A DNA stretch of 64,000 nucleotides from Acidimicrobiia bacterium (GTDB lineage: Bacteria; Actinomycetota; Acidimicrobiia; Spongiisociales; JAHEDJ01): assembly GCA_035471805.1 (NCBI GenBank), contig DATIPS010000010.1:1-64000 (forward strand), in the 5' to 3' direction. Both the position numbers and the translations under genes were made by a program. This document shows, piece after piece, positions 1 through 64,000 of this stretch (within the stretch, counting starts at the first letter, position 1; every line of letters starts with the position of its first letter). Below the pieces are notes generated by a model. The model saw only the letters and a program-made list of their open reading frames with translations. It did not search any database and was not told where the DNA came from.

Positions 1-123
1 CGGGCGATCAAACCCAACCGATCCGAGATGGTGGCGAAGGTGCTGGGGTTCATCGGCCTCGCCGGTGCGATCGTATTCGGTTTGATCCGTGCCCTCTCAG
101 ACGCAATCGACATCATCCGCTAA
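1..123 (+). CDS. C-terminal end of a small membrane protein (partial)
   Basis: The frame is open from the first base and ends at TAA 121-123, giving 40 residues. It has one hydrophobic stretch (about residues 13-28, VLGFIGLAGAIVFGLI) followed by a short charged tail ending in DIIR. This looks like the end of a small protein with a C-terminal transmembrane helix. The rest lies outside the window and I do not recognise it. It sits on the element side of the recombinase remnant, so it may be part of the same integrated element; that is inference. Confidence 0.45.
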   Translation, partial: RAIKPNRSEMVAKVLGFIGLAGAIVFGLIRALSDAIDIIR

Positions 124-127
124 CACG

Positions 128-687
128 ATGACTGTCGCCCAGCTTCACAAGTGCGCCGATCAGGGTGTCGACGTGATCGAAGAGATCGGCACTCTGCGAC
201 TGGCAGGGAACGAGGTGCAAGGGAGGCTCCTGTTCGGACCACCGAAGACAACTCGTTCCATCCGGAGCGTGACGATGCCCAAGGCACTCAAAGATGAACT
301 CGCGGCCCACATGTCGATGTTCCCGCCTGGCGACGATAGGTTGGTATCCACCGCACATGCAGGAAGACCGCTCCGGCGCAACTACTTCCGGCGGCGAGTG
401 TGGATTCCAGCCGTGACTCAACCAGTTGGTCGGTCCTTCACCTTCACGGACTAAGACACAGTCATGCTGCCCTGCTCATCGCTGCCGGACAGCATCCAAA
501 ACTCATCCAGGAGCGTTTGGGACATGCGTCGATCAGGACAACCCTCGATGTCTATGGTCACCTATTCGACGGCATCGACCAGGCTGCCGCCGACGCTATC
601 GACAATGCTCTAACGGCGGAGCGTGTGGGGTTGGCTCTGCATCCAGGGTCTTGCAGCAGGACCAACGACACAGAAAACCCCCAGTGA
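128..687 (+). pseudogene. tyrosine recombinase/phage integrase remnant, frameshifted and N-terminally truncated
   Basis: The first part (ATG 128 to TAA 452-454) reads GRLLFGPPKTTRSIRSVTMP, the beta-hairpin region of the integrase catalytic domain with its conserved Lys. The frame then breaks. Reading continues in the +1-related frame with HGLRHSHAALLIAAG and LGHASIRTTLDVYGHL to the stop at 685-687, which carries the Arg-His-x-x-His box and the Tyr nucleophile region. Losing one base near 446 explains the break: restoring it gives FTFHGLRHSH. The N-terminal SAM-like core-binding domain is absent. The 3' end lies 16 bp from the 3' end of tRNA-Val, the usual place for an integrase that targets a tRNA gene. 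A sequencing or assembly error in place of a true deletion cannot be excluded. Confidence 0.8.
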
Positions 688-700
688 CCTGGGGGTTTTC
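673..700. terminator. bidirectional intrinsic terminator
   Basis: A perfect 12-bp inverted repeat (GAAAACCCCCAG / CTGGGGGTTTTC) has a 4-nt loop TGAC. The T-run at either end makes it usable in both directions. It closes the leftward tRNA operon just after tRNA-Val and overlaps the last codons of the integrase remnant. Confidence 0.8.
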
Positions 701-703
701 TTG

Positions 704-775
704 TGGGCCCTGAAGGATTTGAACCTTCGACCTCTTCCGCGTCAGGGAAGCGCTCTCCCCCTGAGCTAAGGGCCC
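704..775 (-). tRNA. tRNA-Val (GAC)
   Basis: The minus strand folds into a full cloverleaf: acceptor GGGCCCT pairing with AGGGCCC, D-arm GCTC/GAGC, anticodon stem CTTCC/GGAAG with loop CTGACGC (anticodon GAC), T-arm GAAGG-TTCAAAT-CCTTC, discriminator A. CCA is not encoded. It is the last tRNA of the Gly-Cys-Val operon, followed by the hairpin at 673-700, and its 3' end abuts the integrase remnant. Confidence 0.95.
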
Positions 776-802
776 TCGGGAGTGACAAGTGTAATCCACT
801 CG

Positions 803-874
803 AGGCGACGACCGGAATCGAACCGGTGTACCGGGTTTTGCAGACCCGTGCCTAAACCACTCGGCCACGTCGCC
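803..874 (-). tRNA. tRNA-Cys (GCA)
   Basis: Cloverleaf on the minus strand: acceptor GGCGACG/CGTCGCC, anticodon stem CGGGT/ACCCG with loop CTGCAAA (anticodon GCA), T-arm CCGGTTCGATTCCGG. The discriminator is U, as expected for tRNA-Cys. CCA is not encoded. Middle gene of the leftward tRNA operon. Confidence 0.95.
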
Positions 875-908
875 GCAATCAGCGAGGGCGACCGGGGCCG
901 CCCTCTCG

Positions 909-981
909 AGCGGAAGACGGGGCTCGAACCCGCGACCTCAACCTTGGCAAGGTTGCGCTCTACCAGCTGAGCTACTTCCGC
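909..981 (-). tRNA. tRNA-Gly (GCC)
   Basis: Cloverleaf on the minus strand: acceptor GCGGAAG/CTTCCGC, D-arm GCTC/GAGC, anticodon stem CAACC/GGTTG with loop TTGCCAA (anticodon GCC), T-arm GCGGG-TTCGAGC-CCCGT, discriminator U. CCA is not encoded. First gene of the Gly-Cys-Val tRNA operon. Confidence 0.95.
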
Positions 982-1022
982 GTGCCCGGCATTGTAACCC
1001 GACGCCGACCGCTGGCCCAACG

Positions 1023-1451
1023 TCAGTGACCGGTCGAGCCGAATCCCCCGTCGCCGCGGCTTGAGTCGGGTAGCTCATCCACCTCGACCCAATCCTGTAC
1101 TGCGACGGCGACGACAACCAGCTGGGCGATCCGCTCACCCCGGGCGACCTCCACCGTCTCGTCTCCATGGTTGATGAGAATCACTTTGACCTCGCCGCGG
1201 TAGCCGGAGTCGATGAGGCCGGGCCCGTTTACCACTCCGAAACCGTGCCGATCAGCCAAACCACTGCGAGGCACCACCAGTCCTGCGAACCCTGCGGGAA
1301 CCGCTACTGCAACACCGGTAGGTATCAGTTCCCGCCGGCCGGGATCCAATCGGAAGTCAATCCGGGCATATAGATCTACTCCCCCGTCCCCCTCATGTGA
1401 ATGGCGGGGCGTAGGTAGTTCCGGATCGAGCTTCAGGAAACTAATCTTCAT
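1023..1451 (-). CDS. dut: dUTP diphosphatase
   Basis: 142 residues, the usual length of trimeric dUTPases. The enzyme hydrolyses dUTP to dUMP and pyrophosphate, which keeps uracil out of DNA and feeds dTMP synthesis. All five signature motifs are present in order: DGGVDLYA (motif 1), VPRSGLA (2), GLIDSGYRGE (3, with the catalytic Asp and substrate-gating Tyr region), RGERIAQLV (4) and the C-terminal RGDGGFGSTGH lid (5). Start ATG 1449-1451 begins MKISFLKLD. The frame stays open upstream, but that sequence shows no family similarity and overlaps the divergent gene at 1508. Cytosolic; transcribed alone next to the tRNA operon. Confidence 0.95.
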   Translation of the reverse strand: MKISFLKLDPELPTPRHSHEGDGGVDLYARIDFRLDPGRRELIPTGVAVAVPAGFAGLVVPRSGLADRHGFGVVNGPGLIDSGYRGEVKVILINHGDETVEVARGERIAQLVVVAVAVQDWVEVDELPDSSRGDGGFGSTGH

Positions 1452-1507
1452 GGCGATAACAAGGTTCGTGGGGCTTTCAGACGGGTGGAGAGTCATGGAG
1501 AGTCCAC

Positions 1508-2977
1508 GTGCCACAAGGGTACTGCAAAGAATGCCGAGCACATGTAACGATCCGGGACGGCGCCTGCCTGCTCGGACATTCTGTCGACCCGGCCACCATC
1601 GTCGCCGGGAGCGGTCGTCATAGAGCTCCGCGCTCTCGCAGTTTGAATCACAGCCAGTTGGTGGCTCCGCGCGGCGCCGTCGGGGTCGACTTGCTTCCGT
1701 CCCAACAAGACGGAGAACCATCTCAGCCGCGACCCCCACGCATCAACGGGCGCAAGATCGAACCACAACCCCATCCGAGCGAGACTCCCGCACCGGCACC
1801 AGCGGATCCCGTCCACACGCCGCAACCACTCCAGCGTCCGCTACTCGGCAGAAGCAAGATGCCGATGCTCGAACTACTGGGCTTTGCAGATCCCGACGAT
1901 CACTCGGCCGTATCACTAGTCGAACCGCCAACAACGCCGTTGATTGCCCGGCCTCCGTCACGGAGCAACGGCGACAGACGCCCCATCGCGCAATCGACAG
2001 TCCAGATTCCCAAACCCGGCCCTCGACTCGCCGACGTCCACCGGGGAGAGAGCACGGAAAACACCGGGGTCCTGGTAGCTCGTCTTTGGGAAGCCACCCG
2101 GGAGAATCCACCACTCGGCGACGACTGGAAACCAACCCAGGCCGTCGAAGCGCCGAACCGCTCCTACCGGTGGTCGTGGATCTCCGCGGCCCTGGCGTTG
2201 ACCGTGACGGTCGCTCTGCTGGCTGTCGCCGCATACCGCCTGCCGATCAACCAGGCAAGCGCACTCAGAGACAACCTGACCAACAGTTACCTATCCCTCG
2301 ACGCCGCCGCCGACCGAATCCCGGGAGTCGCGGACCTCATTCTGAACCCCGATACGACTTCGAGCCAGTTCGCAGAGGCCGCTGTACCGCTTCTCGCGCT
2401 CTCGGAGGCGGCCAACTCCGCGTACGCAAGCACTACTGCAGACACGATCGGTGACCTCCCCTTCGTCTCCAAGGAGCCACTCGAGGCGCTCGAACCGGCG
2501 GAGTCGAGCCTCCAAAGAGCTGCAGACGAGGCCCTGGCAATCCACGAACGGATCGGAGACATCCTCGACTACCGGATCCTCCTCGAACGCGCCCTGGTGC
2601 TCCCATCGTTGCTGCCCGTTCAGGCTTCAGATGCGCAAATCTCCGACATCGGCGTCGGCCTCAGCGACACACTCGCGGAGACGACCGAAGTACTGCTTCA
2701 GTTGCCCCGAGACGAGATACTCGCCGCTCACCGGCTACAACTCGAGAAGGGTTTCGCCGAAATGAGCATCCACGTGGCCGACTATCTCGCCGCCCTCAGA
2801 TCGGAGAACTCCTTCGCAGCGTCGCGCATCGCGGCTGAAATGCGCTCCACTGCGGAGATCACGAAATCGATCGATACGACCCTGACCAGCTTCGAGACAT
2901 GGCTACTCGACGCAACCGACAGGCTCGAACAACAGCTGGGAGCTGCCGCGCTGACCCTTCAGACCACCGGGTCCTGA
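1508..2977 (+). CDS. zinc-ribbon, single-TM protein of unknown function
   Basis: 489 residues from GTG 1508. The N-terminus has a compact zinc-ribbon-like cluster (CKEC at about residues 6-9, then C and GH at about 20-24). A long Pro/Arg-rich, probably disordered region follows, then one transmembrane helix near residue 225 (SAALALTVTVALLAVAAYRL). The extracytoplasmic Ala/Leu-rich helical domain of about 240 residues has no motif I recognise. The order suggests a cytosolic metal-binding head and an outside helical sensor or scaffold domain. It diverges from dut and its last 19 bp overlap the end of nrdR tail-to-tail. Function unknown. Confidence 0.7.
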   Translation: MPQGYCKECRAHVTIRDGACLLGHSVDPATIVAGSGRHRAPRSRSLNHSQLVAPRGAVGVDLLPSQQDGEPSQPRPPRINGRKIEPQPHPSETPAPAPADPVHTPQPLQRPLLGRSKMPMLELLGFADPDDHSAVSLVEPPTTPLIARPPSRSNGDRRPIAQSTVQIPKPGPRLADVHRGESTENTGVLVARLWEATRENPPLGDDWKPTQAVEAPNRSYRWSWISAALALTVTVALLAVAAYRLPINQASALRDNLTNSYLSLDAAADRIPGVADLILNPDTTSSQFAEAAVPLLALSEAANSAYASTTADTIGDLPFVSKEPLEALEPAESSLQRAADEALAIHERIGDILDYRILLERALVLPSLLPVQASDAQISDIGVGLSDTLAETTEVLLQLPRDEILAAHRLQLEKGFAEMSIHVADYLAALRSENSFAASRIAAEMRSTAEITKSIDTTLTSFETWLLDATDRLEQQLGAAALTLQTTGS

Positions 2978-3438
2978 GCACCGGCGTCAACTGCCGAATC
3001 CTCGAGAGCGGCCATCTCGCGCTCGAAATCCTGGGCGCCCTGAAACTCCTTGTACACCGAGGCGAAGCGCAGGTAGGCGACCTCGTCGATCTCGCGCAGG
3101 CGGCCGAGCACCTGACGCCCGATCTCGTCGGAAGACACCACTGTTCCGATCGCTCTCAGTTCCGCCTCGATCGTGTCCACGAGTTCGGCGAGTGTGCCGG
3201 TTCCTACCGGGCGATCGGCGAGCGCATTCTCGAGACCGCGCTGAAGCTTGTCCGTGCGAAATGGTTCGGTACGTCCCGATCGCTTGCTGACCATCAACAG
3301 CGACTCGGTGCGCTCGTAAGTCGTGAATCTGTCGCTGCAGGATTCGCATTCTCGCCGGCGCCGGATCGCTCGACCCTGTTCGGCCGGTCGGCTGTCGACA
3401 ACTCGCGTGTCGCCTGATCCGCAGAATGGACAATGCAT
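2959..3438 (-). CDS. nrdR: transcriptional repressor NrdR
   Basis: 159 residues starting at MHCPFCG. The N-terminal zinc ribbon has CPFC (residues 3-6) and CESC (about 31-34), followed by DRFTTYER and the ATP-cone (roughly 49-139: RTEPFRTDKLQRGL, YLRFASVYKEF). NrdR senses ATP/dATP and represses ribonucleotide reductase genes through NrdR boxes. ATG 3436-3438 is chosen because the Zn-ribbon of the family begins directly at MHCPFC. It lies 43 bp downstream of the LysM gene on the same strand, beside lexA, an arrangement common in Actinobacteria. Confidence 0.95.
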   Translation of the reverse strand: MHCPFCGSGDTRVVDSRPAEQGRAIRRRRECESCSDRFTTYERTESLLMVSKRSGRTEPFRTDKLQRGLENALADRPVGTGTLAELVDTIEAELRAIGTVVSSDEIGRQVLGRLREIDEVAYLRFASVYKEFQGAQDFEREMAALEDSAVDAGAQDPVV

Positions 3439-3481
3439 CAACGGCAGGCTACTACCGACCACCGGACCCGCCGGCACTGCC

Positions 3482-3769
3482 CTAGCCGTCGATCAATGGA
3501 ATGATCAGGCGGTCACCCGGAAAGATCTTGCTGCCGTCGAGTGAGTTCATCGCCTTGATGTCGTCGACCGTGTCGCGCACATCGGCTCCGTCTGCGGTGT
3601 GGTCGCCTGCGATCTTCCAGAGAGTCTCGCCGGATCTCACCGTATGCTCCTGTGTCAGAGCAACGTCGTCACCTGCATCGACTTGCCCGGCGAGCAGGAG
3701 GAACAGGGCACAAACGGCCACAGTAAGGAGAACCACGACCCTCAGAAGGGCGTTGGAGCGGACCGTCAT
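3482..3769 (-). CDS. LysM-domain membrane protein, likely SOS cell-division suppressor (YneA/DivS-like)
   Basis: 95 residues. An N-terminal hydrophobic anchor (about residues 9-27, LRVVVLLTVAVCALFLLLAG) is followed by one LysM domain (about 43-92: HTVRSGETLWKIA ... FPGDRLIIPL) that should bind peptidoglycan. The gene is divergent from lexA and the shared region holds four SOS boxes. Small LysM proteins next to lexA (YneA in Bacillus, DivS in corynebacteria) halt division during DNA damage. The domain structure and SOS boxes are seen; the suppressor role is inferred from family and position. Confidence 0.75.
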   Translation of the reverse strand: MTVRSNALLRVVVLLTVAVCALFLLLAGQVDAGDDVALTQEHTVRSGETLWKIAGDHTADGADVRDTVDDIKAMNSLDGSKIFPGDRLIIPLIDG

Positions 3770-3858
3770 GACCTGTTACCTCCTTCTCGCTTGGTAGTGA
3801 ACCCGGTTCGGTATTCAGAGTACGAAAGGTGTGTGACAGAAAACCGACCCAGACCATT

Positions 3859-3872
3859 CGAACGTCTGTTCG
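3859..3872. promoter_or_regulatory. SOS (LexA) box 1
   Basis: CGAACGTCTGTTCG, a perfect CGAAC-N4-GTTCG palindrome of the actinobacterial SOS-box type, 87 bp upstream of the LysM gene start. Confidence 0.85.
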
Positions 3873-3882
3873 GTAGCCTAGG

Positions 3883-3896
3883 CGAACAGACGTTCG
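3883..3896. promoter_or_regulatory. SOS (LexA) box 2
   Basis: CGAACAGACGTTCG fits CGAAC-N4-GTTCG. It is 24 bp (about two helical turns) centre-to-centre from box 1, so LexA dimers could sit on the same face. Confidence 0.85.
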
Positions 3897-3906
3897 GGGT
3901 CAAGCA

Positions 3907-3920
3907 CGAACATATGTTTG
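3907..3920. promoter_or_regulatory. SOS (LexA) box 3
   Basis: CGAACATATGTTTG, one mismatch to the palindrome. Again 24 bp from the previous box, continuing the regular spacing. Confidence 0.75.
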
Positions 3921-3947
3921 ATTAGATCGGCGAGACGGAGTAGATTC

Positions 3948-3961
3948 GGAACATACGTTCG
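3948..3961. promoter_or_regulatory. SOS (LexA) box 4
   Basis: GGAACATACGTTCG, one mismatch. It ends 13 bp before the lexA start codon at 3975 and abuts its ribosome-binding site, well placed for autorepression of lexA. Confidence 0.8.
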
Positions 3962-3974
3962 AGAAAGGGTGGCC

Positions 3975-4595
3975 GTGGACGAACTGAGTATGCGCCAGCA
4001 GGAGATCCTGGATCTCATTGGGCAGACCGTGCAGGACCGCGGGTACCCGCCTTCGGTTCGGGAGATCGGTGACTCTCTCGGCCTGCGATCGCCTTCTACG
4101 GTCCACAGCCATCTTTCGACGCTGGTTCGCCTCGGTTACCTGCGCCGCGATCCTACGAAGCCGCGCGCCATTGAAGTCGTGGATCGTTCGGAGTCGCCGA
4201 AGCGCTCGAACGCTCCCACCCGCGACGTGCCCCTCGTCGGACGTATTGCAGCCGGCTCGCCGATTCTCGCCGAAGAAGACATCGAAGAGGTCTTTCCACT
4301 CCCCCAGCAGCTCGTTGGGTCCGGACCGGTAATCATGCTCGAGGTGCGCGGTGATTCGATGATCAACGCCGGCATCCTCAATGGGGACTACGTGGTAGTC
4401 AGACGACAGGACGACGCTCTGGACGGCGAAATAGTCGCCGCGCTGGTCGACGACGAAGCCACAGTCAAACGGCTGGAACGCCGAAACGGGACCGTCCTAC
4501 TCCACTCTGAGAATCCGGCATACCAGCCGATGGTGTTCGAAGACGGCGTGAGCCTCGTGGGGAAGGTTGTTTCGGTTCTCAGGTCTGTCAGGTAG
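3975..4595 (+). CDS. lexA: SOS repressor LexA
   Basis: 206 residues from GTG 3975, chosen because AGAAAGG lies 6 nt upstream and the family begins at VDELSMRQQEIL. The N-terminal winged helix-turn-helix has RGYPPSVREIGDSLGL and SPSTVHSHL (about residues 22-50). The S24 peptidase domain carries the Ala-Gly self-cleavage site (GRIAAGSP), catalytic Ser in RGDSMI and catalytic Lys in ATVKRL. RecA-stimulated autocleavage derepresses the SOS regulon. Regulated by the boxes at 3859-3961. It converges on dapF with 2 bp between stop codons. Confidence 0.96.
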   Translation: MDELSMRQQEILDLIGQTVQDRGYPPSVREIGDSLGLRSPSTVHSHLSTLVRLGYLRRDPTKPRAIEVVDRSESPKRSNAPTRDVPLVGRIAAGSPILAEEDIEEVFPLPQQLVGSGPVIMLEVRGDSMINAGILNGDYVVVRRQDDALDGEIVAALVDDEATVKRLERRNGTVLLHSENPAYQPMVFEDGVSLVGKVVSVLRSVR

Positions 4596-4597
4596 CA

Positions 4598-5359
4598 CTA
4601 CCCGGCGGTCCATACACCCGAGTAGACGGTCGTTGCCGGACCGGTGATCCATGCCACTCCGTTCGATATCTCCACGTCGAGCAGGCCGCCCGGCAAGCGC
4701 ACCGTCGCAACAGACGCCGATCGACCGGTAGCTGCGGCAGCCGCCACCACCGCGGCTGCACCCGTTCCGCAGGCAAGCGTCTCTCCGACGCCCCGCTCCC
4801 AGACTCGCATAGCGATGGAGTCAGAGGACAGGGCGGCTCCGAATTCAACGTTGGCGCCACCCGGAAAGGCGGCATTGTGCTCGAGCCTCGAGCCGACACC
4901 CTCTACATCCGATGCGGCCGGGTCCTCGACGAAGATCACGGCGTGCGGATTGCCGACGTTCACGCTGCGCACTGCGTAACCATCGATCATCTCATCACGG
5001 GCGGCCACCTCAACCGGCCCCAGCTCGACCCGGATAAGGTCCGGAGTGAGCACCGAGACGCGACGGGGGCCGACGGCGGTCTCGACGACGAAATCCGGCC
5101 CATCGACGAGTCCGAGGTCCACGGCACGACGGGCAACACAACGTAAACCGTTCCCACACATTTCAGCCGGGCTTCCGTCGGCGTTCATGTACTCCATCTT
5201 CACGCGCGCCGGTCCCAAAGGAGACACGATCAGTACGCCATCCGCGCCGACCCCGCGTCGCCGGTCGCACAAGGCGGCAACCGTCTCCGAATCCAGTACT
5301 ACGGGCCCGTCGAGCATCACGAAGTCGTTGCCCAGACCCTCCATCTTGGTGAACTCCAT
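4598..5359 (-). CDS. dapF: diaminopimelate epimerase
   Basis: 253 residues from ATG 5357-5359 (MEFTKMEGLGNDFVMLDG, the conserved family start). It interconverts LL- and meso-diaminopimelate for lysine and peptidoglycan synthesis. Both catalytic cysteines are in family context: EMCGNGLRC (first half) and LACGTGAAA (second half); the substrate loop GNPHAVIFV is present. It follows miaA on the same strand with 2 bp between the miaA stop and this start, so the two are translationally linked. dapA (26852) and dapB (33010) are elsewhere in the window. Confidence 0.95.
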   Translation of the reverse strand: MEFTKMEGLGNDFVMLDGPVVLDSETVAALCDRRRGVGADGVLIVSPLGPARVKMEYMNADGSPAEMCGNGLRCVARRAVDLGLVDGPDFVVETAVGPRRVSVLTPDLIRVELGPVEVAARDEMIDGYAVRSVNVGNPHAVIFVEDPAASDVEGVGSRLEHNAAFPGGANVEFGAALSSDSIAMRVWERGVGETLACGTGAAAVVAAAAATGRSASVATVRLPGGLLDVEISNGVAWITGPATTVYSGVWTAG

Positions 5360-5361
5360 GC

Positions 5362-6240
5362 TCAACCCCTCATCGCCTGAACCGCCATCTGCCACCGCTC
5401 CTCCGAGTTCTCGGACCACGGTAACCAGGTCAGCCGTGGATCCCGGCGAAAGAAGGTCCGCTGTCGCTTCGCCAGTGCCAGCGTTGCCCGCCGGGCGCTT
5501 TCGACTCCTTCTCGCAGGCTCAACTCACCTGCGACAACCGGGAGGAGCTGTTTGTAGCCCACTGCCTGCCGGGCCGTGCGCCCCAGGTCGTTCGCCAGTC
5601 GGGCAACCTCCGCCTCCAGACCCTCGGCCAACATGGAGTCCAGCCGACCAACGACCCGGTCGGGCAGCTTCTCACCGGGATCAAATGCAATCGCTTTGAA
5701 CGAATAGAGAGGCTCGTACTCGATGAGCCGCCGCTGCTCCTCGGTGGCGGCCCGCTCGCTCGGCGTCTCTCCGGTCAGTGCGGCGATCTCCAACGCTCTC
5801 GTTACGCGGCGAGGGTTCGAGAGGTCGATGTGGTCGCCGGCCTCGGGATCGAGCCGGCGAAGTCGGGCCATGCCCTCCTGTTCGGACAGGTCCTCGAGCC
5901 GGGTGCGGGTTTCCGCATCATGAGGACGAAACTGCATGGGATCGACCAGCGCACGGAAGTGAAGGCCCGAGCCGCCGACAATGACCAGCGGACGGGTTGC
6001 CGACTCCATCACGCTGCGGCCCATCCGTTGAAAATCCGCCACGCTGAACGACTCGGACGGATCGACCAGATCGATCCCGTGATGCCGTACCCGGGCACGG
6101 TCCTCTCGGTCGGGTTTCGCCGTGCCGATGTCCATGCGCCGGTAGACCTGCATGGAATCGACAGAAATGATCTCCGCCGCCATCTCCTCAGCCAGCCGGA
6201 TCGCTGTTTCAGACTTGCCCGACGCGGTGGGCCCGAGCAC
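5362..6240 (-). CDS. miaA: tRNA dimethylallyltransferase MiaA
   Basis: 292 residues from GTG 6240. It transfers a dimethylallyl group to N6 of A37 in tRNAs reading UNN codons; MiaB, encoded just upstream, then methylthiolates the product. The P-loop is at the start (GPTASGKSE, about residues 3-11), followed by the substrate region SVDSMQVYRRMDIGTAKP and the C-terminal family segments QAVGYKQLL and LAKRQRTFFRRD. The GTG start is only 14 nt from the miaB stop and upstream in-frame alternatives are poor. Part of miaB-miaA-dapF. Confidence 0.95.
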   Translation of the reverse strand: MLGPTASGKSETAIRLAEEMAAEIISVDSMQVYRRMDIGTAKPDREDRARVRHHGIDLVDPSESFSVADFQRMGRSVMESATRPLVIVGGSGLHFRALVDPMQFRPHDAETRTRLEDLSEQEGMARLRRLDPEAGDHIDLSNPRRVTRALEIAALTGETPSERAATEEQRRLIEYEPLYSFKAIAFDPGEKLPDRVVGRLDSMLAEGLEAEVARLANDLGRTARQAVGYKQLLPVVAGELSLREGVESARRATLALAKRQRTFFRRDPRLTWLPWSENSEERWQMAVQAMRG

Positions 6241-6254
6241 GGCAAAGATCTCGA

Positions 6255-7637
6255 TCAGGTCAGGCTCCCCAACAGATGGTGTTTCGCCGCAGCTGTGATA
6301 TCGACTTCGAAGAATGATCCGGGCGCGAACTCGCCCGCCACGTGGACGACCCGACCGCCCCTGGTGCGCGTCGTGGCTACCGATGCATCCTTCTTCGACG
6401 GGCCTTCGGCCAGGACCTCGACCCGCTTGCCCAGTTGCGCCTGATTGAGTTCCACAGAGATCCCGGATTGGATTTCCAGCAGCCGGTCGAACCTGTCCTG
6501 GGCAACCTCCTGGTCCACGAACTCATCGACGCGAAGAGCAGCCTCGGTACCCGGACGCGGCGAAAACAAGAACATGAAGGCCTGATCGAATCGCGCTTCT
6601 CGGACAACATCGAGGGTCATCTCGAAATCCTCATCCGTCTCACCGGGGAACCCGACGATGATGTCGGTCGACACTGTGAGATCCGGGATGATCCGGCGAG
6701 CGAGCTCGAGGCGCGACATATACCGCTCGACGTTGTATCCCCGGTGCATCGCGGCCAGCACTCTGGGGCTGCCCGATTGCAGCGGCAGATGAAGTTGCTC
6801 ACAGACCGCCTCGGTCTCTGCCATGGCCAGCGCGACATCCTCGCGGAAGTCTGCCGGATGGGGACTGGTGAACCGGATCCGGCGTATGCCCTCCACCTCC
6901 CCGACCCGACGCAGCAACTCGGCGAAGATAGGGCGCCGGCGACCATCGATCGCCAGGTCGCGACCATACGTGTTGACGTTCTGGCCGAGCAAGGTGACTT
7001 CCACGACACCGTCCGCGGCCAGACGTTCGACCTCCCGTACGATGTCACCGGGTCGCCGGCTGATCTCGATACCTCGCACGGCGGGCACGATGCAGAAGGT
7101 ACAGGTGTTGTTGCATCCAACCTGGATAGTCACCCAGGCAGAGTGCTCGAGTTCACGTCTCACCGGAAGATCCGACGGCATGCTCTGCAGTTCGTCGGCG
7201 ATCTCGGTCACCGGTCCCCATTCCTGTGCATGGTCCATCAGATCCAGAACGCGATCGAGATTGTGAGTGCCGAGCACCACATCGACCCAGGGGGCGCGTT
7301 CCCGCACAATCTCGCGGTCTTTCTGAGCCGCGCAACCGCCCACGATCAGGACCTTGCCCGGCATCTCATCCTTGAGCTGCTTGAGATGGCCGAGATGTCC
7401 GTAGAGACGGTTGTCCGCGTTCTCTCTGATCGTGCAAGTGTTGATGAACACGACGTCTGCCGACTGATAGTCGGCGACCGGCGACATCCCGTCCCTTTCG
7501 AACAACCCGGCGATGCGCTCGGAGTCGTGCTCGTTCATCTGACAGCCGAACGTGCGCAGGAAATAAGTCTTGCCCTCCCGGGTCGGAAGGCGGCGCTCCT
7601 TGCGGACTGGTTCGGCGATCAGGACGGGTTGAGTCAT
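6255..7637 (-). CDS. miaB: tRNA-2-methylthio-N6-dimethylallyladenosine synthase MiaB
   Basis: 460 residues. Radical-SAM methylthiotransferase that converts i6A37 to ms2i6A37 in tRNA. The UPF0004 N-terminal domain holds three Fe-S cysteines (FGCQMNEHDSE, NTCTIRENA, GGCAAQ). The radical-SAM domain has CNNTCTFCIVP (CxxxCxxC) and the substrate signature LHLPLQSGSPRVL. The C-terminal TRAM domain (about 385-455) binds tRNA. It precedes miaA by 14 nt and follows rny by 5 nt, so rny-miaB-miaA-dapF is probably one transcript. Confidence 0.96.
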   Translation of the reverse strand: MTQPVLIAEPVRKERRLPTREGKTYFLRTFGCQMNEHDSERIAGLFERDGMSPVADYQSADVVFINTCTIRENADNRLYGHLGHLKQLKDEMPGKVLIVGGCAAQKDREIVRERAPWVDVVLGTHNLDRVLDLMDHAQEWGPVTEIADELQSMPSDLPVRRELEHSAWVTIQVGCNNTCTFCIVPAVRGIEISRRPGDIVREVERLAADGVVEVTLLGQNVNTYGRDLAIDGRRRPIFAELLRRVGEVEGIRRIRFTSPHPADFREDVALAMAETEAVCEQLHLPLQSGSPRVLAAMHRGYNVERYMSRLELARRIIPDLTVSTDIIVGFPGETDEDFEMTLDVVREARFDQAFMFLFSPRPGTEAALRVDEFVDQEVAQDRFDRLLEIQSGISVELNQAQLGKRVEVLAEGPSKKDASVATTRTRGGRVVHVAGEFAPGSFFEVDITAAAKHHLLGSLT

Positions 7638-7642
7638 GGGGT

Positions 7643-9184
7643 CTAGCGAGCGTAGTCGGTAACCCGGAACTCCCGGATCACCGTCACCTGGATCTGACCC
7701 GGATATTGCAGGTCTTCTTCCATTTGACGAGCGATCCGCCGCGCCAGGTCGGCCGCCTCCAGATCATCGAGCGTTCCCGGATCAACCACGACCCGCACCT
7801 CGCGCCCGGCCTGCATCGCGAATACTCGTTCCACACCGTCGAACGCTCCGGCCAGTTCCTCGAGCCGCTCGAGACGCCGGACGTAGGACTCCAACGCTTC
7901 ACGGCGAGCACCCGGACGAGCGGCCGACACAGCGTCCGCCGCCTGCACCAGCACCGCCACCAGCGTGCGCGGCTCGATCTCGTTGTGATGAGCCTCGATG
8001 CCGTGAACGATCGCCGGATCTTCACCGAAGCGACGGGCAATCTCCGCACCGATCAACGCATGTGATCCCTCGACCTCGTGAGTAATCGCCTTCCCTATGT
8101 CGTGCAGCAACGCGGCACGCTTGGCGTGAACCACATCTATGCCGATCTCCGCGGCGAGCATGGAGGCGACGTGGGCCGATTCCACAACATGGTTGAGAAC
8201 GTTCTGACCGTAGGATGTCCGATACTTGAGCCGGCCGAGCAACGTGACGAGTTCGGGATGCATACGCGCCATTCCGACCTCCAACAGTGCCCACTCACCG
8301 GCGTCGCGCACGCTCTGCTCCACCTCAGCCTTGGCCTTTTCGAAGGCCTGCTCGATCGACGCAGGATGAATCCGGCCGTCCGTCACCAGTTTGTCGAGGG
8401 TGATACGAGCGATCTCTCGCCGCACGGGATCGAATGAAGAGACGGAGACTGCTTCGGGTGTGTCGTCGACGATCAAATTGACTCCGGCGATCGCCTCGAA
8501 GGCGCGAATGTTCCGACCCTCGCGGCCGATGATGCGGCCCTTCATCTCGTCGGAGGGAAGCTCCACAACAGAGACAGTGCTCTCGGTGACAACCTCCGAA
8601 GACAATCTCTGGATCGCCGTGGTCAGGATCCGCCGCGCCCTGCGCTCGGACTCCTCGCGGGCCTTGATCTCCATGTCCCTGACCATGACCATCGCTTCGC
8701 GCCGTGCCTCATCCTCAACGTGGGCCATCAGCTCCTGCTTGGCGGCTCTCGCATCGAAACCCGCCAATCGCTCGAGCGAAAGGCGTGCCTCTTCACGCAG
8801 AGATTCGACCTCTGCTCGCTGCTCGCCGAGACCGGCCTCACGCTGAATCAGAAGCTGCTCGCGCTGGGCGAGGTTCGAGGCTCGTTGCTCGAGCGTCTCC
8901 TCCCGCTTCGCGAGACGATCCTGCGAGGTATGGATTTCGATTCGACGGTGCTCGAGAGTCGCATCCTCGCGGTCCCGGTAGGTTTCTGCGATCGCACGCG
9001 CCTCTTCCTCAGCCCGCGAGAGCAACCGCTGGGCCTCGAGCCGGGCGTTGCCCAGGACCTCCTCGGCGCTCGACTCCGTGGCTCCATCAACTCGCCGCCT
9101 GGTCGATCGAGCTCCGAGGAAACCGACTATCGCGCCGCTCAAGACCGCCAGAACGCCGATCACCAACGCCCAAAACGGATCCAT
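7643..9184 (-). CDS. rny: ribonuclease Y
   Basis: 513 residues from ATG 9182-9184 (MDPFWALVIG); AGGAAGG with GGGAAAG lies just upstream. Membrane-anchored endoribonuclease that starts mRNA decay. N-terminal TM helix (residues 4-25), long Glu/Arg-rich coiled coil (about 30-190), KH domain (GRIIGREGRNIRAFE, about 215-275) and HD phosphohydrolase domain with HDIGKA (about 345-440). Family length is about 515. RNase J is also encoded here (25215-26855), so both RNA-decay enzymes coexist. The frame extends upstream but without family similarity. Confidence 0.95.
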   Translation of the reverse strand: MDPFWALVIGVLAVLSGAIVGFLGARSTRRRVDGATESSAEEVLGNARLEAQRLLSRAEEEARAIAETYRDREDATLEHRRIEIHTSQDRLAKREETLEQRASNLAQREQLLIQREAGLGEQRAEVESLREEARLSLERLAGFDARAAKQELMAHVEDEARREAMVMVRDMEIKAREESERRARRILTTAIQRLSSEVVTESTVSVVELPSDEMKGRIIGREGRNIRAFEAIAGVNLIVDDTPEAVSVSSFDPVRREIARITLDKLVTDGRIHPASIEQAFEKAKAEVEQSVRDAGEWALLEVGMARMHPELVTLLGRLKYRTSYGQNVLNHVVESAHVASMLAAEIGIDVVHAKRAALLHDIGKAITHEVEGSHALIGAEIARRFGEDPAIVHGIEAHHNEIEPRTLVAVLVQAADAVSAARPGARREALESYVRRLERLEELAGAFDGVERVFAMQAGREVRVVVDPGTLDDLEAADLARRIARQMEEDLQYPGQIQVTVIREFRVTDYAR

Positions 9185-9215
9185 CTTTCCCGCCTTCCTG
9201 CGGGAGATGCAGACA

Positions 9216-9237
9216 TGCCGAGCCAGCCGGCTCGGCA
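9216..9237. repeat. perfect 9-bp inverted repeat in the rny leader
   Basis: TGCCGAGCC and GGCTCGGCA are separated by AGCC. The hairpin would form in the 5' leader of the leftward rny mRNA, 31 nt before its start codon. There is no T-tract, so it is not an obvious terminator. RNase Y autoregulation through leader structure is possible but only inferred. Confidence 0.5.
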
Positions 9238-9318
9238 CACACACGAACGGAACGGATATAGGTCAGTCCTTCGTTCTCGTTCCGTTTCTCCTCTGCATCT
9301 CGACCACAGTTGTACAGT

Positions 9319-9340
9319 TTTTCAGTGTGTTTTCAGTGTG
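9319..9340. repeat. two tandem copies of TTTTCAGTGTG
   Basis: The 11-bp unit occurs at 9319-9329 and 9330-9340 without a gap, in the non-coding region between recA and rny. About one helical turn per unit, so it could be a paired protein-binding site; otherwise unexplained. Confidence 0.5.
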
Positions 9341-9455
9341 TGCTTGTCGCACATGTTACCCGACAGATCCCGATTTTGGGATGCATGATTCAGCCCTTCC
9401 GGAAACAAAACCTGCGAGGTGAGTGGCCGCCCGCAAGTCCGCCGCCGTCATCGGC

Positions 9456-10532
9456 TCATCGGTCGTCCGAGAGCTCCTCTCCTGACGAAACCTCCGAGCC
9501 GGACTCCTCTTCTTCGGGCTCGACGAGCCCAACCGCTTCCATCACCTTTGCCTGGAGTTGTACTGCAACGTCGGGGTTCTCCCGCAAGAAACGCTTGGAG
9601 GCCTCACGTCCCTGTCCGAGCTGGTCGTTGTCATAGCTGTACCAGGCGCCGCTCTTGCGCACGATTCCCTGCTCAACGGCCACGTCGAGGAGGCTTCCCT
9701 CGCGTGAGATCCCCTCTCCGAACATGATGTCGAACTCTGCCAGACGGAAAGGCGGAGCCAGCTTGTTCTTCACGATCTTCGCCCGCACCCGGTTTCCGAC
9801 GTTCTCCTGGCCATCCTTGATGGCCTCGATACGCCGGATGTCGATCCTCACCGTCGCGTAGAACTTGAGAGCCCGGCCGCCGGGAGTTGTCTCTGGCGAC
9901 CCGAACATCACGCCGATCTTCTCACGGAGTTGATTGATGAACACCGCAGTGGTCTGGGATCTGTTGATGTTGGCGGTCAGCTTCCGCAGCGCCTGCGACA
10001 TCAACCGGGCCTGAAGGCCGACGTGCGTATCGCCCATTTCGCCTTCGATTTCTGCCCGGGGGACCAGCGCAGCAACAGAGTCGATGACCACGACATCGAG
10101 CGCACCGGATCGAATGAGGATATCGGCGATCTCCAAAGCCTGTTCGCCGGTGTCGGGTTGCGAAATCAGCAACTCATCGACATCGACGCCCAGCGCCTTG
10201 GCATAAACCGGATCGAGGGCGTGCTCGGCGTCAATGAACGCCGCTATACCGCCGTTGCGTTGCGCCTCGGCCACCACGTGCAGAGCGAGGGTCGTCTTGC
10301 CGCTGGATTCGGGACCGTAGATCTCGACGACCCGGCCGCGCGGCACTCCACCGATCCCGAGCGCGATGTCGAGCGACAGAGCTCCCGTGGAAATCGAGGG
10401 AAGACGCTGATGGCCGCTCTCCCCGAGCCGCATGATGGCGCCTTTCCCGAACTGACGCTCGATCTGCGCTTTGGCCATATCGAGAGACTTGTCGTTCTCC
10501 ACAGGATTCCCTTTCATCTGCTTCATCACCAA
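9456..10532 (-). CDS. recA: recombinase RecA
   Basis: 358 residues. DNA-dependent ATPase for homologous recombination and LexA co-protease. Walker [10 protein letters not shown] (about residues 70-78), Walker B region [14 protein letters not shown], loop L1 ([16 protein letters not shown]) and loop L2 ([16 protein letters not shown]) are all present; the C-terminus is acidic ([10 protein letters not shown]). Three in-frame ATGs (10532, 10526, 10517) crowd the start; MKGNPVEND at 10517 would also fit. An SOS box lies 51 bp upstream. thpR and cinA lie upstream on the same strand. Confidence 0.97.
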
Positions 10533-10582
10533 CGGTATTGGTTCGGTGTGACAAATACCATGAATGTCGTTCGAAGACTAGG

Positions 10583-10596
10583 CGAACGTGTGTTCG
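10583..10596. promoter_or_regulatory. SOS (LexA) box upstream of recA
   Basis: CGAACGTGTGTTCG matches CGAAC-N4-GTTCG exactly, as at the lexA region, and lies 51 bp upstream of the recA start. Confidence 0.88.
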
Positions 10597-10615
10597 CATG
10601 CAAGGAAATGAGGTC

Positions 10616-10678
10616 GTCGCGAGTCGCGAGTCGCGAGTTTCTCGTCGCGAGTCGGAAGTCGGAAGTCGGAAGTCGGGA
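10616..10678. repeat. heptanucleotide tandem array, nine units
   Basis: 63 bp in exact 7-bp register: GTCGCGA three times (10616-10636), one degenerate unit GTTTCTC, GTCGCGA, GTCGGAA three times (10651-10671) and GTCGGGA. It lies between thpR and recA just upstream of the recA SOS box. No ORF uses it. Two unit types in blocks suggest slippage expansion. Confidence 0.85.
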
Positions 10679-10682
10679 GGGG

Positions 10683-11249
10683 CTAGGTGCTGGGGTCTAG
10701 CTCGAACCGTTCCAGGGCCTCGTAGCGGGCACCTCCCCGGCCAAGGTGGCTCTCGAACAATGTGACCTCGTCGACCATCGTCCGGATCCGGAACTCCTGC
10801 ACGTCGCGGATGAGGCCGGTCAGGTCTTCCGGCGGACGGATGCGGCTCAACGTCAGGTGAGGGTGGAAAGGGCGCTCCTCCGGACCGAACCCCGCCTCCC
10901 GGCACGCCTCCTCGACTCGACTAGCGACTGCCCCAAGCGCAACGGACCCATCGGCGACTCCGGCCCAGAGCACTGCGGCCTTCGCCGGGCGCGGGAATGC
11001 ACCGAGGCCCGTGAGGGTCATGTCGAAAGCCGAGCCGAGATCAGCTCCGGCGAGGGCCATGAGCAACCGATCCCTGCCGACCTGGTCCACGTCACCGAGG
11101 AACCGGAGCGTCAAATGCCAGTTCGGCGGGGGTACCACCTTGCCCGGCAACCGGCCCTCGACCGTGCCGGCCAGTCGCGCCGCCAGCGCGTGTCGGGCTT
11201 CGGCAGCGAGGTCGACACCGACGAACAGGCGGCCTACCGCTCCCACCAC
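10683..11249 (-). CDS. thpR: RNA 2',3'-cyclic phosphodiesterase (2'-5' RNA ligase family)
   Basis: 188 residues from GTG 11249. Member of the 2H phosphoesterase superfamily: two HxT motifs are visible, NWHLTLRFLG (about residue 44) and PFHPHLTLSR (about 130), in the two-lobed layout. Family enzymes hydrolyse RNA 2',3'-cyclic phosphates; the in vivo substrate is unknown. The start overlaps the end of cinA by 16 bp, implying coupling; cinA-thpR-recA is a recurrent actinobacterial order. GTG 11246 is an alternative start. Confidence 0.88.
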   Translation of the reverse strand: MVGAVGRLFVGVDLAAEARHALAARLAGTVEGRLPGKVVPPPNWHLTLRFLGDVDQVGRDRLLMALAGADLGSAFDMTLTGLGAFPRPAKAAVLWAGVADGSVALGAVASRVEEACREAGFGPEERPFHPHLTLSRIRPPEDLTGLIRDVQEFRIRTMVDEVTLFESHLGRGGARYEALERFELDPST

Positions 11250-12478
11250 TCCCCCACGATGGCCAGCCGGACGAGATGCAGTGCGGCGGTTGCCGCATAG
11301 GTTCGGATCCGTTCCCGGTCACCGGGCAGGCGCATGATTCGAGAGCCCGAGCCCTCCGGGGTATGGACGGCAATGATCATCGTCCCGACTGCTCGCTCCT
11401 GCGGGTCGGGACCGGCCGATCCGGTCACCGCCACTGCGACATCGGCCCGGAAGCGGCTCGCCGCCCCCTCGGCCATGAAGAGTGCCGTCGCCTCGCTGAC
11501 TACACCCTCATCCAGCACCTCCTGCGGCACGTCGAGAATCGACGCCTTGAGATCTGTGGCATAAACGACGGCACCGCCGCGGAACCCCTGGGAGGCACCC
11601 GGCACTGAAGCGATACGTGCCGCGATCATTCCGGCCGTCGCCGACTCGGCCGTTGCCATCGTCCATCCACGTTCGAGGAGAAGCCCCAGCACGACCTTTT
11701 CGATCGTTTCATCGTCCACGCCGAACACGGAGGCGCCCAACCGCTCCCTGACGATCTCCTCATAGGGGGCAATCAACTCGACCGCATCTGCTTCAGTGGG
11801 TGCCTTGGCCGTAATGCGGACCTTGATCTCACCGGCCGACGCGAGAAAGGCGAGGCTCGGGTTGGTGGACCGGTTGTAGAGATCATCCAGCAGTTCCGCC
11901 ACCTGCGATTCGGAACGGCCCCAGCTTCGAATGAGCCGGCTCAGCACGACGTGTTCGACACCGGCCAGATCCCGGAGCCTGGGCAGGATCTCGTGCTCCA
12001 TGAGGAAATGCATCTCGGCAGGCACACCCGGCAAGGCGAAGATCCAGCGGCCGTCATGCTCGAGGGCGAGGGCCGGAGCAGTCCCCTTCGGGTTGCCGAT
12101 CTGCTCGGCTCCGGCGGGATACTCTGCTTGACGGAGATTGCTCTCCGGCATCTCCCGGCCGCGCGACTCCCAGAACTTCCGCAAGCTCTCGGCAAACTCG
12201 GCGTTGAACTCGAGCGACCGTCCTGTGGCAGCTGCGATCGCCTCTCTCGTGACGTCATCCTGCGTTGGGCCGATACCGCCGGTCAGGATGATCGCATCTG
12301 CGCGACTCATGGCGGTGATGATGCAATCGACCATCCGGTCCAGGTTGTCACCGACGACTACCTGGTAGTGGGCGTCGAACCCGGACTCGGCCAGCTTGCT
12401 ACCGAGGTAGGCCGCGTTGCGGTTGGTGATCTGCCCGAGCAGGAGTTCGGTTCCGACTGCGATTACTTCAACGATCAA
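11234..12478 (-). CDS. cinA: CinA family protein (nicotinamide-nucleotide amidase domain)
   Basis: 414 residues. The N-terminal MoCF-biosynthesis-like/COG1058 domain (about 1-170: VIAVGTELLLGQITNRNAAYLG, with ILTGGIGPTQDDVTREA) is followed by a C-terminal PncC-type amidase domain (about 255-410: TAESATAGMIAARI, GVVSEATALFMAEGAA, VAVTGSAGPDP). The family deamidates NMN and/or hydrolyses ADP-ribose as pyridine-nucleotide repair. The amidase signature is variant (ESATAG in place of the common ESCTGG), so activity should not be assumed. It is the first gene of cinA-thpR-recA. Confidence 0.92.
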   Translation of the reverse strand: MIVEVIAVGTELLLGQITNRNAAYLGSKLAESGFDAHYQVVVGDNLDRMVDCIITAMSRADAIILTGGIGPTQDDVTREAIAAATGRSLEFNAEFAESLRKFWESRGREMPESNLRQAEYPAGAEQIGNPKGTAPALALEHDGRWIFALPGVPAEMHFLMEHEILPRLRDLAGVEHVVLSRLIRSWGRSESQVAELLDDLYNRSTNPSLAFLASAGEIKVRITAKAPTEADAVELIAPYEEIVRERLGASVFGVDDETIEKVVLGLLLERGWTMATAESATAGMIAARIASVPGASQGFRGGAVVYATDLKASILDVPQEVLDEGVVSEATALFMAEGAASRFRADVAVAVTGSAGPDPQERAVGTMIIAVHTPEGSGSRIMRLPGDRERIRTYAATAALHLVRLAIVGEWWER

Positions 12479-12563
12479 GAGGGCTCCGGGTTTCGTGCTC
12501 TAGGCGTTCTGTTTCTCGTCCCGTGCACGGTAGAACCTCGAACTCAAAACCTCGAACCTCTTC

Positions 12564-12953
12564 TCAATCCTGCTTCGCCAGCAGGTGGCGGATAGCGGCA
12601 ATCCTCGCCTCGATTTGGTCCCGTCCGTGGGAGGCATCGATTTGCCGATTCAGCTCGATGGCATGCATTCCGGATAGCGTGTCCCCGCCGTACGACCCGC
12701 CCGACTGCGTCACGACATCTATCCGCTCCCCCTGCAGGCTCTCCCATCGTGCGATGAGGCTGGCGAGTTCCGCCTCGAGGGACTCCCGGTCGATCGGCGC
12801 GCTCTCACGCAACACCGCCGCCCGGGCGCGCAGAAGCTTCTGTTCATGTTGGAGCTCGACGCGCTCTGCGTATGCTTCATCGGGCAGCGCAGACAGTCTT
12901 TCCATCACGCGACGCATCTCCGCCAGGACTTCGTCGAGGTCGTATTCGCCCAT
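12564..12953 (-). CDS. conserved-looking coiled-coil protein of unknown function
   Basis: 129 residues, charged and helical, without cysteines, TM segments or a signal. Two helical stretches (about 5-75 and 103-126) flank a short Gly/Ser-rich segment (TQSGGSYGGD, about 82-91), which looks like a hairpin of coiled coils. It lies 85 bp upstream of cinA on the same strand, so it may be the first gene of that transcript. I do not recognise it. Confidence 0.65.
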   Translation of the reverse strand: MGEYDLDEVLAEMRRVMERLSALPDEAYAERVELQHEQKLLRARAAVLRESAPIDRESLEAELASLIARWESLQGERIDVVTQSGGSYGGDTLSGMHAIELNRQIDASHGRDQIEARIAAIRHLLAKQD

Positions 12954-13021
12954 TCCCTCAGGCTAACGGCCCGTGCCCGGCACTCCGGCCTCGGGGAAGG
13001 TTTTCCGCCCCACGAGACGGT

Positions 13022-14311
13022 CTATGAGTCGAAGAACTGCTCGTCTTCGGTCGAACCCTCCAATGCGAGAGTCGCCGATTCGCCGACGGTCATCGCCACC
13101 ATGTCGAAATAGCCGGCACCCACCTCGCGCTGATGACGAGTGGCGCTGTAGCCCCGCTTCTCGATATCGAACTCGTGTTGCTGCACCTTCACGTAGGCGG
13201 TCATTCCCTCGTTCTTGTATCCGAGCGCGAGATCGAACATCGCCGCGTTCAGCGAATGGAAACCGGCCAGCGTTATGAACTGGTACTTGTAACCCATTGC
13301 CCCCAGTTCCTTCTGGAAACTGGCGATCTCGGCGTCATCCAGGTACCTCTTCCAGTTGAACGACGGCGAGCAGTTGTACGACAGCAGTTGGTCAGGAAAC
13401 ACGGCGTGGATCGCTTCGGCAAAACGCCGGGCCTCGTCGAGATCGGGATGCGCCGTCTCACACCAGATCAGATCGGCATATGGCGCATAGGCGAGGCCCC
13501 GGGCGATGGCCTGGTCGAGGCCGGCGCGAGTCTCGTAGAAACCCTCTGCCGTTCGGACTCCCGTCGTGAACCGGCGGTCCCGCGGATCGATGTCGGTCGT
13601 GAGCAAGGCTGCTGCATTGGCATCCGTGCGAGCCATGATCACGGTGGGGACGCCGGCGACATCGGCCGCCAGACGAGCCGATTTGAGTGTGCGGACGGCC
13701 TGACTGGTCGGAATCAGCACCTTTCCCCCCATGTGGCCGCACTTCTTCTCGGAAGAGAGTTGGTCCTCGTAGTGAACTCCCGCCGCACCTGCCTCGATGA
13801 ACGACTTGGTCAACTCGAAGACATTGAGCGGCCCACCGAAGCCGGCCTCCCCGTCGGCGACGATGGGTGCCATCCAGTGGTGATCTCCCTTACCCTCGGA
13901 CCATTCGATCTGATCGGCTCGCCGCAGCGCGTTGTTGATGCGTCGCACCAACGAAGGTGCGCTGTTGGCCGGATAGAGGCTCTGATCCGGGTAGACCTGT
14001 TCGGAGAGGTTGTTGTCTCCGGCGACCTGCCACCCGGAGAGGTAGATCGACTCCAAACCTGCTTTGACCATCTGCACCGCCTGATTGCCGGTCATGGCAC
14101 CAAGCGCGTTCACATAGTCACGGCTATGGACTAGCTCCCACAGCCGCTCCGCCCCCTCCCGGGCGAGAGTGTGTTCGACCCGAACCGAGCCGCGCAGCCG
14201 CACGACATCCTCAGCCGTGTAGTCGCGGGTCAATCCGCTCCAGCGCGGGTTGGTGTCCCAGTCGGTCTGGATTTGCTCGGCCTCCCGTCGGACGCGCTCG
14301 GCAACGGTCAT
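13022..14311 (-). CDS. aceA: isocitrate lyase
   Basis: 429 residues. It cleaves isocitrate to glyoxylate and succinate, the first glyoxylate-shunt step for growth on acetate or fatty acids. The catalytic loop KKCGHMGGK with the active-site Cys is about residue 190. [13 protein letters not shown], the Mg-binding ED pair in [14 protein letters not shown] and the [14 protein letters not shown] signature are all present. AAAGGAACCAGCA precedes ATG 14311. It follows aceB by 12 nt, and a RamB-like regulator is divergent from the operon. Confidence 0.97.
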
Positions 14312-14323
14312 TGCTGGTTCCTT

Positions 14324-15907
14324 TCAGTCGATCAGTTCGTAGGCGGGAATGGTCAAGAACTCCTGGAAATCAGGCGCAACCGCGACCGTCTCAAACAGAT
14401 TCCGCGATTGCTCGTACAGGCCGGTCGCGTAGAACTCATCGCCGACCATCCGCCGGATGTTGCGCATTTCATCGTCGGTGATTTCGTCGACCAGTTCCGC
14501 CGTGAGAGTACGTCCGTCGTCGAGTACGGCTCCGTTGTGGACCCACTGCCAGATCTGACTGCGAGAGATCTCGGCCGTGGCGGCATCTTCCATGAGGTCG
14601 TAGAGAGCGGCGGCGCCGTTGCCGCGCATCCAGGAGGCCATGTACTCGATACCGACCCTCACGTTGGTCCTGACTCCCCGCTCGGTGATGAGACCTCCAT
14701 CGATCCTCGTGTCGAGCAGTTGGGCGGCCGCCACCTCTACCTCGGCGCGTTGACGGTCTATCTGATTGGGACGATCGCCCAGTACCTCGTCGAACACCTC
14801 TCGCGCGGTCGGGACCAGGTCGGGATGCGCCACCCAGGTTCCATCGAATCCGTCGCCCGCCTCGCGGAGCTTGTCTTCCCTCACTCCTCGCAGTGCCCGT
14901 TCCGTGACCTCCGGATCACGCCGGTTGGGAATGAAGGCGGCCATACCCCCCATCGCGTGCGCGCCCCGCCGGTGGCAGGTCTTGACCAGCAACTCCGTGT
15001 AGGCGCGCATGAAGGGAACCGTCATGGTGATCTGGCTCCGATCGGGAAGGATCAGATCGTGGTGATTCCTGAACTTCTTGATGACGCTGAAGATGTAGTC
15101 CCACCGGCCGGCGTTGAGCCCGGCCGAATGCTCACGCAACTCGAAGAGAATCTCGTCCATTTCGAAAGCGGCCAAGACGGTTTCGATCAGGACCGTGGCC
15201 CGGATGGTGCCGCTGGGAATCCCGAGAGCCTGCTGAGCGGCGATGAAGACCTCGTTCCACAACCGCGCCTCGAGGTGACTCTCGAGCTTCGGCAGGTAGA
15301 AATACGGTCCACTACCGGCCGCGATGGCCCGCCCGGCGGAGTGGAACATGTACATCCCGAAATCGAAGAGGCTCGCCGAGATCGGTTCACCGTCGACCAG
15401 AACATGCTTCTCGTCCAGATGCCACCCCCGTGGACGCACCAGCAACGTGGCGATCTGGTCATTCAGTTCGTAGCGCTTTCCGTCCGGGTTCTCGAATGTG
15501 ATGGTCCGTTCGTGAACGTCGATCAGGTTTGCCTGACCGTCGATGGTGTTCACCCAGTTCGGCGTGTTCGAGTCCTCGAAGTCGGCCATGAACACTTTCG
15601 CCCCCGAGTTGAGGGCATTGATCATCATCTTCCGTTCGACCGGTCCGGTGATCTCGACCCTCCGGTCGACCAGGTCGGGTGGAATCGAAGCAACGGTCCA
15701 GTCAGATTCGCGGACATCCCCGGTATGAGGCAAGAAGTCCGGCATCTCTCCTGCATCGATCCTCAACTGTCGCTCTGCGCGCGCCGCCAGCAGCTCTCTC
15801 CGGCGCGGGTCGAAACGGCGATGGAGATCGGCGACGAACGCAAGGGCTTCGTCGGAAAGAACCACACCATCGAACTTGGATCCCCGCACCTCTGTGCCGC
15901 CGCTCAT
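14324..15907 (-). CDS. aceB: malate synthase A
   Basis: 527 residues, the length of form A. It condenses glyoxylate with acetyl-CoA to malate. Visible: [13 protein letters not shown] (about 107-119), [31 protein letters not shown] region with catalytic Arg and Mg-binding Glu, [14 protein letters not shown], and [13 protein letters not shown] near the catalytic Asp region. ATG 15907 (MSGGTEV) is chosen because AGGAGG lies 6 nt before it; ATG 15913 would abut the Shine-Dalgarno. First gene of aceB-aceA. Confidence 0.97.
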
Positions 15908-15998
15908 TTCCATCCTCCTGATGCTCGAGAACGCTTCTCAAAGTCACAAGAACCTATTTTCTTGCCAACAAGAGGCAGCGCCGAAGGCTTTGGGGGGT

Positions 15999-16023
15999 AA
16001 TATTGTGAATAATTATCAGTATT
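15999..16023. promoter_or_regulatory. A+T-rich imperfect palindrome between aceBA and the RamB-like gene
   Basis: The 25-bp stretch starting AATATTGTGAATAA and ending TCAGTATT is partly self-complementary (outer AATAxTG/CAxTATT) and strikingly A+T-rich for this genome. It lies just upstream of the AGGAG at 16027-16031. It could be a promoter -10 region or an autoregulatory operator; assignment is inference. Confidence 0.4.
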
Positions 16024-16034
16024 GACAGGAGTTG

Positions 16035-17483
16035 GTGATCTTGGGCGAGCAGATCGATCCTCTGGTATTCGGGCACCGTCTCCGGCACTTTCGCCGGGAA
16101 GCCAAACTGACGCTCGACGAACTCGGGGGGCGAATCGGGAAACCTGCGCCGTATCTGTCAACCCTCGAGAACGGCAAGAGGGAACCAAAGCTGGGGCTGG
16201 TTTCTTCGCTGGCCTCTGCACTCGATGTCTCGCTCGCCGATCTGCTGGATCCGGTTCCTCCCTCGAAACGAGCTCGACTGGAGATCTCGCTGGAGCGAAT
16301 ACAGGGAGAGGACCTCTACCGGGAGCTGGCCTTGCCGGAATTGAAGCCCTCTGCGCGGCTCTCCGATGAGGCCCTGCAGACCATCGTCGGCCTCTTCGAA
16401 GGTCTGAAGGACCGTGCGCAAGTCCGGGCAGCGACTCCGGAGGAAGCGAGAAAGGAGAACGCCGATCTTCGTCGCCGCCAGCGGCAACTCGGCAACTACT
16501 TCGCCGAAATCGAGTCCATGGCGGGGCAAGCGCTCAGCAACATCGGGTACTCGGGTTCCGGGGCCGTATCACAACGAAACCTCCTCGATCTGGCATCTCA
16601 CTTCGGCTTCACCGTCCATTCGGCCGGCGACGTTCCTCACGCGGTCCGGTCGATCACCGACCTCCGCGACAACCGTATCTTCATCGCCCAGCGCAACGCG
16701 TTGCGCACGCGGGCCGCTCGATCGGTAGTGCTCCAGACCCTCGGACATTTCGTGCTGGGCCACACCGACCCGACCGGGTTCGGCGATTTTCTTCGCCAGC
16801 GCCTCGAGGCCAACTACTTCGCCGGGGCCGTCCTCGTGCCTGAGTCTGCGGCAGTGCCCTTCCTCAGCACGGCCAGATACGATCGCGATCTCAGCGTCGA
16901 GGATCTCAAGGAACTCTTCTACGTCTCCTACGAGATGGCCGCGCACCGTTTCACGAACCTCGCGACCAAGCACCTCGCCCTCACGGTGCACATGATTCGA
17001 TCGGATGAAGATGGGATCATATGGAAGGCTTACGAGAACGACCAGGTTCCGTTCCCGTCCGACCCGGACGGAGCGATCGAAGGACAGCGGCTGTGCAGGC
17101 AGTGGGGAACCCGCATGGTCTTTCAGTCGAGTGACAAGTTCTCGATCCACTACCAGTACACCGACACTCCGCGGGGAACGTTCTGGTCGTCCACGCATGT
17201 CGAGGCCGATCGGGAGCCCCTCCACGCGGTAACCGTCGGCACGACATTCGATCAGGCGAAGTGGTTTCGAGGTCGCGACACGGACAATCACACTGCCTCT
17301 TCCTGCCCGGACGGTGATTGCTGCCGCCGCCCTCCCCAGGATCTGATCGCCCGCTGGGAAGGAATGGTCTGGCCGTCGGTGAGGCCTCATTCCCACGTTC
17401 TCGCCGCGTTGCCGGCCGGCACGTTTCCCGGTGTAGACATGACCGAGATCTACGAGTTCCTGGAGAGGCATCCGGCCGAGTGA
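16035..17483 (+). CDS. XRE-family regulator with ImmA/IrrE-type domain (RamB-like, acetate/short-chain acyl metabolism)
   Basis: 482 residues. The N-terminal helix-turn-helix (about 10-65: FGHRLRHFRREAKLTLDELG, PYLSTLENGKREP) is followed by a coiled linker. The COG3800-type middle domain has ETLGHFVLGHTDP-like sequence (LQTLGHFVLGHTDPTG, about 240) with a zincin-derived LGHFVLGH pattern, and the C-terminal domain is Cys-containing (CPDGDCCRRPP, about 425). RamB of corynebacteria controls aceA/aceB, and this gene is divergent from aceBA. The start is uncertain: TTG 16032, GTG 16035 and TTG 16041 all lie near AGGAG at 16027-16031. Confidence 0.85.
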   Translation: MILGEQIDPLVFGHRLRHFRREAKLTLDELGGRIGKPAPYLSTLENGKREPKLGLVSSLASALDVSLADLLDPVPPSKRARLEISLERIQGEDLYRELALPELKPSARLSDEALQTIVGLFEGLKDRAQVRAATPEEARKENADLRRRQRQLGNYFAEIESMAGQALSNIGYSGSGAVSQRNLLDLASHFGFTVHSAGDVPHAVRSITDLRDNRIFIAQRNALRTRAARSVVLQTLGHFVLGHTDPTGFGDFLRQRLEANYFAGAVLVPESAAVPFLSTARYDRDLSVEDLKELFYVSYEMAAHRFTNLATKHLALTVHMIRSDEDGIIWKAYENDQVPFPSDPDGAIEGQRLCRQWGTRMVFQSSDKFSIHYQYTDTPRGTFWSSTHVEADREPLHAVTVGTTFDQAKWFRGRDTDNHTASSCPDGDCCRRPPQDLIARWEGMVWPSVRPHSHVLAALPAGTFPGVDMTEIYEFLERHPAE

Positions 17484-17538
17484 CGCCGGACATCTCGCAG
17501 GAGGTGCGCACTTGGCGATACCGTTGCGAGGCGCGAAT

Positions 17539-18831
17539 CTACTCGGCCAGGAAGAGAGCCGGCTCCTCCAGGTTCTCCACGACCATCGCCAGGAACCGGC
17601 GTCCCAGGCCGCCGTCGATTACCCGGTGATCGTAGGAAAGGCTGAGCGGCATCATCGGAGCCAAGGTCACCTTTCCGTCACGGGCCACCGGCTGGTCCTC
17701 CGCCCGACCGACCGACAGAATCGCCGTCGTTCCATAGGGAATGATCGGCGTGCCGAAGCTGCCGCCGACTGCGCCGATGTTCGAAATCGTGAACGTCGCA
17801 CCGGACAGATCCCCCGGTTCCAACCGACGGGAGCGGGCCGATTCGGCGAGACGCAGGATCTCCGCGGCGGTCTCCGAAATGCCCAGTTCCCCCGCGTTGT
17901 GAACGACGGGAACGATCAATCCGCCGTCGGTGTCGACGGCGACGCCGAGGTTGTAGAAACGCAGAAGAACCAGTTCGTCGCCCTGGATGGTCGCATTGAA
18001 CTCGGGGAACTCCCGCAGCGCCGGTATGACCGCCTTGATAATCAGTACTTCTATCGGCATATCGGTGTCGGATCTGCGTGCCAGTGCCCGACGGGCCGCC
18101 AGCAGGCGTGCGGCGTCCGCCGAATCGAAGGCCGTCACATGAGGAATCTCGGACCAGGACCGGCTCATTCGGGCGGCGATCGTACGGCGCATCGCGCTCA
18201 TTGGAACACGCTCGTGATCGCCGGCGGGCTCCGCAACAGGCCCCGGTTCCGGGGCGACCGCAGAGGCAACGGTGGCCTTCTCCGCAGACTCCGTTTCGGC
18301 GGGCCGGACGATCGGCCGCTCTCTATCGTCGCCTGCGGGGCCTCCCGCGAAAGCGAGTACGTCATCACGGGTGATACGACCGTGCGGTCCCGACCCCTGC
18401 ACATCCTCGAGATCGATTCCGTGCTCCTTGGCGAGTTTCCGCACGAGCGGTAGTGCTTTCGGCCGGTCGGCGGCCGCCGAGACGTCCTCACGTTCGGCTG
18501 CTCCCAGCAGTACGGCCTCCTCGGACAGGGTACCGACGATGGGGGCGACCTCGTTGCTCGCCGCATCATCGACCTGCGGAGCCCATTTCTCTCCGGCGTA
18601 TCCGACTACAACGAGGATCTCACCGACCTTGATAGTCGAGCCGGCCTCCCCGCCTCGAAAGAGGACCACACCCGCGTACGGCGAAGGGATGTCGGTGACG
18701 GCTTTGTCGGTTTCCAGTTCGACGAGGGGCTGATCGACGCCGACCGCCTCCCCTATCTCGACCAACCACTGCACCACCTCAGCCTCGGCGAGGCCTTCTC
18801 CAATGTCCGGCAGCCGGAACTCCTTGGCCAC
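17539..18831 (-). CDS. dihydrolipoamide acyltransferase (E2) of a 2-oxoacid dehydrogenase complex
   Basis: 430 residues from GTG 18831. Single N-terminal lipoyl domain with the lipoylated Lys in ELETDKAVTDIP (about residue 43), a peripheral-subunit-binding domain (about 135-170: PLVRKLAKEHGIDL, GPHGRITRDDVL), and the catalytic domain ending in DHRVIDGG (HxxxDG) and the family C-terminus. It transfers the acyl group to CoA. It is third in the E1alpha-E1beta-E2 operon. Motif content does not separate pyruvate from branched-chain 2-oxoacid specificity. Confidence 0.93.
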   Translation of the reverse strand: MAKEFRLPDIGEGLAEAEVVQWLVEIGEAVGVDQPLVELETDKAVTDIPSPYAGVVLFRGGEAGSTIKVGEILVVVGYAGEKWAPQVDDAASNEVAPIVGTLSEEAVLLGAAEREDVSAAADRPKALPLVRKLAKEHGIDLEDVQGSGPHGRITRDDVLAFAGGPAGDDRERPIVRPAETESAEKATVASAVAPEPGPVAEPAGDHERVPMSAMRRTIAARMSRSWSEIPHVTAFDSADAARLLAARRALARRSDTDMPIEVLIIKAVIPALREFPEFNATIQGDELVLLRFYNLGVAVDTDGGLIVPVVHNAGELGISETAAEILRLAESARSRRLEPGDLSGATFTISNIGAVGGSFGTPIIPYGTTAILSVGRAEDQPVARDGKVTLAPMMPLSLSYDHRVIDGGLGRRFLAMVVENLEEPALFLAE

Positions 18832-19809
18832 TTAGTCCTCCAGTGTCTTTCCGACGGCCGCGACTATTCGATCGGCGGTCGGCACGTAGTGATGCTCCGC
18901 CAGTTTGAGCGGGACGACCATGTCCCAGCCCGTAACACGTTGGACCGGAGCGGTGAGAGAGAAAAGGGCGCGCTCCTGTATCTGCGCCACGACCTCAGCT
19001 CCGAACCCGGCCGTGCGATGGGCTTCATGCACGACCACGGCCCGGCCGGTCTTCTCAACCGACCCGACGACGGTGTCGACGTCGAATGGAACGATGCTGC
19101 GGAGATCGATCAACTCTGCCGAGACCCCCTCCTGAGCCAGGATCGCCACCGCTTTGCGCCCCTCGACGGTCATCGCCCCGTAGGTGATGACCGTCACATC
19201 CTCGCCGGGCACCAGGACGCGCGCCAGGCCGAGCGGAACGCGATACGGTCCGTCGGGAATCTCCTCCTTGACCGATCTATACAGGCGAATCGGTTCGAGG
19301 AAGATCACGGGGTCCGGGTCGTCGATCGCTTGAAGCAGCATCCCCTTGGCGTCGTAGGGAGTCGACGGGACGACCACCTTCACTCCCGGTGTGTGCGCAT
19401 AAATCGACTCTGTGGATTCGGAGTGGTGTTCCGCCGCCCCGATACCGCCGCCGTAGGGCATGCGAATCACCATCGGGGCCGTGAAACGGTGTCTGGAACG
19501 GTTCCGTATTCGGCCCACGTGTGAAACGATCTGGTCGTAGGCGGGATAGGAGAAGCCCATGAACTGGATCTCCGTGACCGGCCGCATTCCGGCGACGGCC
19601 ATTCCGAATGCAGTGCCGATGATGCCTGATTCGGCCACCGGGGCATCGATGATCCGCGCCGGGCCGTACTTCTCGTAGAGGCCGTTGGAGACCCTGAACA
19701 CTCCCCCGGTCTTGCCGACGTCCTCCCCCATCAGCAGCACTCGATCGTCCTGATCCAATGCAGTGTCGAGGGCGTCGGTGACGGCCTGTGCCAGCGTGAG
19801 GACGGCCAC
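18832..19809 (-). CDS. 2-oxoacid dehydrogenase E1 component, beta subunit
   Basis: 325 residues from GTG 19809. Transketolase-like pyrimidine-binding domain (about 5-180: LTLAQAVTDALDTAL, LLMGEDVGKTGGVF, APVAESGIIGTAFGMA, EIQFMGFSYPAYDQI) and C-terminal domain (VITYGAMT, IDLRSIVPFD, VHEAHRTAGFGAEV). With the alpha subunit it forms the ThDP-dependent decarboxylase. Its start overlaps the E1alpha stop (ATAGTG) and its stop abuts the E2 start. Substrate could be pyruvate or a branched-chain 2-oxoacid. Confidence 0.94.
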   Translation of the reverse strand: MAVLTLAQAVTDALDTALDQDDRVLLMGEDVGKTGGVFRVSNGLYEKYGPARIIDAPVAESGIIGTAFGMAVAGMRPVTEIQFMGFSYPAYDQIVSHVGRIRNRSRHRFTAPMVIRMPYGGGIGAAEHHSESTESIYAHTPGVKVVVPSTPYDAKGMLLQAIDDPDPVIFLEPIRLYRSVKEEIPDGPYRVPLGLARVLVPGEDVTVITYGAMTVEGRKAVAILAQEGVSAELIDLRSIVPFDVDTVVGSVEKTGRAVVVHEAHRTAGFGAEVVAQIQERALFSLTAPVQRVTGWDMVVPLKLAEHHYVPTADRIVAAVGKTLED

Positions 19810-20846
19810 TATCCCCCCTCAGATTCGAGGAGACGCCGCTGGCTCTCCAAATCGGAGGTCGGTTCGGCAAACATCGAATCGAACAGGTCGTCCACATCCG
19901 GCGCGCTGAGGCCCTCTGCCAGCTGGACTGCCCGTTCGACGACGTCCCCCTCTTCGCCCTCGATCAACTTCTGCCACTCCTCGTCCCACGCCTGATGCGT
20001 CTCGAGATAGCGACGCACGCGTTCCAGAGGATCCCGTGGACGCCACTCCTCGACTTCTTCTTCCTGCCGATAACGAGTCGGGTCATCGCTGGTGGTGTGG
20101 GGACCGAGCCTGTAGGTAACCGCCTCTATCAACGTCGGCCCATCGCCCCGCCTGGCCCGTTGGACCGCCTCGTTCGTCGCCCTGAACATCGCGAACAGAT
20201 CGTTGCCGTCGACCCGGACGCCCGGGATGCCGTAGGCGCCGGCTTTCTGGGCGATGGTCTCGGTCGCCATCTGATCCCGTATGCCCATCGAAATGGCGTA
20301 GTGGTTGTTCTGGCACAGGAACACCGTGCCGGTCCGAAAGACTGCGGCGAAGTTCATGGCCTCGTGGAAGTCGCCCTCCGAGGTTGCGCCGTCCCCGAAG
20401 TAGGTGATCGCTACCCGGTCGGTGCCCTGCATCCGCTCTGCCCAGGCGAGACCCACCGCGTGCAGCATGTGCGCACCCACTGTGATAGAAGGCGGGAGCA
20501 CGTTCACATAGTCGGGAGGGGATCCGCCGCGTTCGTGTCCGGTTCGGCCTGCGAGCAGCAACTCCCACGGGTAGCCCTGCATCCACATGGCGGCGGCATC
20601 TCGATAGGTGGCCACCATCCAATCATCGGGACGCAACACGGCGGCGCTTCCGACCTGTGCGGCTTCCTGACCCTCGAAAGGAGCATATGTGGCGAGCCGC
20701 CCCTGTTTCTGGATTGAAGTCGCCTTGCGGTCGTACAAACGTGCCGCCACCATCGCGCGATAGAGACGTCGCGTCATGGGGATATCGACCGGCGGATCAC
20801 CAACCAGTTCCCCCTCTGGCGTCAGAATCTGGAGCATACGGCGCAC
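19809..20846 (-). CDS. 2-oxoacid dehydrogenase E1 component, alpha subunit
   Basis: 345 residues. The ThDP/Mg motif is GDGATSEGDFHEAMNFAA followed by LCQNNHYAISMG (about 155-192); the active-site loop region has YRLGPHTTSDDPTRYR (about 250-265). With E1beta it decarboxylates a 2-oxoacid and reductively acylates lipoyl-E2. First gene of the operon; ATG 20837 (MLQILTP) is an alternative start. No E3 (dihydrolipoamide dehydrogenase) gene lies in the window, so E3 must come from elsewhere. Confidence 0.94.
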   Translation of the reverse strand: MRRMLQILTPEGELVGDPPVDIPMTRRLYRAMVAARLYDRKATSIQKQGRLATYAPFEGQEAAQVGSAAVLRPDDWMVATYRDAAAMWMQGYPWELLLAGRTGHERGGSPPDYVNVLPPSITVGAHMLHAVGLAWAERMQGTDRVAITYFGDGATSEGDFHEAMNFAAVFRTGTVFLCQNNHYAISMGIRDQMATETIAQKAGAYGIPGVRVDGNDLFAMFRATNEAVQRARRGDGPTLIEAVTYRLGPHTTSDDPTRYRQEEEVEEWRPRDPLERVRRYLETHQAWDEEWQKLIEGEEGDVVERAVQLAEGLSAPDVDDLFDSMFAEPTSDLESQRRLLESEGG

Positions 20847-20920
20847 AGGCTAGTGGCTTTGCCGAAGCCGGAAATCCGGGCCGCGCCTGCCAGGAACCAC
20901 CCCTCGAGAGCACGGCAGGA

Positions 20921-22651
20921 TCACTCGTCTACGTAGTCGATCATCCAGACGAAAACACCGTGGGATCTCCCGCCTTCCGTCTCGAAGGCGGCCGCCATCT
21001 GCCCGAGCGGACCGAGCGCCGCGGCGATCTCGGGAGCCGGTTCGAACAGCTCTACCAGGGATTGCGTGTCGACATATAACACCACAGAACCAGGATCGAC
21101 GCCTATCGCCTCGGCGACCGCCGCCAGACGAGTGCTGTCCGCGAAGGAGGGCGAAGAGCCGATTGAAGTCGCCAGCGAACCCGACGAGGCGGCTGCCAGG
21201 TATCTATCGGTGACACCCAATACGGCCGTCTCGCTGCCTATCTGACCCAGCATCCAGAACGTTCCGGAATCAAACGTGGCGCGGGCGATTTCGTCGAGGC
21301 CGTTATCACGGGCGTAACCGACGAGGTCCTCCACGGTCCTTTCGACTTCGCCCGGGTTCGTCGTTCCAAAGAGCGCCATCACGCCGATCGGATAGCCGAT
21401 CTCCTGGGCCATCGCACCGTCGGTCGTCGTCACCACCGCCAGCGCAGAGGGAGCATCGAGGAGGCCGAGAAGACTCCCGAAGTCGATTCCAGTCTCCCGC
21501 TCGGCTTCGGCCAGGAAATCGTCGGTCTCGGTTTCCCCGAGGGTCGTGGTGATCGTCTCCCAGTAGGACGCCACCGACCATCCACCGAACATCGCCAGGG
21601 TGTCGACGGGCAGGTCGCCGGTCACGCCGCCCATCTCGAGTGTGATTCCACCAGCCGGTTCCGACCCGAGCACAACCGACTCGACCCTGACTCCGTAGTC
21701 GGCGATCGAGACGGAGGCGCCGACTGCGTCGAAGCCGATTCCGGCGAAGGTTTCGGTGGCCAGACCTTCGGATGCGAGTGCGTCGGAGACGACGGAGCCG
21801 TTCAAGTAGACCGACATCAATCGGTCCGGGGGGAGCGAATCCATCACCGACGCAAAGGTGACATCGTCGGCCAGCGACGCTCCTCCCTCAGCCGCCAAGG
21901 CACCTTCCACGGCACTCTCGGTGCCGAAGACCACCATCGATCCGACCCGCGCGAAGACGAGTGCCGGATCGAACTCGAAATCATCCGACGCCGTGTACAC
22001 GACAGTTCCATCGCGTGTGACCCGCGCCACGTCGACACCGGTGGCCCGTCCGAGGCCCTCGGCGAAGTCCTCGAGGAACACGTCCGAGGCGCCGCCGTCC
22101 CGGGTCTCGACGGCCAGGAGGACCTCGGGGACATCGTTCGAGGTCAGGCTCTCGAATCCAGACATCGAGAAGGAGACGGTCCTTCCCACCCAGGGACGAA
22201 TGTCGTCGGTGAAGTCGACTCCGACGGCGTCCGACATGGCCGCGTCGATCTCCCTCACCAGGCCGTCGACGTTGAGGATGTCTCGGGCCTCGACCTCACC
22301 GGAGGTTTCGATCATCGAGATGATCGTGTCGTTCAGTTTGCGCGCGTCTCCCTCGATCAGTTGGAGGAAATCGATGCTGAAGAAGAACTCGGTATCGGGC
22401 GGCATCACCTCGGCCGCAGCGACCGACGTCGACAAGAACGAACGAAAGGCAAGAGCACCGCCACCGATCACCACAACGACGAGTACTGCCGCTCCCAGCG
22501 CCATCCACGGTCGACCCTTCGAAGCTACGAGGGGCTGTCCCGCCCCAACGACAAGGGTGTCGGAGTCCGGCAGCGCCGAACCCTGCTCACCGGCGAACGG
22601 ATCGGGCCGACTCGACTCGGGCGGATCCTGGGGTGCCTCGAAATCACTCAC
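20921..22651 (-). CDS. DUF3352-type membrane-anchored protein
   Basis: 576 residues from GTG 22651, chosen because AGGAGG lies 6 nt upstream. A short Pro/Asp-rich cytosolic head is followed by one TM helix (about 47-67, MALGAAVLVVVVIGGGALAF) and a large extracytoplasmic domain beginning VMPPDTEFFFSIDF, typical of DUF3352 proteins, with repeated half-domains that include ALAVVTTTDG and GVFVWMIDYVDE. The function of this family is not known. It lies downstream of ftsK on the same strand, with 63 bp between. Confidence 0.8.
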   Translation of the reverse strand: MSDFEAPQDPPESSRPDPFAGEQGSALPDSDTLVVGAGQPLVASKGRPWMALGAAVLVVVVIGGGALAFRSFLSTSVAAAEVMPPDTEFFFSIDFLQLIEGDARKLNDTIISMIETSGEVEARDILNVDGLVREIDAAMSDAVGVDFTDDIRPWVGRTVSFSMSGFESLTSNDVPEVLLAVETRDGGASDVFLEDFAEGLGRATGVDVARVTRDGTVVYTASDDFEFDPALVFARVGSMVVFGTESAVEGALAAEGGASLADDVTFASVMDSLPPDRLMSVYLNGSVVSDALASEGLATETFAGIGFDAVGASVSIADYGVRVESVVLGSEPAGGITLEMGGVTGDLPVDTLAMFGGWSVASYWETITTTLGETETDDFLAEAERETGIDFGSLLGLLDAPSALAVVTTTDGAMAQEIGYPIGVMALFGTTNPGEVERTVEDLVGYARDNGLDEIARATFDSGTFWMLGQIGSETAVLGVTDRYLAAASSGSLATSIGSSPSFADSTRLAAVAEAIGVDPGSVVLYVDTQSLVELFEPAPEIAAALGPLGQMAAAFETEGGRSHGVFVWMIDYVDE

Positions 22652-22714
22652 GGTACGCCTCCTCGTCCGTTCATTATCCACGCAGAGTCCCCAGGCCGTA
22701 AGGGATTTCTCGAA

Positions 22715-25003
22715 TCAAGCCTCCGACGAAGCAAACATCGAATCGAGGTCGTCGATCGTCATCAAGACGGTGCGAGCTTTCGACCCTTCAGACGGCCCGA
22801 CCACACCTTTGCGTTCGAGGACGTCCATGATCCTCCCGGCCCTGGCGAATCCGACCCGTAGCTTGCGCTGGAGCATCGAGGTCGAGCCCAGCTGAGATCT
22901 CACCACCAGCTCGATGGCTTGCCGGATCAACTCGGCGTCATCGTCGTCGGCATCTTCGGCAACGGCCTGCGCTTCCTTGGCCAGCGTCTCGATGACCTGG
23001 TCCTGGTACTGCACTTCACGTTGCTTCTTGACCCAGCCGACCACCGCGTGCACTTCCTCTTCGGACACCCAGCCGCCCTGGATGCGCTCGGCCTTGGGCT
23101 CCTTGGCCGTGACAACGAGCATGTCACCCATTCCGATCAGCTTTTCCGCGCCGCCGCCGTCCAAGATGACCCGGCTGTCGGCCTGCGAGGCGACGGAGAA
23201 TGCCATGCGGCTCGGGATGTTCGCTTTGATGACTCCGGTGATCACGTCGACGGACGGCCGCTGCGTCGCGATCACGAGGTGAATCCCGACCGCCCGCGCC
23301 ATCTGTGCGATGCGCACGATGGCATCCTCGACTTCACGACCGGCCACCATCATCAGATCGTTCAGCTCGTCGACGACCACTACCACGTATGGGAAACGAT
23401 CGAAGCCGTCCGGATCCAGGCCGCCGCGGTCCCACTTCTCCCGGTAGCCGATGATGTCGCGCACATGCGCGTCGGCGAGCAGGTCGTATCGACGGTCCAT
23501 CTCGGCGACCGCCCATTTGAGAGCATCGGTCGCCTTCTTCGGATTGGTGATGACCTTGGTGAACAGGTGCGGTACACCGTTGTACTGGCCGAGCTCGACC
23601 CGTTTGGGGTCCACCATTATCAAACGCACGTCGTCGGGAGTCGTGCGCATCAAGAGGGAGGTCACGATCGAGTTGATGCACGAGGACTTGCCTGCGCCGG
23701 TGGCTCCCGCGATCAATACGTGGGGAAGCTCGGACAGATTGATCAACTTCGGGCGGCCGGAGATGTCCATACCGAGCGCCACCTCGAGCGGATGCCCGGT
23801 GAACTCCTCCTCAGCAGCCCGCAACACGTCGCCGAGCGTGATCAGGCGGCGCTTTCGATTCGGAACCTCGATACCGATGGCGCTCTTGCCGGGAATCGGA
23901 GCGAGCAGACGGACGTCCGGAGTGGCCAGCGCATAGGCGATGTCGTTGGCGAGACTCGTGACCCGGGAGACCTTGACTCCCGGCTCGAGCTCGATCTCAT
24001 AGCGGGTGACCGTCGGCCCCGGCACGATCTTGGTCAGCCGGGCGTCCACACCGTGCTGACGCAAAGTATCTTCGAGATCGAGCGCGGTCTGCTCGAGTAT
24101 CCGTTTCGACTGTGACTCGCCACCGCCGCCCTTCAGCAGTTCCAGAGGTGGCTTCTGATAACCCTCTCCCGGCTTGGGTTCCGGGAGGGCGATCTTGGTC
24201 TGTCCCGGACCGGGACGCGCCTGGCCCTTCGGCTTCGAAGAAGGAGCCCTGTTCTTCTGGGCGCCCACCGGCTGCGAGACGGGTTTCGGCCGGGGGGCCT
24301 GCGGTCGATGCGCACCGGATGCGGCCGCCCTGGCATGGCGGGCGGGCCGGACCGGCATCTGCAGCGACCGTGCCCAGAATCGAACCGCCCGACCGATCTC
24401 ACCGAGCGCCAGGAAGAGTTGCCGCACGGTTGCTTTCGAAAGGATGAGGACGCCCACGGACGTCACGGAGGCGAGCACCACGAATGCGCCCCAGTAGCCG
24501 ATCAACCGGCGCAACGGGAAGGAAGCAAGCGAACCGACGGCCCCGCCGCGTTCGATTACCTGATCCACATCCGGCCAGAGAGGGACGGAACCGGTGAGGA
24601 GGTGGAAGAGCGACAACGATCCGACGAAGGCTGTGACCAGGCCGATGGTCAACCGCCCGTAATCATCACGATGCTTGCCGATGATCAACACCACCCCGAG
24701 CGCCGCCAGCGCAACAGGGAACGCCACGGACCACAAACCAAAGAGCAGACGGAGCGTGGACACGATGCCCCGCCCGACGGGGCCGGCCTCGCCGATGAAA
24801 CCGAGGCCCATGAGAGCGGCGACAACGAGAAGGACCACACCCCAAACGTCGTCGGCCTGTCGGCCGAGTGTTTCCCGGACAAAAGCTCGCAGTCTCGCCA
24901 GCGAGGAGAGGCCGCTCTTCCGAGATGTCTTCTTCTTGGTTGTCTTGTTGGACACCCGCTTCCGACCGTTTGTCCCCCGGCGGGTGGGTGTCCGGGTAGC
25001 CAT
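22715..25003 (-). CDS. ftsK: DNA translocase FtsK/SpoIIIE
   Basis: 762 residues. Basic N-terminus, four TM helices (about 55-190), Pro/Ala/Lys-rich linker (about 210-280), then the FtsK motor: alpha domain, RecA-like domain with Walker A GATGAGKSS (about 428-436) and Walker B VVVVDELNDL, ATQRPSVDVITGVIKANIPS, and the C-terminal gamma winged-helix domain (about 690-750) that reads polar DNA motifs. It pumps chromosome termini through the closing septum. A TAAAGT -10 hexamer 8 nt before ATG 25003 suggests a leaderless transcript. Confidence 0.96.
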   Translation of the reverse strand: MATRTPTRRGTNGRKRVSNKTTKKKTSRKSGLSSLARLRAFVRETLGRQADDVWGVVLLVVAALMGLGFIGEAGPVGRGIVSTLRLLFGLWSVAFPVALAALGVVLIIGKHRDDYGRLTIGLVTAFVGSLSLFHLLTGSVPLWPDVDQVIERGGAVGSLASFPLRRLIGYWGAFVVLASVTSVGVLILSKATVRQLFLALGEIGRAVRFWARSLQMPVRPARHARAAASGAHRPQAPRPKPVSQPVGAQKNRAPSSKPKGQARPGPGQTKIALPEPKPGEGYQKPPLELLKGGGGESQSKRILEQTALDLEDTLRQHGVDARLTKIVPGPTVTRYEIELEPGVKVSRVTSLANDIAYALATPDVRLLAPIPGKSAIGIEVPNRKRRLITLGDVLRAAEEEFTGHPLEVALGMDISGRPKLINLSELPHVLIAGATGAGKSSCINSIVTSLLMRTTPDDVRLIMVDPKRVELGQYNGVPHLFTKVITNPKKATDALKWAVAEMDRRYDLLADAHVRDIIGYREKWDRGGLDPDGFDRFPYVVVVVDELNDLMMVAGREVEDAIVRIAQMARAVGIHLVIATQRPSVDVITGVIKANIPSRMAFSVASQADSRVILDGGGAEKLIGMGDMLVVTAKEPKAERIQGGWVSEEEVHAVVGWVKKQREVQYQDQVIETLAKEAQAVAEDADDDDAELIRQAIELVVRSQLGSTSMLQRKLRVGFARAGRIMDVLERKGVVGPSEGSKARTVLMTIDDLDSMFASSEA

Positions 25004-25011
25004 TCGGGTTT

Positions 25012-25017
25012 ACTTTA
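25012..25017 (-). promoter_or_regulatory. leaderless -10 element for ftsK
   Basis: On the minus strand TAAAGT is followed by AAACCCGA and the ftsK ATG, with no Shine-Dalgarno in between. The TANNNT hexamer 8 nt before the start codon fits leaderless transcription as known in Actinobacteria. Confidence 0.6.
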
Positions 25018-25162
25018 CACCCGGCCGCTCGCTCCACCAATCATTCCGCGCGCAACCTCGCGCGGAGCGCGCGAACCGTTACGGAGCAGAGCTCGTGATC
25101 CGGTCGATCTCCGCATTGAAGCGGTCGAGAGCCACGACCTCCGACTCGAGCAACGACCTCAT
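25018..25162. other. ftsK-rnj intergenic region
   Basis: Non-coding stretch between the ftsK promoter and the rnj hairpin. It contains a short G+C-rich palindromic stretch (CGCGCGCAACCTCGCGCGGAGCGCGCG region, near 25050-25075; only its CGCGCG blocks recur) and nothing I can call a gene. Confidence 0.4.
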
Positions 25163-25214
25163 CGTTTTCGCGCGACATTCGGCACCTATTGGGGCAGATT
25201 GTCGCGCGAAAACG
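25163..25214. repeat. long near-perfect inverted repeat directly after the rnj stop codon
   Basis: Two 24-nt arms around a TATT loop. The outer 15 bp (CGTTTTCGCGCGACA / TGTCGCGCGAAAACG) are perfect and the inner 9 have three mismatches. The right arm ends 1 bp before the rnj stop codon at 25215. It is placed as a 3'-end stability or termination element for the leftward rnj mRNA, though no T-run follows. Its length and symmetry are closer to a REP or small inverted-repeat element than to an ordinary terminator. Confidence 0.85.
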
Positions 25215-26855
25215 TCATGTTTCGAGGATGAGAGGCAGGACAACGGGCCGGCGCGATGTCTCCGAACGAATGATCGTCGACGCTGCCTGGCGTACCGTCT
25301 GCTGCAAAGCGCTGTGATCCGTCTTGCGACCCTTCTCGGCCATCTTCTGAATCGCCGTCCGGACCGCGTCCGCCGCCTTGGCGAGGACCGCGTCCGGCTC
25401 ATCCATGAAACCGTGGCTGTCCATGATCGGCCCGTACTCGACCAGGCACCGATCAACGTTGACACCGATGGTTATCACCACCACCCCCTCATCCGCGAGA
25501 TGGCGGCGACGGCGGAGCACCGCCCGCTTGGTGTCACCGACTCCCGATCCGTCCAGGTAGACGTACCCGGCCGGGAAGGCCCGACGTTCGACGAAGGTGT
25601 CTTCACCGTCGAGAACGACCCGATCCCCGTCTTCGAGGACGAAGACCAGCGGCACATTCATCTCTTCGGCCAGGTCGGCGTTGGCCGACAGGTGCCGGTA
25701 CTCGCCGTGAATCGGGATGTAGGCGTCCGGACGTATCACGTTGATGAACGTCTTCAACTCCTCCTGTGCAGCATGGCCGGACACGTGCACGTGGGCATTG
25801 CGGCCGTGATAGACCCGCGCTCCCGTCCGATGGAGCTTCGAGATGACCCGCGAAACGGCCCGCTCGTTGCCCGGGATGGGAGTGGCGCTGATGAGCACCG
25901 TGTCCGTCTCATTGAGTTCGACGAACTTGCTGCTGCCCGTAGCCATCAGCGACAAGGCGGCGAAGGGCTCTCCCTGCGCTCCGGTCGTAATCAGCATTTG
26001 ACGGTCCGCAGGAAGGCCAACCAGATCTTCGACATCAACGATCCGGTCCTGGGGAATGTCGAGCACGCCGAGTCGGGACCCGACCCCGGTTACACGGTGC
26101 ATTGATCGTCCCAGGAAGGCGATTGTCCTTCCGTCGTCCAATGCGGCATCGGCGATCTGTTGAACGCGGTGCACATGAGACGCAAAGCACGCGGCGATCA
26201 CCCGGCCGGGTGCCGTGTGGACGATTCGCTCGATCGGCCCTGCGAGGGAACGCTCTGAGGGGACGAACCCGGTTCGCTCTGCATTCGTGGAATCCGCCAG
26301 CAAGAGCCGGACGCCGCGCCGCCCCAGGTGGGCGAACGTCGGCAGATCCGTCGGAGTCGAATCGATCGGCGTCGGGTCGAGTTTGAAGTCCCCGGAGTGA
26401 ACGATCAAGCCTTCCGGGGTATCGAACGCCACCCCGGCGCCTTGCGGAATCGAATGAGAGACCGGCACGAGCATGAACTTGAACGGACCGTGCTCGATCC
26501 ACTCGTTCGTCTCCGCAGCACGGAGGTCAGGGTCGACACCCAGTTCCTCGATGCGCCCGCGCGCCAGTTCCACAGACAACTCGGTGCCGTAGACGGGAAC
26601 GTTCAGGTCGTTGAGGAAGTAAGCCAGTGAGCCGACGTGATCCTCGTGTCCGTGAGTGAGGATCACGCACTCGACGTCTTCGGCACGCTCGAGCAGCCAG
26701 GACCAGTCCGGAAAGACCAGATCTACACCGAGCATGTCCTCCTCGGGAAACATCAGCCCGCAATCGATCAGGGCTAGTTTCCCCTTGATCTCAATGGCCG
26801 CGCAGTTGCGACCGATCTCGCCGAGACCCCCGAGAAAACTGACCTCAACGGTCAT
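25215..26855 (-). CDS. rnj: ribonuclease J
   Basis: 546 residues from ATG 26853-26855 (MTVEVSFLGGLGEIGRNC, the family start). Metallo-beta-lactamase/beta-CASP exo- and endoribonuclease for rRNA maturation and mRNA turnover. Zn-binding HGHEDH (about residue 75), VSHSIP, beta-CASP region with STNAERTGFVPSE, and C-terminal IPIHGEYRHL. The open frame extends upstream, but the start overlaps dapA by ATGA and matches the family. Followed by the long hairpin at 25163-25214. Confidence 0.95.
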   Translation of the reverse strand: MTVEVSFLGGLGEIGRNCAAIEIKGKLALIDCGLMFPEEDMLGVDLVFPDWSWLLERAEDVECVILTHGHEDHVGSLAYFLNDLNVPVYGTELSVELARGRIEELGVDPDLRAAETNEWIEHGPFKFMLVPVSHSIPQGAGVAFDTPEGLIVHSGDFKLDPTPIDSTPTDLPTFAHLGRRGVRLLLADSTNAERTGFVPSERSLAGPIERIVHTAPGRVIAACFASHVHRVQQIADAALDDGRTIAFLGRSMHRVTGVGSRLGVLDIPQDRIVDVEDLVGLPADRQMLITTGAQGEPFAALSLMATGSSKFVELNETDTVLISATPIPGNERAVSRVISKLHRTGARVYHGRNAHVHVSGHAAQEELKTFINVIRPDAYIPIHGEYRHLSANADLAEEMNVPLVFVLEDGDRVVLDGEDTFVERRAFPAGYVYLDGSGVGDTKRAVLRRRRHLADEGVVVITIGVNVDRCLVEYGPIMDSHGFMDEPDAVLAKAADAVRTAIQKMAEKGRKTDHSALQQTVRQAASTIIRSETSRRPVVLPLILET

Positions 26856-27736
26856 AAGGATTGCGCCTCTCCGACGGCCAGCTCGATCGCGTCGATGGTG
26901 GCCGCCGCGGCCGGAACCAGAGGTGCTCGAGGATCTCCCACCGGCTCCCACATACGGCTCATCGCTCCCTTGACCGGCATCGGACTCGGTTCGGTGAAGC
27001 ATGAATAGAAAACCGGGAGCAAGCCGAAGTTGAGGCGCTGAGCCTCTGCCCAGTCGCCGTCATGGGCCGCTCGGACCATGCGCTTGATCTGGCGGCCGAC
27101 CAGGTGCGAGGCAACGGAGACGACGCCGATCGCGCCGACCACCATCATCGCCAGGGTGTAGCTGTCCTGGCCCGAGTAGATGGCGAAGTCTGGATGCAAT
27201 GCGAGGCGCGCAGTTGCCGTGTGATCGATGTCCATGACCGCATCCTTTACCGCCACGATGTTGGGATGGGCAGACAGGCGGACGAGCGTATCCACTTCGA
27301 TGAGCCGGGCGGACCGCCCCGGGATGTTGTAGAGCAAGACGGGAAGATCGGTCGCATCGGCGATGGTCGAGAAGTGGCGTATCAACCCGTTCTGATCGGG
27401 TTTCGAGTAATAAGGTGTCACGGCCATCACCGCATGAGCACCCGCATCGGCGGCGCGCAGGGACAGTTCGACCGACTCTGCTGTGTTGTAGGTCCCGGTG
27501 CCTGCCACCACCGTGGCTCGGTCACCGACGGCCTCGACGACTGCACGGTAAATCGCAACCTTCTCGTCGGCGGTGAGAACCGGTGCCTCACCGGTGGTGC
27601 CGGTGACTACGAGCCCGTCGGAACCGTTGTCGACGAGGAAGCGGGCGAGCCGCCAAACCTTGTCGTAGTCGACCTCTCCCGAATCGGTAAACGGGGTAAT
27701 CATGGCGGTGAGGACTTCACCGAATGGTGCCTTCAA
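26852..27736 (-). CDS. dapA: 4-hydroxy-tetrahydrodipicolinate synthase
   Basis: 294 residues from TTG 27736, with AGGAGG 7 nt upstream. It condenses pyruvate with aspartate semialdehyde in the lysine/diaminopimelate pathway. The family signatures are GLVVTGTTGEAPVLTADEK, YYSKPDQNGLIRHF and LLYNIPGRS with the catalytic Tyr; the Schiff-base Lys is in IVAVKDAVMD (about residue 161). Overlaps rnj by ATGA; dapA-rnj-ftsK order is common in Actinobacteria. Confidence 0.95.
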   Translation of the reverse strand: MKAPFGEVLTAMITPFTDSGEVDYDKVWRLARFLVDNGSDGLVVTGTTGEAPVLTADEKVAIYRAVVEAVGDRATVVAGTGTYNTAESVELSLRAADAGAHAVMAVTPYYSKPDQNGLIRHFSTIADATDLPVLLYNIPGRSARLIEVDTLVRLSAHPNIVAVKDAVMDIDHTATARLALHPDFAIYSGQDSYTLAMMVVGAIGVVSVASHLVGRQIKRMVRAAHDGDWAEAQRLNFGLLPVFYSCFTEPSPMPVKGAMSRMWEPVGDPRAPLVPAAAATIDAIELAVGEAQSL

Positions 27737-27859
27737 CGACCTGCCTCCTATACGTCTAATAGAAGCCTAGAGCGTTCAGACCGCCATCTAGAGCCTTCGA
27801 GATAGGCGATAGGCCGGCACTAATCTTGAAGGACCGAAGAACGCAGGAAAGAGGCAGCC

Positions 27860-28693
27860 GTGCCCCACGTACGAGACGTAGACACAGCAGATTTCAATCA
27901 GCAGGTAGTCCAACGATCGCATGAGGTTCCGGTGGTTGTCGACTTCTGGGCCGAATGGTGCGGACCGTGCAAGACGTTGGGGCCGACACTCGAACGACTG
28001 ACGGAAGAAGCGGACGGCTCCTTCGAGCTGGCCAAGATCGACGTCGATCAGAACCAGGCTCTTGCAGGGCAGATGGGTGTGCAGGGTATCCCGACCGTAG
28101 TCGCTTTCAAGGACGGCCGACCGGTGTCGCAGTTCACCGGGGCCCTCCCGGAGGCGAAGGTGAGAGAGTGGCTCTCGGAGATCTTGCCCAACCCCATGGA
28201 TGACTTCGTTGCGGCTGCCGACGAGCTGGCCAACCAAGGGAGAACGGCCGAAGCCGAGGCGATGTATCGCAAAGTTCTCGAAGCTGATCCCTCCCACGAA
28301 GGTGCCGCAGTAGCGGTCGCCGGGATTCTGCTCGCCGGCGGCGACGCGGAGAGCGCTCTGGCCGTTCTCGAACCGTTCCCATCGAGCGCTGCCGTCGACC
28401 GTGTCCGGGCTGCCGCTCGCCTGGGAACGGGCGCGGGCGCTCCCGTTCAAGAACTCGAGGACGGCCTGTCCGCAGATCCGGACAACGACCGGCTGCGCAT
28501 CGATCTGGCAAAGAAACTCGCGGCAGCCGGAGCCTACGAACGGAGCCTTGGGCTTCTCCTCGAAGTGATCATCCGCAAGGGGGACCTCGCAGACGAGGCA
28601 CGCGCCGCGATGTTGGACGTCTTCGAACTCCTCGGCGCTGAGAATCCGCTGACTCCGGAATACAGGCGCCGCCTGGCCAACGCCCTCTTCTGA
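27860..28693 (+). CDS. thioredoxin-TPR protein (CnoX/YbbN-like)
   Basis: 277 residues from GTG 27860 with AAAGAGG 5 nt upstream. The N-terminal thioredoxin fold has an intact WCGPC active site (about residues 33-37) and the cis-Pro in GIPTVVAF; the C-terminal half (about 115-270) is a TPR-like helical array (AEAMYRKVLEADPSHEGA, YERSLGLLLEVI). Family members act as redox-linked holdases or in protein quality control. In E. coli CnoX the redox Cys pair is altered, whereas here it is complete, so real disulfide exchange is plausible. Ends inside the inverted-repeat unit at 28691. Confidence 0.87.
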   Translation: MPHVRDVDTADFNQQVVQRSHEVPVVVDFWAEWCGPCKTLGPTLERLTEEADGSFELAKIDVDQNQALAGQMGVQGIPTVVAFKDGRPVSQFTGALPEAKVREWLSEILPNPMDDFVAAADELANQGRTAEAEAMYRKVLEADPSHEGAAVAVAGILLAGGDAESALAVLEPFPSSAAVDRVRAAARLGTGAGAPVQELEDGLSADPDNDRLRIDLAKKLAAAGAYERSLGLLLEVIIRKGDLADEARAAMLDVFELLGAENPLTPEYRRRLANALF

Positions 28694-28810
28694 GTTTTCT
28701 CAGCAATACTGTCAACCCCCACGCGCAACTACATTGCCGAGAATCCGGGTTGAGTTTTCTCAGCAATGCTGTCAACCCCCACGCGCAACAGTATTGCTGA
28801 GAAAACTAGG
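28691..28810. repeat. inverted-repeat element, two 60-bp tandem units (copy A of a dispersed family)
   Basis: Units 28691-28750 and 28751-28810 share 38 of their first 39 bases. Each folds on itself. The left arm of unit 1 (28693-28712, AGTTTTCTCAGCAATACTGT) is the exact reverse complement of the right arm of unit 2 (28788-28807), a perfect 20-bp outer pair; within unit 2 the arms match 19/20. It fills the whole gap between two convergent genes and overlaps both stop codons, so it may serve as their shared terminator. A related pair is at 45757-45870. Confidence 0.9.
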
Positions 28811-30176
28811 GATACGGCTCGGCGAGGCCGCGCACCGAGATCACGCCCCGAGCATCTCCGATCACCGGGACGAGGTCGCGGGTAACAGATCCTTGCAAGT
28901 CGGCCGCCATCAGAACTCCCACCTCGGCGCCGCAACCCTGCCAGGCGTAGACGGCCATCCGGCCGTCTACGACGTCCACCATCGACCACCCGTCGACGAT
29001 GATCTCCGGCGGCATCGATATGGCAATCGCATCGGTGGTTCCGTCTGCGCGCAGAACCTGCGCCGCCGAAGCTCCACAATCACCACTCCAGGAGACGAAG
29101 GTCGTCGGACCTGCCGGCCAGGCGTCGTGATGGCCAAAGTCGCCGACGAAGACCGGTTCGGTGGGGAGAGCCGTCAGAGCCGTTCCCGCCGAGCCGTCCG
29201 TTTCCAGCAGCCACAGTTGTCCGTAGTACGTGTGTGGATTCCCGTACTCATCGATCGGCGCCGAAGCCGGACCGAGACCGTAGCAAGTGGCCAGGAAGGT
29301 GTCGGAGTCCCACCAGCGAACCGGTTCGCACCGATGATCTGACGGGACCCACAGCTCACCGATCGGCGCACCGTCGTTGGCCACATGTGCGATCCCGCCG
29401 TGATGGGTCACCAGGAGACTCGTGCCGTCGTAGCCGTACATCCAGCGGAGGGAACCGAATGCGTCGACGTACGGCTGTCGATAGAGCGTTGCCAGCACCG
29501 ATCCTCCCGGCGAACGACGCTCGAGCCACTCGTCGACACCGTCGCTCCGGTAGACCACGAGATTCGTTCCCGACGGACGGGTCAGCTTGACGAATGGACC
29601 CCATCCGTAGGTGGTTTCCGGAAACGTCGCGGTGTGAACCGTCTGCATCGCCCCGGTGGGCAGATCAACGAGAACCCACTTCGTGTCGTCGAACGTTGCC
29701 CCGTTCCCGATGACGATGGCTGCGGTTCCATCCGGCCGGACATCGCCGATGCTCCACGGCCGATCGTCCGGAGCCCAGGAGGCAGCCTCATAGCGAGTCC
29801 CGTCCGGCCCGACGAGATAGAGCACGACGGGGCCTTCACGAACCTCGGACGGCCCGGTCGGGGCTGCCTTGGACGAGTCGTAGAGAGCCAAGTACCACCC
29901 TTCGCCGACCGTTCCCCACGGGATCTCACCGGAACCGAGCGCGGTCGGAAGGTGCGAGTCGACGGTCACCGGAACAGTGCTCGTCGAGGTGGTCGTGGTT
30001 GCGCCGGTGGTCGTCGTGACCCTCCCGGTCGTCGTGGTCGAGTCGCCGGAGGGAGCCTCAACGGAGGTAGTCGAAGGAGAGGCAAGCGTGCCGGTCGAGT
30101 CCGTAGCAGCGGGCTCTTCCGCCCCACATGCAACTGTGAGCAGCGCAGCCGCCGTCAAGAGAATGAAACGACGCAT
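28806..30176 (-). CDS. Thr-rich secreted lipoprotein, probable beta-propeller-like domain
   Basis: 456 residues. Lipoprotein signal with lipobox LTVAC-G (Cys about residue 17), then a Thr/Ser-rich linker (about 20-70) and an extracytoplasmic domain of about 380 residues. That domain has repeated short beta-type segments rich in Trp/Gly/Asp (GWYLALYD, PWSIGDVRPDGT, WMYGYDGTSLLVTHHGG), as in a WD/PD40-like propeller. Four scattered Cys could pair as disulfides. No enzyme motif is visible. It converges on the thioredoxin-TPR gene through the repeat element. Confidence 0.7.
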   Translation of the reverse strand: MRRFILLTAAALLTVACGAEEPAATDSTGTLASPSTTSVEAPSGDSTTTTGRVTTTTGATTTTSTSTVPVTVDSHLPTALGSGEIPWGTVGEGWYLALYDSSKAAPTGPSEVREGPVVLYLVGPDGTRYEAASWAPDDRPWSIGDVRPDGTAAIVIGNGATFDDTKWVLVDLPTGAMQTVHTATFPETTYGWGPFVKLTRPSGTNLVVYRSDGVDEWLERRSPGGSVLATLYRQPYVDAFGSLRWMYGYDGTSLLVTHHGGIAHVANDGAPIGELWVPSDHRCEPVRWWDSDTFLATCYGLGPASAPIDEYGNPHTYYGQLWLLETDGSAGTALTALPTEPVFVGDFGHHDAWPAGPTTFVSWSGDCGASAAQVLRADGTTDAIAISMPPEIIVDGWSMVDVVDGRMAVYAWQGCGAEVGVLMAADLQGSVTRDLVPVIGDARGVISVRGLAEPYP

Positions 30177-30295
30177 CTGATTCCCTTCGAACGTTCGCCA
30201 AACCTACGATGCCCAGATCGGGCCTCCGCCGCGGGTCGGCCGAATGCCGGGGCATCCGCTTACACTGCATGGCCTCACCAACGAAGGGACCCAAC

Positions 30296-30805
30296 GTGGC
30301 CAAGCAGTATTCCGCTCCTCCGGCTCTCGAGATCGACCTCAATAAAGCCTACTCGGCAACGCTACACACGAACCACGGGGACATCGAGATCGATTTCGAT
30401 GCTGCGCGCTCACCGCAGACCGTCAACAATTTCGTGTTTCTGGCTCGCGACGGTTTCTACAACGGCGTGATCTTTCACCGTGTGATCTCCGGGTTCATGA
30501 TCCAGGGAGGCGACCCGACGGGAACCGGTCGTGGCGGGCCCGGTTACAAGTTCCGCGATGAGATCGAGGGTCCCGGCTCCTACACGCGCGGAACGGTGGC
30601 GATGGCCAACGCCGGACCCAACACCAACGGCAGCCAGTTCTTCATCATGCACAACGACGGCGGCCTTCCCCACTCGTACACGATCTTCGGGAAAGTGACC
30701 GAGGGAATGGACGTCGTGGACGCGATCGCGTCGACGCCGACCGACCGCTCGGACCGGCCGAACAGCGATTGCACGATCAACCGGGTCACGATCACAGAGG
30801 CCTAG
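30296..30805 (+). CDS. peptidyl-prolyl cis-trans isomerase, cyclophilin type
   Basis: 169 residues from GTG 30296 (GAAGGGA 6 nt upstream). Cyclophilin domain with FHRVISGFMIQGGDP (catalytic Arg), GTVAMANAGPNTNGSQFFI and HSYTIFGKV. It isomerises Xaa-Pro bonds. No signal peptide, hence cytosolic. ATG 30269 is an alternative start but lies only about 4 nt beyond a TACACT hexamer and lacks an RBS. DUF2891 gene follows 4 nt downstream, probably co-transcribed. Confidence 0.93.
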   Translation: MAKQYSAPPALEIDLNKAYSATLHTNHGDIEIDFDAARSPQTVNNFVFLARDGFYNGVIFHRVISGFMIQGGDPTGTGRGGPGYKFRDEIEGPGSYTRGTVAMANAGPNTNGSQFFIMHNDGGLPHSYTIFGKVTEGMDVVDAIASTPTDRSDRPNSDCTINRVTITEA

Positions 30806-30809
30806 CCGG

Positions 30810-31826
30810 ATGGGCAAACGCGGGGTGAGCCTCTCCGACTCACTGCACAGGTATGCCGCGATCGCGCTCAGGGCGTCCCGGACCGCCGAACCTCACTACG
30901 AAGACCCGCTGCTGCACTCGGCCCACGCCGGTGTCCCGTTGCGTGAGCTCACGCCTTCGTTCTGGGGTTGTTTCGACTGGCATTCGGCGGTGCACAGCCA
31001 TTGGACGATGCTGCGGATCCTCGGACTCGGAGTTTCGCCGGAGCTCGATGCCGAACTGGCGGCCGCACTCGATTTCGCCCTCGATCCGTCCAGGATCGAG
31101 ATCGAGGCACGCTCGATCGAGGGCGCTCCCGGGTTCGAGACACCGTACGGCCTCGCCTGGGTCTTGACGCTGGATGCCGAGGTTCATCGTTCCGCCAGGG
31201 CCGAGGCCCCGGGCTGGAGTGCGGCACTCGAACCTCTGACCCGGCTGGCGGCCCGAAGGCTGGGCGAATGGCTCGACGAGCTGGAGCAACCGGACGAGGT
31301 CGGTCTGCACCGCAATACGGCTTTCTCACTCGGCCTGATGCATGATTGGGCGGCCGTGAATGAGGACGGCCTTACCGAGATGATTCGCGAATCTGCGCTG
31401 GCGTGGTGGGGGCAACCGGGCGCCCGGTCACTCCTGGACGAACCGGGTCCGCACGATTTTCTCTCTCCTGCGCTCTCCGCCGCCGATCTCATGCGGCGCC
31501 TGATCGAGCCGGAGCCATTCGCCGGGTTCCTCGATGACCTCCTTCCTTCTCTCGGTCGGGATCTGGCGAGGTTCGTTCCGGTCGACTGCCCGGACCCATC
31601 CGACGGCCGGCTCGCGCATCTGGAGGGACTGAACCTGTCACGGGCCTGGATGCTGCGAACGGTCGCAGATGCCCTTCCGCCCGACGACGAGCGCATACCC
31701 GGCCTGGTAGGGGCGGCAGACGATCATCTGTTCGCGGGCGATGCCGCCGTCACCGGCGAACACTTCGCAGGAGCGCATTGGCTTCCGACTTTCGCAACGC
31801 TGGCCCTGGCATCTCGGCACACATGA
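30810..31826 (+). CDS. DUF2891 family protein
   Basis: 338 residues, soluble, helical, resembling the DUF2891 family: SFWGCFDWHSAVHSHWTMLRIL near residue 50, ETPYGLAWVLTLDAEV near 110, RNTAFSLGLMHDWA near 170, and DFLSPALSAADLM near 215. The repeated helix pairs with conserved His, Trp and Glu suggest an alpha/alpha toroid as in glycan-processing enzymes, but the function is not known. It follows the cyclophilin gene by 4 nt and is followed by a lipoprotein gene. Confidence 0.8.
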   Translation: MGKRGVSLSDSLHRYAAIALRASRTAEPHYEDPLLHSAHAGVPLRELTPSFWGCFDWHSAVHSHWTMLRILGLGVSPELDAELAAALDFALDPSRIEIEARSIEGAPGFETPYGLAWVLTLDAEVHRSARAEAPGWSAALEPLTRLAARRLGEWLDELEQPDEVGLHRNTAFSLGLMHDWAAVNEDGLTEMIRESALAWWGQPGARSLLDEPGPHDFLSPALSAADLMRRLIEPEPFAGFLDDLLPSLGRDLARFVPVDCPDPSDGRLAHLEGLNLSRAWMLRTVADALPPDDERIPGLVGAADDHLFAGDAAVTGEHFAGAHWLPTFATLALASRHT

Positions 31827-31833
31827 GAGCCTC

Positions 31834-31839
31834 TACCAT
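31834..31839 (+). promoter_or_regulatory. leaderless -10 element (TACCAT)
   Basis: TACCAT lies 9 nt upstream of ATG 31849 with no Shine-Dalgarno between; same layout as 40827-40832. Confidence 0.5.
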
Positions 31840-31848
31840 TACTCCCCC

Positions 31849-32580
31849 ATGACCCGCCGCCTTCTCCTGCTGCTCTGTCTCTCCGTTGTTGCAGCCGGCT
31901 GCTCTTCGGATGATTCACCGGTCACCTCCGCCGCCCAGGCCCCTCCACCGACCACGGTCACGACGTCGACAACCTCCACGATTCCTGCCTCGACCACCAC
32001 CACTGTTCCCCAGGCGGCCCTCGACATCCGGGCAGCCCTGGACGGCTACTCCGCCGCCCTGGCCGCGGCGGATGGGCCGGGTGCGCTTGCCTTCGTCGAT
32101 GGCGGGACGCTCGACTTGTTCGACGATCTGTTGCTCCTGGCCGCCTCAGACGTGCATCTCGACGATCTGGACTACCTGGACGCCTTCCTCGTCTTGCGAC
32201 TTCGACACAGGTTCTCCGGCGAGGACCTGCGCACGATGACCGCCTCCGACGTCTTTCTGACGGCGGTCGCGGACGATCTGGTGTTTCCGCCCATCGACAA
32301 GATCGAGTTCGACGCCATCAATCTGATCGACGACGAGGCCACCGGCGAGATCGGCGGTTCACCGGCGATGTGGTTCAGACTGGAGGCCGACGGCTGGAAG
32401 ATCGCACTGGGGCGCACATTCGACGAGTACGCGCAGATCCTCAGTCTGACGATCGAGGAAGCAGCCCTACGAGCAGCGGGCGACGCCGCCACTCGAAGCG
32501 AAGCCCTGCTGCTGTTCGTTTCGACGCTCGAAGGGGAGGACGTCGATCCTGCTCTAATAGCCGGACCGGCCGGAGGATGA
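31849..32580 (+). CDS. small secreted lipoprotein with Thr-rich linker
   Basis: 243 residues. Lipoprotein signal with lipobox VAAGC (Cys about residue 17), Thr/Pro-rich linker (about 25-55), then an acidic alpha/beta domain of about 190 residues (LDIRAALDGYSAALAAADGP, MWFRLEADGWKIALG) that resembles SnoaL/NTF2-like folds in pattern only. ATG 31849 is chosen because it starts the lipoprotein signal (MTRRLLLLL). It is 4 nt upstream of the small membrane protein gene. Function unknown. Confidence 0.7.
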   Translation: MTRRLLLLLCLSVVAAGCSSDDSPVTSAAQAPPPTTVTTSTTSTIPASTTTTVPQAALDIRAALDGYSAALAAADGPGALAFVDGGTLDLFDDLLLLAASDVHLDDLDYLDAFLVLRLRHRFSGEDLRTMTASDVFLTAVADDLVFPPIDKIEFDAINLIDDEATGEIGGSPAMWFRLEADGWKIALGRTFDEYAQILSLTIEEAALRAAGDAATRSEALLLFVSTLEGEDVDPALIAGPAGG

Positions 32581-32584
32581 TCCC

Positions 32585-32944
32585 ATGACTGATCCCGAGA
32601 ACAACGACCGAGAAGGGGTCGGATGTCGTCCGGCCGCCTTGGCGACGCTCACCTTCGTCGGCTTCGCCGTCGCCATGTTGGTCATCGCCCTGCTCATCGG
32701 ACTCGATCAGCAGATCGCCTACCCGTTTCTGTTTGCCGGAGGGCCGGTGACCGGGATAATCACCGGCATCGGCGGCGACCTGGCTTTCTCCTGGCCTCTC
32801 GACCTCACGGTGTGGACTGTGCTCGGTTTCTTCGTGGCCCGCTACGCAGACCAACCGCAAAAGTACCGGTTCGCCATCGGCGGCGTGATCCTGGCTGCTC
32901 TCATACTCGGAGTAGGGACCGGACTGCTGGTCGAGCCGACCTAG
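32585..32944 (+). CDS. small integral membrane protein of unknown function
   Basis: 119 residues with three predicted TM helices (about 18-42, 68-86 and 95-115) and short charged ends. No recognisable motif. It starts 4 nt after the lipoprotein stop, so the two are probably co-translated and may act together at the membrane. It converges on dapB. Confidence 0.65.
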   Translation: MTDPENNDREGVGCRPAALATLTFVGFAVAMLVIALLIGLDQQIAYPFLFAGGPVTGIITGIGGDLAFSWPLDLTVWTVLGFFVARYADQPQKYRFAIGGVILAALILGVGTGLLVEPT

Positions 32945-33009
32945 ATTCGCGCTCGACGTCGCCGGGCCGTCCCTTGTTCCCGGGTCATCGGACGGGCCGA
33001 ACGGAGGTG

Positions 33010-33756
33010 TCAGATGCCGAGGAGGGTTTCGATGCCAAGAGTGACACCGGGTAGGTGGGCCACGTTTCGCACGGCCAGGAGTACTCCGGGCATGAATGAA
33101 GCACGGTCGGTTGTGTCATGGCGGATCGTCAACGACTCGCCCTCGCTGCCGAACAAGACCTCTTGATGGGCAAGCAATCCGGGCAGGCGGATTGAATGCA
33201 CCGGCACGCCACCGACCGTTGCACCGCGCGCCCCGTCTACCAACTCGGTGGATTCGACATGCCGTTGCTGGTTCGGGTTGGCCCCTGCTATCCGTTCGGC
33301 GGTGTTCATCGCGGTGCCGGACGGAGCGTCGGCTTTGCGGTCGTGATGTAGTTCGATCACCTCCGCGGCCGAGAAGTGGGGCGCGGCCAGTTCGGCAAAG
33401 CGCATCATCACCACCGCCCCGATCGAGAAGTTCGGAGCGATGAGGCAGTTGGGGGGTCCGCTTCCCCACAACGATCGGAGTTCCTCCATCCGCCCGGCGG
33501 TGAACCCGGAAGTCCCCACCACAGCATGAACCCCAGTCCGCCGCCAGCGCTCCAGGTTGGCCATCACGACATCCGGAACGGAGAACTCGACGACTACGTC
33601 GGCTCCGCGGATCACCTCAGGATCCGCCGAAACCCCGCGGCCGCCGTCGGTCGACGGATCGAACAAGCCGGCCAGCTCCAGGTCGGCTGCGCGGCGAACG
33701 GCGTCGGCGACCAGCGAGCCCATTCGACCGGCTGCCCCGGACACGGCCACCCTCAT
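33010..33756 (-). CDS. dapB: 4-hydroxy-tetrahydrodipicolinate reductase
   Basis: 248 residues. NAD(P)H-dependent reduction of hydroxy-tetrahydrodipicolinate in lysine/DAP synthesis. N-terminal Rossmann motif VSGAAGRMGSLV, VVEFSVPDV, the catalytic stretch EVIELHHDRKADAPSGTA (His and Lys) and HDTTDRASFMPG at the C-terminal side. Start overlaps the stop of the M16 peptidase gene by ATGA, an actinobacterial arrangement of processing peptidase followed by dapB. Confidence 0.95.
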   Translation of the reverse strand: MRVAVSGAAGRMGSLVADAVRRAADLELAGLFDPSTDGGRGVSADPEVIRGADVVVEFSVPDVVMANLERWRRTGVHAVVGTSGFTAGRMEELRSLWGSGPPNCLIAPNFSIGAVVMMRFAELAAPHFSAAEVIELHHDRKADAPSGTAMNTAERIAGANPNQQRHVESTELVDGARGATVGGVPVHSIRLPGLLAHQEVLFGSEGESLTIRHDTTDRASFMPGVLLAVRNVAHLPGVTLGIETLLGI

Positions 33757-35003
33757 GAGACGAACTCCTCGAGGTCGGCCGCTTCGAACGGACCGACCGC
33801 CCCCATCACATAGGGCCCGGACAGCATCTGCTGTGCCACCAGCTCGACGTCGGCCTTGGTCACCGCGTTTACACGCGCGATTCGCTCATCGACGGAAATG
33901 TGCTCACCGCCGGTGAGCTCTTGGCGCCCGAGCCGCACCATTCGGCTGTTCGGATCCTCGAGTGCCAGCGCCAGGCTTCCGCGCAAGTTGCCCTGTGCCC
34001 GCTTCAGTTCATCCGAGCTGATACCGCCGGATGCCATTCTCGCCAGCTCCTCCCGCACCAACGTCAGGACCGTCGGAGTCTGGGCCGGCGTGGTCCCCGC
34101 ATACACGGCCCAGGCGCCCACATCGGCAAAAGGCATCTTGAACGAGTAAACCGCATATGCAAGGCCCCGCTCCTCGCGGATCGTGTGGAACAACCGCGAC
34201 GACATACCCCCGCCGAGAACCAGGTGGAGGATCTCGAACGCATAGCGTCGTTCATCGTCGCGGGTCATGCCCTCCCCGCCCAGCACGAGATGGCTCTGTT
34301 CTGTGTCCCGGTGCACTACCGAGACCTTCGGGACGATGGAAGCCCGCTGGTATTCATGCTGTACGGCGTCACCCGTCCAGTCGCCGAAGTACTTGCCCGC
34401 CAGTTCGACGGCCCGATCGTGTTCGATGGACCCGGCGACGGCGATCACCGTCGATCCGGCTCCGTAACGTCGCTGCCAGTATTCAACGAGATCGTCTCTC
34501 GTCATCGCCCGGATCGAGTCGCGAGTACCCAAGATGGGACGCTCGAGCGGATGGCCGGCGAACACCGTTTCGTGGAAACGCTCGAAAGCAACGTCGTTTG
34601 GATCGTCCTCGTTCATGTTGATCTCTTCGATGACAACCTGACGTTCGGAGTCGATCTCGTTCTGCCGGAAAGCCGGACGCTGCAACATCTCCCCGAGCAG
34701 CCGCAGCCCCTCGTCCAGGTCACTGTCGAGCATTCTGGCCCAGAAGCACGTGTACTCCTGACTGGTGAACGCGTTGGATTGAGCACCCATAGAGTCGAAG
34801 GACTCCGAGATCTCCCGGGCGCCGACGGCTTCCGATCCTTTGAACAACAGGTGCTCGAGGAAGTGGGACGCACCCGCCTCGCCGGCAGTCTCATCCCTGG
34901 TACCGGTGTCGACCCAGCAGCCGACGGCTACCGAACGGAGGCTCGGAATGGTCTCTGAGATGACCCGAAGTCCGTTGGGCAGGGTCGTGAGGTCGTAATG
35001 CAT
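33753..35003 (-). CDS. M16 family zinc metallopeptidase
   Basis: 416 residues from ATG 35003 (MHYDLTTLPNGLRV); ATG 35012 is an alternative. Inverted zinc-binding motif HFLEH (HxxEH, about residue 48) with the distal Glu in NDVAFERFHETVF (about 120); the second M16 half spans about 160-410 with the RxxY-type region RGLAYAVYSF. This is the single-chain pattern of the mitochondrial-processing-peptidase-like subfamily. It cleaves peptides; substrate unknown. Translationally coupled to dapB. Confidence 0.92.
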   Translation of the reverse strand: MHYDLTTLPNGLRVISETIPSLRSVAVGCWVDTGTRDETAGEAGASHFLEHLLFKGSEAVGAREISESFDSMGAQSNAFTSQEYTCFWARMLDSDLDEGLRLLGEMLQRPAFRQNEIDSERQVVIEEINMNEDDPNDVAFERFHETVFAGHPLERPILGTRDSIRAMTRDDLVEYWQRRYGAGSTVIAVAGSIEHDRAVELAGKYFGDWTGDAVQHEYQRASIVPKVSVVHRDTEQSHLVLGGEGMTRDDERRYAFEILHLVLGGGMSSRLFHTIREERGLAYAVYSFKMPFADVGAWAVYAGTTPAQTPTVLTLVREELARMASGGISSDELKRAQGNLRGSLALALEDPNSRMVRLGRQELTGGEHISVDERIARVNAVTKADVELVAQQMLSGPYVMGAVGPFEAADLEEFVS

Positions 35004-35064
35004 TGGGCGCATTGTACGTGCCGCCGGATCAGACCGGCGCGCGATCGTCGACTCGCGACCGGTA

Positions 35065-35928
35065 TCACCGGGACATCCAGTCACCTATCAACTCTGCAAC
35101 CTCTTCCGGTCGCTCCTGCGGCATCCAGTGCGACGCCTTTCCGATGAGCTTCTCGTCGAAATCCGCGTCGACGAAGGCGCCCGAACCGGTCTCCATTCCG
35201 GGTGCAAAGGCCCAGTCGAACTCACCGTGGATGTAGCGGACCGGAACCTGCACTTGCGGCAACTCGAGCGGCACCTCCGGATTGAAGAGATCGGGTCGGA
35301 AGTTGGCCCGATACCAGTTCGCCATGGCCTCGAATCGGCCGGGTGTACGCCACTCGGCTCGATATGCCTCACGGTCTTCGTCGGTGAACCCGGCAGAGGT
35401 GCCGAAAGCGAAACGGGCCAACAGCGAGAAGTCGTCGGAGGAGAGAAGCCGCATCCCTGCTCCTCCGGACTGCATGAGCCAGACATAAAACGAGCGACTC
35501 AACTGATCGACGTTGCCGGCTCCGACTTCACGCATGCGGAGGGGATGAGGAGCGGCGAGCACGACGGCACGATTCAACAGGTTCCCCAGCCAGGTGGCGG
35601 CCTGCCAGGTGAGGGCGCCGCCGAAGTCGTGTCCGGCTATGTACACCGGCCCGCCGCCCGCCCATTCGATGAGCCCGGCAATGTCGCCGAGGAGAACCGG
35701 CATCCGGTAGGCCTCCAGCTCGGGCGGGGCGTCCGAAACGCCGAACCCCCTCAGATCGGGAACGATCACCCGGTATCTATCGGCGAGCAGCGGAGCCACC
35801 TTGGTCCAGCACCTTCCCGAATCAGGCCATCCGTGCAGCAGGAGAAGGGGCGGAGCATCGGGATCCCCCGAGACGCGTATGTGGAGCTTGACGTCGTTGA
35901 TGCTGAGATCGTGCTGTTCCATGCACAT
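35065..35928 (-). CDS. alpha/beta hydrolase, epoxide hydrolase/haloalkane dehalogenase type
   Basis: 287 residues. Oxyanion HGWPDS (about 33-38), DLRGFGVSD, and nucleophile elbow GHDFGG with Asp rather than Ser (about residue 101), which points to an epoxide-hydrolase or dehalogenase ester mechanism. The catalytic His is in ASHWMPQERP near the C-terminus; a cap domain lies about 140-215. ATG 35922 is an alternative start. Cytosolic; substrate unknown. Divergent from the CobT-like gene. Confidence 0.86.
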   Translation of the reverse strand: MCMEQHDLSINDVKLHIRVSGDPDAPPLLLLHGWPDSGRCWTKVAPLLADRYRVIVPDLRGFGVSDAPPELEAYRMPVLLGDIAGLIEWAGGGPVYIAGHDFGGALTWQAATWLGNLLNRAVVLAAPHPLRMREVGAGNVDQLSRSFYVWLMQSGGAGMRLLSSDDFSLLARFAFGTSAGFTDEDREAYRAEWRTPGRFEAMANWYRANFRPDLFNPEVPLELPQVQVPVRYIHGEFDWAFAPGMETGSGAFVDADFDEKLIGKASHWMPQERPEEVAELIGDWMSR

Positions 35929-35966
35929 AACCTACCGGTTGAGGGTCGGGCGCTGCTTGTGCAGGT

Positions 35967-38084
35967 GTGAGACAATGTTCGACTGTGCGCGCCCATTCAA
36001 CATTCCACGAGATCCTCCCTCCGGAAGAGCGGGCCATCGAGCACGTGGTTGCCCGCTATCAACGGGTCGCTCCGGCCGTCACACGGGTAGCTCGCAACCT
36101 GGCCGGGGATGAGGAACTCCTGGTTCGACTCGGGTCTTCGGCTTCTGCTCGCCACCGCGAGATCGTTCTGGACCCCGGAGTCTTCCAGGCCGCCTACACG
36201 CGACGTGCTCCCGTCACTCCCGGCGAGGTAGCCCTGGCATCCGCCCTGCACGAGGTGGTCCACCTTGTCTCGACGGACCTCGAGGAAAAGCGTCCGCTCC
36301 CCTCCTCATGGTTCCTCGGTCGCGAAGCGCCGGAGTCGGAAGCACCGGTCGATCTGCTCACCGCCCTGACCGAGGCAGGCGGCGCAGCCGCCGTCTCGAT
36401 GTTCTTCGCGCTCGAAGACGGCCGTCAGGAGCTGACCGGTATGGCTTCCTATCCGGGTGCCCGTTCCGTTCTGACCGACATGTACCAGTCGTCCATCAGG
36501 TCGGCCATGGAGGCCGCCAAGCCGTTGGGACAGCTCGCTATTTCCGGATTCGCACTCGTGGGAGAGCACGTCGAACGCGAGACCCTCGAGAAAGCCGCAC
36601 AGCCCAAGGTGGCCGTGGCCCTCGCCGATGCCACCCCGTTTTTCGAGGCGGTCAAGGAGGCGGAGGATGCCTGGGAGGTGGCGACACTCGCCCTTCAGGT
36701 TCTGGAGGTAGCCAAACTGCACGGACTGGCCTCGGAGGCAGCTTCGAACGAATCCGCGGCCGAGAAGAAGAACCGGGAGGAACTCGACAGTCAGGCGCTC
36801 GAGGACGGGGTCGATCAGGTGCGCCTGTTGAGTCCGATCGTCCAGAACCTCGATGGATACGAACGAACCCGCCAGATCGAGCAGCGGGCCGGACCAGACG
36901 GAGAAAAGGGACCGTCCGACGTCGCGGACGACGCGGCAACCGACCAGTTGCTCCGGGTGAGCCAGGCCCCGACCGTCTTCCTGCCCACCGGCCAGGGCGG
37001 CCGGCTCATGGTTTCAGGGTTCCCGGAGCGTTTCCGCCGTTTCGGCGCCGCCGGTCGGGAGACTCTCATCGAAGCGGCTTCGGCCTGGGGGGTCGCTCAA
37101 CGACAGGTGTCGGGAGAGCTGTTTCCGCTGTTCGCAGCCAACCAGCGGCGGGGACTTCGCTCCGGTTACGACGCCGGTGACATCTCTCCACACGCACCTC
37201 TGTTCCTCGGCGCCGGTCTGTACCAGCGTATGTACGAACGCCGGGCACTGCGGAGCAGACGCAGCTATGCGGTGTCGCTGCTCATCGACGGCTCGGCATC
37301 GATGCTGCAACCCCGCCCGTTGAGCCTCGGGAGCCGTACCGCACCCTGGGGTCTGGCCGCAGCCACACTGGGAGCATGGACGCTCGCCCGGCTCTGTGAC
37401 GAACTACAGATCGATTTCGAGGTTGCCCTGTTCAATCGGTCCTTCAGCGCCCGCCCCGACGACTCGGAATGGTCGTTTTCGCGACGGAAGAGCCAGACAA
37501 CAGGTGGTCTGCGTCGATCACAGGGCCAGGCGGCCGACAGATTGACCAACACGATCAACCACTATCTGGTGAAGCCGTTCAACTCCCGCTGGAGAACGTC
37601 GGAGGATCTCCTCGCAGGGCTCTTCTACTCCGCGGCCCATCCCACCCGGGCGGCCGCAGAGGCCCGAAAGGCGCCGCAGGAGTCACCACCGGTCGGAATG
37701 TTCGAGAAAGCCGCCAACGTCGACGAGTTCAATCTGAGCTACGCGGCAGAGCGCCTGTCCCGGCTGGGGGCGACCGTCCGCGTGCTGGTCGTGTTGGCGG
37801 ACGGTATGACCCGCGGTTCGCTGGAGTCACTCGCCCGTTCGGTCGACGGCGTCGAGCACAGCGGCACGACGGTCCTCGGGATCGGGATCGGTGATGACAC
37901 CGTCCAGATGGCTTACGGCCGCCATCAGGTCGTTGAGCGTCCCGACGCGCTGGCAACCGCCATGGTCGATGGCGTGCGGGGGGCCTTGAGACGAAGCCTT
38001 GCATTGTCGGGCCTGGACGAGTGGTGGACGAGGGCGGCAACACAAGAACGCATGACAACATGGAAGGAGCAGGCAGGTGCCTGA
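35967..38084 (+). CDS. CobT-like VWA protein with an HExxH metallopeptidase-like motif
   Basis: 705 residues from GTG 35967; GTG 35985, just after GACAAT, is an equally good leaderless start. N-terminal region: HEVVH (about 95-99), the HExxH zincin pattern. A helical, charged middle (about 130-340) follows. The C-terminal VWA domain has a full MIDAS: DGSAS (about 441-445), a Thr/Ser loop near KPFNSRWRTSEDLL and the Asp in VVLADGMTRG, ending in VLGIGIGDDTVQMAYGRHQVV, which closely resembles CobT C-termini. It overlaps the CobS-like ATPase by 8 bp. VWA-AAA+ pairs remodel or insert metals into partner proteins; the partner here is unknown. No cobN lies nearby. Confidence 0.75.
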   Translation: MRQCSTVRAHSTFHEILPPEERAIEHVVARYQRVAPAVTRVARNLAGDEELLVRLGSSASARHREIVLDPGVFQAAYTRRAPVTPGEVALASALHEVVHLVSTDLEEKRPLPSSWFLGREAPESEAPVDLLTALTEAGGAAAVSMFFALEDGRQELTGMASYPGARSVLTDMYQSSIRSAMEAAKPLGQLAISGFALVGEHVERETLEKAAQPKVAVALADATPFFEAVKEAEDAWEVATLALQVLEVAKLHGLASEAASNESAAEKKNREELDSQALEDGVDQVRLLSPIVQNLDGYERTRQIEQRAGPDGEKGPSDVADDAATDQLLRVSQAPTVFLPTGQGGRLMVSGFPERFRRFGAAGRETLIEAASAWGVAQRQVSGELFPLFAANQRRGLRSGYDAGDISPHAPLFLGAGLYQRMYERRALRSRRSYAVSLLIDGSASMLQPRPLSLGSRTAPWGLAAATLGAWTLARLCDELQIDFEVALFNRSFSARPDDSEWSFSRRKSQTTGGLRRSQGQAADRLTNTINHYLVKPFNSRWRTSEDLLAGLFYSAAHPTRAAAEARKAPQESPPVGMFEKAANVDEFNLSYAAERLSRLGATVRVLVVLADGMTRGSLESLARSVDGVEHSGTTVLGIGIGDDTVQMAYGRHQVVERPDALATAMVDGVRGALRRSLALSGLDEWWTRAATQERMTTWKEQAGA

Positions 38085-39072
38085 TACCGTAGTTTTCACA
38101 GATCCGAGCGGTGAGGGACCGCCGATCGAACTCGAGCAGTTCGAGGTGCCGACCGATCTCCCGGACCACGCACACCGGGTAGGCAAGATCCCGGAAAAGG
38201 ACCCTCATTACGTAGATCTCGGGATGCTCTATCGCTTCGCGGCAATGGAGGACGTCCGCCGTCGTTTCCCTGAAGGGTATCAACCACTCCATATAGCGGT
38301 CCGGGGCCACATGGGTACCGGAAAGGACCACGACATCGAGCAGTTCGCGGCAATGCTGCGCCTCCCCTATTACCGGATCCCGTTGACCGGTGAAGTGCGC
38401 GACGTGACGCTGATCGGTTCGACTCTTCTCCACGGCGACGGCAAGGGAGGCACCGAGAGCAGGTGGGAAGACGGCGAGATCACCCGGGCGCTCCGGGGTC
38501 CGTCGCTGGTCAACCTGTCGGAACTGAATGCGGCCGGAGCGGAGACGCTCTTCGCGCTGCATGGTCTCCTCGACAGGTACGCGGCGCTGGATCTGCCGAC
38601 CGGCGAGACGGTCCATCTGCGCAACGATGTTCGCCTGTTCGGCACCATGAACCCGACCGATCTGCGGGACTATGCCGGAACCCAAACGCTGAACAAGGCT
38701 TTCGCCGACAGGTGGGTCATCTGGGAGAAGGAGTTCCCGGTCGTCGAACAGATCAAGACGATGGTCCAGCGCCGCTATCCGTCCATGGCGGAACCGTTCG
38801 GCGACGCCATCAGCCGCCTGGCGGCCGAGGTCAACGCCTCTTTCACCGCTCCGGACGTCGCCACGCGTGTCGAGACGCCGATGAGCCTCCGCACGGTGCT
38901 GGACCGTGTGCCGACCGGACTGCGTGTATACGGAGAGGCTGCGGATCCTCTGCGAAGGGCGTGGGAGGAGTTCGTGCTGCCGCAGATCGATACCTTCGAC
39001 CGGGACCATTACGAGACCGTGTGGAGTGCAGTAGTGCGCAAGGGACCGAAGGGGCCCGTGTTCGGCAAGTAG
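38077..39072 (+). CDS. CobS/MoxR-like AAA+ ATPase with variant Walker motifs
   Basis: 331 residues, the length of CobS. Walker A reads GHMGTGKDH (about 81-88): the Lys is kept but the usual Thr/Ser is Asp. At the Walker B position SLVNLSELNAA (about 145) the Asp is replaced and the Glu kept. Sensor 1 is intact (LFGTMNP, about 190), followed by the CobS-like FADRWVIWEKEFP. It overlaps the VWA gene, so the two almost certainly form a complex. The altered Mg-coordinating residues make normal ATP hydrolysis uncertain. Confidence 0.8.
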   Translation: MPDTVVFTDPSGEGPPIELEQFEVPTDLPDHAHRVGKIPEKDPHYVDLGMLYRFAAMEDVRRRFPEGYQPLHIAVRGHMGTGKDHDIEQFAAMLRLPYYRIPLTGEVRDVTLIGSTLLHGDGKGGTESRWEDGEITRALRGPSLVNLSELNAAGAETLFALHGLLDRYAALDLPTGETVHLRNDVRLFGTMNPTDLRDYAGTQTLNKAFADRWVIWEKEFPVVEQIKTMVQRRYPSMAEPFGDAISRLAAEVNASFTAPDVATRVETPMSLRTVLDRVPTGLRVYGEAADPLRRAWEEFVLPQIDTFDRDHYETVWSAVVRKGPKGPVFGK

Positions 39073-39140
39073 GCGCAGCGATTCCCCCAAGCCGGAGCGT
39101 TGTGGGTTCTGGGTTCCACTTCCCGGGACCGCACGCGCTT

Positions 39141-39602
39141 TCATCCGGTGCGCGCCGCCGGCGAATAGGCCTCCTCCCACTCATCGTATTCCGGGACGTC
39201 GAACCCGGCGACCGACAACACGTAGTAGGCACCGAACGGGCCGACGAAGCGCAGTTCGCGCAAGGCTCGCTGTTGGTGCTCGAACCCGACCAGCGAGCCG
39301 AGCCAGCGGCCGACAGAACCGTGCCCGTTTCTCTTGTCGACCAAGAATCGCGCCGCGGCGCGGACTGCCTCGATCTTCGCGGTGTTGGCGATCACTCCCG
39401 GCACGCCGCTCAGTAGGTGAAGATCCCGGTCGGAGAGGGCCGCCACCTTCACTGCCGCGAACCCGGCGAAGGCTGAACGGGTCTCCGGCCATCTTCGCTC
39501 GACCACTTCCCAGGAGAGCCCTGAGGCGAATATCGTCCCGGCTACCAGCTCGAGGTACTGATCGACGGTCCGGATGTTGCGAGCCGTTAGATCAGCCGGC
39601 AT
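39141..39602 (-). CDS. DNA-3-methyladenine glycosylase I-like protein lacking zinc ligands
   Basis: 153 residues. It aligns by eye with Tag: FASGLSWEVVERRWPETRSAFAGF (family GLSWxTxLxxRxxFRxAFAGF, catalytic-pocket Glu kept), the helix-hairpin-helix-like PGVIANTAKIEAVRAAARFL and the C-terminal RFVGPFGAYYVL. E. coli Tag has an N-terminal YH region and a CxH...HxxxC zinc snap; here there is no Cys at all. Base-excision of alkylated purines is therefore plausible, not certain. Divergent from the LOG gene. Confidence 0.75.
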   Translation of the reverse strand: MPADLTARNIRTVDQYLELVAGTIFASGLSWEVVERRWPETRSAFAGFAAVKVAALSDRDLHLLSGVPGVIANTAKIEAVRAAARFLVDKRNGHGSVGRWLGSLVGFEHQQRALRELRFVGPFGAYYVLSVAGFDVPEYDEWEEAYSPAARTG

Positions 39603-39696
39603 GGGAACCTCCTATCTCGATTCGTTTCGAAGATACGAGGTTGCTGGGACAGTTCTCCGGGTGGACTACCGTTACTACACCGCAATAGAGGAATCC

Positions 39697-40794
39697 ATGC
39701 GACCATACGCGATCGGGGACCCGGTTCTCGAGCAGAAGATCACCGAACTCGTCGATGCCGCCGGTGTCGAGAACGGCAATACCGACCTCATCGCCGAAAT
39801 AGTGACGACCGCGCTGAAACTTCACCGCGACGCGGCAGACCGGGGCGACCTCAAGCTCCTGAACACAGCGCTCAAAGAGATGCGTTACTCGATGTTGGTC
39901 TTCTCCCGTCACCGTGAAATACCGAAGGTGACGATCTTTGGATCGGCGCGTACGCAGTCCGATCATCCGAACTATCAGCTGGCCGTCGAGTTCGCCAGGA
40001 TCATGGCGGAAGATCGGAAGTGGGGGGTCATCACCGGTGCCGGACCGGGCATCATGGAAGCCGGAAACCAGGGGGCGGGAAAAGAAGCCTCGTTCGGGGT
40101 CAACATCAGACTGCCCTTCGAATCCGATGCCAATCCACACATCGACGACGACCGGCTGATCAACTTCAAGTACTTCTTCACCCGCAAACTCGGTTTCGTC
40201 AAGGAGTCGCACGCCTTCGCCCTGTTCCCCGGCGGATTCGGCACGATGGACGAGACATTCGAACTGCTCACGCTGATCCAGACAGGAAAGAGCGACCTCC
40301 ACCCGATCGTCCTGCTCGAACCCGAAGGGTTCGGCTACTGGGAGGGCTGGCAGCACTTCGTCGACACGAGTCTCATAGGCCCCGGAATGATCTCCCCAGA
40401 GGACGTTCATCTCTATACGATCACCAGTGATCCGCAAGCTGCGGCCGACGAGATCTGCCGGTTCTACGCCAACTACCAGTCGCAGCGCTACGTCAAGGGA
40501 ATCCTGGTTCTCCGTCTGAACAAAGGGCCGGACGAAGCACAGCTGCAAGCCCTGAACGAAGAGTTCTCCGATATTCTCGTCGATGGCGAGATCACGACGA
40601 TTCCCCCGACGGACCCTGAGATCGAAGACGGCGACTCCGTCGAGGCCGACAGAGTGGCGCTGCACTTCGATCGCAGGAGTTTCGGAAGACTGAGGCAACT
40701 CGTCGACGCTCTGAACGATCTCATCGATGCCGCGCCCCGGGAAATCAAGCTGCCGCCACCCTATAGAGACGAACTTCTCGAGCGCCCCTGGTAG
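39697..40794 (+). CDS. LOG-family (lysine decarboxylase-like) nucleotide-processing protein
   Basis: 365 residues from ATG 39697, chosen for AGAGGA 4-5 nt upstream and because a longer start at 39601 would overlap the divergent glycosylase start. Rossmann-like LOG domain with VTIFGSARTQSDHP, GVITGAGPGIMEAGNQGA and the PGGFGTMDE signature (about residue 180), followed by a C-terminal extension of about 110 residues. LOG proteins release bases from nucleoside monophosphates (cytokinin riboside hydrolase activity); 'lysine decarboxylase' is a misnomer. The long form is less studied. Confidence 0.87.
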   Translation: MRPYAIGDPVLEQKITELVDAAGVENGNTDLIAEIVTTALKLHRDAADRGDLKLLNTALKEMRYSMLVFSRHREIPKVTIFGSARTQSDHPNYQLAVEFARIMAEDRKWGVITGAGPGIMEAGNQGAGKEASFGVNIRLPFESDANPHIDDDRLINFKYFFTRKLGFVKESHAFALFPGGFGTMDETFELLTLIQTGKSDLHPIVLLEPEGFGYWEGWQHFVDTSLIGPGMISPEDVHLYTITSDPQAAADEICRFYANYQSQRYVKGILVLRLNKGPDEAQLQALNEEFSDILVDGEITTIPPTDPEIEDGDSVEADRVALHFDRRSFGRLRQLVDALNDLIDAAPREIKLPPPYRDELLERPW

Positions 40795-40826
40795 CTCCTG
40801 GGGCATCTGCCGGCCCGGGGAACGGC

Positions 40827-40832
40827 TACCAT
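40827..40832 (+). promoter_or_regulatory. leaderless -10 element (TACCAT)
   Basis: TACCAT is followed by 7 nt and GTG 40840, with no Shine-Dalgarno; consistent with a leaderless mRNA. Confidence 0.55.
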
Positions 40833-40839
40833 TACGCCG

Positions 40840-41580
40840 GTGCGTGAGATTCTTTCCGACCTCGTTGCCGAGCAGCAATCGCTGGATCAGTTCCTCCAGC
40901 GGGTAGCGATTCGGGATTGGGAGCGTCCGACCCCGGCGGCCGGTTGGTCGATCCGCGACACGGTCAGTCATCTCGCCACTTTCGAGGAGTACGCCTACAA
41001 CGCGCTCGCAGAGGGCGGGTCCCGCCAATCGGAAGCTGCGCAGTACCCCAACGACGAAGCGTTCACGCAGGCAGGCGTCCTGCCGGGGCGGGCCATGCGT
41101 GCTCAGGATGTCATCGAGTGGTGGCGGGGTGCCAGGGCCAAGGTGATCGAGGAGCTTTCGAGAAGCGAACCCACCATGCGGGTCCCCTGGTTCAAATCGG
41201 ACATGAGTGCCAGGACCTTCGCCACCGCCCGACTGATGGAGACCTGGGCCCACGGTCTCGATATCTATTCGTCGCTGGGCGAGGAGTGTGAGGACACCCT
41301 CAGGCTTCGACACATCGCCTGGCTCGGTTGGAAGTCGCTCCCCTATGCGTTCGAATATGCAGGCGAGGAGTACTCGCAGCCCGTCCGGATCGAGGTCCTG
41401 GGACCGCAGTGGTCGAAGTGGGTCTTCGGCCCGGCCGACACCGATCAGGTGATCAAGGGCCAGGCAGGTGAATGGTGCCGGGTGGCGGTTCAGCGGATGG
41501 ACGCCGGCAAGGCCAAGTCTCTAAAGGCTCAGGGCGAGGTTGCCGAGACGGCACTGCGCGTCGCCCGCGCCTACATGTGA
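40840..41580 (+). CDS. TIGR03084-like DinB/mycothiol-dependent protein
   Basis: 246 residues from GTG 40840. N-terminal four-helix DinB/maleylpyruvate-isomerase-type domain: the first helix has AEQQSLDQFLQRV, followed by GWSIRDTVSHLATFEEYA with a metal-ligand His, and METWAHGLDIYSSLG with a second His (about 130). Such proteins are mycothiol-linked transferases or isomerases, typical of Actinobacteria. The C-terminal domain (about 150-245) is of the SCP2-like size. Followed by btpA-like and enoyl-CoA hydratase genes at 0-3 nt spacing, so an operon. Confidence 0.83.
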   Translation: MREILSDLVAEQQSLDQFLQRVAIRDWERPTPAAGWSIRDTVSHLATFEEYAYNALAEGGSRQSEAAQYPNDEAFTQAGVLPGRAMRAQDVIEWWRGARAKVIEELSRSEPTMRVPWFKSDMSARTFATARLMETWAHGLDIYSSLGEECEDTLRLRHIAWLGWKSLPYAFEYAGEEYSQPVRIEVLGPQWSKWVFGPADTDQVIKGQAGEWCRVAVQRMDAGKAKSLKAQGEVAETALRVARAYM

Positions 41581-41585
41581 TCCTC

Positions 41586-42353
41586 ATGTTCCCGCGCCTG
41601 ATCGGAATGGTCCACCTCGGTGCCCTTCCCGGGGCTCCCGGCTACCGGGATGACTTCGACTCCCTCGTCGGCGCAGCCGTCGAAGATGCCCGAACGCTCG
41701 AGGCAGCCGGGTTCAACGGCCTGATGATCGAGAATTATGGAGACGTACCCTTCTTCGCCGATCGGGTACCCGCCGTGACCGTGGCGGCGATGACCGCCGC
41801 CGTTTCTGAAATAGCCCGCGCGGTGACCATTCCGTTCGGAGTCAACGTTCTCCGAAACGACGGAGAGTCGGCGCTGGCGATTGCGGCGGTCACCGGCGCT
41901 TCCTATATCCGGGTCAATGTGTTGTCGGGTTCGATGCAGACCGACCAGGGGCTCATCACTGGACGTGCCGCCGAGATTGCCCGAATGCGCCGCAATCTCG
42001 GTCTCGAGGTGGGAATCTTCGCCGACGTGTTCGTCAAACATGCGGTTCCACCTCCAGGACTCTCGATCACCCAGGCCGCCGCAGACACCTGGGAGCGGGG
42101 CCTCGCCGACGCGCTGATCGTTTCCGGTGCCGGTACCGGTGAGGAACCCGATGTCGGAGATCTCCGCAGGGTGCACGTCGCCGTTCCCGATGCGCAGCTT
42201 CTCGTCGGTTCCGGCTCACGGATCGAGAACGTCGCCGGGCTGCTCGAAACCGCAACCGGCGTGATCGCCGGAACCGCGTTGAAGAGGGACCACGTGACCA
42301 CCGCTCCGGTCGACCCCGAGCAGGCCCGCGCCTTCGTCGAAGCCGCCTCCTAG
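41586..42353 (+). CDS. BtpA/SgcQ family TIM-barrel protein
   Basis: 255 residues from ATG 41586; GTG 41577 (overlapping the previous stop) is possible. BtpA-family signatures: LIGMVHLGALPGAPGY, GFNGLMIENYGDVPFF, PFGVNVLRND, YIRVNVLSGS, and the C-terminal LLVGSGSRIENV phosphate-type loop. A (beta/alpha)8 fold is inferred. In cyanobacteria BtpA affects photosystem I; outside them the role is unknown, and no photosynthesis genes are here. Confidence 0.87.
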   Translation: MFPRLIGMVHLGALPGAPGYRDDFDSLVGAAVEDARTLEAAGFNGLMIENYGDVPFFADRVPAVTVAAMTAAVSEIARAVTIPFGVNVLRNDGESALAIAAVTGASYIRVNVLSGSMQTDQGLITGRAAEIARMRRNLGLEVGIFADVFVKHAVPPPGLSITQAAADTWERGLADALIVSGAGTGEEPDVGDLRRVHVAVPDAQLLVGSGSRIENVAGLLETATGVIAGTALKRDHVTTAPVDPEQARAFVEAAS

Positions 42354-42356
42354 CCG

Positions 42357-43154
42357 ATGGAACACATCACATACACCTCCAAGGGTCGCATCGCCACCCT
42401 GACGCTGACCCGTCCGGACATCCGTAACGCCATCACCGGCCCGGAGATGCTCGACGAGTTCATTTCGGCAGTTCGCCATGCAGACGCCGACCCAGATGTC
42501 GGCGTCCTGATCATCACCGGTGAGGGAACGGCTTTCAGCGCCGGCGGGAACATCAAGGACATGCGGGCCGGCGTCGGCTTGTTCGAAGGCAGCCCGGACG
42601 AGATCTCCGAGAAGTACCGGGCTTCGATCCAGCAGATCCCCCGGTTGATGCTGGCGACGGACCTGGTAACCATCGCGGCAGTGAACGGAGCGGCGGTCGG
42701 CGCCGGGTTCGACATCGCCCTCATGTGCGACCTGCGGATAGGGTCGACCGAAGCCCGCTTCGCCCACACCTTCATCGACCTGGGAATCATCCCGGGAGAC
42801 GGCGGCGCCTGGTTCCTGCCCAGGGTCGTCGGATTCCAGCGTGCTGCCGAACTCGCCTTCACCGCCCGGATCGTCACCGCCGAGGAGGCGGTCGAGATGG
42901 GGATCCTGCTCGAGATGGTGGAACCCGACGATCTAATCCACCGGGTCCGGGTCATCGCCGAGCAGATCGCCGCCAAACCGCCCCACTCGGTGCGGCTGAC
43001 CAAGCGATTGCTCCGTCACGCCCGGTCGATGGAGTTGGATGGTTTCCTCGACATTTCTGCCGCTCTGCAGTCTGTCAGTCACCACACCGAGGATCACCGC
43101 GAGGCCGTTGAGGCTTTCTTCGAGCAGCGGCCGGGAGACTTCAAGGGGCGCTAG
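42357..43154 (+). CDS. enoyl-CoA hydratase/isomerase family protein
   Basis: 265 residues. Crotonase fold: oxyanion-hole segments SAGGNIKDM (about 61-69) and NGAAVGAGFDIA (about 104-115), then HTFIDLGIIPGDGG. By alignment to rat mitochondrial hydratase, the first catalytic Glu position is Phe here, while the second (AAEL, about 165) is kept. A one-Glu active site is more like isomerase or other crotonase subfamilies than a classical hydratase. Last gene of the operon starting at 40840; substrate unknown. Confidence 0.88.
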   Translation: MEHITYTSKGRIATLTLTRPDIRNAITGPEMLDEFISAVRHADADPDVGVLIITGEGTAFSAGGNIKDMRAGVGLFEGSPDEISEKYRASIQQIPRLMLATDLVTIAAVNGAAVGAGFDIALMCDLRIGSTEARFAHTFIDLGIIPGDGGAWFLPRVVGFQRAAELAFTARIVTAEEAVEMGILLEMVEPDDLIHRVRVIAEQIAAKPPHSVRLTKRLLRHARSMELDGFLDISAALQSVSHHTEDHREAVEAFFEQRPGDFKGR

Positions 43155-43181
43155 GCGCCGCGCGGGCCGACCGGCATCGCC

Positions 43182-43323
43182 TCACTTCACGCCGGGTGCC
43201 GCCCAGGCACGGATCGAAAGCATCTGATCCGTCTCCTCGGTGCCGTGAGCGGACTTGCCGGCGTTGACGGCTCTCACTGCGCGCAGAACTCGTCGGCTTC
43301 CTGGTCCCACTTGACGTCCGCCG
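43182..43323 (-). pseudogene. possible C-terminal gene remnant, out of frame
   Basis: Just after the stop of the gene at 43324, two short reading segments have normal-looking protein composition in adjoining frames. One ends ADVKWDQEADEFCAQ at stop 43274-43276. The other runs from GTG 43277 as VRAVNAGKSAHGTEE through IRAWAAPGVK to stop 43182-43184. A single frameshift would join them. They could be debris of a lost 3' gene or a 31-residue peptide gene; I do not recognise either. Weak evidence. Confidence 0.25.
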
Positions 43324-43956
43324 CTATCCGCCGTCGTCTCGCTCCTTCTTGACGGTGAAACCGGTCTTCGCCAGCAGTCTCAGCAACGCAGAAGCCGGGT
43401 CTTTGAAGTTGGCGGACCGCAAGACATCGTCGAAGTCGGTCATGAACGAAGTCATCTGCTCGACGATGTGGGACAGCGATATCGTATGCAGATCGACCTG
43501 AGGGCTGCGACCGAAGGCCACCAGCCGTGTCCGAACGGTGCCCCCGTTGCAACTGGTGGTAACTGCAACGCCGTTACGCGATAGCTGGTCGACGATCGCC
43601 CCCACGTCGGTTCCGTAGATCCAGTCGACCCGCCGGATCACCGTGTGGAGAACCTGGTGGGAAGTGATCCTGGGATTGAATACCGCCTCTCCCTGTTTGA
43701 CCTCTCCGATGATCACGTCGATCTGACCTTCCTCGAGGTTCAACGCCGGGTCCCGGATCAGCAGCATCCGGCCGTCGGCGTGGTCGTCCGATTCGGCGGC
43801 GAAGACGTCGCCGGGAAAACGCAGACCGACGATGTCCACATCGGTGAGCGTCCGGTAGGTGCCGTCGGTGGTCTTGCCCTGAATCTCGAACTCGCTCAGG
43901 GTCAGGTATCCGTTCAGACGCAAATACGACTCGACGAGGTTGACGGCAATGTCCAT
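43324..43956 (-). CDS. PD-(D/E)XK-like hypothetical protein
   Basis: 210 residues from ATG 43956 (MDIAVNLVESYLRLNGYL). The order LTLSEFEIQ, TDVDIVGLRFP, then IDVIIGEVKQGEAVFN gives the Asp ... Glu-x-Lys layout of the restriction-endonuclease-like fold (Asp about residue 39, EVK about 85). A helical C-terminal half follows. The spacing fits small nuclease-fold proteins often annotated only as hypothetical. It stands alone, divergent from the HD-GYP gene. Nuclease activity is inference. Confidence 0.6.
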   Translation of the reverse strand: MDIAVNLVESYLRLNGYLTLSEFEIQGKTTDGTYRTLTDVDIVGLRFPGDVFAAESDDHADGRMLLIRDPALNLEEGQIDVIIGEVKQGEAVFNPRITSHQVLHTVIRRVDWIYGTDVGAIVDQLSRNGVAVTTSCNGGTVRTRLVAFGRSPQVDLHTISLSHIVEQMTSFMTDFDDVLRSANFKDPASALLRLLAKTGFTVKKERDDGG

Positions 43957-44083
43957 TGGTTCATTCTGCACGAGAATCGAAAATGAGGCGTCCGCCTCAT
44001 GTACATATAGCGGTCGACACACCACTCTATGTAACGCGCGGGCGGTTGCCGTGACTTACCTTGGGACCGCCAAGGAGAGCAAA

Positions 44084-44659
44084 GTGCTGGAAGGCATGCT
44101 GGACAGAATGTGGGAGCGAGACGAGGCGCTGGCCCGTCATGGATTCCGAGTCGCCACCTTCGCAACCGCCCTCGCCCAACATCTCGATGCCGGGCCACAG
44201 ATGATCGACCGCCTGCGAATCGCAGCGATGATCCACGACATCGGCAAACTGCGACTCGATCCCCGCATCGTTGCCAAGCCCGGCCCCCTCGATGCGGCGG
44301 AGTGGGAAGAGATGCGAAAGCATCCGGAGCACGGGTTCGAGATGGTGGAGAGCTACGTGCATCCCGACATCGGCGGCATCCTGCTGGCACACCACGAACG
44401 GTTCGACGGAGGCGGCTACCCCTTCCGCAGGGCCGGGACCGAGATACCCCGTGGAGCACGAATCCTCCTGGTTGCCGATGCCTTCGACGCAATGACCAGC
44501 GAGCGCCCCTACCAGGCCCCGATGTCCGTCGGCGACGCTCTTCGGGAACTGGAAGACAACGCCGGGTCACAGTTCGACCCCCGGGTCGTCGAAGCAATGG
44601 TCGATCTGGCAGCAGGCGGACAACTGAGACCGCTCCGTTCCGCATCACTGACGGCCTAG
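44084..44659 (+). CDS. HD-GYP domain phosphohydrolase
   Basis: 191 residues from GTG 44084 (AAGGAGAG 4 nt upstream); GTG 44051 is an alternative. A single HD-GYP domain, residues about 10-180: HDIGKLRLDPRI, GFEMVESYVHPDIG, HHERFDGGGYPF (the HHE...GxGYP signature) and ARILLVADAFDAMTSERPY. Standalone HD-GYP proteins hydrolyse cyclic di-GMP or related nucleotides. No sensory domain is attached, so input must come from a partner. Confidence 0.9.
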   Translation: MLEGMLDRMWERDEALARHGFRVATFATALAQHLDAGPQMIDRLRIAAMIHDIGKLRLDPRIVAKPGPLDAAEWEEMRKHPEHGFEMVESYVHPDIGGILLAHHERFDGGGYPFRRAGTEIPRGARILLVADAFDAMTSERPYQAPMSVGDALRELEDNAGSQFDPRVVEAMVDLAAGGQLRPLRSASLTA

Positions 44660-44732
44660 CCCGATCGAATAGCACCCCGTATCTCCGCAGGGGGCGTAGC
44701 CTTGTCAGGGTGACGCCGAATACGGAGACACC

Positions 44733-45716
44733 ATGAGACTTCGCTCAATCGCCTCGATCGCCTTCATCCTGATGCTCGTCCTGGCAGCCTGCGGATCGGG
44801 CTCAGAGGAGCCCGCTTCGACCACTGTTGCGCCGCCGGCGACATCCGAGAATACCCCCGAGACAACTGCTGTCACCACCGCCACTACGACAACGACCTCC
44901 ACTACCCCGGAACCTTCCGGCGGTGAGGGAATCCCCGCAGCATTGGCGGCCGCGCTCGCCAAGACGACCGAGATCAACTCGGGGAGAATGGAAGGATCAT
45001 TCGAGATCATCGGGGTCGAAGGATTGCCCACCGGGACATCACTGTCGTTGCCCTTCTCCGGCGCGTTCGACAACGCAGCCGGCTTGTTCACCTTCACCAT
45101 GGATATGTCCGGAATGGCGGGTGATCTGGGTGAAGGGGTTCCTCCGGAACTCGCCGACATGTTCGGGGTGATGGAGGTACGACAGATCGGCGACACGACC
45201 TACATGAGCTGGCCGTTCTTCTCCTTCCTCGGCGTCCAGACGCCCTGGATTTCGATGCCGACCGACGAAAGCGACTCGGCGACCGCCGGATTCGCTGCTG
45301 CTACGCCCGGCAACCCGGCCGACTTCCTGTCCGCCTTCGAGAACACCAACGCCACTATCGAGGAGCTGGGACGCGAGACCATCCGCGGCGTTGAAACCAC
45401 CCACTACCTGGCGGTTTTCGATACAGAGACGCTGCTCGCTCAGGCAACTCCGGAAGAGCGAGCCGAGATCGAGGCGCAAGGACCGATCCCCCTCGACGAG
45501 ATGCCCATGGAAATCTGGATCGGTGACGACGGCCTCGTCTACCGCTATGTGATCGATCTGGCCGGGGAAACCGTCGAAGCACCGGCGGGACAGGGTTTCG
45601 ATCGAATGATGATGGTCTTCGAGATGTACGACTGGGGCGAGGCCATCAACGTCGAGGTTCCGCCTGCCGATCAGATAACCGAAGGATCGGAACTGGACGC
45701 CCTGTTCGGGCCCTAA
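44733..45716 (+). CDS. LppX/LprG-like lipoprotein with Thr-rich linker
   Basis: 327 residues. Lipoprotein signal with lipobox VLAAC (Cys about residue 20), a Thr/Glu/Pro-rich linker (about 26-65), then a domain with features of LppX/LprAFG-type lipid-binding proteins (GRMEGSFEIIGVEGLP, ETIRGVETTHYLAVFD, PMEIWIGDDGLVYRYVIDL). These proteins carry lipids or lipoglycans across the envelope in mycobacteria; function here is inferred. Start ATG 44733 has ACGGAGA upstream. Followed by the inverted-repeat element 45757-45870. Confidence 0.78.
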   Translation: MRLRSIASIAFILMLVLAACGSGSEEPASTTVAPPATSENTPETTAVTTATTTTTSTTPEPSGGEGIPAALAAALAKTTEINSGRMEGSFEIIGVEGLPTGTSLSLPFSGAFDNAAGLFTFTMDMSGMAGDLGEGVPPELADMFGVMEVRQIGDTTYMSWPFFSFLGVQTPWISMPTDESDSATAGFAAATPGNPADFLSAFENTNATIEELGRETIRGVETTHYLAVFDTETLLAQATPEERAEIEAQGPIPLDEMPMEIWIGDDGLVYRYVIDLAGETVEAPAGQGFDRMMMVFEMYDWGEAINVEVPPADQITEGSELDALFGP

Positions 45717-45756
45717 CCGAGGAACCGAGAGTCCCGTCGGCGACGAGCCAAACGTG

Positions 45757-45870
45757 AGATTTCTCGGCAATGCCGATGCGCGTCACCAGCGCCAGCATTG
45801 CTGAGAAAACGCTGGGAGGTTTCTCGGCAATGTCGATGCGCGTCACCAGCATCGGTATTGCTGAGAAACT
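45757..45870. repeat. inverted-repeat element, two tandem units (copy B of a dispersed family)
   Basis: Two units with exactly 60-bp period; TTCTCGGCAATG starts at 45761 and 45821. Arms of unit 1: 45760-45773 with 45795-45808 (13/14 paired). Arms of unit 2: 45819-45838 with 45850-45869 (17/20). The arm core TTTCTCRGCAAT is shared with the element at 28691-28810, as is the 60-bp period, while loops differ. It sits between the lipoprotein stop and the Lhr promoter. Confidence 0.88.
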
Positions 45871-45887
45871 ATGTCACCCGGGATCGC

Positions 45888-45893
45888 TAGCGT
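45888..45893 (+). promoter_or_regulatory. leaderless -10 element (TAGCGT)
   Basis: TAGCGT, then 6 nt, then GTG 45900 of the Lhr gene; no Shine-Dalgarno between. Same hexamer and spacing as at 50304. Confidence 0.6.
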
Positions 45894-45899
45894 GACGGG

Positions 45900-48800
45900 G
45901 TGCTCGATCAGTTCTCCCCCGCCACGCGTGCCTGGTTCGAGGCATCGTTCGCGGCGCCGACGGAGGCGCAGAAGATGGGCTGGCCGGCGATTGCGGACGG
46001 CCGCCACACCCTGATCCACGCTCCGACCGGGTCGGGGAAGACGCTGGCCGCCTTTCTCTGGACGCTCGATCGGATCTTGCACGAGCCGCTTCCCCCGGCC
46101 AAGGAACGGTGCCGGGTCCTCTACATCTCGCCGCTCAAAGCCCTCGCCTACGACATCGACCGAAACCTGCGCGCTCCCCTCACCGGCATCCGGCATGCCG
46201 CGCAGCGACTCGAGCTCCCCACTCTTCCCGACATCTCCACCTTCATTCGAACCGGCGACACCCCGGCCGACGAGCGGCGCCGCATGCAACGGAACCCGCC
46301 AGACGTTCTCATCACCACCCCTGAGTCGCTCTATCTCCTCCTCACCTCGCAGGCCCGCGAAACGCTGCGGTCCGTACGCTGGGTGATCGTGGACGAGGTC
46401 CATGCGGTGGCTGCCACGAAACGAGGCGCTCACCTCGCTCTCTCGCTCGAACGCCTCGAGGAGATCACCGCGATCTCGCCGCAGCGCATCGGCCTCTCGG
46501 CCACCCAGCGTCCCCTCGAGGTGATCGGATCCTTCCTCGGCGGCGGAACAGATGAGAGCGGTGTTTGGACGCCGCGTCCCGTCCGATTGATCGATGTGCC
46601 CGGCGACAAGGAACTCGACATCGAACTGGTCGTGCCGGTCGAGGACATGACCGCGGTCACCGCCGCACCTCCCGCCCCGCCAGGGGTGTACGACGGACCC
46701 GCCCAACTGCCACCGGCCCGCACCTCGGTGTGGACCGCCATCTACCCCACCCTGCTCGAGCACATCCGCAATCATCGGTCGACCATCGTCTTCGCCAACA
46801 GCCGGCGCCTCGCCGAGCGCATCTGCGACGAGTTGAACCGCCTCGCAGGCGAGGAGGTCGCCAGGGCGCATCACGGGTCGGTCTCACGTGAACAGCGGCT
46901 GGAGATCGAAGAGAAACTGAAGCGCGGCGAACTGCCGGCGGTCGTCGCCACATCTTCGCTGGAACTGGGCATCGATATGGGCGCGGTCGACCTCGTGCTC
47001 CAGATCGAGTCGCCCACCTCGGTCGCCAGCGGCCTGCAGCGCGTCGGCCGCGCCGGGCACCAGGTCGGAGCGGCGTCGCGCGCCAAGGTGTTCCCCAAGT
47101 ATCGGGGCGATTTGCTGGTTTCAACGGTCGTCGTCGACCGGATGCTCGCCCGCGCCGTCGAGTCGACCCGCATACCCCGCAGTCCGCTCGACGTGCTCGC
47201 CCAGCACATCGTCGCCATGTCGGCCAAAGATTCCTGGGACGTCGACACCCTGTATTCACTCGTGTGCAGAGCTGCCCCCTTCGCCGAACTCGCCAGAGGA
47301 CCGTTCGAGGCGGTCCTCGACATGCTGTCGGGCCGGTATCCGTCCGAGCTCTTCGCCGAGCTTCGGCCCCGCATCGACTGGGATCGTGTCGCCAACACGA
47401 TCGAAGGTCGTCCGGGGGCCCTGCAGCTCGCCGTCCAGAACCCGGGCACGATCCCCGACCGCGGCCTCTACACCGTGCACCTTCCCGATGGAGCGCGGGT
47501 CGGTGAGCTCGACGAGGAGATGGTCTATGAGTCACGGGTCGGCGACGTCTTCATCCTCGGCGCCTCCACCTGGAGAATCAACGAGATCACCGCCGACCGG
47601 GTAGAGGTGGTTCCCGCCCCGGGAGAATCCGGGGCAACCATGCCGTTCTGGCACGGGGACATGCTCGGGCGAACAATGGAAACGGGACGGGCCCTCGGCG
47701 CCTTCACTCGTACAATCGGCGGGCTCGACCGGCGCGAGGCCGAGCGCACCCTCGTCGATCACTATCGACTCGATGAGCTCGCCGCCTCCAACCTGGCCGG
47801 TTACCTGCAGGAGGAACTGGAGGCTACCGGCCACCTACCCACGGACGACACGGTCGTCGTGGAGCGCTTCCGCGATGAGATCGGCGACTGGCGGGTCGTG
47901 CTGCTGTCGCCCTTCGGAGCCAAGGTGCATGCCCCTTGGGCCATGGCTCTGACCGCCCGCCTCCGCCAGACTCACGATCGAACGGTCGACGTTATCTGGG
48001 GCGACGATGGGATCGCACTTCGCTTCCCGGATCAAGACGACATCCCCTCCGCAACGGACCTGTTCATCGACCCCGAGGAAATCGAGTCCGAACTGGTAGA
48101 TCACCTGGCCGACACCGCGATGTTCGCCGCCCGATTCCGGGAAGCATCCGCCCGTTCGCTGCTGTTGCCCCGTCGGAGGCCGGGCAAGCGGACACCGCTG
48201 TGGCTGCAGCGCCGCCGCGCCGGCGACCTCCTCAGCGTTGTACGCCGGTTCGGGTCCTTCCCGATCGTTCTCGAAACCTACCGGGAGATCCTGCAGGACG
48301 ACTTCGACGTTCCATCTCTCGTCGAGTTGCTGCGCGACCTGCGTTCTCGCAAGATAAGGATGGTCGAGGTCGAGCTGGATTCTCCGAGCCCCTTCGCATC
48401 GTCACTCCTCTTCGAATTCGTTGCCTCGTTCCTCTATGAGGGCGATACACCGCTCGCCGAACGGCGGGCCGCCGCACTCACTCTCGATCGCGAACTCCTC
48501 AGCGAACTGCTCGGCGAGGGCGAGCTGCGGCAACTCTTGTCGCCCGACGTGATCGCAGCCGTAGAGCTGGAGCTGCAGCGTCTCGCTTCCGGCTACCAGG
48601 CCACCGGATCCTCCGGCGTCCACGATCTCCTCCGTCAGCTCGGCCCTCTGACGGTGGAGGAACTGGCGGCCCGCCTGACGGACGAGGACCCGCTCCCCCT
48701 CCTGGAAGAACTCCGGGCGCGCAGTCAGGTGATGGAGATCCACATGGCAGGCTCGCCGAGATGGGCGGCCGTCGACGATGCCGCCCGACTGCGCGATGCG

Positions 48801-50273
48801 CTGGGCGTTCAGCCCCCCGTTGGGGTCCCGCAGGTGTTCCTGGATCCGGTGGAAGATCCCCTGAGCGATGTCGTCTCGAGGTTCGCCCGCACCCACTGCC
48901 CGTTCTCAGTGGAGGCCGCCTCAGCCGCCCTCGGATTGCCGACTGCGGTCGTCGCCGCCGCGTTGGCATCCCTCGAAGCGGCGGGACGAGTCGTCCACGG
49001 CGCCTTCCGGCCGGACGGTTCGGAAACAGAGTGGGTGGACAACGAGGTGCTCCGCCGCATCAAGCGGCGATCGCTGGCCGTGCTTCGCTCCGAAATCGAG
49101 CCGGTCGACACCGCCACGATGGCTGCATTCGCAATCAACTGGCACGGGGTGGGAAGTGCCAGGCGTTCTTCCGATCGACTGGTCGAGATCGTTCGTCAGC
49201 TGCAGGGCTATCCCGTTGCCGCCTCCGCCTTGGAGAGTGACATCCTGGCGGTACGAATGCGCTACGACCCGGCGATGCTGGACCAGTTGATGCTGGCCGG
49301 CGACATCGTCTGGGTCGGCCACGGCTCGCTGGGACCCCGCGACGGCAAGCTGGCCCTGTTCTTCCGCGAGCAGCTCTCGAAACTCGCCCTTCAGAGACCG
49401 ACCGATTTCACAGCAACCGGGATGCATGACTCCATCCTCGATCTCCTGCTGCGACGTGGAGCATCGTTCTTCGCCGATATCTACGCAGCGGCCGGCGGCG
49501 GCGATCCCGATGCGGTCCACGATGCCCTCTGGGACCTCGTGTGGCAGGGACTGGTAACCAACGACACCCTGGCACCCGTCCGCTCACTGTCCGCGAGCAG
49601 AAGCAAGGGTTCACGTCGAAGAGCATTGCGATCAACATTTGCTCCCTCTACCGCCGGACGCTGGTGGTTGGTCTCCGAGGCGATGAACACGGAACTCCCC
49701 GACACCATCCGCAGCACGGCCTGGACGGACCTGCTGCTGGAGCGCCACGGCGTTGTGACGCGGGACGGCGCGTCGGCCGAGGCCGTACCCGGCGGGTTCA
49801 CACGCTTCTACCCGATCCTGCGTCGGATGGAGGACATCGGCAAGGTACGCCGCGGCTACTTCGTGGAGGGGATGGGCGGCGCTCAGTTCGCTCTGCCCGG
49901 CGCAGTCGACCGCCTCCGCACGAGAGGAGACGCCACCGAAGCGCTCGCTGCTACGGATCCGGCCAACCTGTACGGAGCCGCGCTTCCCTGGCCGGCTCAC
50001 CCGGCCGGCCGCCCGGCCAGAGCAGCGGGCTCCTGGGTAGTTATTCGTTCGGGATCCCTGGCGGCGTATGTGGATCGGCGACGCATACTCACGTTCGAAG
50101 AGCCGGACGATTCCGTGGCGGCTGCGGTCGGCTCGATCGGACGACGCAGGGGAAGGATGACCGTCAACGAGATCGACGGTGAGCCGCCCTCAGCAGCACC
50201 CCTCGGAACCTCTCTTCAGCTCCACGGATTCGCCGTGACGCCTCGCGGCCTCGCCTATCGCGGCGGCAAGTAG
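45900..50273 (+). CDS. lhr: ATP-dependent helicase Lhr
   Basis: 1457 residues, full length for long Lhr (core plus C-terminal module). SF2 helicase core: Walker A APTGSGKTLAAF (about 40-50), VIVDEVHAV (DEVH box, about 165), SATQRPLEVIGSFLGG (SAT), TIVFANSRRLAERI, SSLELGIDMG and QRVGRAGHQVG (motif VI). Winged-helix and Lhr-specific domains follow to about 860, then the Lhr-CTD region. Lhr is a DNA-damage-inducible 3'-5' helicase in mycobacteria. No SOS box is seen here; a TAGCGT hexamer suggests a leaderless mRNA. Confidence 0.96.
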   Translation: MLDQFSPATRAWFEASFAAPTEAQKMGWPAIADGRHTLIHAPTGSGKTLAAFLWTLDRILHEPLPPAKERCRVLYISPLKALAYDIDRNLRAPLTGIRHAAQRLELPTLPDISTFIRTGDTPADERRRMQRNPPDVLITTPESLYLLLTSQARETLRSVRWVIVDEVHAVAATKRGAHLALSLERLEEITAISPQRIGLSATQRPLEVIGSFLGGGTDESGVWTPRPVRLIDVPGDKELDIELVVPVEDMTAVTAAPPAPPGVYDGPAQLPPARTSVWTAIYPTLLEHIRNHRSTIVFANSRRLAERICDELNRLAGEEVARAHHGSVSREQRLEIEEKLKRGELPAVVATSSLELGIDMGAVDLVLQIESPTSVASGLQRVGRAGHQVGAASRAKVFPKYRGDLLVSTVVVDRMLARAVESTRIPRSPLDVLAQHIVAMSAKDSWDVDTLYSLVCRAAPFAELARGPFEAVLDMLSGRYPSELFAELRPRIDWDRVANTIEGRPGALQLAVQNPGTIPDRGLYTVHLPDGARVGELDEEMVYESRVGDVFILGASTWRINEITADRVEVVPAPGESGATMPFWHGDMLGRTMETGRALGAFTRTIGGLDRREAERTLVDHYRLDELAASNLAGYLQEELEATGHLPTDDTVVVERFRDEIGDWRVVLLSPFGAKVHAPWAMALTARLRQTHDRTVDVIWGDDGIALRFPDQDDIPSATDLFIDPEEIESELVDHLADTAMFAARFREASARSLLLPRRRPGKRTPLWLQRRRAGDLLSVVRRFGSFPIVLETYREILQDDFDVPSLVELLRDLRSRKIRMVEVELDSPSPFASSLLFEFVASFLYEGDTPLAERRAAALTLDRELLSELLGEGELRQLLSPDVIAAVELELQRLASGYQATGSSGVHDLLRQLGPLTVEELAARLTDEDPLPLLEELRARSQVMEIHMAGSPRWAAVDDAARLRDALGVQPPVGVPQVFLDPVEDPLSDVVSRFARTHCPFSVEAASAALGLPTAVVAAALASLEAAGRVVHGAFRPDGSETEWVDNEVLRRIKRRSLAVLRSEIEPVDTATMAAFAINWHGVGSARRSSDRLVEIVRQLQGYPVAASALESDILAVRMRYDPAMLDQLMLAGDIVWVGHGSLGPRDGKLALFFREQLSKLALQRPTDFTATGMHDSILDLLLRRGASFFADIYAAAGGGDPDAVHDALWDLVWQGLVTNDTLAPVRSLSASRSKGSRRRALRSTFAPSTAGRWWLVSEAMNTELPDTIRSTAWTDLLLERHGVVTRDGASAEAVPGGFTRFYPILRRMEDIGKVRRGYFVEGMGGAQFALPGAVDRLRTRGDATEALAATDPANLYGAALPWPAHPAGRPARAAGSWVVIRSGSLAAYVDRRRILTFEEPDDSVAAAVGSIGRRRGRMTVNEIDGEPPSAAPLGTSLQLHGFAVTPRGLAYRGGK

Positions 50274-50303
50274 CGCCGGTAGCCTCGTGCGGCTGGTTGG
50301 TAG

Positions 50304-50309
50304 TAGCGT
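50304..50309 (+). promoter_or_regulatory. leaderless -10 element (TAGCGT)
   Basis: TAGCGT, 6 nt, ATG 50316 of the DUF4032 gene, with no Shine-Dalgarno. Confidence 0.55.
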
Positions 50310-50315
50310 GCCCGC

Positions 50316-51506
50316 ATGGCCTCCTTCAGCATGACCGTTCGCTCGGGTCACCCCGATTTTCTCGACCTCGAATGGGACAAGTCCATCGTCGAGTGGACGA
50401 CCGGTCGCATCGTCTACCTACCGAAAGGCATCTCTCGCCATGAGGTGCGATTCGTCGTGTATCCGGAAGGCACATACGTCGTGAAGGAACTCCCCCGGCG
50501 CGCCGCCCGGCGCGATTACGCGGTCCTGCGCGATCTGGAGGGCACCGGAGTTCCCGCGGTCGTCCCGATCGGGCTCGTTGAGGATCGTTCGGGTGACCCG
50601 CACGAAGAGAGGTCCTCGGCGCTCATCACCCGCTACGCCGATTTCTCGTTTTCGTATCGTGAACTCTTGGAAGGTGCCGGCTTCGGACCGAGACGTACTC
50701 AGATGCTCGACGCGTTCGCCTGGCTGCTGGTTCAGCTCCACCTTGCCGGATGTTTCTGGGGCGATTGCTCTCTCTCGAACGTGCTCTATCGCTTCGATGC
50801 CGACGCCATCGAAACCATCATGGTCGACGCCGAAACCGCAGAGATCCACGCGGAGCTCAGTGAAGGGCGCCGCATGGAAGACCTCCAGATCATGATCGAG
50901 AATGTTGCCGGCGGAATGGCCGACATAGCCGCCCGGCAGGGTTACGACCTCGACGAAGCAGACCTCGAGCTGGGCGAGGACATCGCGGCGCGTTATCTCG
51001 CCCTCTGGCTTGAGCTCAATGAGGAACTGGTGATACGTCCGGAGGAGCGCTATCGCATTCGCGAACGAGTTGAGCGACTGAACAGTCTCGGGCTGAGTGT
51101 GGATGAGGTCGAGCTTCTCCCCTCCGAGGAAGGGAGGCGGATCAAGGTTCATCTCAGGATCGGAGTGCGCGACTTCCATGCCAGGCGCCTCGAGGAGCTG
51201 ACCGGAGTCCGGGCTCTGGAGCAGCAGGCTCGATACATCCTCGGGGATGTTCACTACTTCTACGCCCAGCAGCCTTCCAATTCGGATCGGGTGGTCGACG
51301 CCATGCGATGGAGGATCGAAGAGTTCCGGCCGATGATGGAACGGCTGTCGGGAGCCACCCGCGTCTCGGATCCTGTTCAGGCCTATTGCGACATACTGCA
51401 CCACAGGTACGTGCTGTCCAGCGCCGCCGGCCGCGATGTGGGCACGGCGGCCGCAGTAGAGGACTGGTTCGAGAGCGGTCAGCCCGGATATCCGCTCGAT
51501 GCGTGA
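50316..51506 (+). CDS. DUF4032 protein with kinase-like fold
   Basis: 396 residues. Lipopolysaccharide-kinase-like N-terminal half: VVKELPRRAARRDYAVLRDLE (Lys and helix C-like), ALITRYADFSFSYREL, WGDCSLSNVLYR (catalytic-loop-like with Asp and Asn) and IMVDAETAEIH (DFG-like Asp). The C-terminal part from about 210 is DUF4032. An atypical kinase is plausible but no substrate is known. Leaderless start inferred from TAGCGT 6 nt upstream. Confidence 0.85.
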   Translation: MASFSMTVRSGHPDFLDLEWDKSIVEWTTGRIVYLPKGISRHEVRFVVYPEGTYVVKELPRRAARRDYAVLRDLEGTGVPAVVPIGLVEDRSGDPHEERSSALITRYADFSFSYRELLEGAGFGPRRTQMLDAFAWLLVQLHLAGCFWGDCSLSNVLYRFDADAIETIMVDAETAEIHAELSEGRRMEDLQIMIENVAGGMADIAARQGYDLDEADLELGEDIAARYLALWLELNEELVIRPEERYRIRERVERLNSLGLSVDEVELLPSEEGRRIKVHLRIGVRDFHARRLEELTGVRALEQQARYILGDVHYFYAQQPSNSDRVVDAMRWRIEEFRPMMERLSGATRVSDPVQAYCDILHHRYVLSSAAGRDVGTAAAVEDWFESGQPGYPLDA

Positions 51507-51521
51507 TCGCTCTCCGGACGG

Positions 51522-52298
51522 CTAGCTCAAGCTGCCTGCCGCCCCAATCACTCCGCCGTCGACCGGCAGGATGGCGCCGGTGATCCACGAAGCCGCCTCC
51601 GACGCCAGGAACAGCACGGCATTCGCCACGTCCTGCGGCTCGCCGAGCCGGCCGAGCGGGTGGGTGGCGGCGGCCGCTTCCTCACCGCCCTGCCAGAGTG
51701 CGGCCGACAACCGGGTCTTGACGACCGCGGGTGCCACGGCGTTCACCCTCACCATGGGTGCCATCTCCAGAGCCAGCTGTTGAGTGGCGAATATCAGCGC
51801 AGCTTTCGAGATGTTGTACGCGCCGAGCACCGCAGTGGGACGCAGACCCCCCACCGAGGCCACATTGATGATCGATCCACCGTGATCTCTCATCCAATGG
51901 TTGAAAGCGGAACGGGCCCACAGAATCGGACCCAGCTGATTGACCGACCAGGTCTTCTCCAGTGCGCCGAGATCCACCTCGGCGAGAGTCCCGGCAGCCG
52001 GATTGGTTCCGGCGTTGTTCACCAGGATGTCGCATCGGCCGAACTCACTGATCGCCTGCTGCACCGTCGACTCGGCGTGATCTCGATCATCAGCACGGGC
52101 CACAAGCGTGAGCAATCGATCAGCGCGGCCGATTTCGTCGACAATCCTCTCCCTGACCGCGACGAGGTTCTCCTCGCGACGCCCCGTGATCACCACTCCG
52201 CTTGCTCCGCTCCTGAGGAACTCGGCGGCTATCGCCTCCCCGATTCCCCTGCTGGCTCCGGTGACTATCGCGACCTTCTCGTCAACTCGTACATCCAT
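51522..52298 (-). CDS. SDR-family NAD(P)-dependent oxidoreductase
   Basis: 258 residues. Classical short-chain dehydrogenase: cofactor motif TGASRGIG (about 14-21), ITGRREENL, LVNNAGTNPAAG, catalytic Ser in IINVASVGG and YxxxK in YNISKAA (about 161-165), and the C-terminal GAILPVDGG. The Arg after the first beta strand region suggests NADP. Substrate unknown. It precedes no obvious pathway partners except the flavin reductase upstream on the same strand (38 bp). Confidence 0.92.
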   Translation of the reverse strand: MDVRVDEKVAIVTGASRGIGEAIAAEFLRSGASGVVITGRREENLVAVRERIVDEIGRADRLLTLVARADDRDHAESTVQQAISEFGRCDILVNNAGTNPAAGTLAEVDLGALEKTWSVNQLGPILWARSAFNHWMRDHGGSIINVASVGGLRPTAVLGAYNISKAALIFATQQLALEMAPMVRVNAVAPAVVKTRLSAALWQGGEEAAAATHPLGRLGEPQDVANAVLFLASEAASWITGAILPVDGGVIGAAGSLS

Positions 52299-52336
52299 GA
52301 AATCCTCCTGGTCGGATGCTAGGCGTCACTTCGGAT

Positions 52337-52843
52337 TCAATGCCCGCCGCGTCTCACGCCGCCGTATTTCATCCTGGTGTCTCTCATCGAAGCGACCGTC
52401 GCCTCCGGGTCGGGGAGCCCGGCATCGACGATCTCCCCGATGAAGAAGGTATGCGACCCGCAGTCGACCGATTCCCACAGCCGGAGGTCCATCCAGGCGA
52501 CGGCCTCTTCAAAGATCGGCGCGCCGGTCACACCCTCGCGTATCGGCCGGCCGTTCAACTGCATGCCTTCCTTGGTGGCCGGTTTCGAGAACTTGACGAA
52601 TGTCCGTGTGTCCTCTGCAGACCAGAGGTTGATGGAGAACGAACCCCCCTGAACGATCAGGCCGTGGGTGACCGCCTTCTTGTCCACACCGATTCCTACC
52701 AGAACGGGTTCCATGGCCACCTGTGTGATCCAGCTCGTCGTCATTGCGTTCCACCTGTCACCGGCGCGCGAGCCTACGAGCGCCAGCGCGGTGGGAATGC
52801 TCCAAGTCACCCGGTTGATGAGTTCTGCCTGTAGTTCGGCCAT
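52337..52843 (-). CDS. flavin reductase-like (FMN-binding split barrel) protein
   Basis: 168 residues. Flavin-reductase-like domain: ALALVGSRAGDRWNAMTTSWITQVAMEP, VGIGVDKKAVTHGLI, GGSFSINLWSAEDT, and a C-terminal HTFFIGEIVDAG. Such proteins reduce or bind FMN and often feed monooxygenases or act on disulfides. Upstream of and probably co-transcribed with the SDR gene. Divergent from the Usp gene with 65 bp between. Confidence 0.87.
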   Translation of the reverse strand: MAELQAELINRVTWSIPTALALVGSRAGDRWNAMTTSWITQVAMEPVLVGIGVDKKAVTHGLIVQGGSFSINLWSAEDTRTFVKFSKPATKEGMQLNGRPIREGVTGAPIFEEAVAWMDLRLWESVDCGSHTFFIGEIVDAGLPDPEATVASMRDTRMKYGGVRRGGH

Positions 52844-52896
52844 TGAATCCTCCTGACATATCCTGGTAGGCCGTCGCCTGATCCATCGAGTTGCCC

Positions 52897-52902
52897 TAAT
52901 CT
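52897..52902 (+). promoter_or_regulatory. leaderless -10 element (TAATCT)
   Basis: TAATCT, 6 nt, GTG 52909 of the Usp-like gene; no Shine-Dalgarno between. Confidence 0.55.
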
Positions 52903-52908
52903 TTCACC

Positions 52909-53439
52909 GTGCACATTCTGATCGCCACCGCTGGTGCTCTGCCGGCTGCTCGAGTTGCCGCTCTCGTCGCCACCATGACCCACGAGGATCTCCGCGTTTC
53001 GGTGATGACCGTAATAGAAGTTCCACTCTCGTTTCTCGATGACCTCGACGACGCCGAGTGGCGCCCGTTCGATGACGGCGCCGACCAGGCCACGATCCGG
53101 AAGCAACTCATCCGGGGTTACGTCGAGGAACGCGGCGCCCGGTTGATCGAACCGGTCGTTGCAGCACTCCGCACGCAGGGGATCGAAGCGCAGACAATCC
53201 TCGAGCAGGGCGAGAACGCCGGCGAGGTCATAGTCCGGGTCGCAGAAGAGCAGGGCGCGGACATGGTCGTCATGGGCTCGACCAGACCGATCTTTGATGA
53301 GACCGTCTGGAACAGCGTGTCGGTCAAGGTCATGCAACTCTCCACCGTTCCTCTGGTGCTGGTTCCGGGAGTCGCTCGGACTCTCGATGATGTCGAGCGG
53401 GATGAGCGCCGCCGGGTCATAGATGGGCAACGGGCCTGA
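52909..53439 (+). CDS. universal stress protein family
   Basis: 176 residues from GTG 52909. UspA fold with N-terminal beta strand HILIATAGALPAA, an insertion at about 45-75, and the C-terminal nucleotide-binding signature ADMVVMGSTRP ... VKVMQLSTVPLVLVPG; the classical G-2x-G-9x-G(S/T) is only partly matched (VMGSTRPIFDETVWNSVS), so ATP binding is uncertain. Cytosolic. Followed by a short non-coding stretch. Confidence 0.85.
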   Translation: MHILIATAGALPAARVAALVATMTHEDLRVSVMTVIEVPLSFLDDLDDAEWRPFDDGADQATIRKQLIRGYVEERGARLIEPVVAALRTQGIEAQTILEQGENAGEVIVRVAEEQGADMVVMGSTRPIFDETVWNSVSVKVMQLSTVPLVLVPGVARTLDDVERDERRRVIDGQRA

Positions 53440-53595
53440 CGGCCGCGCCGTGAGGATTCCGGACCGCCTGCCGCAGTAGCTCGCTCGGCGATCCGGTGAA
53501 GCGCGGTTCGTTGTCACGGGAGTGGTCTGGGCCGGTGCAGCCCCCTCGGCCCGTCGGAGCGCGAAACTGTCACACCCGTCTGGCACAGTGTGGGC

Positions 53596-53979
53596 ATGAG
53601 GCCGGAATGCAGACACAACGTGACATGGGAAGGTTCCACCGGCGTCGTCGCCTGCGGTGACTGCGGTGCGGTCGAGTGGTGGTCGGACGGTCGGCCGCTG
53701 GACCCGGCCGAAGGGATGGCGCGTCTGTTCGGCAGGTTTGAACTCGTCGCCAAGCTGCCCTCGCTCCGCGCCCCCGGCCCGGAGACGCTCGCCTATCGTC
53801 CATCATCGCGCCGGGCCACTTCGCGACTCGCCGCTTTTCCCCCTCACCAGTGGCTGCTGGTCGCGGACGGCCTCTGGTTGTCACACGACGGAGCAACACT
53901 GTTGCTGTGTCCGACCGACCCGGTACTCGCAGCCAACATGAGTTCAGAAGGCCGACATCAGGAGGTGCGGACCAGGTAG
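53596..53979 (+). CDS. small zinc-ribbon-like hypothetical protein
   Basis: 127 residues from ATG 53596 (GTG 53590 also possible). N-terminal C-x2-H (CRHN) and CGDCG (about 22-26) form a short ribbon-like cluster (MRPECRHNVTWEG, VVACGDCGAVEWW), then a 90-residue helical/strand region without motifs. The C-terminal 22 bp overlap the end of the convergent methyltransferase gene. Function unknown. Confidence 0.55.
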   Translation: MRPECRHNVTWEGSTGVVACGDCGAVEWWSDGRPLDPAEGMARLFGRFELVAKLPSLRAPGPETLAYRPSSRRATSRLAAFPPHQWLLVADGLWLSHDGATLLLCPTDPVLAANMSSEGRHQEVRTR

Positions 53980-55022
53980 CGATCGAAAGGGCGCACCAGC
54001 CGATCCACCAGGCCGGAGTCACCGGCGAGCAGCACATATTCCAGATTGCGCAGGTGTGATACTTCACCTACCCGGTCGCCGTTCGGATTGTGAATACCGA
54101 TCTGAGCGCCGACATACCGTTTCGAGTCGAAGGCGAGAGCTCGCACGCTGCCGCGCCGCTCCATCATGGCGACGAGAGACTCGAACTCGATCCACGACTC
54201 GTCGTTGTAGGACAATACGACTACGTGTGCGTCAACCGCGCCGATGACCGCCTCGAGGGCTTGCGGCATCTCTCGCTTCCGGTTGAATACGCTCTTCGTC
54301 TCGGCATCCCGACTGTCGAGTCGTTTGCACGCCACCCCGTAGTGTTCCGGCGCATCCCACGCCACCAGCGTCTCCCAGATGTGATAGTTGGTGAAGTAGC
54401 GATGCTGGTTGTAGGGAGGATCGAGGTAGGCGAGATCGAAGGATCCGAGACTGCCGGCCAGCTCGATTGCATCGCCGCGAACCGCCTGACCGCTGCCCGC
54501 GATGAGCTCGGGCAGGCGCATCTCGAGAGGTTTGAACGAACGGGGGGCCCATTGCTTCACATATGCCATCTGCACACCGGTCGTGGAGTCGACGCGATCG
54601 GCCGCGAGGATCAGGGAAGTCAGCAGAACCGGATACATCCACGAGGCTGAGAATTCCTCCTCGATGACATTCCTTATCGCGTCGACGCGCCGGGCATTGT
54701 GGGCCTGGAAGAAGCGCGCCTCCCGGCTGAAGGTTTCCGTGAAATAGCCGGCGACGCCTTCGAGCGAGTCAAGACGGTCGAGGACCGCGACTAGTTCGGC
54801 CCGGTCAACCTCGTCACCGTCGAGTTCCAGGTAACACCGTCCGAACACCTCCGAATACCGCGCCGTATCCACTGCGGTAACGACCGCTCCGCGTTCCTTG
54901 AAGGCGCGGGCCACCCTGGTGGTTCCGGTGAACAGGTCGAGCGCGCTGGCAGCACCTGCATCGGTGAGCAAGTCGCCGAGTACCGGAACGAGCCGGCGTT
55001 TGGATCCCAGGTATTTGATCAT
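53958..55022 (-). CDS. D12-class adenine-N6 DNA methyltransferase (orphan)
   Basis: 354 residues from ATG 55022 (MIKYLGSKRRLVPVL); GTG 55043 is an alternative. Class D12 order: K-G-S-K start, SAM-binding DLFTGTTRVARAF (about 29-41, FxGxG-type), a helical target-recognition part and the catalytic DPPYNQHRYFTNYHIWETL (DPPY, about 200). It methylates adenine N6 in a short DNA site. No restriction endonuclease or helicase neighbour is evident, so it may be an orphan regulatory or phage-type methylase. Converges on the small zinc-ribbon ORF. Confidence 0.86.
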   Translation of the reverse strand: MIKYLGSKRRLVPVLGDLLTDAGAASALDLFTGTTRVARAFKERGAVVTAVDTARYSEVFGRCYLELDGDEVDRAELVAVLDRLDSLEGVAGYFTETFSREARFFQAHNARRVDAIRNVIEEEFSASWMYPVLLTSLILAADRVDSTTGVQMAYVKQWAPRSFKPLEMRLPELIAGSGQAVRGDAIELAGSLGSFDLAYLDPPYNQHRYFTNYHIWETLVAWDAPEHYGVACKRLDSRDAETKSVFNRKREMPQALEAVIGAVDAHVVVLSYNDESWIEFESLVAMMERRGSVRALAFDSKRYVGAQIGIHNPNGDRVGEVSHLRNLEYVLLAGDSGLVDRLVRPFDRYLVRTS

Positions 55023-55066
55023 GCCCGACGGGCAACGTACCACGGCGTCGAAGTCCGGGCCGGTGT

Positions 55067-55095
55067 TTGACCTGGGGCGTGCCAGACTTCAAGAT
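55067..55095 (+). promoter_or_regulatory. promoter of the alpha/beta hydrolase gene
   Basis: TTGACC (55067-55072) and CAAGAT (55090-55095) are separated by 17 bp and lie 6 nt before ATG 55102, so transcription would begin at or near the start codon. Confidence 0.55.
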
Positions 55096-55101
55096 CTAGG
55101 T

Positions 55102-55992
55102 ATGCACATCGCGCGGACTGCCAACGTAGACATTTGCTACGAGACATTCGGTCGATCGACCGACCCCGCTGTGCTCTTGATCCAGGGCCTGGGCGTACAG
55201 ATGCTTGGATGGGACGAGGAGTTCTGCGCACTTCTGACGGGCCGCGGTTTGTTCGTGGTCCGCTTCGACAATCGTGACGTCGGTCTCTCGAGCTGTTTCG
55301 ATGAAACCAACTTCGACCTGTCCGATGCCATCGGGCGGGCGCTCGCCGGCGAGAAGATCGAAGTCCCGTACAGCCTCATGGATATGGCTTCCGATGCGAT
55401 AGGCCTGATGGATCACCTGGGAATCGAGCGAGCACACGTGGTCGGTGTTTCGATGGGCGGCATGATCGCCCAGACAATCGCCGCCGAGTATCCAGAGCGG
55501 GTCTCATCCCTGACCTCGATCATGTCGTCCACCGGCAGCCGAGCAGTCGGTCGACCCACACCTGAGGCCATCCAGGTGTTGTTCGAACGACCACCGCAGG
55601 ACCGGGCCGCCGCCATCGAGGCATCAGTGCGAGCACAGAAGGTGCTGGGCGGCACGATCCAACTCGACGAGGAGCGGGCGCGCCGGAAAGCCGGGGCCGC
55701 GTTCGACCGCGCCTTCAATCCCGACGGAACGGGCCGGCAGCTGGCAGCTATCTACGCGGCGGGCAACAGAACCGACCACATTGCCGCTATTTCCGCTCCA
55801 GCGCTGGTAATCCACGGTGCACTGGATCCGCTGATCGACCCCTCCGGCGGCCGGCACACGGCAGAGGTGATCCCGGGCGCCCGCTTGGTGATCATCGATG
55901 AGATGGGACACGATCTCCCGCCGGCGCTGTGGGACCGTCTGATCGATGAGATCTCGGCTCACATCCGAGCGGCAGAGGCAACCGGCGCGTAG
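55102..55992 (+). CDS. alpha/beta hydrolase (serine type)
   Basis: 296 residues from ATG 55102. Catalytic triad: Ser in GVSMGGMIAQ (about 118), Asp in HGALDPLIDP (about 245) and His in EMGHDLPP (about 273); oxyanion region LIQGLGVQMLGW and FDNRDVGLSS. It resembles the aclacinomycin methylesterase RdmC-type and related hydrolases. No signal peptide. Substrate unknown; divergent from the adenine methyltransferase. Confidence 0.88.
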   Translation: MHIARTANVDICYETFGRSTDPAVLLIQGLGVQMLGWDEEFCALLTGRGLFVVRFDNRDVGLSSCFDETNFDLSDAIGRALAGEKIEVPYSLMDMASDAIGLMDHLGIERAHVVGVSMGGMIAQTIAAEYPERVSSLTSIMSSTGSRAVGRPTPEAIQVLFERPPQDRAAAIEASVRAQKVLGGTIQLDEERARRKAGAAFDRAFNPDGTGRQLAAIYAAGNRTDHIAAISAPALVIHGALDPLIDPSGGRHTAEVIPGARLVIIDEMGHDLPPALWDRLIDEISAHIRAAEATGA

Positions 55993-56059
55993 CGCGGCAG
56001 CCCCCGATCCGGGCCTGCCGTACAATCTCAACAAGGTCTGTCAACAAAGGGTCTCTCTC

Positions 56060-56545
56060 ATGCCTTCATTCGACGTTGTTTCCGAAGTAGATCTCCAGGA
56101 GGTGCGCAACGCGGTCGACCAGGCTGCGCGCGAGACCTCGACCCGCTACGACTTCAAAGGCACCAGCAGCACGGTGGTTCTCCAGGGTGAGGAAATCGTG
56201 GCCGAGTCGTCCACGGAGGACCGCCTGCGGGCCGTGGTCGACGTTCTGAAAGAGAAACTGATCCGCCGGAAGATCCCGCTCAAAGCGATCGGGGGCGGCG
56301 AACCCAAGGAAGTCGGTGGGGGCCGCTATCGCAGCGAGTTCAAAGTCAATCAGGGCATCGCCCAGGAAGCCGCCCGGGAGCTCAACAAGCATGTGAAGAA
56401 CATGAAGCTCAAGATCCAGGTCCAGATCCAGGGCGATCGCTTGCGAATATCAGGAAAGAAGCGAGATGAACTCCAGGAAGTCATATCGTCGCTGAAGGAA
56501 CTCGACTATCGCATTCCGCTTCAGTTCATCAACTACCGGGATTGA
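56060..56545 (+). CDS. YajQ family cyclic-di-GMP-binding protein
   Basis: 161 residues from ATG 56060 (MPSFDVVSEVDLQEVRNAVDQ, the family start). Two ferredoxin-like halves with STRYDFKGTSSTVVLQ, LIRRKIPLKAIGGGEP and KLKIQVQIQGDRLRISGKKRDELQ. YajQ proteins bind c-di-GMP in Xanthomonas; role here is by family. The HD-GYP gene at 44084 could be linked functionally. It overlaps the ABC exporter gene by 17 bp tail-to-tail. Confidence 0.94.
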   Translation: MPSFDVVSEVDLQEVRNAVDQAARETSTRYDFKGTSSTVVLQGEEIVAESSTEDRLRAVVDVLKEKLIRRKIPLKAIGGGEPKEVGGGRYRSEFKVNQGIAQEAARELNKHVKNMKLKIQVQIQGDRLRISGKKRDELQEVISSLKELDYRIPLQFINYRD

Positions 56546-58412
56546 GCCGGACCTCCTCGCCGCGGAACTGAGTCTCGAAGAGATCGGCGTACAGACCTCC
56601 CCTTTCGAGGAGGGTGCGGTGATTGCCCTGTTCCACCAGGCGCCCGTTCTCGATGACGAAGATGCGGTCCGCGGCGAGAATCGTGGACAACCGGTGGGCG
56701 ATGACGACCGACGTCCTGCCCTCCATCACGCGCTCGAGCGCACTCTGGATTAGTGCCTCGGATTGTGAATCCAGATGGGACGTTGCTTCGTCCAGAACGA
56801 GAATCCGCGGATCCTTGAGAATCACCCGGGCGAGGGCCAGCCGCTGCTTCTCTCCTCCCGACAGCCTGTAGCCGCGCTCGCCGACGACCGTCTCATAAGC
56901 GTCCGGAAGGCCCACGATGAAGTCGTGGATGTTGGCGGCCCGGGTCGCGGCTTCCACCTCGGCGGCCGTTGCTCCGTCTCGCGCGTATCGCAGGTTGGCC
57001 GCGATGGTGTCGTGGAACAGATAGGCCTCCTGGGTGACCACCCCAACGGCCTCCGAGAGGGTGTCGAGGGTGAGATTCCGGAGGTCGTGGCCGTCTATCT
57101 CGATCGAACCCAGGGCGACGTCGTACAAGCGCGGTAGGAGGTAACTGATCGTGGTCTTGCCGGCTCCGCTCGGACCGACCAACGCGATCAGCTCTCCCGG
57201 CTCGATCTCAAAGGAGAGGTCTTCGACCGCCCATTCCCGTGTGGACACCGTCGCCGTCTCCGGAATCGACTGTTCGACGGTCGCCCCCCGGCCGAATCGC
57301 TTGACCTGGGCCAGACCTTCGGGCCCGTCCGTCTGATAGCGGAACGACACATGGTCGAATCGGATTCTGCCTTCCACGTGATCGAGATGCACGGCGTCTT
57401 CGGCCTCGCGGATCTCACGGGGCAGATCGATCACTTCGAAGACCCTTTCGAATGAGACCAGAGAGGTTGCGAACTCGACACGGGCATTGGAGAGAGCCGA
57501 CAAGGGACCGTACAGCTGGGTGAGAAGTGTCGAGAACATGACGACGACCCCGACGGTGAGATCGCCGCTGATCACGAGCCAGCCCCCAACCCAGAAGACT
57601 GCGGCGGTTCCCACTGCGCTGACCAATCCGAGAGCCGCAAAGAACCATCTGCCGATCAAAGCCCGCCGCACACCGAGGTCGCGCACCTGGGCCGCTTCAC
57701 CGTTGAAGCGATCCTGCTCGTCGGCACTGCGGTTGAACAACTTGATCAGGAGGGCACCGCTCACGTTGAACGCTTCCTGCAGAATCGCCGACATGTTCGC
57801 GTTGTGCTCCATCTGCGCCTCGGCCACCCGCCTGAGAAGCCTGGCCACTCGCCTGGCCGGCAACACAAACAACGGCAAGGCGGCAATCGCGAGGGCGGTC
57901 AGGCGCCAGTCGGCCTGCAGCATCACGATCAGGATGAACACGACGGAGACGACGTTCGAGACGATCGTGATGAATGTGCCGGTCACGGCTTGCTGGGCGC
58001 CGACCACATCGTTGTTGATCCTCGAAATCAACTCTCCGGTGCGCGTGGCGGTGAAGAACCTGAGCGACATCCCCTGCAGGTGGGCAAAGAGCTCGCGCCG
58101 CAGGTCGAAGATGACTCCCTCTCCGGCCCGGGCACTCAGCCAGCGCTGCAGTGTGCCCAGCACCGCATTGACCAGCGGGACGGCGATCATGCCGGCGCCC
58201 AGCCAGGAGAGCAGGGCGAGGTCACGGTTCGGAATCGCGTCGTCCACGAGATAGCGAATCAGGATTGGAGGAACAACACTCAGCGCCGAGATGACCGCGA
58301 TGGTCCCGAAGACCCCGATGAGCCAGTTCAGATAAGGGCGTCCGTAGGCGAACACGCGGCGCAGCAACGCCCTATCGATCCGCGGGCGGTCCTGGTCCTC
58401 GTCGTAGGTCAA
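56529..58412 (-). CDS. ABC exporter, fused TM and ATPase domains (MDR/lipid type)
   Basis: 627 residues. Six-helix type-I exporter domain (about 1-325), then the nucleotide-binding domain: a 35-residue insertion around QVKRFGRGATVEQ precedes VEDLSFEIEPG, Walker A GPSGAGKTT (about 415), Q-loop VTQEAYLFHD, signature LSGGEKQRLALAR and Walker B ILVLDEATSHLDSQS; the H-loop is VVIAHRLST. It functions as a homodimer or pairs with another half-transporter; substrate unknown. Confidence 0.94.
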   Translation of the reverse strand: MTYDEDQDRPRIDRALLRRVFAYGRPYLNWLIGVFGTIAVISALSVVPPILIRYLVDDAIPNRDLALLSWLGAGMIAVPLVNAVLGTLQRWLSARAGEGVIFDLRRELFAHLQGMSLRFFTATRTGELISRINNDVVGAQQAVTGTFITIVSNVVSVVFILIVMLQADWRLTALAIAALPLFVLPARRVARLLRRVAEAQMEHNANMSAILQEAFNVSGALLIKLFNRSADEQDRFNGEAAQVRDLGVRRALIGRWFFAALGLVSAVGTAAVFWVGGWLVISGDLTVGVVVMFSTLLTQLYGPLSALSNARVEFATSLVSFERVFEVIDLPREIREAEDAVHLDHVEGRIRFDHVSFRYQTDGPEGLAQVKRFGRGATVEQSIPETATVSTREWAVEDLSFEIEPGELIALVGPSGAGKTTISYLLPRLYDVALGSIEIDGHDLRNLTLDTLSEAVGVVTQEAYLFHDTIAANLRYARDGATAAEVEAATRAANIHDFIVGLPDAYETVVGERGYRLSGGEKQRLALARVILKDPRILVLDEATSHLDSQSEALIQSALERVMEGRTSVVIAHRLSTILAADRIFVIENGRLVEQGNHRTLLERGGLYADLFETQFRGEEVRLNPGS

Positions 58413-58560
58413 GCGGGCGTACCAGCCCCCGGAGTGGAAAATGAGAGTCTCCCTGCTGTCTGGTCCAAGAGATTAGGCCCGGAGCGGTTCCTAACCACCC
58501 GCCGGAACAGGGTCCTCGGCCGTCTACGATGGGGAACCCCACCTGTTCAGGGAAGTTCCC

Positions 58561-59304
58561 ATGGTCACCTTGTACTTGGAGTCATACGCGCCGTCGCTCG
58601 ACACTGCGGTCTCACACGCCTTGCTCAGGATGGCTTCCGAAGGCCGGCACGGTGAATCGTTGCGCTTGTATCGGCCGGCCGAAGTGGTCGCCTTCGGCAA
58701 GCGAGACGCGGTTGCAGACGGGTTCGCCAAGGCAGTTACCTCGGCCGGAGAGGCCGGGTACGAGTCTGTGATCAGGATGGCCGGGGGTCGGGCGGCGGTT
58801 TTCCACCGGGAGACGATCGCGTTCGCGTGGACGATCCCGACGCCGTCACCGCGTGATTCCATAACCGAACGATTCGAGAGGCTCTCAGGTCTGCTGGTCG
58901 ACGCCTTTCGCGATCTTGGGGCAGATGCCCGGATCGGCGAAGTCCCCGGCGAGTACTGCCCCGGTGAGTTCAGCGTCAACCTCGGAGGATCGACCAAGGT
59001 CATGGGTGTAGGTCAACGGCTGATCACCGGCGCCGCCCACGTGGGCGGGGTGATCGTCGTCGACAAAGGCACTGCGGTCGCAGACGTTCTCGTGCCCGTA
59101 TATCGCGACCTCGGGCTGGTATGGGATCCGGCCACATCGGGCGACCTCGCCTCCGCCATCCCCGGCCTCACCTGGGAGAACGTGAAGGACTCTGTGTTGA
59201 ACTCGTTCGGTCGGATGACCGAGTTCGATGAAGCACCCATACCGCGGGAAGCACTGCGCCGGGCGCGAGATCTGGAAATCCAGCACATGGCCAGCAAGAA
59301 GTGA
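58561..59304 (+). CDS. lipoate/biotin protein ligase A-like protein
   Basis: 247 residues. LplA/BirA-type catalytic fold: SLRLYRPAEVVAFGKRDAV, IRMAGGRAAVFHRET (a variant of the RRxTGGGxV lipoyl motif), and GEFSVNLGGSTKVMGVGQRLITGAAH with the Lys used for lipoyl-AMP. Missing the first Arg pair of the classical motif, so the exact substrate (lipoate, octanoate) is uncertain. It could lipoylate the E2 encoded at 17539; that is inference. Confidence 0.83.
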   Translation: MVTLYLESYAPSLDTAVSHALLRMASEGRHGESLRLYRPAEVVAFGKRDAVADGFAKAVTSAGEAGYESVIRMAGGRAAVFHRETIAFAWTIPTPSPRDSITERFERLSGLLVDAFRDLGADARIGEVPGEYCPGEFSVNLGGSTKVMGVGQRLITGAAHVGGVIVVDKGTAVADVLVPVYRDLGLVWDPATSGDLASAIPGLTWENVKDSVLNSFGRMTEFDEAPIPREALRRARDLEIQHMASKK

Positions 59305-59388
59305 GCAGCTCAGGCCAATGGCTTGTAGTCCCGACCCGGTTTCAGCAGGGAGCCGGTTGCCGACTGCCTGGGATGTGCGGCCCACGCC

Positions 59389-60297
59389 TCACTGCACCAG
59401 ACTCACGAACTCGAATGCGACCTTCTCGAACGTCGACTCGTTCTTGGCTTTGACCACGAACACCTTGCCGTAGGGAGCCGTCGGGAACTCCACCCTGACC
59501 CACCACTCCCCCGCCGCATTGGCAACGGTCGATCCTGATCCGAAGTCGGAGATGATGAGGATCTTGGTACCCGGTGCGGCGGTGCCGTAGTACTCGTCGA
59601 AGGGCGGGTCCAGGGCACACTCGCCGTACTTCGCCTGCGCGGTGAATGCCCATTCGCCGGCGGGAGGTTTGGGCTTGACCTCGGGAGGGTCGTAGTAGAC
59701 GACGATCGAAGCCTCGGCAGTGTTCCCGGCCGCGTCGGTTGCCGTGAAGGAAGCCCTGTTGCCTCCTTCGCTCAGCATCAACACGATCGACCAAGATCCG
59801 TCATCCGCAACCGAAGCCTGATACGGCCCGGCGACCACGGTCGAGCCGGGTTCGGTCTTCCCCGCGAAGGTGACTGCTGTCTCCTTCAGACGATCACCAT
59901 CGAGCGGAGATGTGATGACGAGCTCCGGCGGATCTAGATCCACAGGTTCCGGGACCGGTCCCGGGCCGCCCGGCCGGGGAGAACCGCCCTCAGACGGGAC
60001 GGACGGAACTTCGCCGGCGATCGTTGTTGGAGTAGTGGCGGCGACCGTCGTGGTCGTGACCACGGTCGACGTAGTCGGAGTCGTCTCGGCGGTCTCATCA
60101 TCATCTGCGGCGAACATGCCGGCCTGGAGCGCCATGAAGCCGACGAAGATCACGACTGCGAACGCTCCCACGAAGGACAGCGTCCTGGCCAGGATCGGAG
60201 GCTTGGCCGGGCTGGGATTCATCAGCAGCAGCGGGTGGCCGGAGACCGTCGATTGCAGTCCCTCAGCAGCTTGTCTCGCCCGTTGATCGAGAGTCAT
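59389..60297 (-). CDS. membrane protein with Thr-rich linker and Ig-like domain; candidate anti-sigma partner
   Basis: 302 residues. A cytosolic head of about 35 residues (start MTLDQRARQAAEG), one TM helix (about 40-60), a Thr/Pro-rich linker (about 70-120) and a bacterial Ig-like domain (about 125-210: ITSPLDGDRLKETAVTFAGKTEPGSTV, DAAGNTAEASIVVYY), followed by a second beta-rich part. Start overlaps the sigma-factor stop by ATGA. Position and topology suggest control of that sigma factor, but the head lacks a recognisable zinc anti-sigma motif. Confidence 0.75.
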   Translation of the reverse strand: MTLDQRARQAAEGLQSTVSGHPLLLMNPSPAKPPILARTLSFVGAFAVVIFVGFMALQAGMFAADDDETAETTPTTSTVVTTTTVAATTPTTIAGEVPSVPSEGGSPRPGGPGPVPEPVDLDPPELVITSPLDGDRLKETAVTFAGKTEPGSTVVAGPYQASVADDGSWSIVLMLSEGGNRASFTATDAAGNTAEASIVVYYDPPEVKPKPPAGEWAFTAQAKYGECALDPPFDEYYGTAAPGTKILIISDFGSGSTVANAAGEWWVRVEFPTAPYGKVFVVKAKNESTFEKVAFEFVSLVQ

Positions 60298-60788
60298 TCC
60301 GACACCCCCAATCGGTCGGCGAGGTTCTTTCGTCCCTTGTGCAGGTGAACCTTTGCAGTGCTCTCAGTGCAACCGAGGATGGCCGCCACCTCAACCACGG
60401 GACGGTCCTCGAGATAGTGGAGAGCAATAGCTTGCGCCTGGCGCTTCGGGAGAGACCGGACGGCCTGCCAGAACTCGTCATCGCTCGACTCGAGTTCCGG
60501 GAGCGGTAGCTGACGGTCGAGGGCCACGCGGGCCAGGGCCCGGGTTTCCGCAGCCTTCCTCCGAAAGAGCGAAACGGACCGGTTGGAAACGACGCGCCGC
60601 ACCCAGGCGCCGGGTGATTCATACATCCCGACTCTCTCCCAGTGCTGGTGTGCCGTCATGAACGCCTCCTGGGCAAGATCTTCGGCAGCCAACCGGCTTC
60701 CGGACAGCGCGTAGGCCAGGCCGACGACTGCGCGATACTCACGCTGATAGAACACGTCGAACCGTTCCGGCCGCGCTATCACCTGCAT
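60294..60788 (-). CDS. ECF sigma factor (SigE-like small sigma-70)
   Basis: 164 residues from ATG 60788. Sigma region 2 (about 10-75: FDVFYQREYRAVVGLAYALSGS, AEDLAQEAFMTAHQHW) and region 4 (about 105-160: LPKRQAQAIALHYLEDRPVVEVAAILG, CTESTAKVHLHKGRKNLA). No C-terminal extension. The frame extends upstream, but that sequence is unrelated to the family. Co-transcribed with the Ig-domain membrane protein; diverges from aroQ. Its regulon is unknown. Confidence 0.92.
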   Translation of the reverse strand: MQVIARPERFDVFYQREYRAVVGLAYALSGSRLAAEDLAQEAFMTAHQHWERVGMYESPGAWVRRVVSNRSVSLFRRKAAETRALARVALDRQLPLPELESSDDEFWQAVRSLPKRQAQAIALHYLEDRPVVEVAAILGCTESTAKVHLHKGRKNLADRLGVSE

Positions 60789-60925
60789 CTCGTCCACGTG
60801 CCGCACCACGCGGTACGCCTCTCTCTCGTCGCATAGATCCCTGCGGGTTGTGATACCCGTTACTCGTATCGGCGCGAGGAAAGGTTTACCTGACCGAATT
60901 GGCCGCCCGTCCACCTACCGACCGG

Positions 60926-60931
60926 TAGCCT
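60926..60931 (+). promoter_or_regulatory. leaderless -10 element (TAGCCT)
   Basis: TAGCCT, 8 nt, ATG 60940 of the aroQ fusion gene; no Shine-Dalgarno. Confidence 0.5.
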
Positions 60932-60939
60932 GTCAACCC

Positions 60940-62127
60940 ATGCGTCGCATCCTGATCCTCAACGGACCCAACCTGAACCTGCTCGGCTCCCGGAAGCCGG
61001 ACCTGTACGGAACCACCAGCCTGGCCGATCTCGAGGGGCTGTGCGCGCAGTGGGGTTCCGACCGTGGCCTCGAAGTCGAAACGTTCCAGTCGAACCATGA
61101 GGGGGACCTCATCGACCGGTTGCACGCGGCGCGCCACATCGTTGACGGGGTGGTGATCAACCCGGGAGCGCTGACCCACTACTCGTACGCCCTGCACGAC
61201 GCGATCGACGCGATCGAGATCCCGGTAGTCGAGGTCCACATATCAAACGTCAAGGAACGGGAGAGCTGGCGCTCGCATTCCGTCGTCGGACCTGCGTGTG
61301 TCTACACGATCTACGGTCGCGGCATCGACGGCTACCGGTGGGCCGTCGACCATCTCGCCCATCGCGCCGCCTGGGCGACCACGACTCTGGCATATGCGGG
61401 GGGGTCGGACCATGTTGGGGATCTCCGCGTTCCGGACACGCACGGCCCTCATCCTGTGGCCGTTCTGATCCACGGTGGTTTCTGGCGCCATCATTGGACG
61501 CGCGACACCATGGAGGCAATAGCCATCGATCTGACCGGCCGGGGCTGGGCAACCTGGAATATCGAGTATCGCCGGGTCGGGATGGGCGGGGGGTTCCCGA
61601 CCACCCTCCAGGATGTGGGTGCCGCCGTGGACCATCTGGACGACATCGCCGCCGAGTTTCAGCTCGATCTGGAGCGGGTCGTGGTGCTCGGACACTCGGC
61701 GGGAGGTCAACTCGCCGTTTGGGCGGCGAACCGCCATCGTCTCGGCGAAGACGACCCCGGTGCGGCACCAAGGGTCGTACCGGCGGCCGTCGTATCACTT
61801 GCCGGGGTTCTGAACCTGGAAGTGGCGGAAAAGACAGGGCTGGGCGATGGAGCGGTGGCTGCGTTTCTCGGCAACGCGGCTCGCACCGCGGCTTACCGGG
61901 TCGCCTCTCCCCAACTTCTACTCCCGGCGGACCGGCCGCACATCGTCGTCCACGGGACCGGCGACGACCGCGTACCGGTCTCCTATGCACACGCGTACCT
62001 CGATGCCGCGAGACGTCCGGGAACTCCGGTTGAACTCCTCGAGATCGAAGGCGCCGATCATTTCGACCCCATAACTCCGTCGAGTTCTGCCTGGACGGCG
62101 GTTGTGACCAGACTCTCTACCGTTTGA
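60940..62127 (+). CDS. type II 3-dehydroquinate dehydratase fused to an alpha/beta hydrolase
   Basis: 395 residues from ATG 60940. Residues 1 to about 145 are AroQ: LILNGPNLNLLGSRKPDLYG with the lid Arg and Tyr, FQSNHEGDLID, VINPGALTHYSYALHDAI, PVVEVHISN with the catalytic His, and RSHSVV. They dehydrate 3-dehydroquinate in the shikimate pathway. From about 150 to the end is an alpha/beta hydrolase: oxyanion HGGFWRHHW, nucleophile GHSAGG, Asp in GTGDDRVPV and His in GADHFDP. HGGFW resembles kynurenine-formamidase-type hydrolases. Both catalytic sets look intact. A single gene carries both, without internal stop. Confidence 0.88.
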   Translation: MRRILILNGPNLNLLGSRKPDLYGTTSLADLEGLCAQWGSDRGLEVETFQSNHEGDLIDRLHAARHIVDGVVINPGALTHYSYALHDAIDAIEIPVVEVHISNVKERESWRSHSVVGPACVYTIYGRGIDGYRWAVDHLAHRAAWATTTLAYAGGSDHVGDLRVPDTHGPHPVAVLIHGGFWRHHWTRDTMEAIAIDLTGRGWATWNIEYRRVGMGGGFPTTLQDVGAAVDHLDDIAAEFQLDLERVVVLGHSAGGQLAVWAANRHRLGEDDPGAAPRVVPAAVVSLAGVLNLEVAEKTGLGDGAVAAFLGNAARTAAYRVASPQLLLPADRPHIVVHGTGDDRVPVSYAHAYLDAARRPGTPVELLEIEGADHFDPITPSSSAWTAVVTRLSTV

Positions 62128-62196
62128 CCCTCCGGACTTCAGACGCGGTTGCCGCACCCACGGTGTCGGCGCCCGGCCCGTCGCCGTCCGGCGCAG

Positions 62197-62235
62197 CGCA
62201 GCCGAAACCGGTCCGACTATTGGCCTTCGGCTGCG
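62197..62235. terminator. inverted repeat between converging aroQ-fusion and ferritin genes
   Basis: CGCAGCCGAA (62197-62206) and TTCGGCTGCG (62226-62235) form a perfect 10-bp stem with a 19-nt loop, spanning the ferritin stop codon at 62217. No clear T-run, so a bidirectional terminator role is only likely. Confidence 0.4.
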
Positions 62236-62726
62236 GGCGGGCGAACGCCCAGCTCACGGTCCAGCATGAGAAGGGCGGTGCGATCCTCACCGATCATCTT
62301 GAGTTGCTCAACGATCAAACCAACGGTCGCCTCCTCCTCGATCTGCTCTTCGACAAACCAGTTCAGAAGCGGATAGCTGGCGAAGTCGCGCTCATCGGTA
62401 GCCAAGGCATAGAGATTGTTGATGGCCGCCGTCACTTTCCGTTCATGACCCAGCGAGGCCTCGAACGCCGACAATGCAGTGTCCAGCGACAAACCGGGGG
62501 CAGGAATCGAGTTCAGCTCTACATGACCCTCACGTTCCAATACGAAATCGAAGAACTTCATCGCGTGGAGGCGCTCTTCCTCTGCCTGCAATCTCATCCA
62601 TGCCGACATTCCGGGGAGGTTCTCCTCATCGAGGAACGCAGCCATCTGCAGGTAGGCGTACGACGAGGCAAGCTCGAGATTGATCTGTTCGTTGAAAGCT
62701 GTTTCGAGGTTCGTGCTGATCGGCAT
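62217..62726 (-). CDS. ferritin-like iron-storage protein
   Basis: 169 residues from ATG 62726 with AGGAG upstream. Ferritin family four-helix layout: LETAFNEQINLELASSYAYLQ (first Glu), MRLQAEEERLHAMKFFDFV (EExxH) and YPLLNWFVEEQIEEEATV. Ferroxidase-site residues Glu, Glu, His and the later Glu pair are present, so it should oxidise Fe(II) and store iron as a 24-mer. No heme-ligand Met specific for bacterioferritin is evident. Divergent from the kinase gene. Confidence 0.92.
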   Translation of the reverse strand: MPISTNLETAFNEQINLELASSYAYLQMAAFLDEENLPGMSAWMRLQAEEERLHAMKFFDFVLEREGHVELNSIPAPGLSLDTALSAFEASLGHERKVTAAINNLYALATDERDFASYPLLNWFVEEQIEEEATVGLIVEQLKMIGEDRTALLMLDRELGVRPPAAEGQ

Positions 62727-62832
62727 GTGAATCTCCTGACGAAAGACGATTTGGCAATGATATCGGCTGGTGCGCTGATGGAATCGCCGCCTCACGAGCC
62801 GGTTACCCTGAGGCTCGACGAAGGGAGCAGCC

Positions 62833-63474
62833 TTGCGCGGCGACATCATCATCGTTGAGGACCATCACCGGGCGGCGGCCTCTGCGATCGTGGAGAGGAT
62901 ATTGCCGTCGATCGTCTCAAAACCGGCCCGCTACACGCTCACCGTCGCCGGTGAGTCGGGAAGCGGGAAGTCGGAGACGGCCAAGGCAATCGCCGAGGCG
63001 CTCGGAAAGAGAGGGGTATCTTCCGAAGTGCTCCAACAGGACGACTACTTCGTTTATCCGCCCCGCACGAATCATCAAGCCAGAGTCGCCGACATCGACT
63101 GGGTCGGGACCAACGAGGTACTCATCGACCTCCTCGACGGCCATCTGGCCGCAGCCGTGGCGGGCGAGGATCACATCGAGAAACCCCTCGTGATCTACAA
63201 CGACGACACGATCACGACTGAAGTGATGTCGCTCGCCGGAATCGACGTCATCATCGCCGAGGGAACCTATACCAGCCTCCTGGACAACGTGGACACGAGG
63301 GTGTTCATTGCTCGCAACCGGCTCGAAACCCGAGCAGCTCGCCGGCAGCGGGGACGCGAGCCCATGGACCCATTCATCGAGCGCGTTCTCGAGATCGAGC
63401 ACGAGATAATCGCACCGCACAGAGCTCGTGCAGATATCGTCATAACCCGTGATTACGACGTCGAGTTCGTCTGA
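62833..63474 (+). CDS. uridine kinase-like P-loop protein
   Basis: 213 residues from TTG 62833 (AAGGGAG upstream). P-loop GESGSGKSE (about 37-45), Asp pair in LQQDDYFVYPPR (about 65), and IIAEGTYTSLL (Walker-B-like) with a C-terminal LETRAARRQRGREPMDP Arg-rich lid. Features match uridine/cytidine or related P-loop kinases, but the acceptor substrate cannot be read from sequence; a phosphoribulokinase-type role is also possible. Divergent from ferritin with 106 bp between. Confidence 0.82.
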   Translation: MRGDIIIVEDHHRAAASAIVERILPSIVSKPARYTLTVAGESGSGKSETAKAIAEALGKRGVSSEVLQQDDYFVYPPRTNHQARVADIDWVGTNEVLIDLLDGHLAAAVAGEDHIEKPLVIYNDDTITTEVMSLAGIDVIIAEGTYTSLLDNVDTRVFIARNRLETRAARRQRGREPMDPFIERVLEIEHEIIAPHRARADIVITRDYDVEFV

Positions 63475-63691
63475 AGAACCCCCCGGGCCGGCACTTCCGC
63501 GACCTCAACCGCGCCATCGATGTCTCACATCGACCCCCGCCCCCTGACATGCTCGACCGGGCCCTACCCACGATCGGCCTGCAAGACGGGCGCCGCGCAA
63601 GTTGGGGGCGAACTCCAGACAAAAGCCCGAGGCGTCCTCGCAAGCCGTATTCGTAGCCGGACCCCCGCCCGCTATCTGCCATGATTTGCCA
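63475..63691. other. non-coding region downstream of the kinase gene
   Basis: About 217 bp with no convincing reading frame. A short hairpin (CGAGG-CGT-CCTCG, near 63631) is visible. I looked for conserved riboswitch cores (such as the c-di-AMP type) and did not find one. Confidence 0.4.
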
Positions 63692-63728
63692 GACAAGACT
63701 TGTCCTATCCCGACAATGCGCATACCCT
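63692..63728 (+). promoter_or_regulatory. candidate promoter with overlapping palindromic operator
   Basis: TTGTCC (63700-63705) and TACCCT (63723-63728) are exactly 17 bp apart. GACAAG-A-CTTGTC (63692-63704) is a perfect 6-1-6 palindrome overlapping the -35 box, as expected for a repressor or activator site. The following leader holds the hairpin at 63734. Confidence 0.5.
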
Positions 63729-63733
63729 GACCG

Positions 63734-63763
63734 CCGGTTGGGGCACTCCAGCCGGGATTTTTT
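63734..63763 (+). terminator. intrinsic-terminator-like hairpin right before the last start codon
   Basis: CCGGTTGG and CCAGCCGG (one G-T pair) form an 8-bp stem with loop GGCACT, followed by GA and six T (63758-63763). ATG 63770 follows 6 nt later. Either it ends transcripts from the kinase gene, or it is an attenuator in the leader of the downstream gene. Confidence 0.65.
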
Positions 63764-63769
63764 CACTTC

Positions 63770-64000
63770 ATGCGACGTTTCGCTTTCCTCATTGCCGCAG
63801 GCACCACATTCATCGCTCTCTTCTTCGGCGGGTTTGCCGTCTTCGCGCCGAAGTCCGTCGACGCGCCCACCCCGCCGGCCGAAGTGACGGTTCCGACGGA
63901 GCGTGGTGAGGCCGCCGGACGGCTCGCCAGCATGTCGTTCTCGGCAGTCGCCTCCAGTGCAATCCCGGCGCAGAGGGCGATCTCGCTCGACCCCCTCGCC
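63770..64000 (+). CDS. N-terminal part of an exported or membrane-anchored protein (cut by the window end)
   Basis: 77 codons, open to the window edge. MRRFAFLIAAGTTFIALFFGG is a positively charged, hydrophobic signal or anchor, followed by a Pro/Ala/Val linker (PTPPAEVTVPTE) and then a Ser/Ala-rich region. Such layout is common for secreted actinobacterial cell-wall enzymes, but no domain is reached, so no function is assigned. There is no clear Shine-Dalgarno; the terminator-like hairpin lies just before the start. Confidence 0.6.
   Translation, partial: MRRFAFLIAAGTTFIALFFGGFAVFAPKSVDAPTPPAEVTVPTERGEAAGRLASMSFSAVASSAIPAQRAISLDPLA

Follow-up and report, generated by a model that had tools for sequence, protein, structure and literature searches.

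A type II dehydroquinase fused to a serine alpha/beta hydrolase in a large actinobacterial order

Why should an essential enzyme that usually stands alone be tied to a hydrolase of another pathway across most of a large, mostly uncultured actinobacterial order? The question is raised by one gene in the stretch of 64,000 nucleotides of an Acidimicrobiia bacterium (contig DATIPS010000010.1) that was analyzed here and is called the window. Relatives of this gene form a natural series from the intact pair to proteins with a dead hydrolase and others with a dead dehydroquinase (AroQ), and the series bears on why enzymes without a known common substrate stay fused. In the open-access literature searched (most subscription journals and domain-architecture databases were beyond reach), neither the fusion nor a pseudo-dehydroquinase was described. 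The component families are known; what appears to be new is their combination, together with the dehydroquinase remnant.

Two complete enzyme domains in one polypeptide

The gene is a single uninterrupted ORF of 395 amino acids plus stop, as seen in the ORF list and its translation, and encodes a complete type II 3-dehydroquinate dehydratase (DHQase) followed by a complete serine alpha/beta hydrolase (Table 1). An in-frame GTG is present upstream at position 60850, yet the homologues begin at 60940. These coordinates, the AroQ domain, the in-frame join, the HGGFW motif and the Ser-Asp-His residues had all been proposed in a first-pass annotation of the DNA and were borne out by the ORF, the Pfam and NCBIfam matches and the alignment. 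By homology, junction residues 145-165 represent the start of the hydrolase family, and they are kept in fused as well as AroQ-dead relatives. The AlphaFold2 model, which was built from 37 sequences and covers one chain, has a mean pLDDT of 93.7 and a pTM of 0.90, with a linker predicted to be free of disorder.

Table 1. Features of the fusion gene, its neighbors in the window and the AroQ remnants of relatives.
Feature	Position	Strand	Evidence or remark
Lipoate-protein ligase-like gene (context)	58561..59304	+	PF21948, E 1.6e-14; same-strand syntenic neighbor in 55 loci
Divergent ECF-type sigma factor (context)	60294..60914	-	Sigma70_r2, r4
Fusion gene, type II 3-dehydroquinate dehydratase (AroQ) + alpha/beta hydrolase	60940..62127	+	ORF, Pfam, NCBIfam; fusion in 99/138 genomes of the order
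AroQ domain, residues 1-144	60940..61371	+	PF01220, TIGR01088, fold match 8idr/8idu
AroQ catalytic Arg, residue 18 (M. tuberculosis Arg19)	60991..60993	+	97/101 aligned fusions, others gaps
AroQ catalytic Tyr, residue 23 (M. tuberculosis Tyr24)	61006..61008	+	97/101 aligned fusions, others gaps
AroQ catalytic His, residue 100 (M. tuberculosis His101)	61237..61239	+	99/101; exceptions AroQ-dead L214, L217
Short junction, residues 145-165	61372..61434	+	Predicted structure, pLDDT 88-96 over residues 141-170
Alpha/beta hydrolase domain, about residues 147-395, PF20434 / kynurenine-formamidase-like	61378..62124	+	PF20434, fold matches
Oxyanion-hole motif HGGFW, residues 178-182	61471..61485	+	HGGxW in 100/101 aligned fusions
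Nucleophile Ser253 in GHSAGG	61696..61698	+	93/101; lost in g35 (Gly, six genomes) and g34 (Glu)
Triad Asp342	61963..61965	+	99/101 aligned fusions, others gaps
Triad His374	62059..62061	+	99/101 aligned fusions, others gaps
Convergent ferritin (context)	62217..62852	-	PF00210, E 1.5e-38
AroQ-dead remnants, N-terminal 100-145 residues	L214, L217, L251, L254, L255, L269, L247, L281, L307, L303		Other actinobacterial lineages

The AroQ half matches PF01220 over residues 3-139 (E 2.6e-55; 186.4 bits against a cut-off of 23.3) and passes the curated cut-off of TIGR01088 (175.7 against 169.85 bits). Its predicted flavodoxin-like fold agrees with chains of the C. glutamicum structures 8idr and 8idu at TM 0.92-0.96 and an rmsd of about 1 A. 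The full set of type II catalytic residues (Asn12, Arg19, Tyr24, Glu99, His101, Arg108 and Arg112 in M. tuberculosis numbering) is in place, and these residues are kept in 95-99 of the 101 aligned fusions, two of which come from another order. Given that the window's own genome holds one AroQ and a chorismate synthase, the fusion, with its predicted DHQase activity, presumably serves the shikimate pathway there. The fusion is the sole DHQase of the organism and its order: the type I enzyme (PF01487) is absent from 137 genomes of the order, whereas control genomes matched as expected. A twelve-fold display of the hydrolase on a putative AroQ dodecamer, as put forward in the first-pass annotation, is a reasonable expectation by analogy.

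The hydrolase half matches PF20434 over residues 166-349 (E 7.2e-25; 88.2 bits against a gathering threshold of 26.8), and the score, the Ser-Asp-His triad and the oxyanion motif all place it in this family. It carries the motif set of the kynurenine-formamidase type (HGGxW plus Ser-Asp-His), and it gives no match to the KynB-type metal-dependent arylformamidases (TIGR03035, PF04199). The closest solved sequence is the carboxylesterase 9x6a (E 2.5e-30), in a search in which the fly and yeast kynurenine formamidases were not among the matches. The predicted fold matches 6mly, 6xyc, 6tkx and 5ao9 and resembles carbohydrate and other esterases.

Distribution, selection and loss of either half

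An uninterrupted fusion was found in 99 of the 138 genomes of the window's order, representing 42 genera and six families, although a few of these 99 are broken by a contig end or by a stop or frameshift of the assembly (G087, G105, G117, G121). The remaining genomes contained AroQ alone (25), an eroded hydrolase (2), only the hydrolase at a contig end (1) or no match (11). In the window's genus, four other genomes carry the fusion at 74-80% identity, and both halves are under purifying selection, with dN/dS of 0.05-0.13 for AroQ and 0.07-0.15 for the hydrolase, synonymous sites being near saturation in distant pairs. The hydrolase half is under weaker constraint than the AroQ half in genera g11 and g45. 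A frameshift or missing stop codon at the join, one way in which the first-pass annotation might have been wrong, is contradicted by the 99 genomes and the purifying selection in both halves, and the other, homologues that are always separate genes, does not agree with the 25 genomes with AroQ alone set against 99 with the fusion. That an assembly artefact or a lost stop codon produced the join has a vanishingly small probability and was rejected: independent assemblies share an identical join with a conserved linker throughout the 42 genera, and purifying selection acts at the codon level on either side of it.

Whether or not the hydrolase is present, the gene lies in a conserved neighborhood of an ABC transporter, a lipoate ligase and then aminotransferase genes. 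No shikimate-operon context was found around the fusion; its neighbors are the ABC transporter, the lipoate ligase, aminotransferases, and a DNA polymerase III alpha-like gene or ferritin. In the window, the genes for an ECF sigma factor and, behind it, an Ig-like-domain protein (59389-60914, minus strand) diverge from the fusion gene. A search of plasmids yielded no intact fusion.

A tree of the hydrolase domain was calculated from 98 sequences, including 41 free relatives. One branch parts the fused and AroQ-remnant proteins from the free ones (ultrafast bootstrap 89, SH-aLRT 84, 93% of bootstrap trees), which fits a single origin of the fusion. On the strength of this tree, L239, L283, L266 and L277, the four proteins with the heaviest erosion, fall into the remnant group. 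Intact fusions also occur in G620 and G630, two genomes of a different actinobacterial class; both cluster with members of the window's order in the hydrolase tree, and G630 does so in the AroQ tree as well, as horizontal transfer would predict. Genus g42 comprises two genomes with the fusion and two with AroQ alone (G099, G100); the latter are nested among the fused AroQs, and the hydrolase can therefore be lost. For families f3 and f5, the AroQ tree, which has few columns, leaves either a lost hydrolase or one that was never there.

Hydrolase decay takes several forms. The catalytic Ser is replaced by Gly in g35, where GHSAGG has become GHGSGG (L140, L149, L153, L154, L157, L158), and by Glu in g34 (L146); the g35 hydrolase half has a dN/dS of 0.09-0.27 despite its replaced nucleophile. 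In g58, the fusion is eroded to about 290-330 amino acids, with a truncated hydrolase that has no Pfam match. For L202 (G121) and L237, an in-frame TAA lies in the AroQ half of the fusion, in a genome with a second, stand-alone AroQ elsewhere; the stop may reflect true decay or an error in base calling.

In other lineages, the AroQ half has died beside an intact hydrolase, namely in G285 and G301 of another order, in four genomes of family f91 and in several of f69. These proteins lack Arg19, Tyr24 or His101; their lid loop is deleted or unrecognizable, as is the greater part of the active loop. Preservation is best in strands b3-b5, the GRG turn and the last helix. No Pfam dehydroquinase match was obtained in any remnant scanned. 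A profile built from intact AroQ only recovered the remnants at E-values of 4.5e-29 to 3e-4, compared with a best value of 3.8 among the 41 free hydrolases, and in leave-one-group-out tests remnants scored about 1e-12 or better. Profile support is weaker for L277 and L266, marginal for L239 of Rhodococcus (E 0.004-0.02) and, from sequence alone, absent for L283. The Rhodococcus plasmid protein WP_125053605.1, annotated as alpha/beta hydrolase, has a marginal remnant of the AroQ C-terminus, IRGRGIDGIHFAVESVYHHK, ahead of the hydrolase. A pseudo-dehydroquinase domain is revealed in actinobacterial proteins annotated just as alpha/beta hydrolase. G285 holds a separate intact AroQ, which would explain why its fused copy was free to decay.

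As judged from these protein sequences, either half has decayed independently after the fusion, which argues against an obligatory shared pathway. One explanation is that the fusion arose by a single stop-codon loss and was retained by drift, with the hydrolase as a dispensable passenger. The single origin, the repeated hydrolase loss (g35, g34, g58, G099/G100) and the occurrence of the same locus with and without hydrolase would be in line with it, but the triad is intact in about 90 genomes of six families, and a pure passenger would decay faster than the hydrolase of the window's genus does at its dN/dS of 0.07-0.15. We consider this explanation unlikely.

Genomic context and the function of the hydrolase

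Kynurenine-type gene context was found for the free hydrolase relatives L285, L090, L252 and L056 and for the AroQ-dead L281 and the Rhodococcus L294, whereas most free relatives examined have none. In L285 (G619), tryptophan 2,3-dioxygenase (TDO), kynureninase and the free hydrolase relative stand in a row on one strand; in L090 of Stagnimonas, the hydrolase gene directly follows kynureninase; and in L281 (G730), the AroQ-dead hydrolase adjoins TDO. The Rhodococcus plasmid locus (L294, 7295-18819) combines a probable remnant hydrolase with TDO, a kynureninase-like enzyme, an aryl-CoA ligase and an oxygenase of the salicylyl-CoA-hydroxylase type, and a remnant hydrolase of G474 lies in a similar aryl-CoA cluster (L286, 9179-16800). 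Both clusters probably encode aryl-CoA degradation of the salicylyl- or 2-aminobenzoyl-CoA type. Since its relatives lie beside TDO, kynureninase or aryl-CoA genes, we infer that the hydrolase is best read as an arylformamidase or aromatic esterase of the HGGxW (kynurenine-formamidase) type.

Two genomes of the window's order with an intact fusion also have kynurenine operons. G075 has an operon (L314, 3320-7281) of 3-hydroxyanthranilate dioxygenase (HAO), kynureninase, monooxygenase (KMO) and TDO, and G104 has one with kynureninase and TDO; operon genes other than TDO and kynureninase were identified by eye from sequence. No formamidase gene is present within either operon, and the fusion is a candidate for this step, which is absent from some bacterial kynurenine operons. 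The G075 operon is a compact kynurenine-to-quinolinate set in Acidimicrobiia. As for KynB in TDO-positive genomes, none of the 10 PF04199 proteins tested reaches the TIGR03035 cut-off, PF04199 being too broad a family. G131, with TDO and a dead or eroded hydrolase, has several PF04199 proteins, and the single one tested has no TIGR03035 match. In G077, which has no PF04199 protein, kynureninase and a short TDO-like protein occur together with a dead hydrolase, so other formamidases must exist or its pathway is broken. TDO-positive genomes may also use other, unrecognized hydrolases, which would weaken the formamidase reading.

TDO (PF03301) is absent from the window's genome (G000) and genus; it was found in 29 of the 99 fused genomes and is missing in 70, some of which are incomplete MAGs. 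The search with the PF01231 (IDO) profile had no match in any control and says nothing on this enzyme. The own genome also lacks a PF04199 protein, and it encodes a kynureninase-like class V aminotransferase with Aminotran_5 and KYNU_C domains (L331, 1043-2170, on G000:C28) that reaches 127 bits against the kynureninase cut-off of 246. It has been considered that the hydrolase is a kynurenine formamidase throughout the order, oxidative damage, import or an unrecognized dioxygenase then being the source of N-formylkynurenine. We regard this as a rather poor prospect, for although relatives have kynurenine context, formamidase is missing from the kynurenine operons and KYNU_C is present in a kynureninase-family protein of the own genome, that protein scores far below its cut-off and TDO is missing as stated. 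Because neither the own genus nor 70 of the 99 fused genomes has TDO, a dedicated role as kynurenine formamidase cannot be general, a universal role of this kind was rejected, and the substrate in the window's genus can be predicted as a class only.

The first-pass annotation had suggested that the hydrolase cleaves a shikimate-derived or tryptophan-pathway ester or amide. Nothing in our analysis supports a shikimate-derived ester. The tryptophan-pathway amide is supported indirectly: relatives beside TDO and kynureninase and the formamidase-free operons of G075 and G104 speak for it, but not for the TDO-free genus of the window or the 70 fused genomes. A direct link between the two substrates would exist if the hydrolase freed quinate or another shikimate-pathway acid from a chlorogenate-like ester, feeding 3-dehydroquinate to AroQ. 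PF20434 (BD-FAE) is by name of the feruloyl-esterase type, the nearest folds include carbohydrate esterases and GH43-CE, and 3-dehydroquinate is the substrate of AroQ; nevertheless, this is quite improbable, given that an AroQ half which is the only DHQase is biosynthetic, that the halves are lost independently, and that relatives lie in kynurenine or aryl-CoA rather than quinate clusters, no quinate-utilization gene being noted near the fusion.

Proposed role and comparison with known systems

We posit, with about even confidence, that the fusion is a bifunctional housekeeping protein, sole DHQase and aromatic formamidase or esterase in one, whose sites work separately without a channel. Ser253, Asp342 and His374 would attack a small aromatic substrate at its N-formyl or O-acyl group, the HGGFW loop forming the oxyanion hole. 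Where a lineage has TDO, the fusion plausibly provides the formamidase that the kynurenine operons lack, while in the window's genus it would act on an aromatic ester or formamide of another kind. Each active site would work independently of the other, with no substrate channel between them, and the AroQ half would give constitutive expression and probably a multimeric scaffold. Tethering with shared expression and assembly is favored over substrate channeling, and kynurenine formamidase serves as the closest analogy for the mechanism of the hydrolase rather than as a proven role in the window's organism.

More tentatively, AroQ may have become an assembly scaffold: an arylformamidase would have been tethered first, and the AroQ chemistry would have been lost later, with the domain core and final helix retained as a partner without catalytic activity. 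The tether to an essential dehydroquinase multimer would have provided constitutive expression and multimeric display for the arylformamidase, and catalysis would have been lost where a second AroQ was present or following transfer, leaving a domain missed by family databases. We see this as possible, and as clearly less probable than the bifunctional housekeeping protein.

With the type II DHQases (AroQ, PF01220, TIGR01088; C. glutamicum 8idr/8idu), the fusion shares the full-length domain, the catalytic residues and the fold. It differs from the stand-alone enzymes, of which those chosen for a kinetic survey (PMC4314829) were proteins of 15-18 kDa, by an additional C-terminal enzyme of 250 residues. 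With the animal kynurenine formamidases, which resemble esterases (PMC5171882), and the bacterial EstDZ2-type esterases of the PF20434 group, it shares HGGxW, the GxSxG nucleophile, Asp and His, and relatives of its hydrolase occur beside TDO and kynureninase, in the place where one would look for a kynurenine formamidase. Unlike these HGGxW hydrolases, the window protein is fused to AroQ, its own genome lacks TDO, and the nearest sequence with a solved structure is the carboxylesterase 9x6a. WP_125053605.1 belongs to the same hydrolase clade, but its AroQ part is catalytically absent and unseen by Pfam, and it lies in a TDO/kynureninase/aryl-CoA cluster.

AROM and the plant type I DHQase-shikimate dehydrogenase are fusions that join steps of the shikimate pathway. 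In these proteins, of which the DHQase-shikimate dehydrogenase fusion is cited in PMC4314829, a DHQase is likewise joined to another enzyme, whereas the partner in the fusion of the window lies outside the shikimate pathway.
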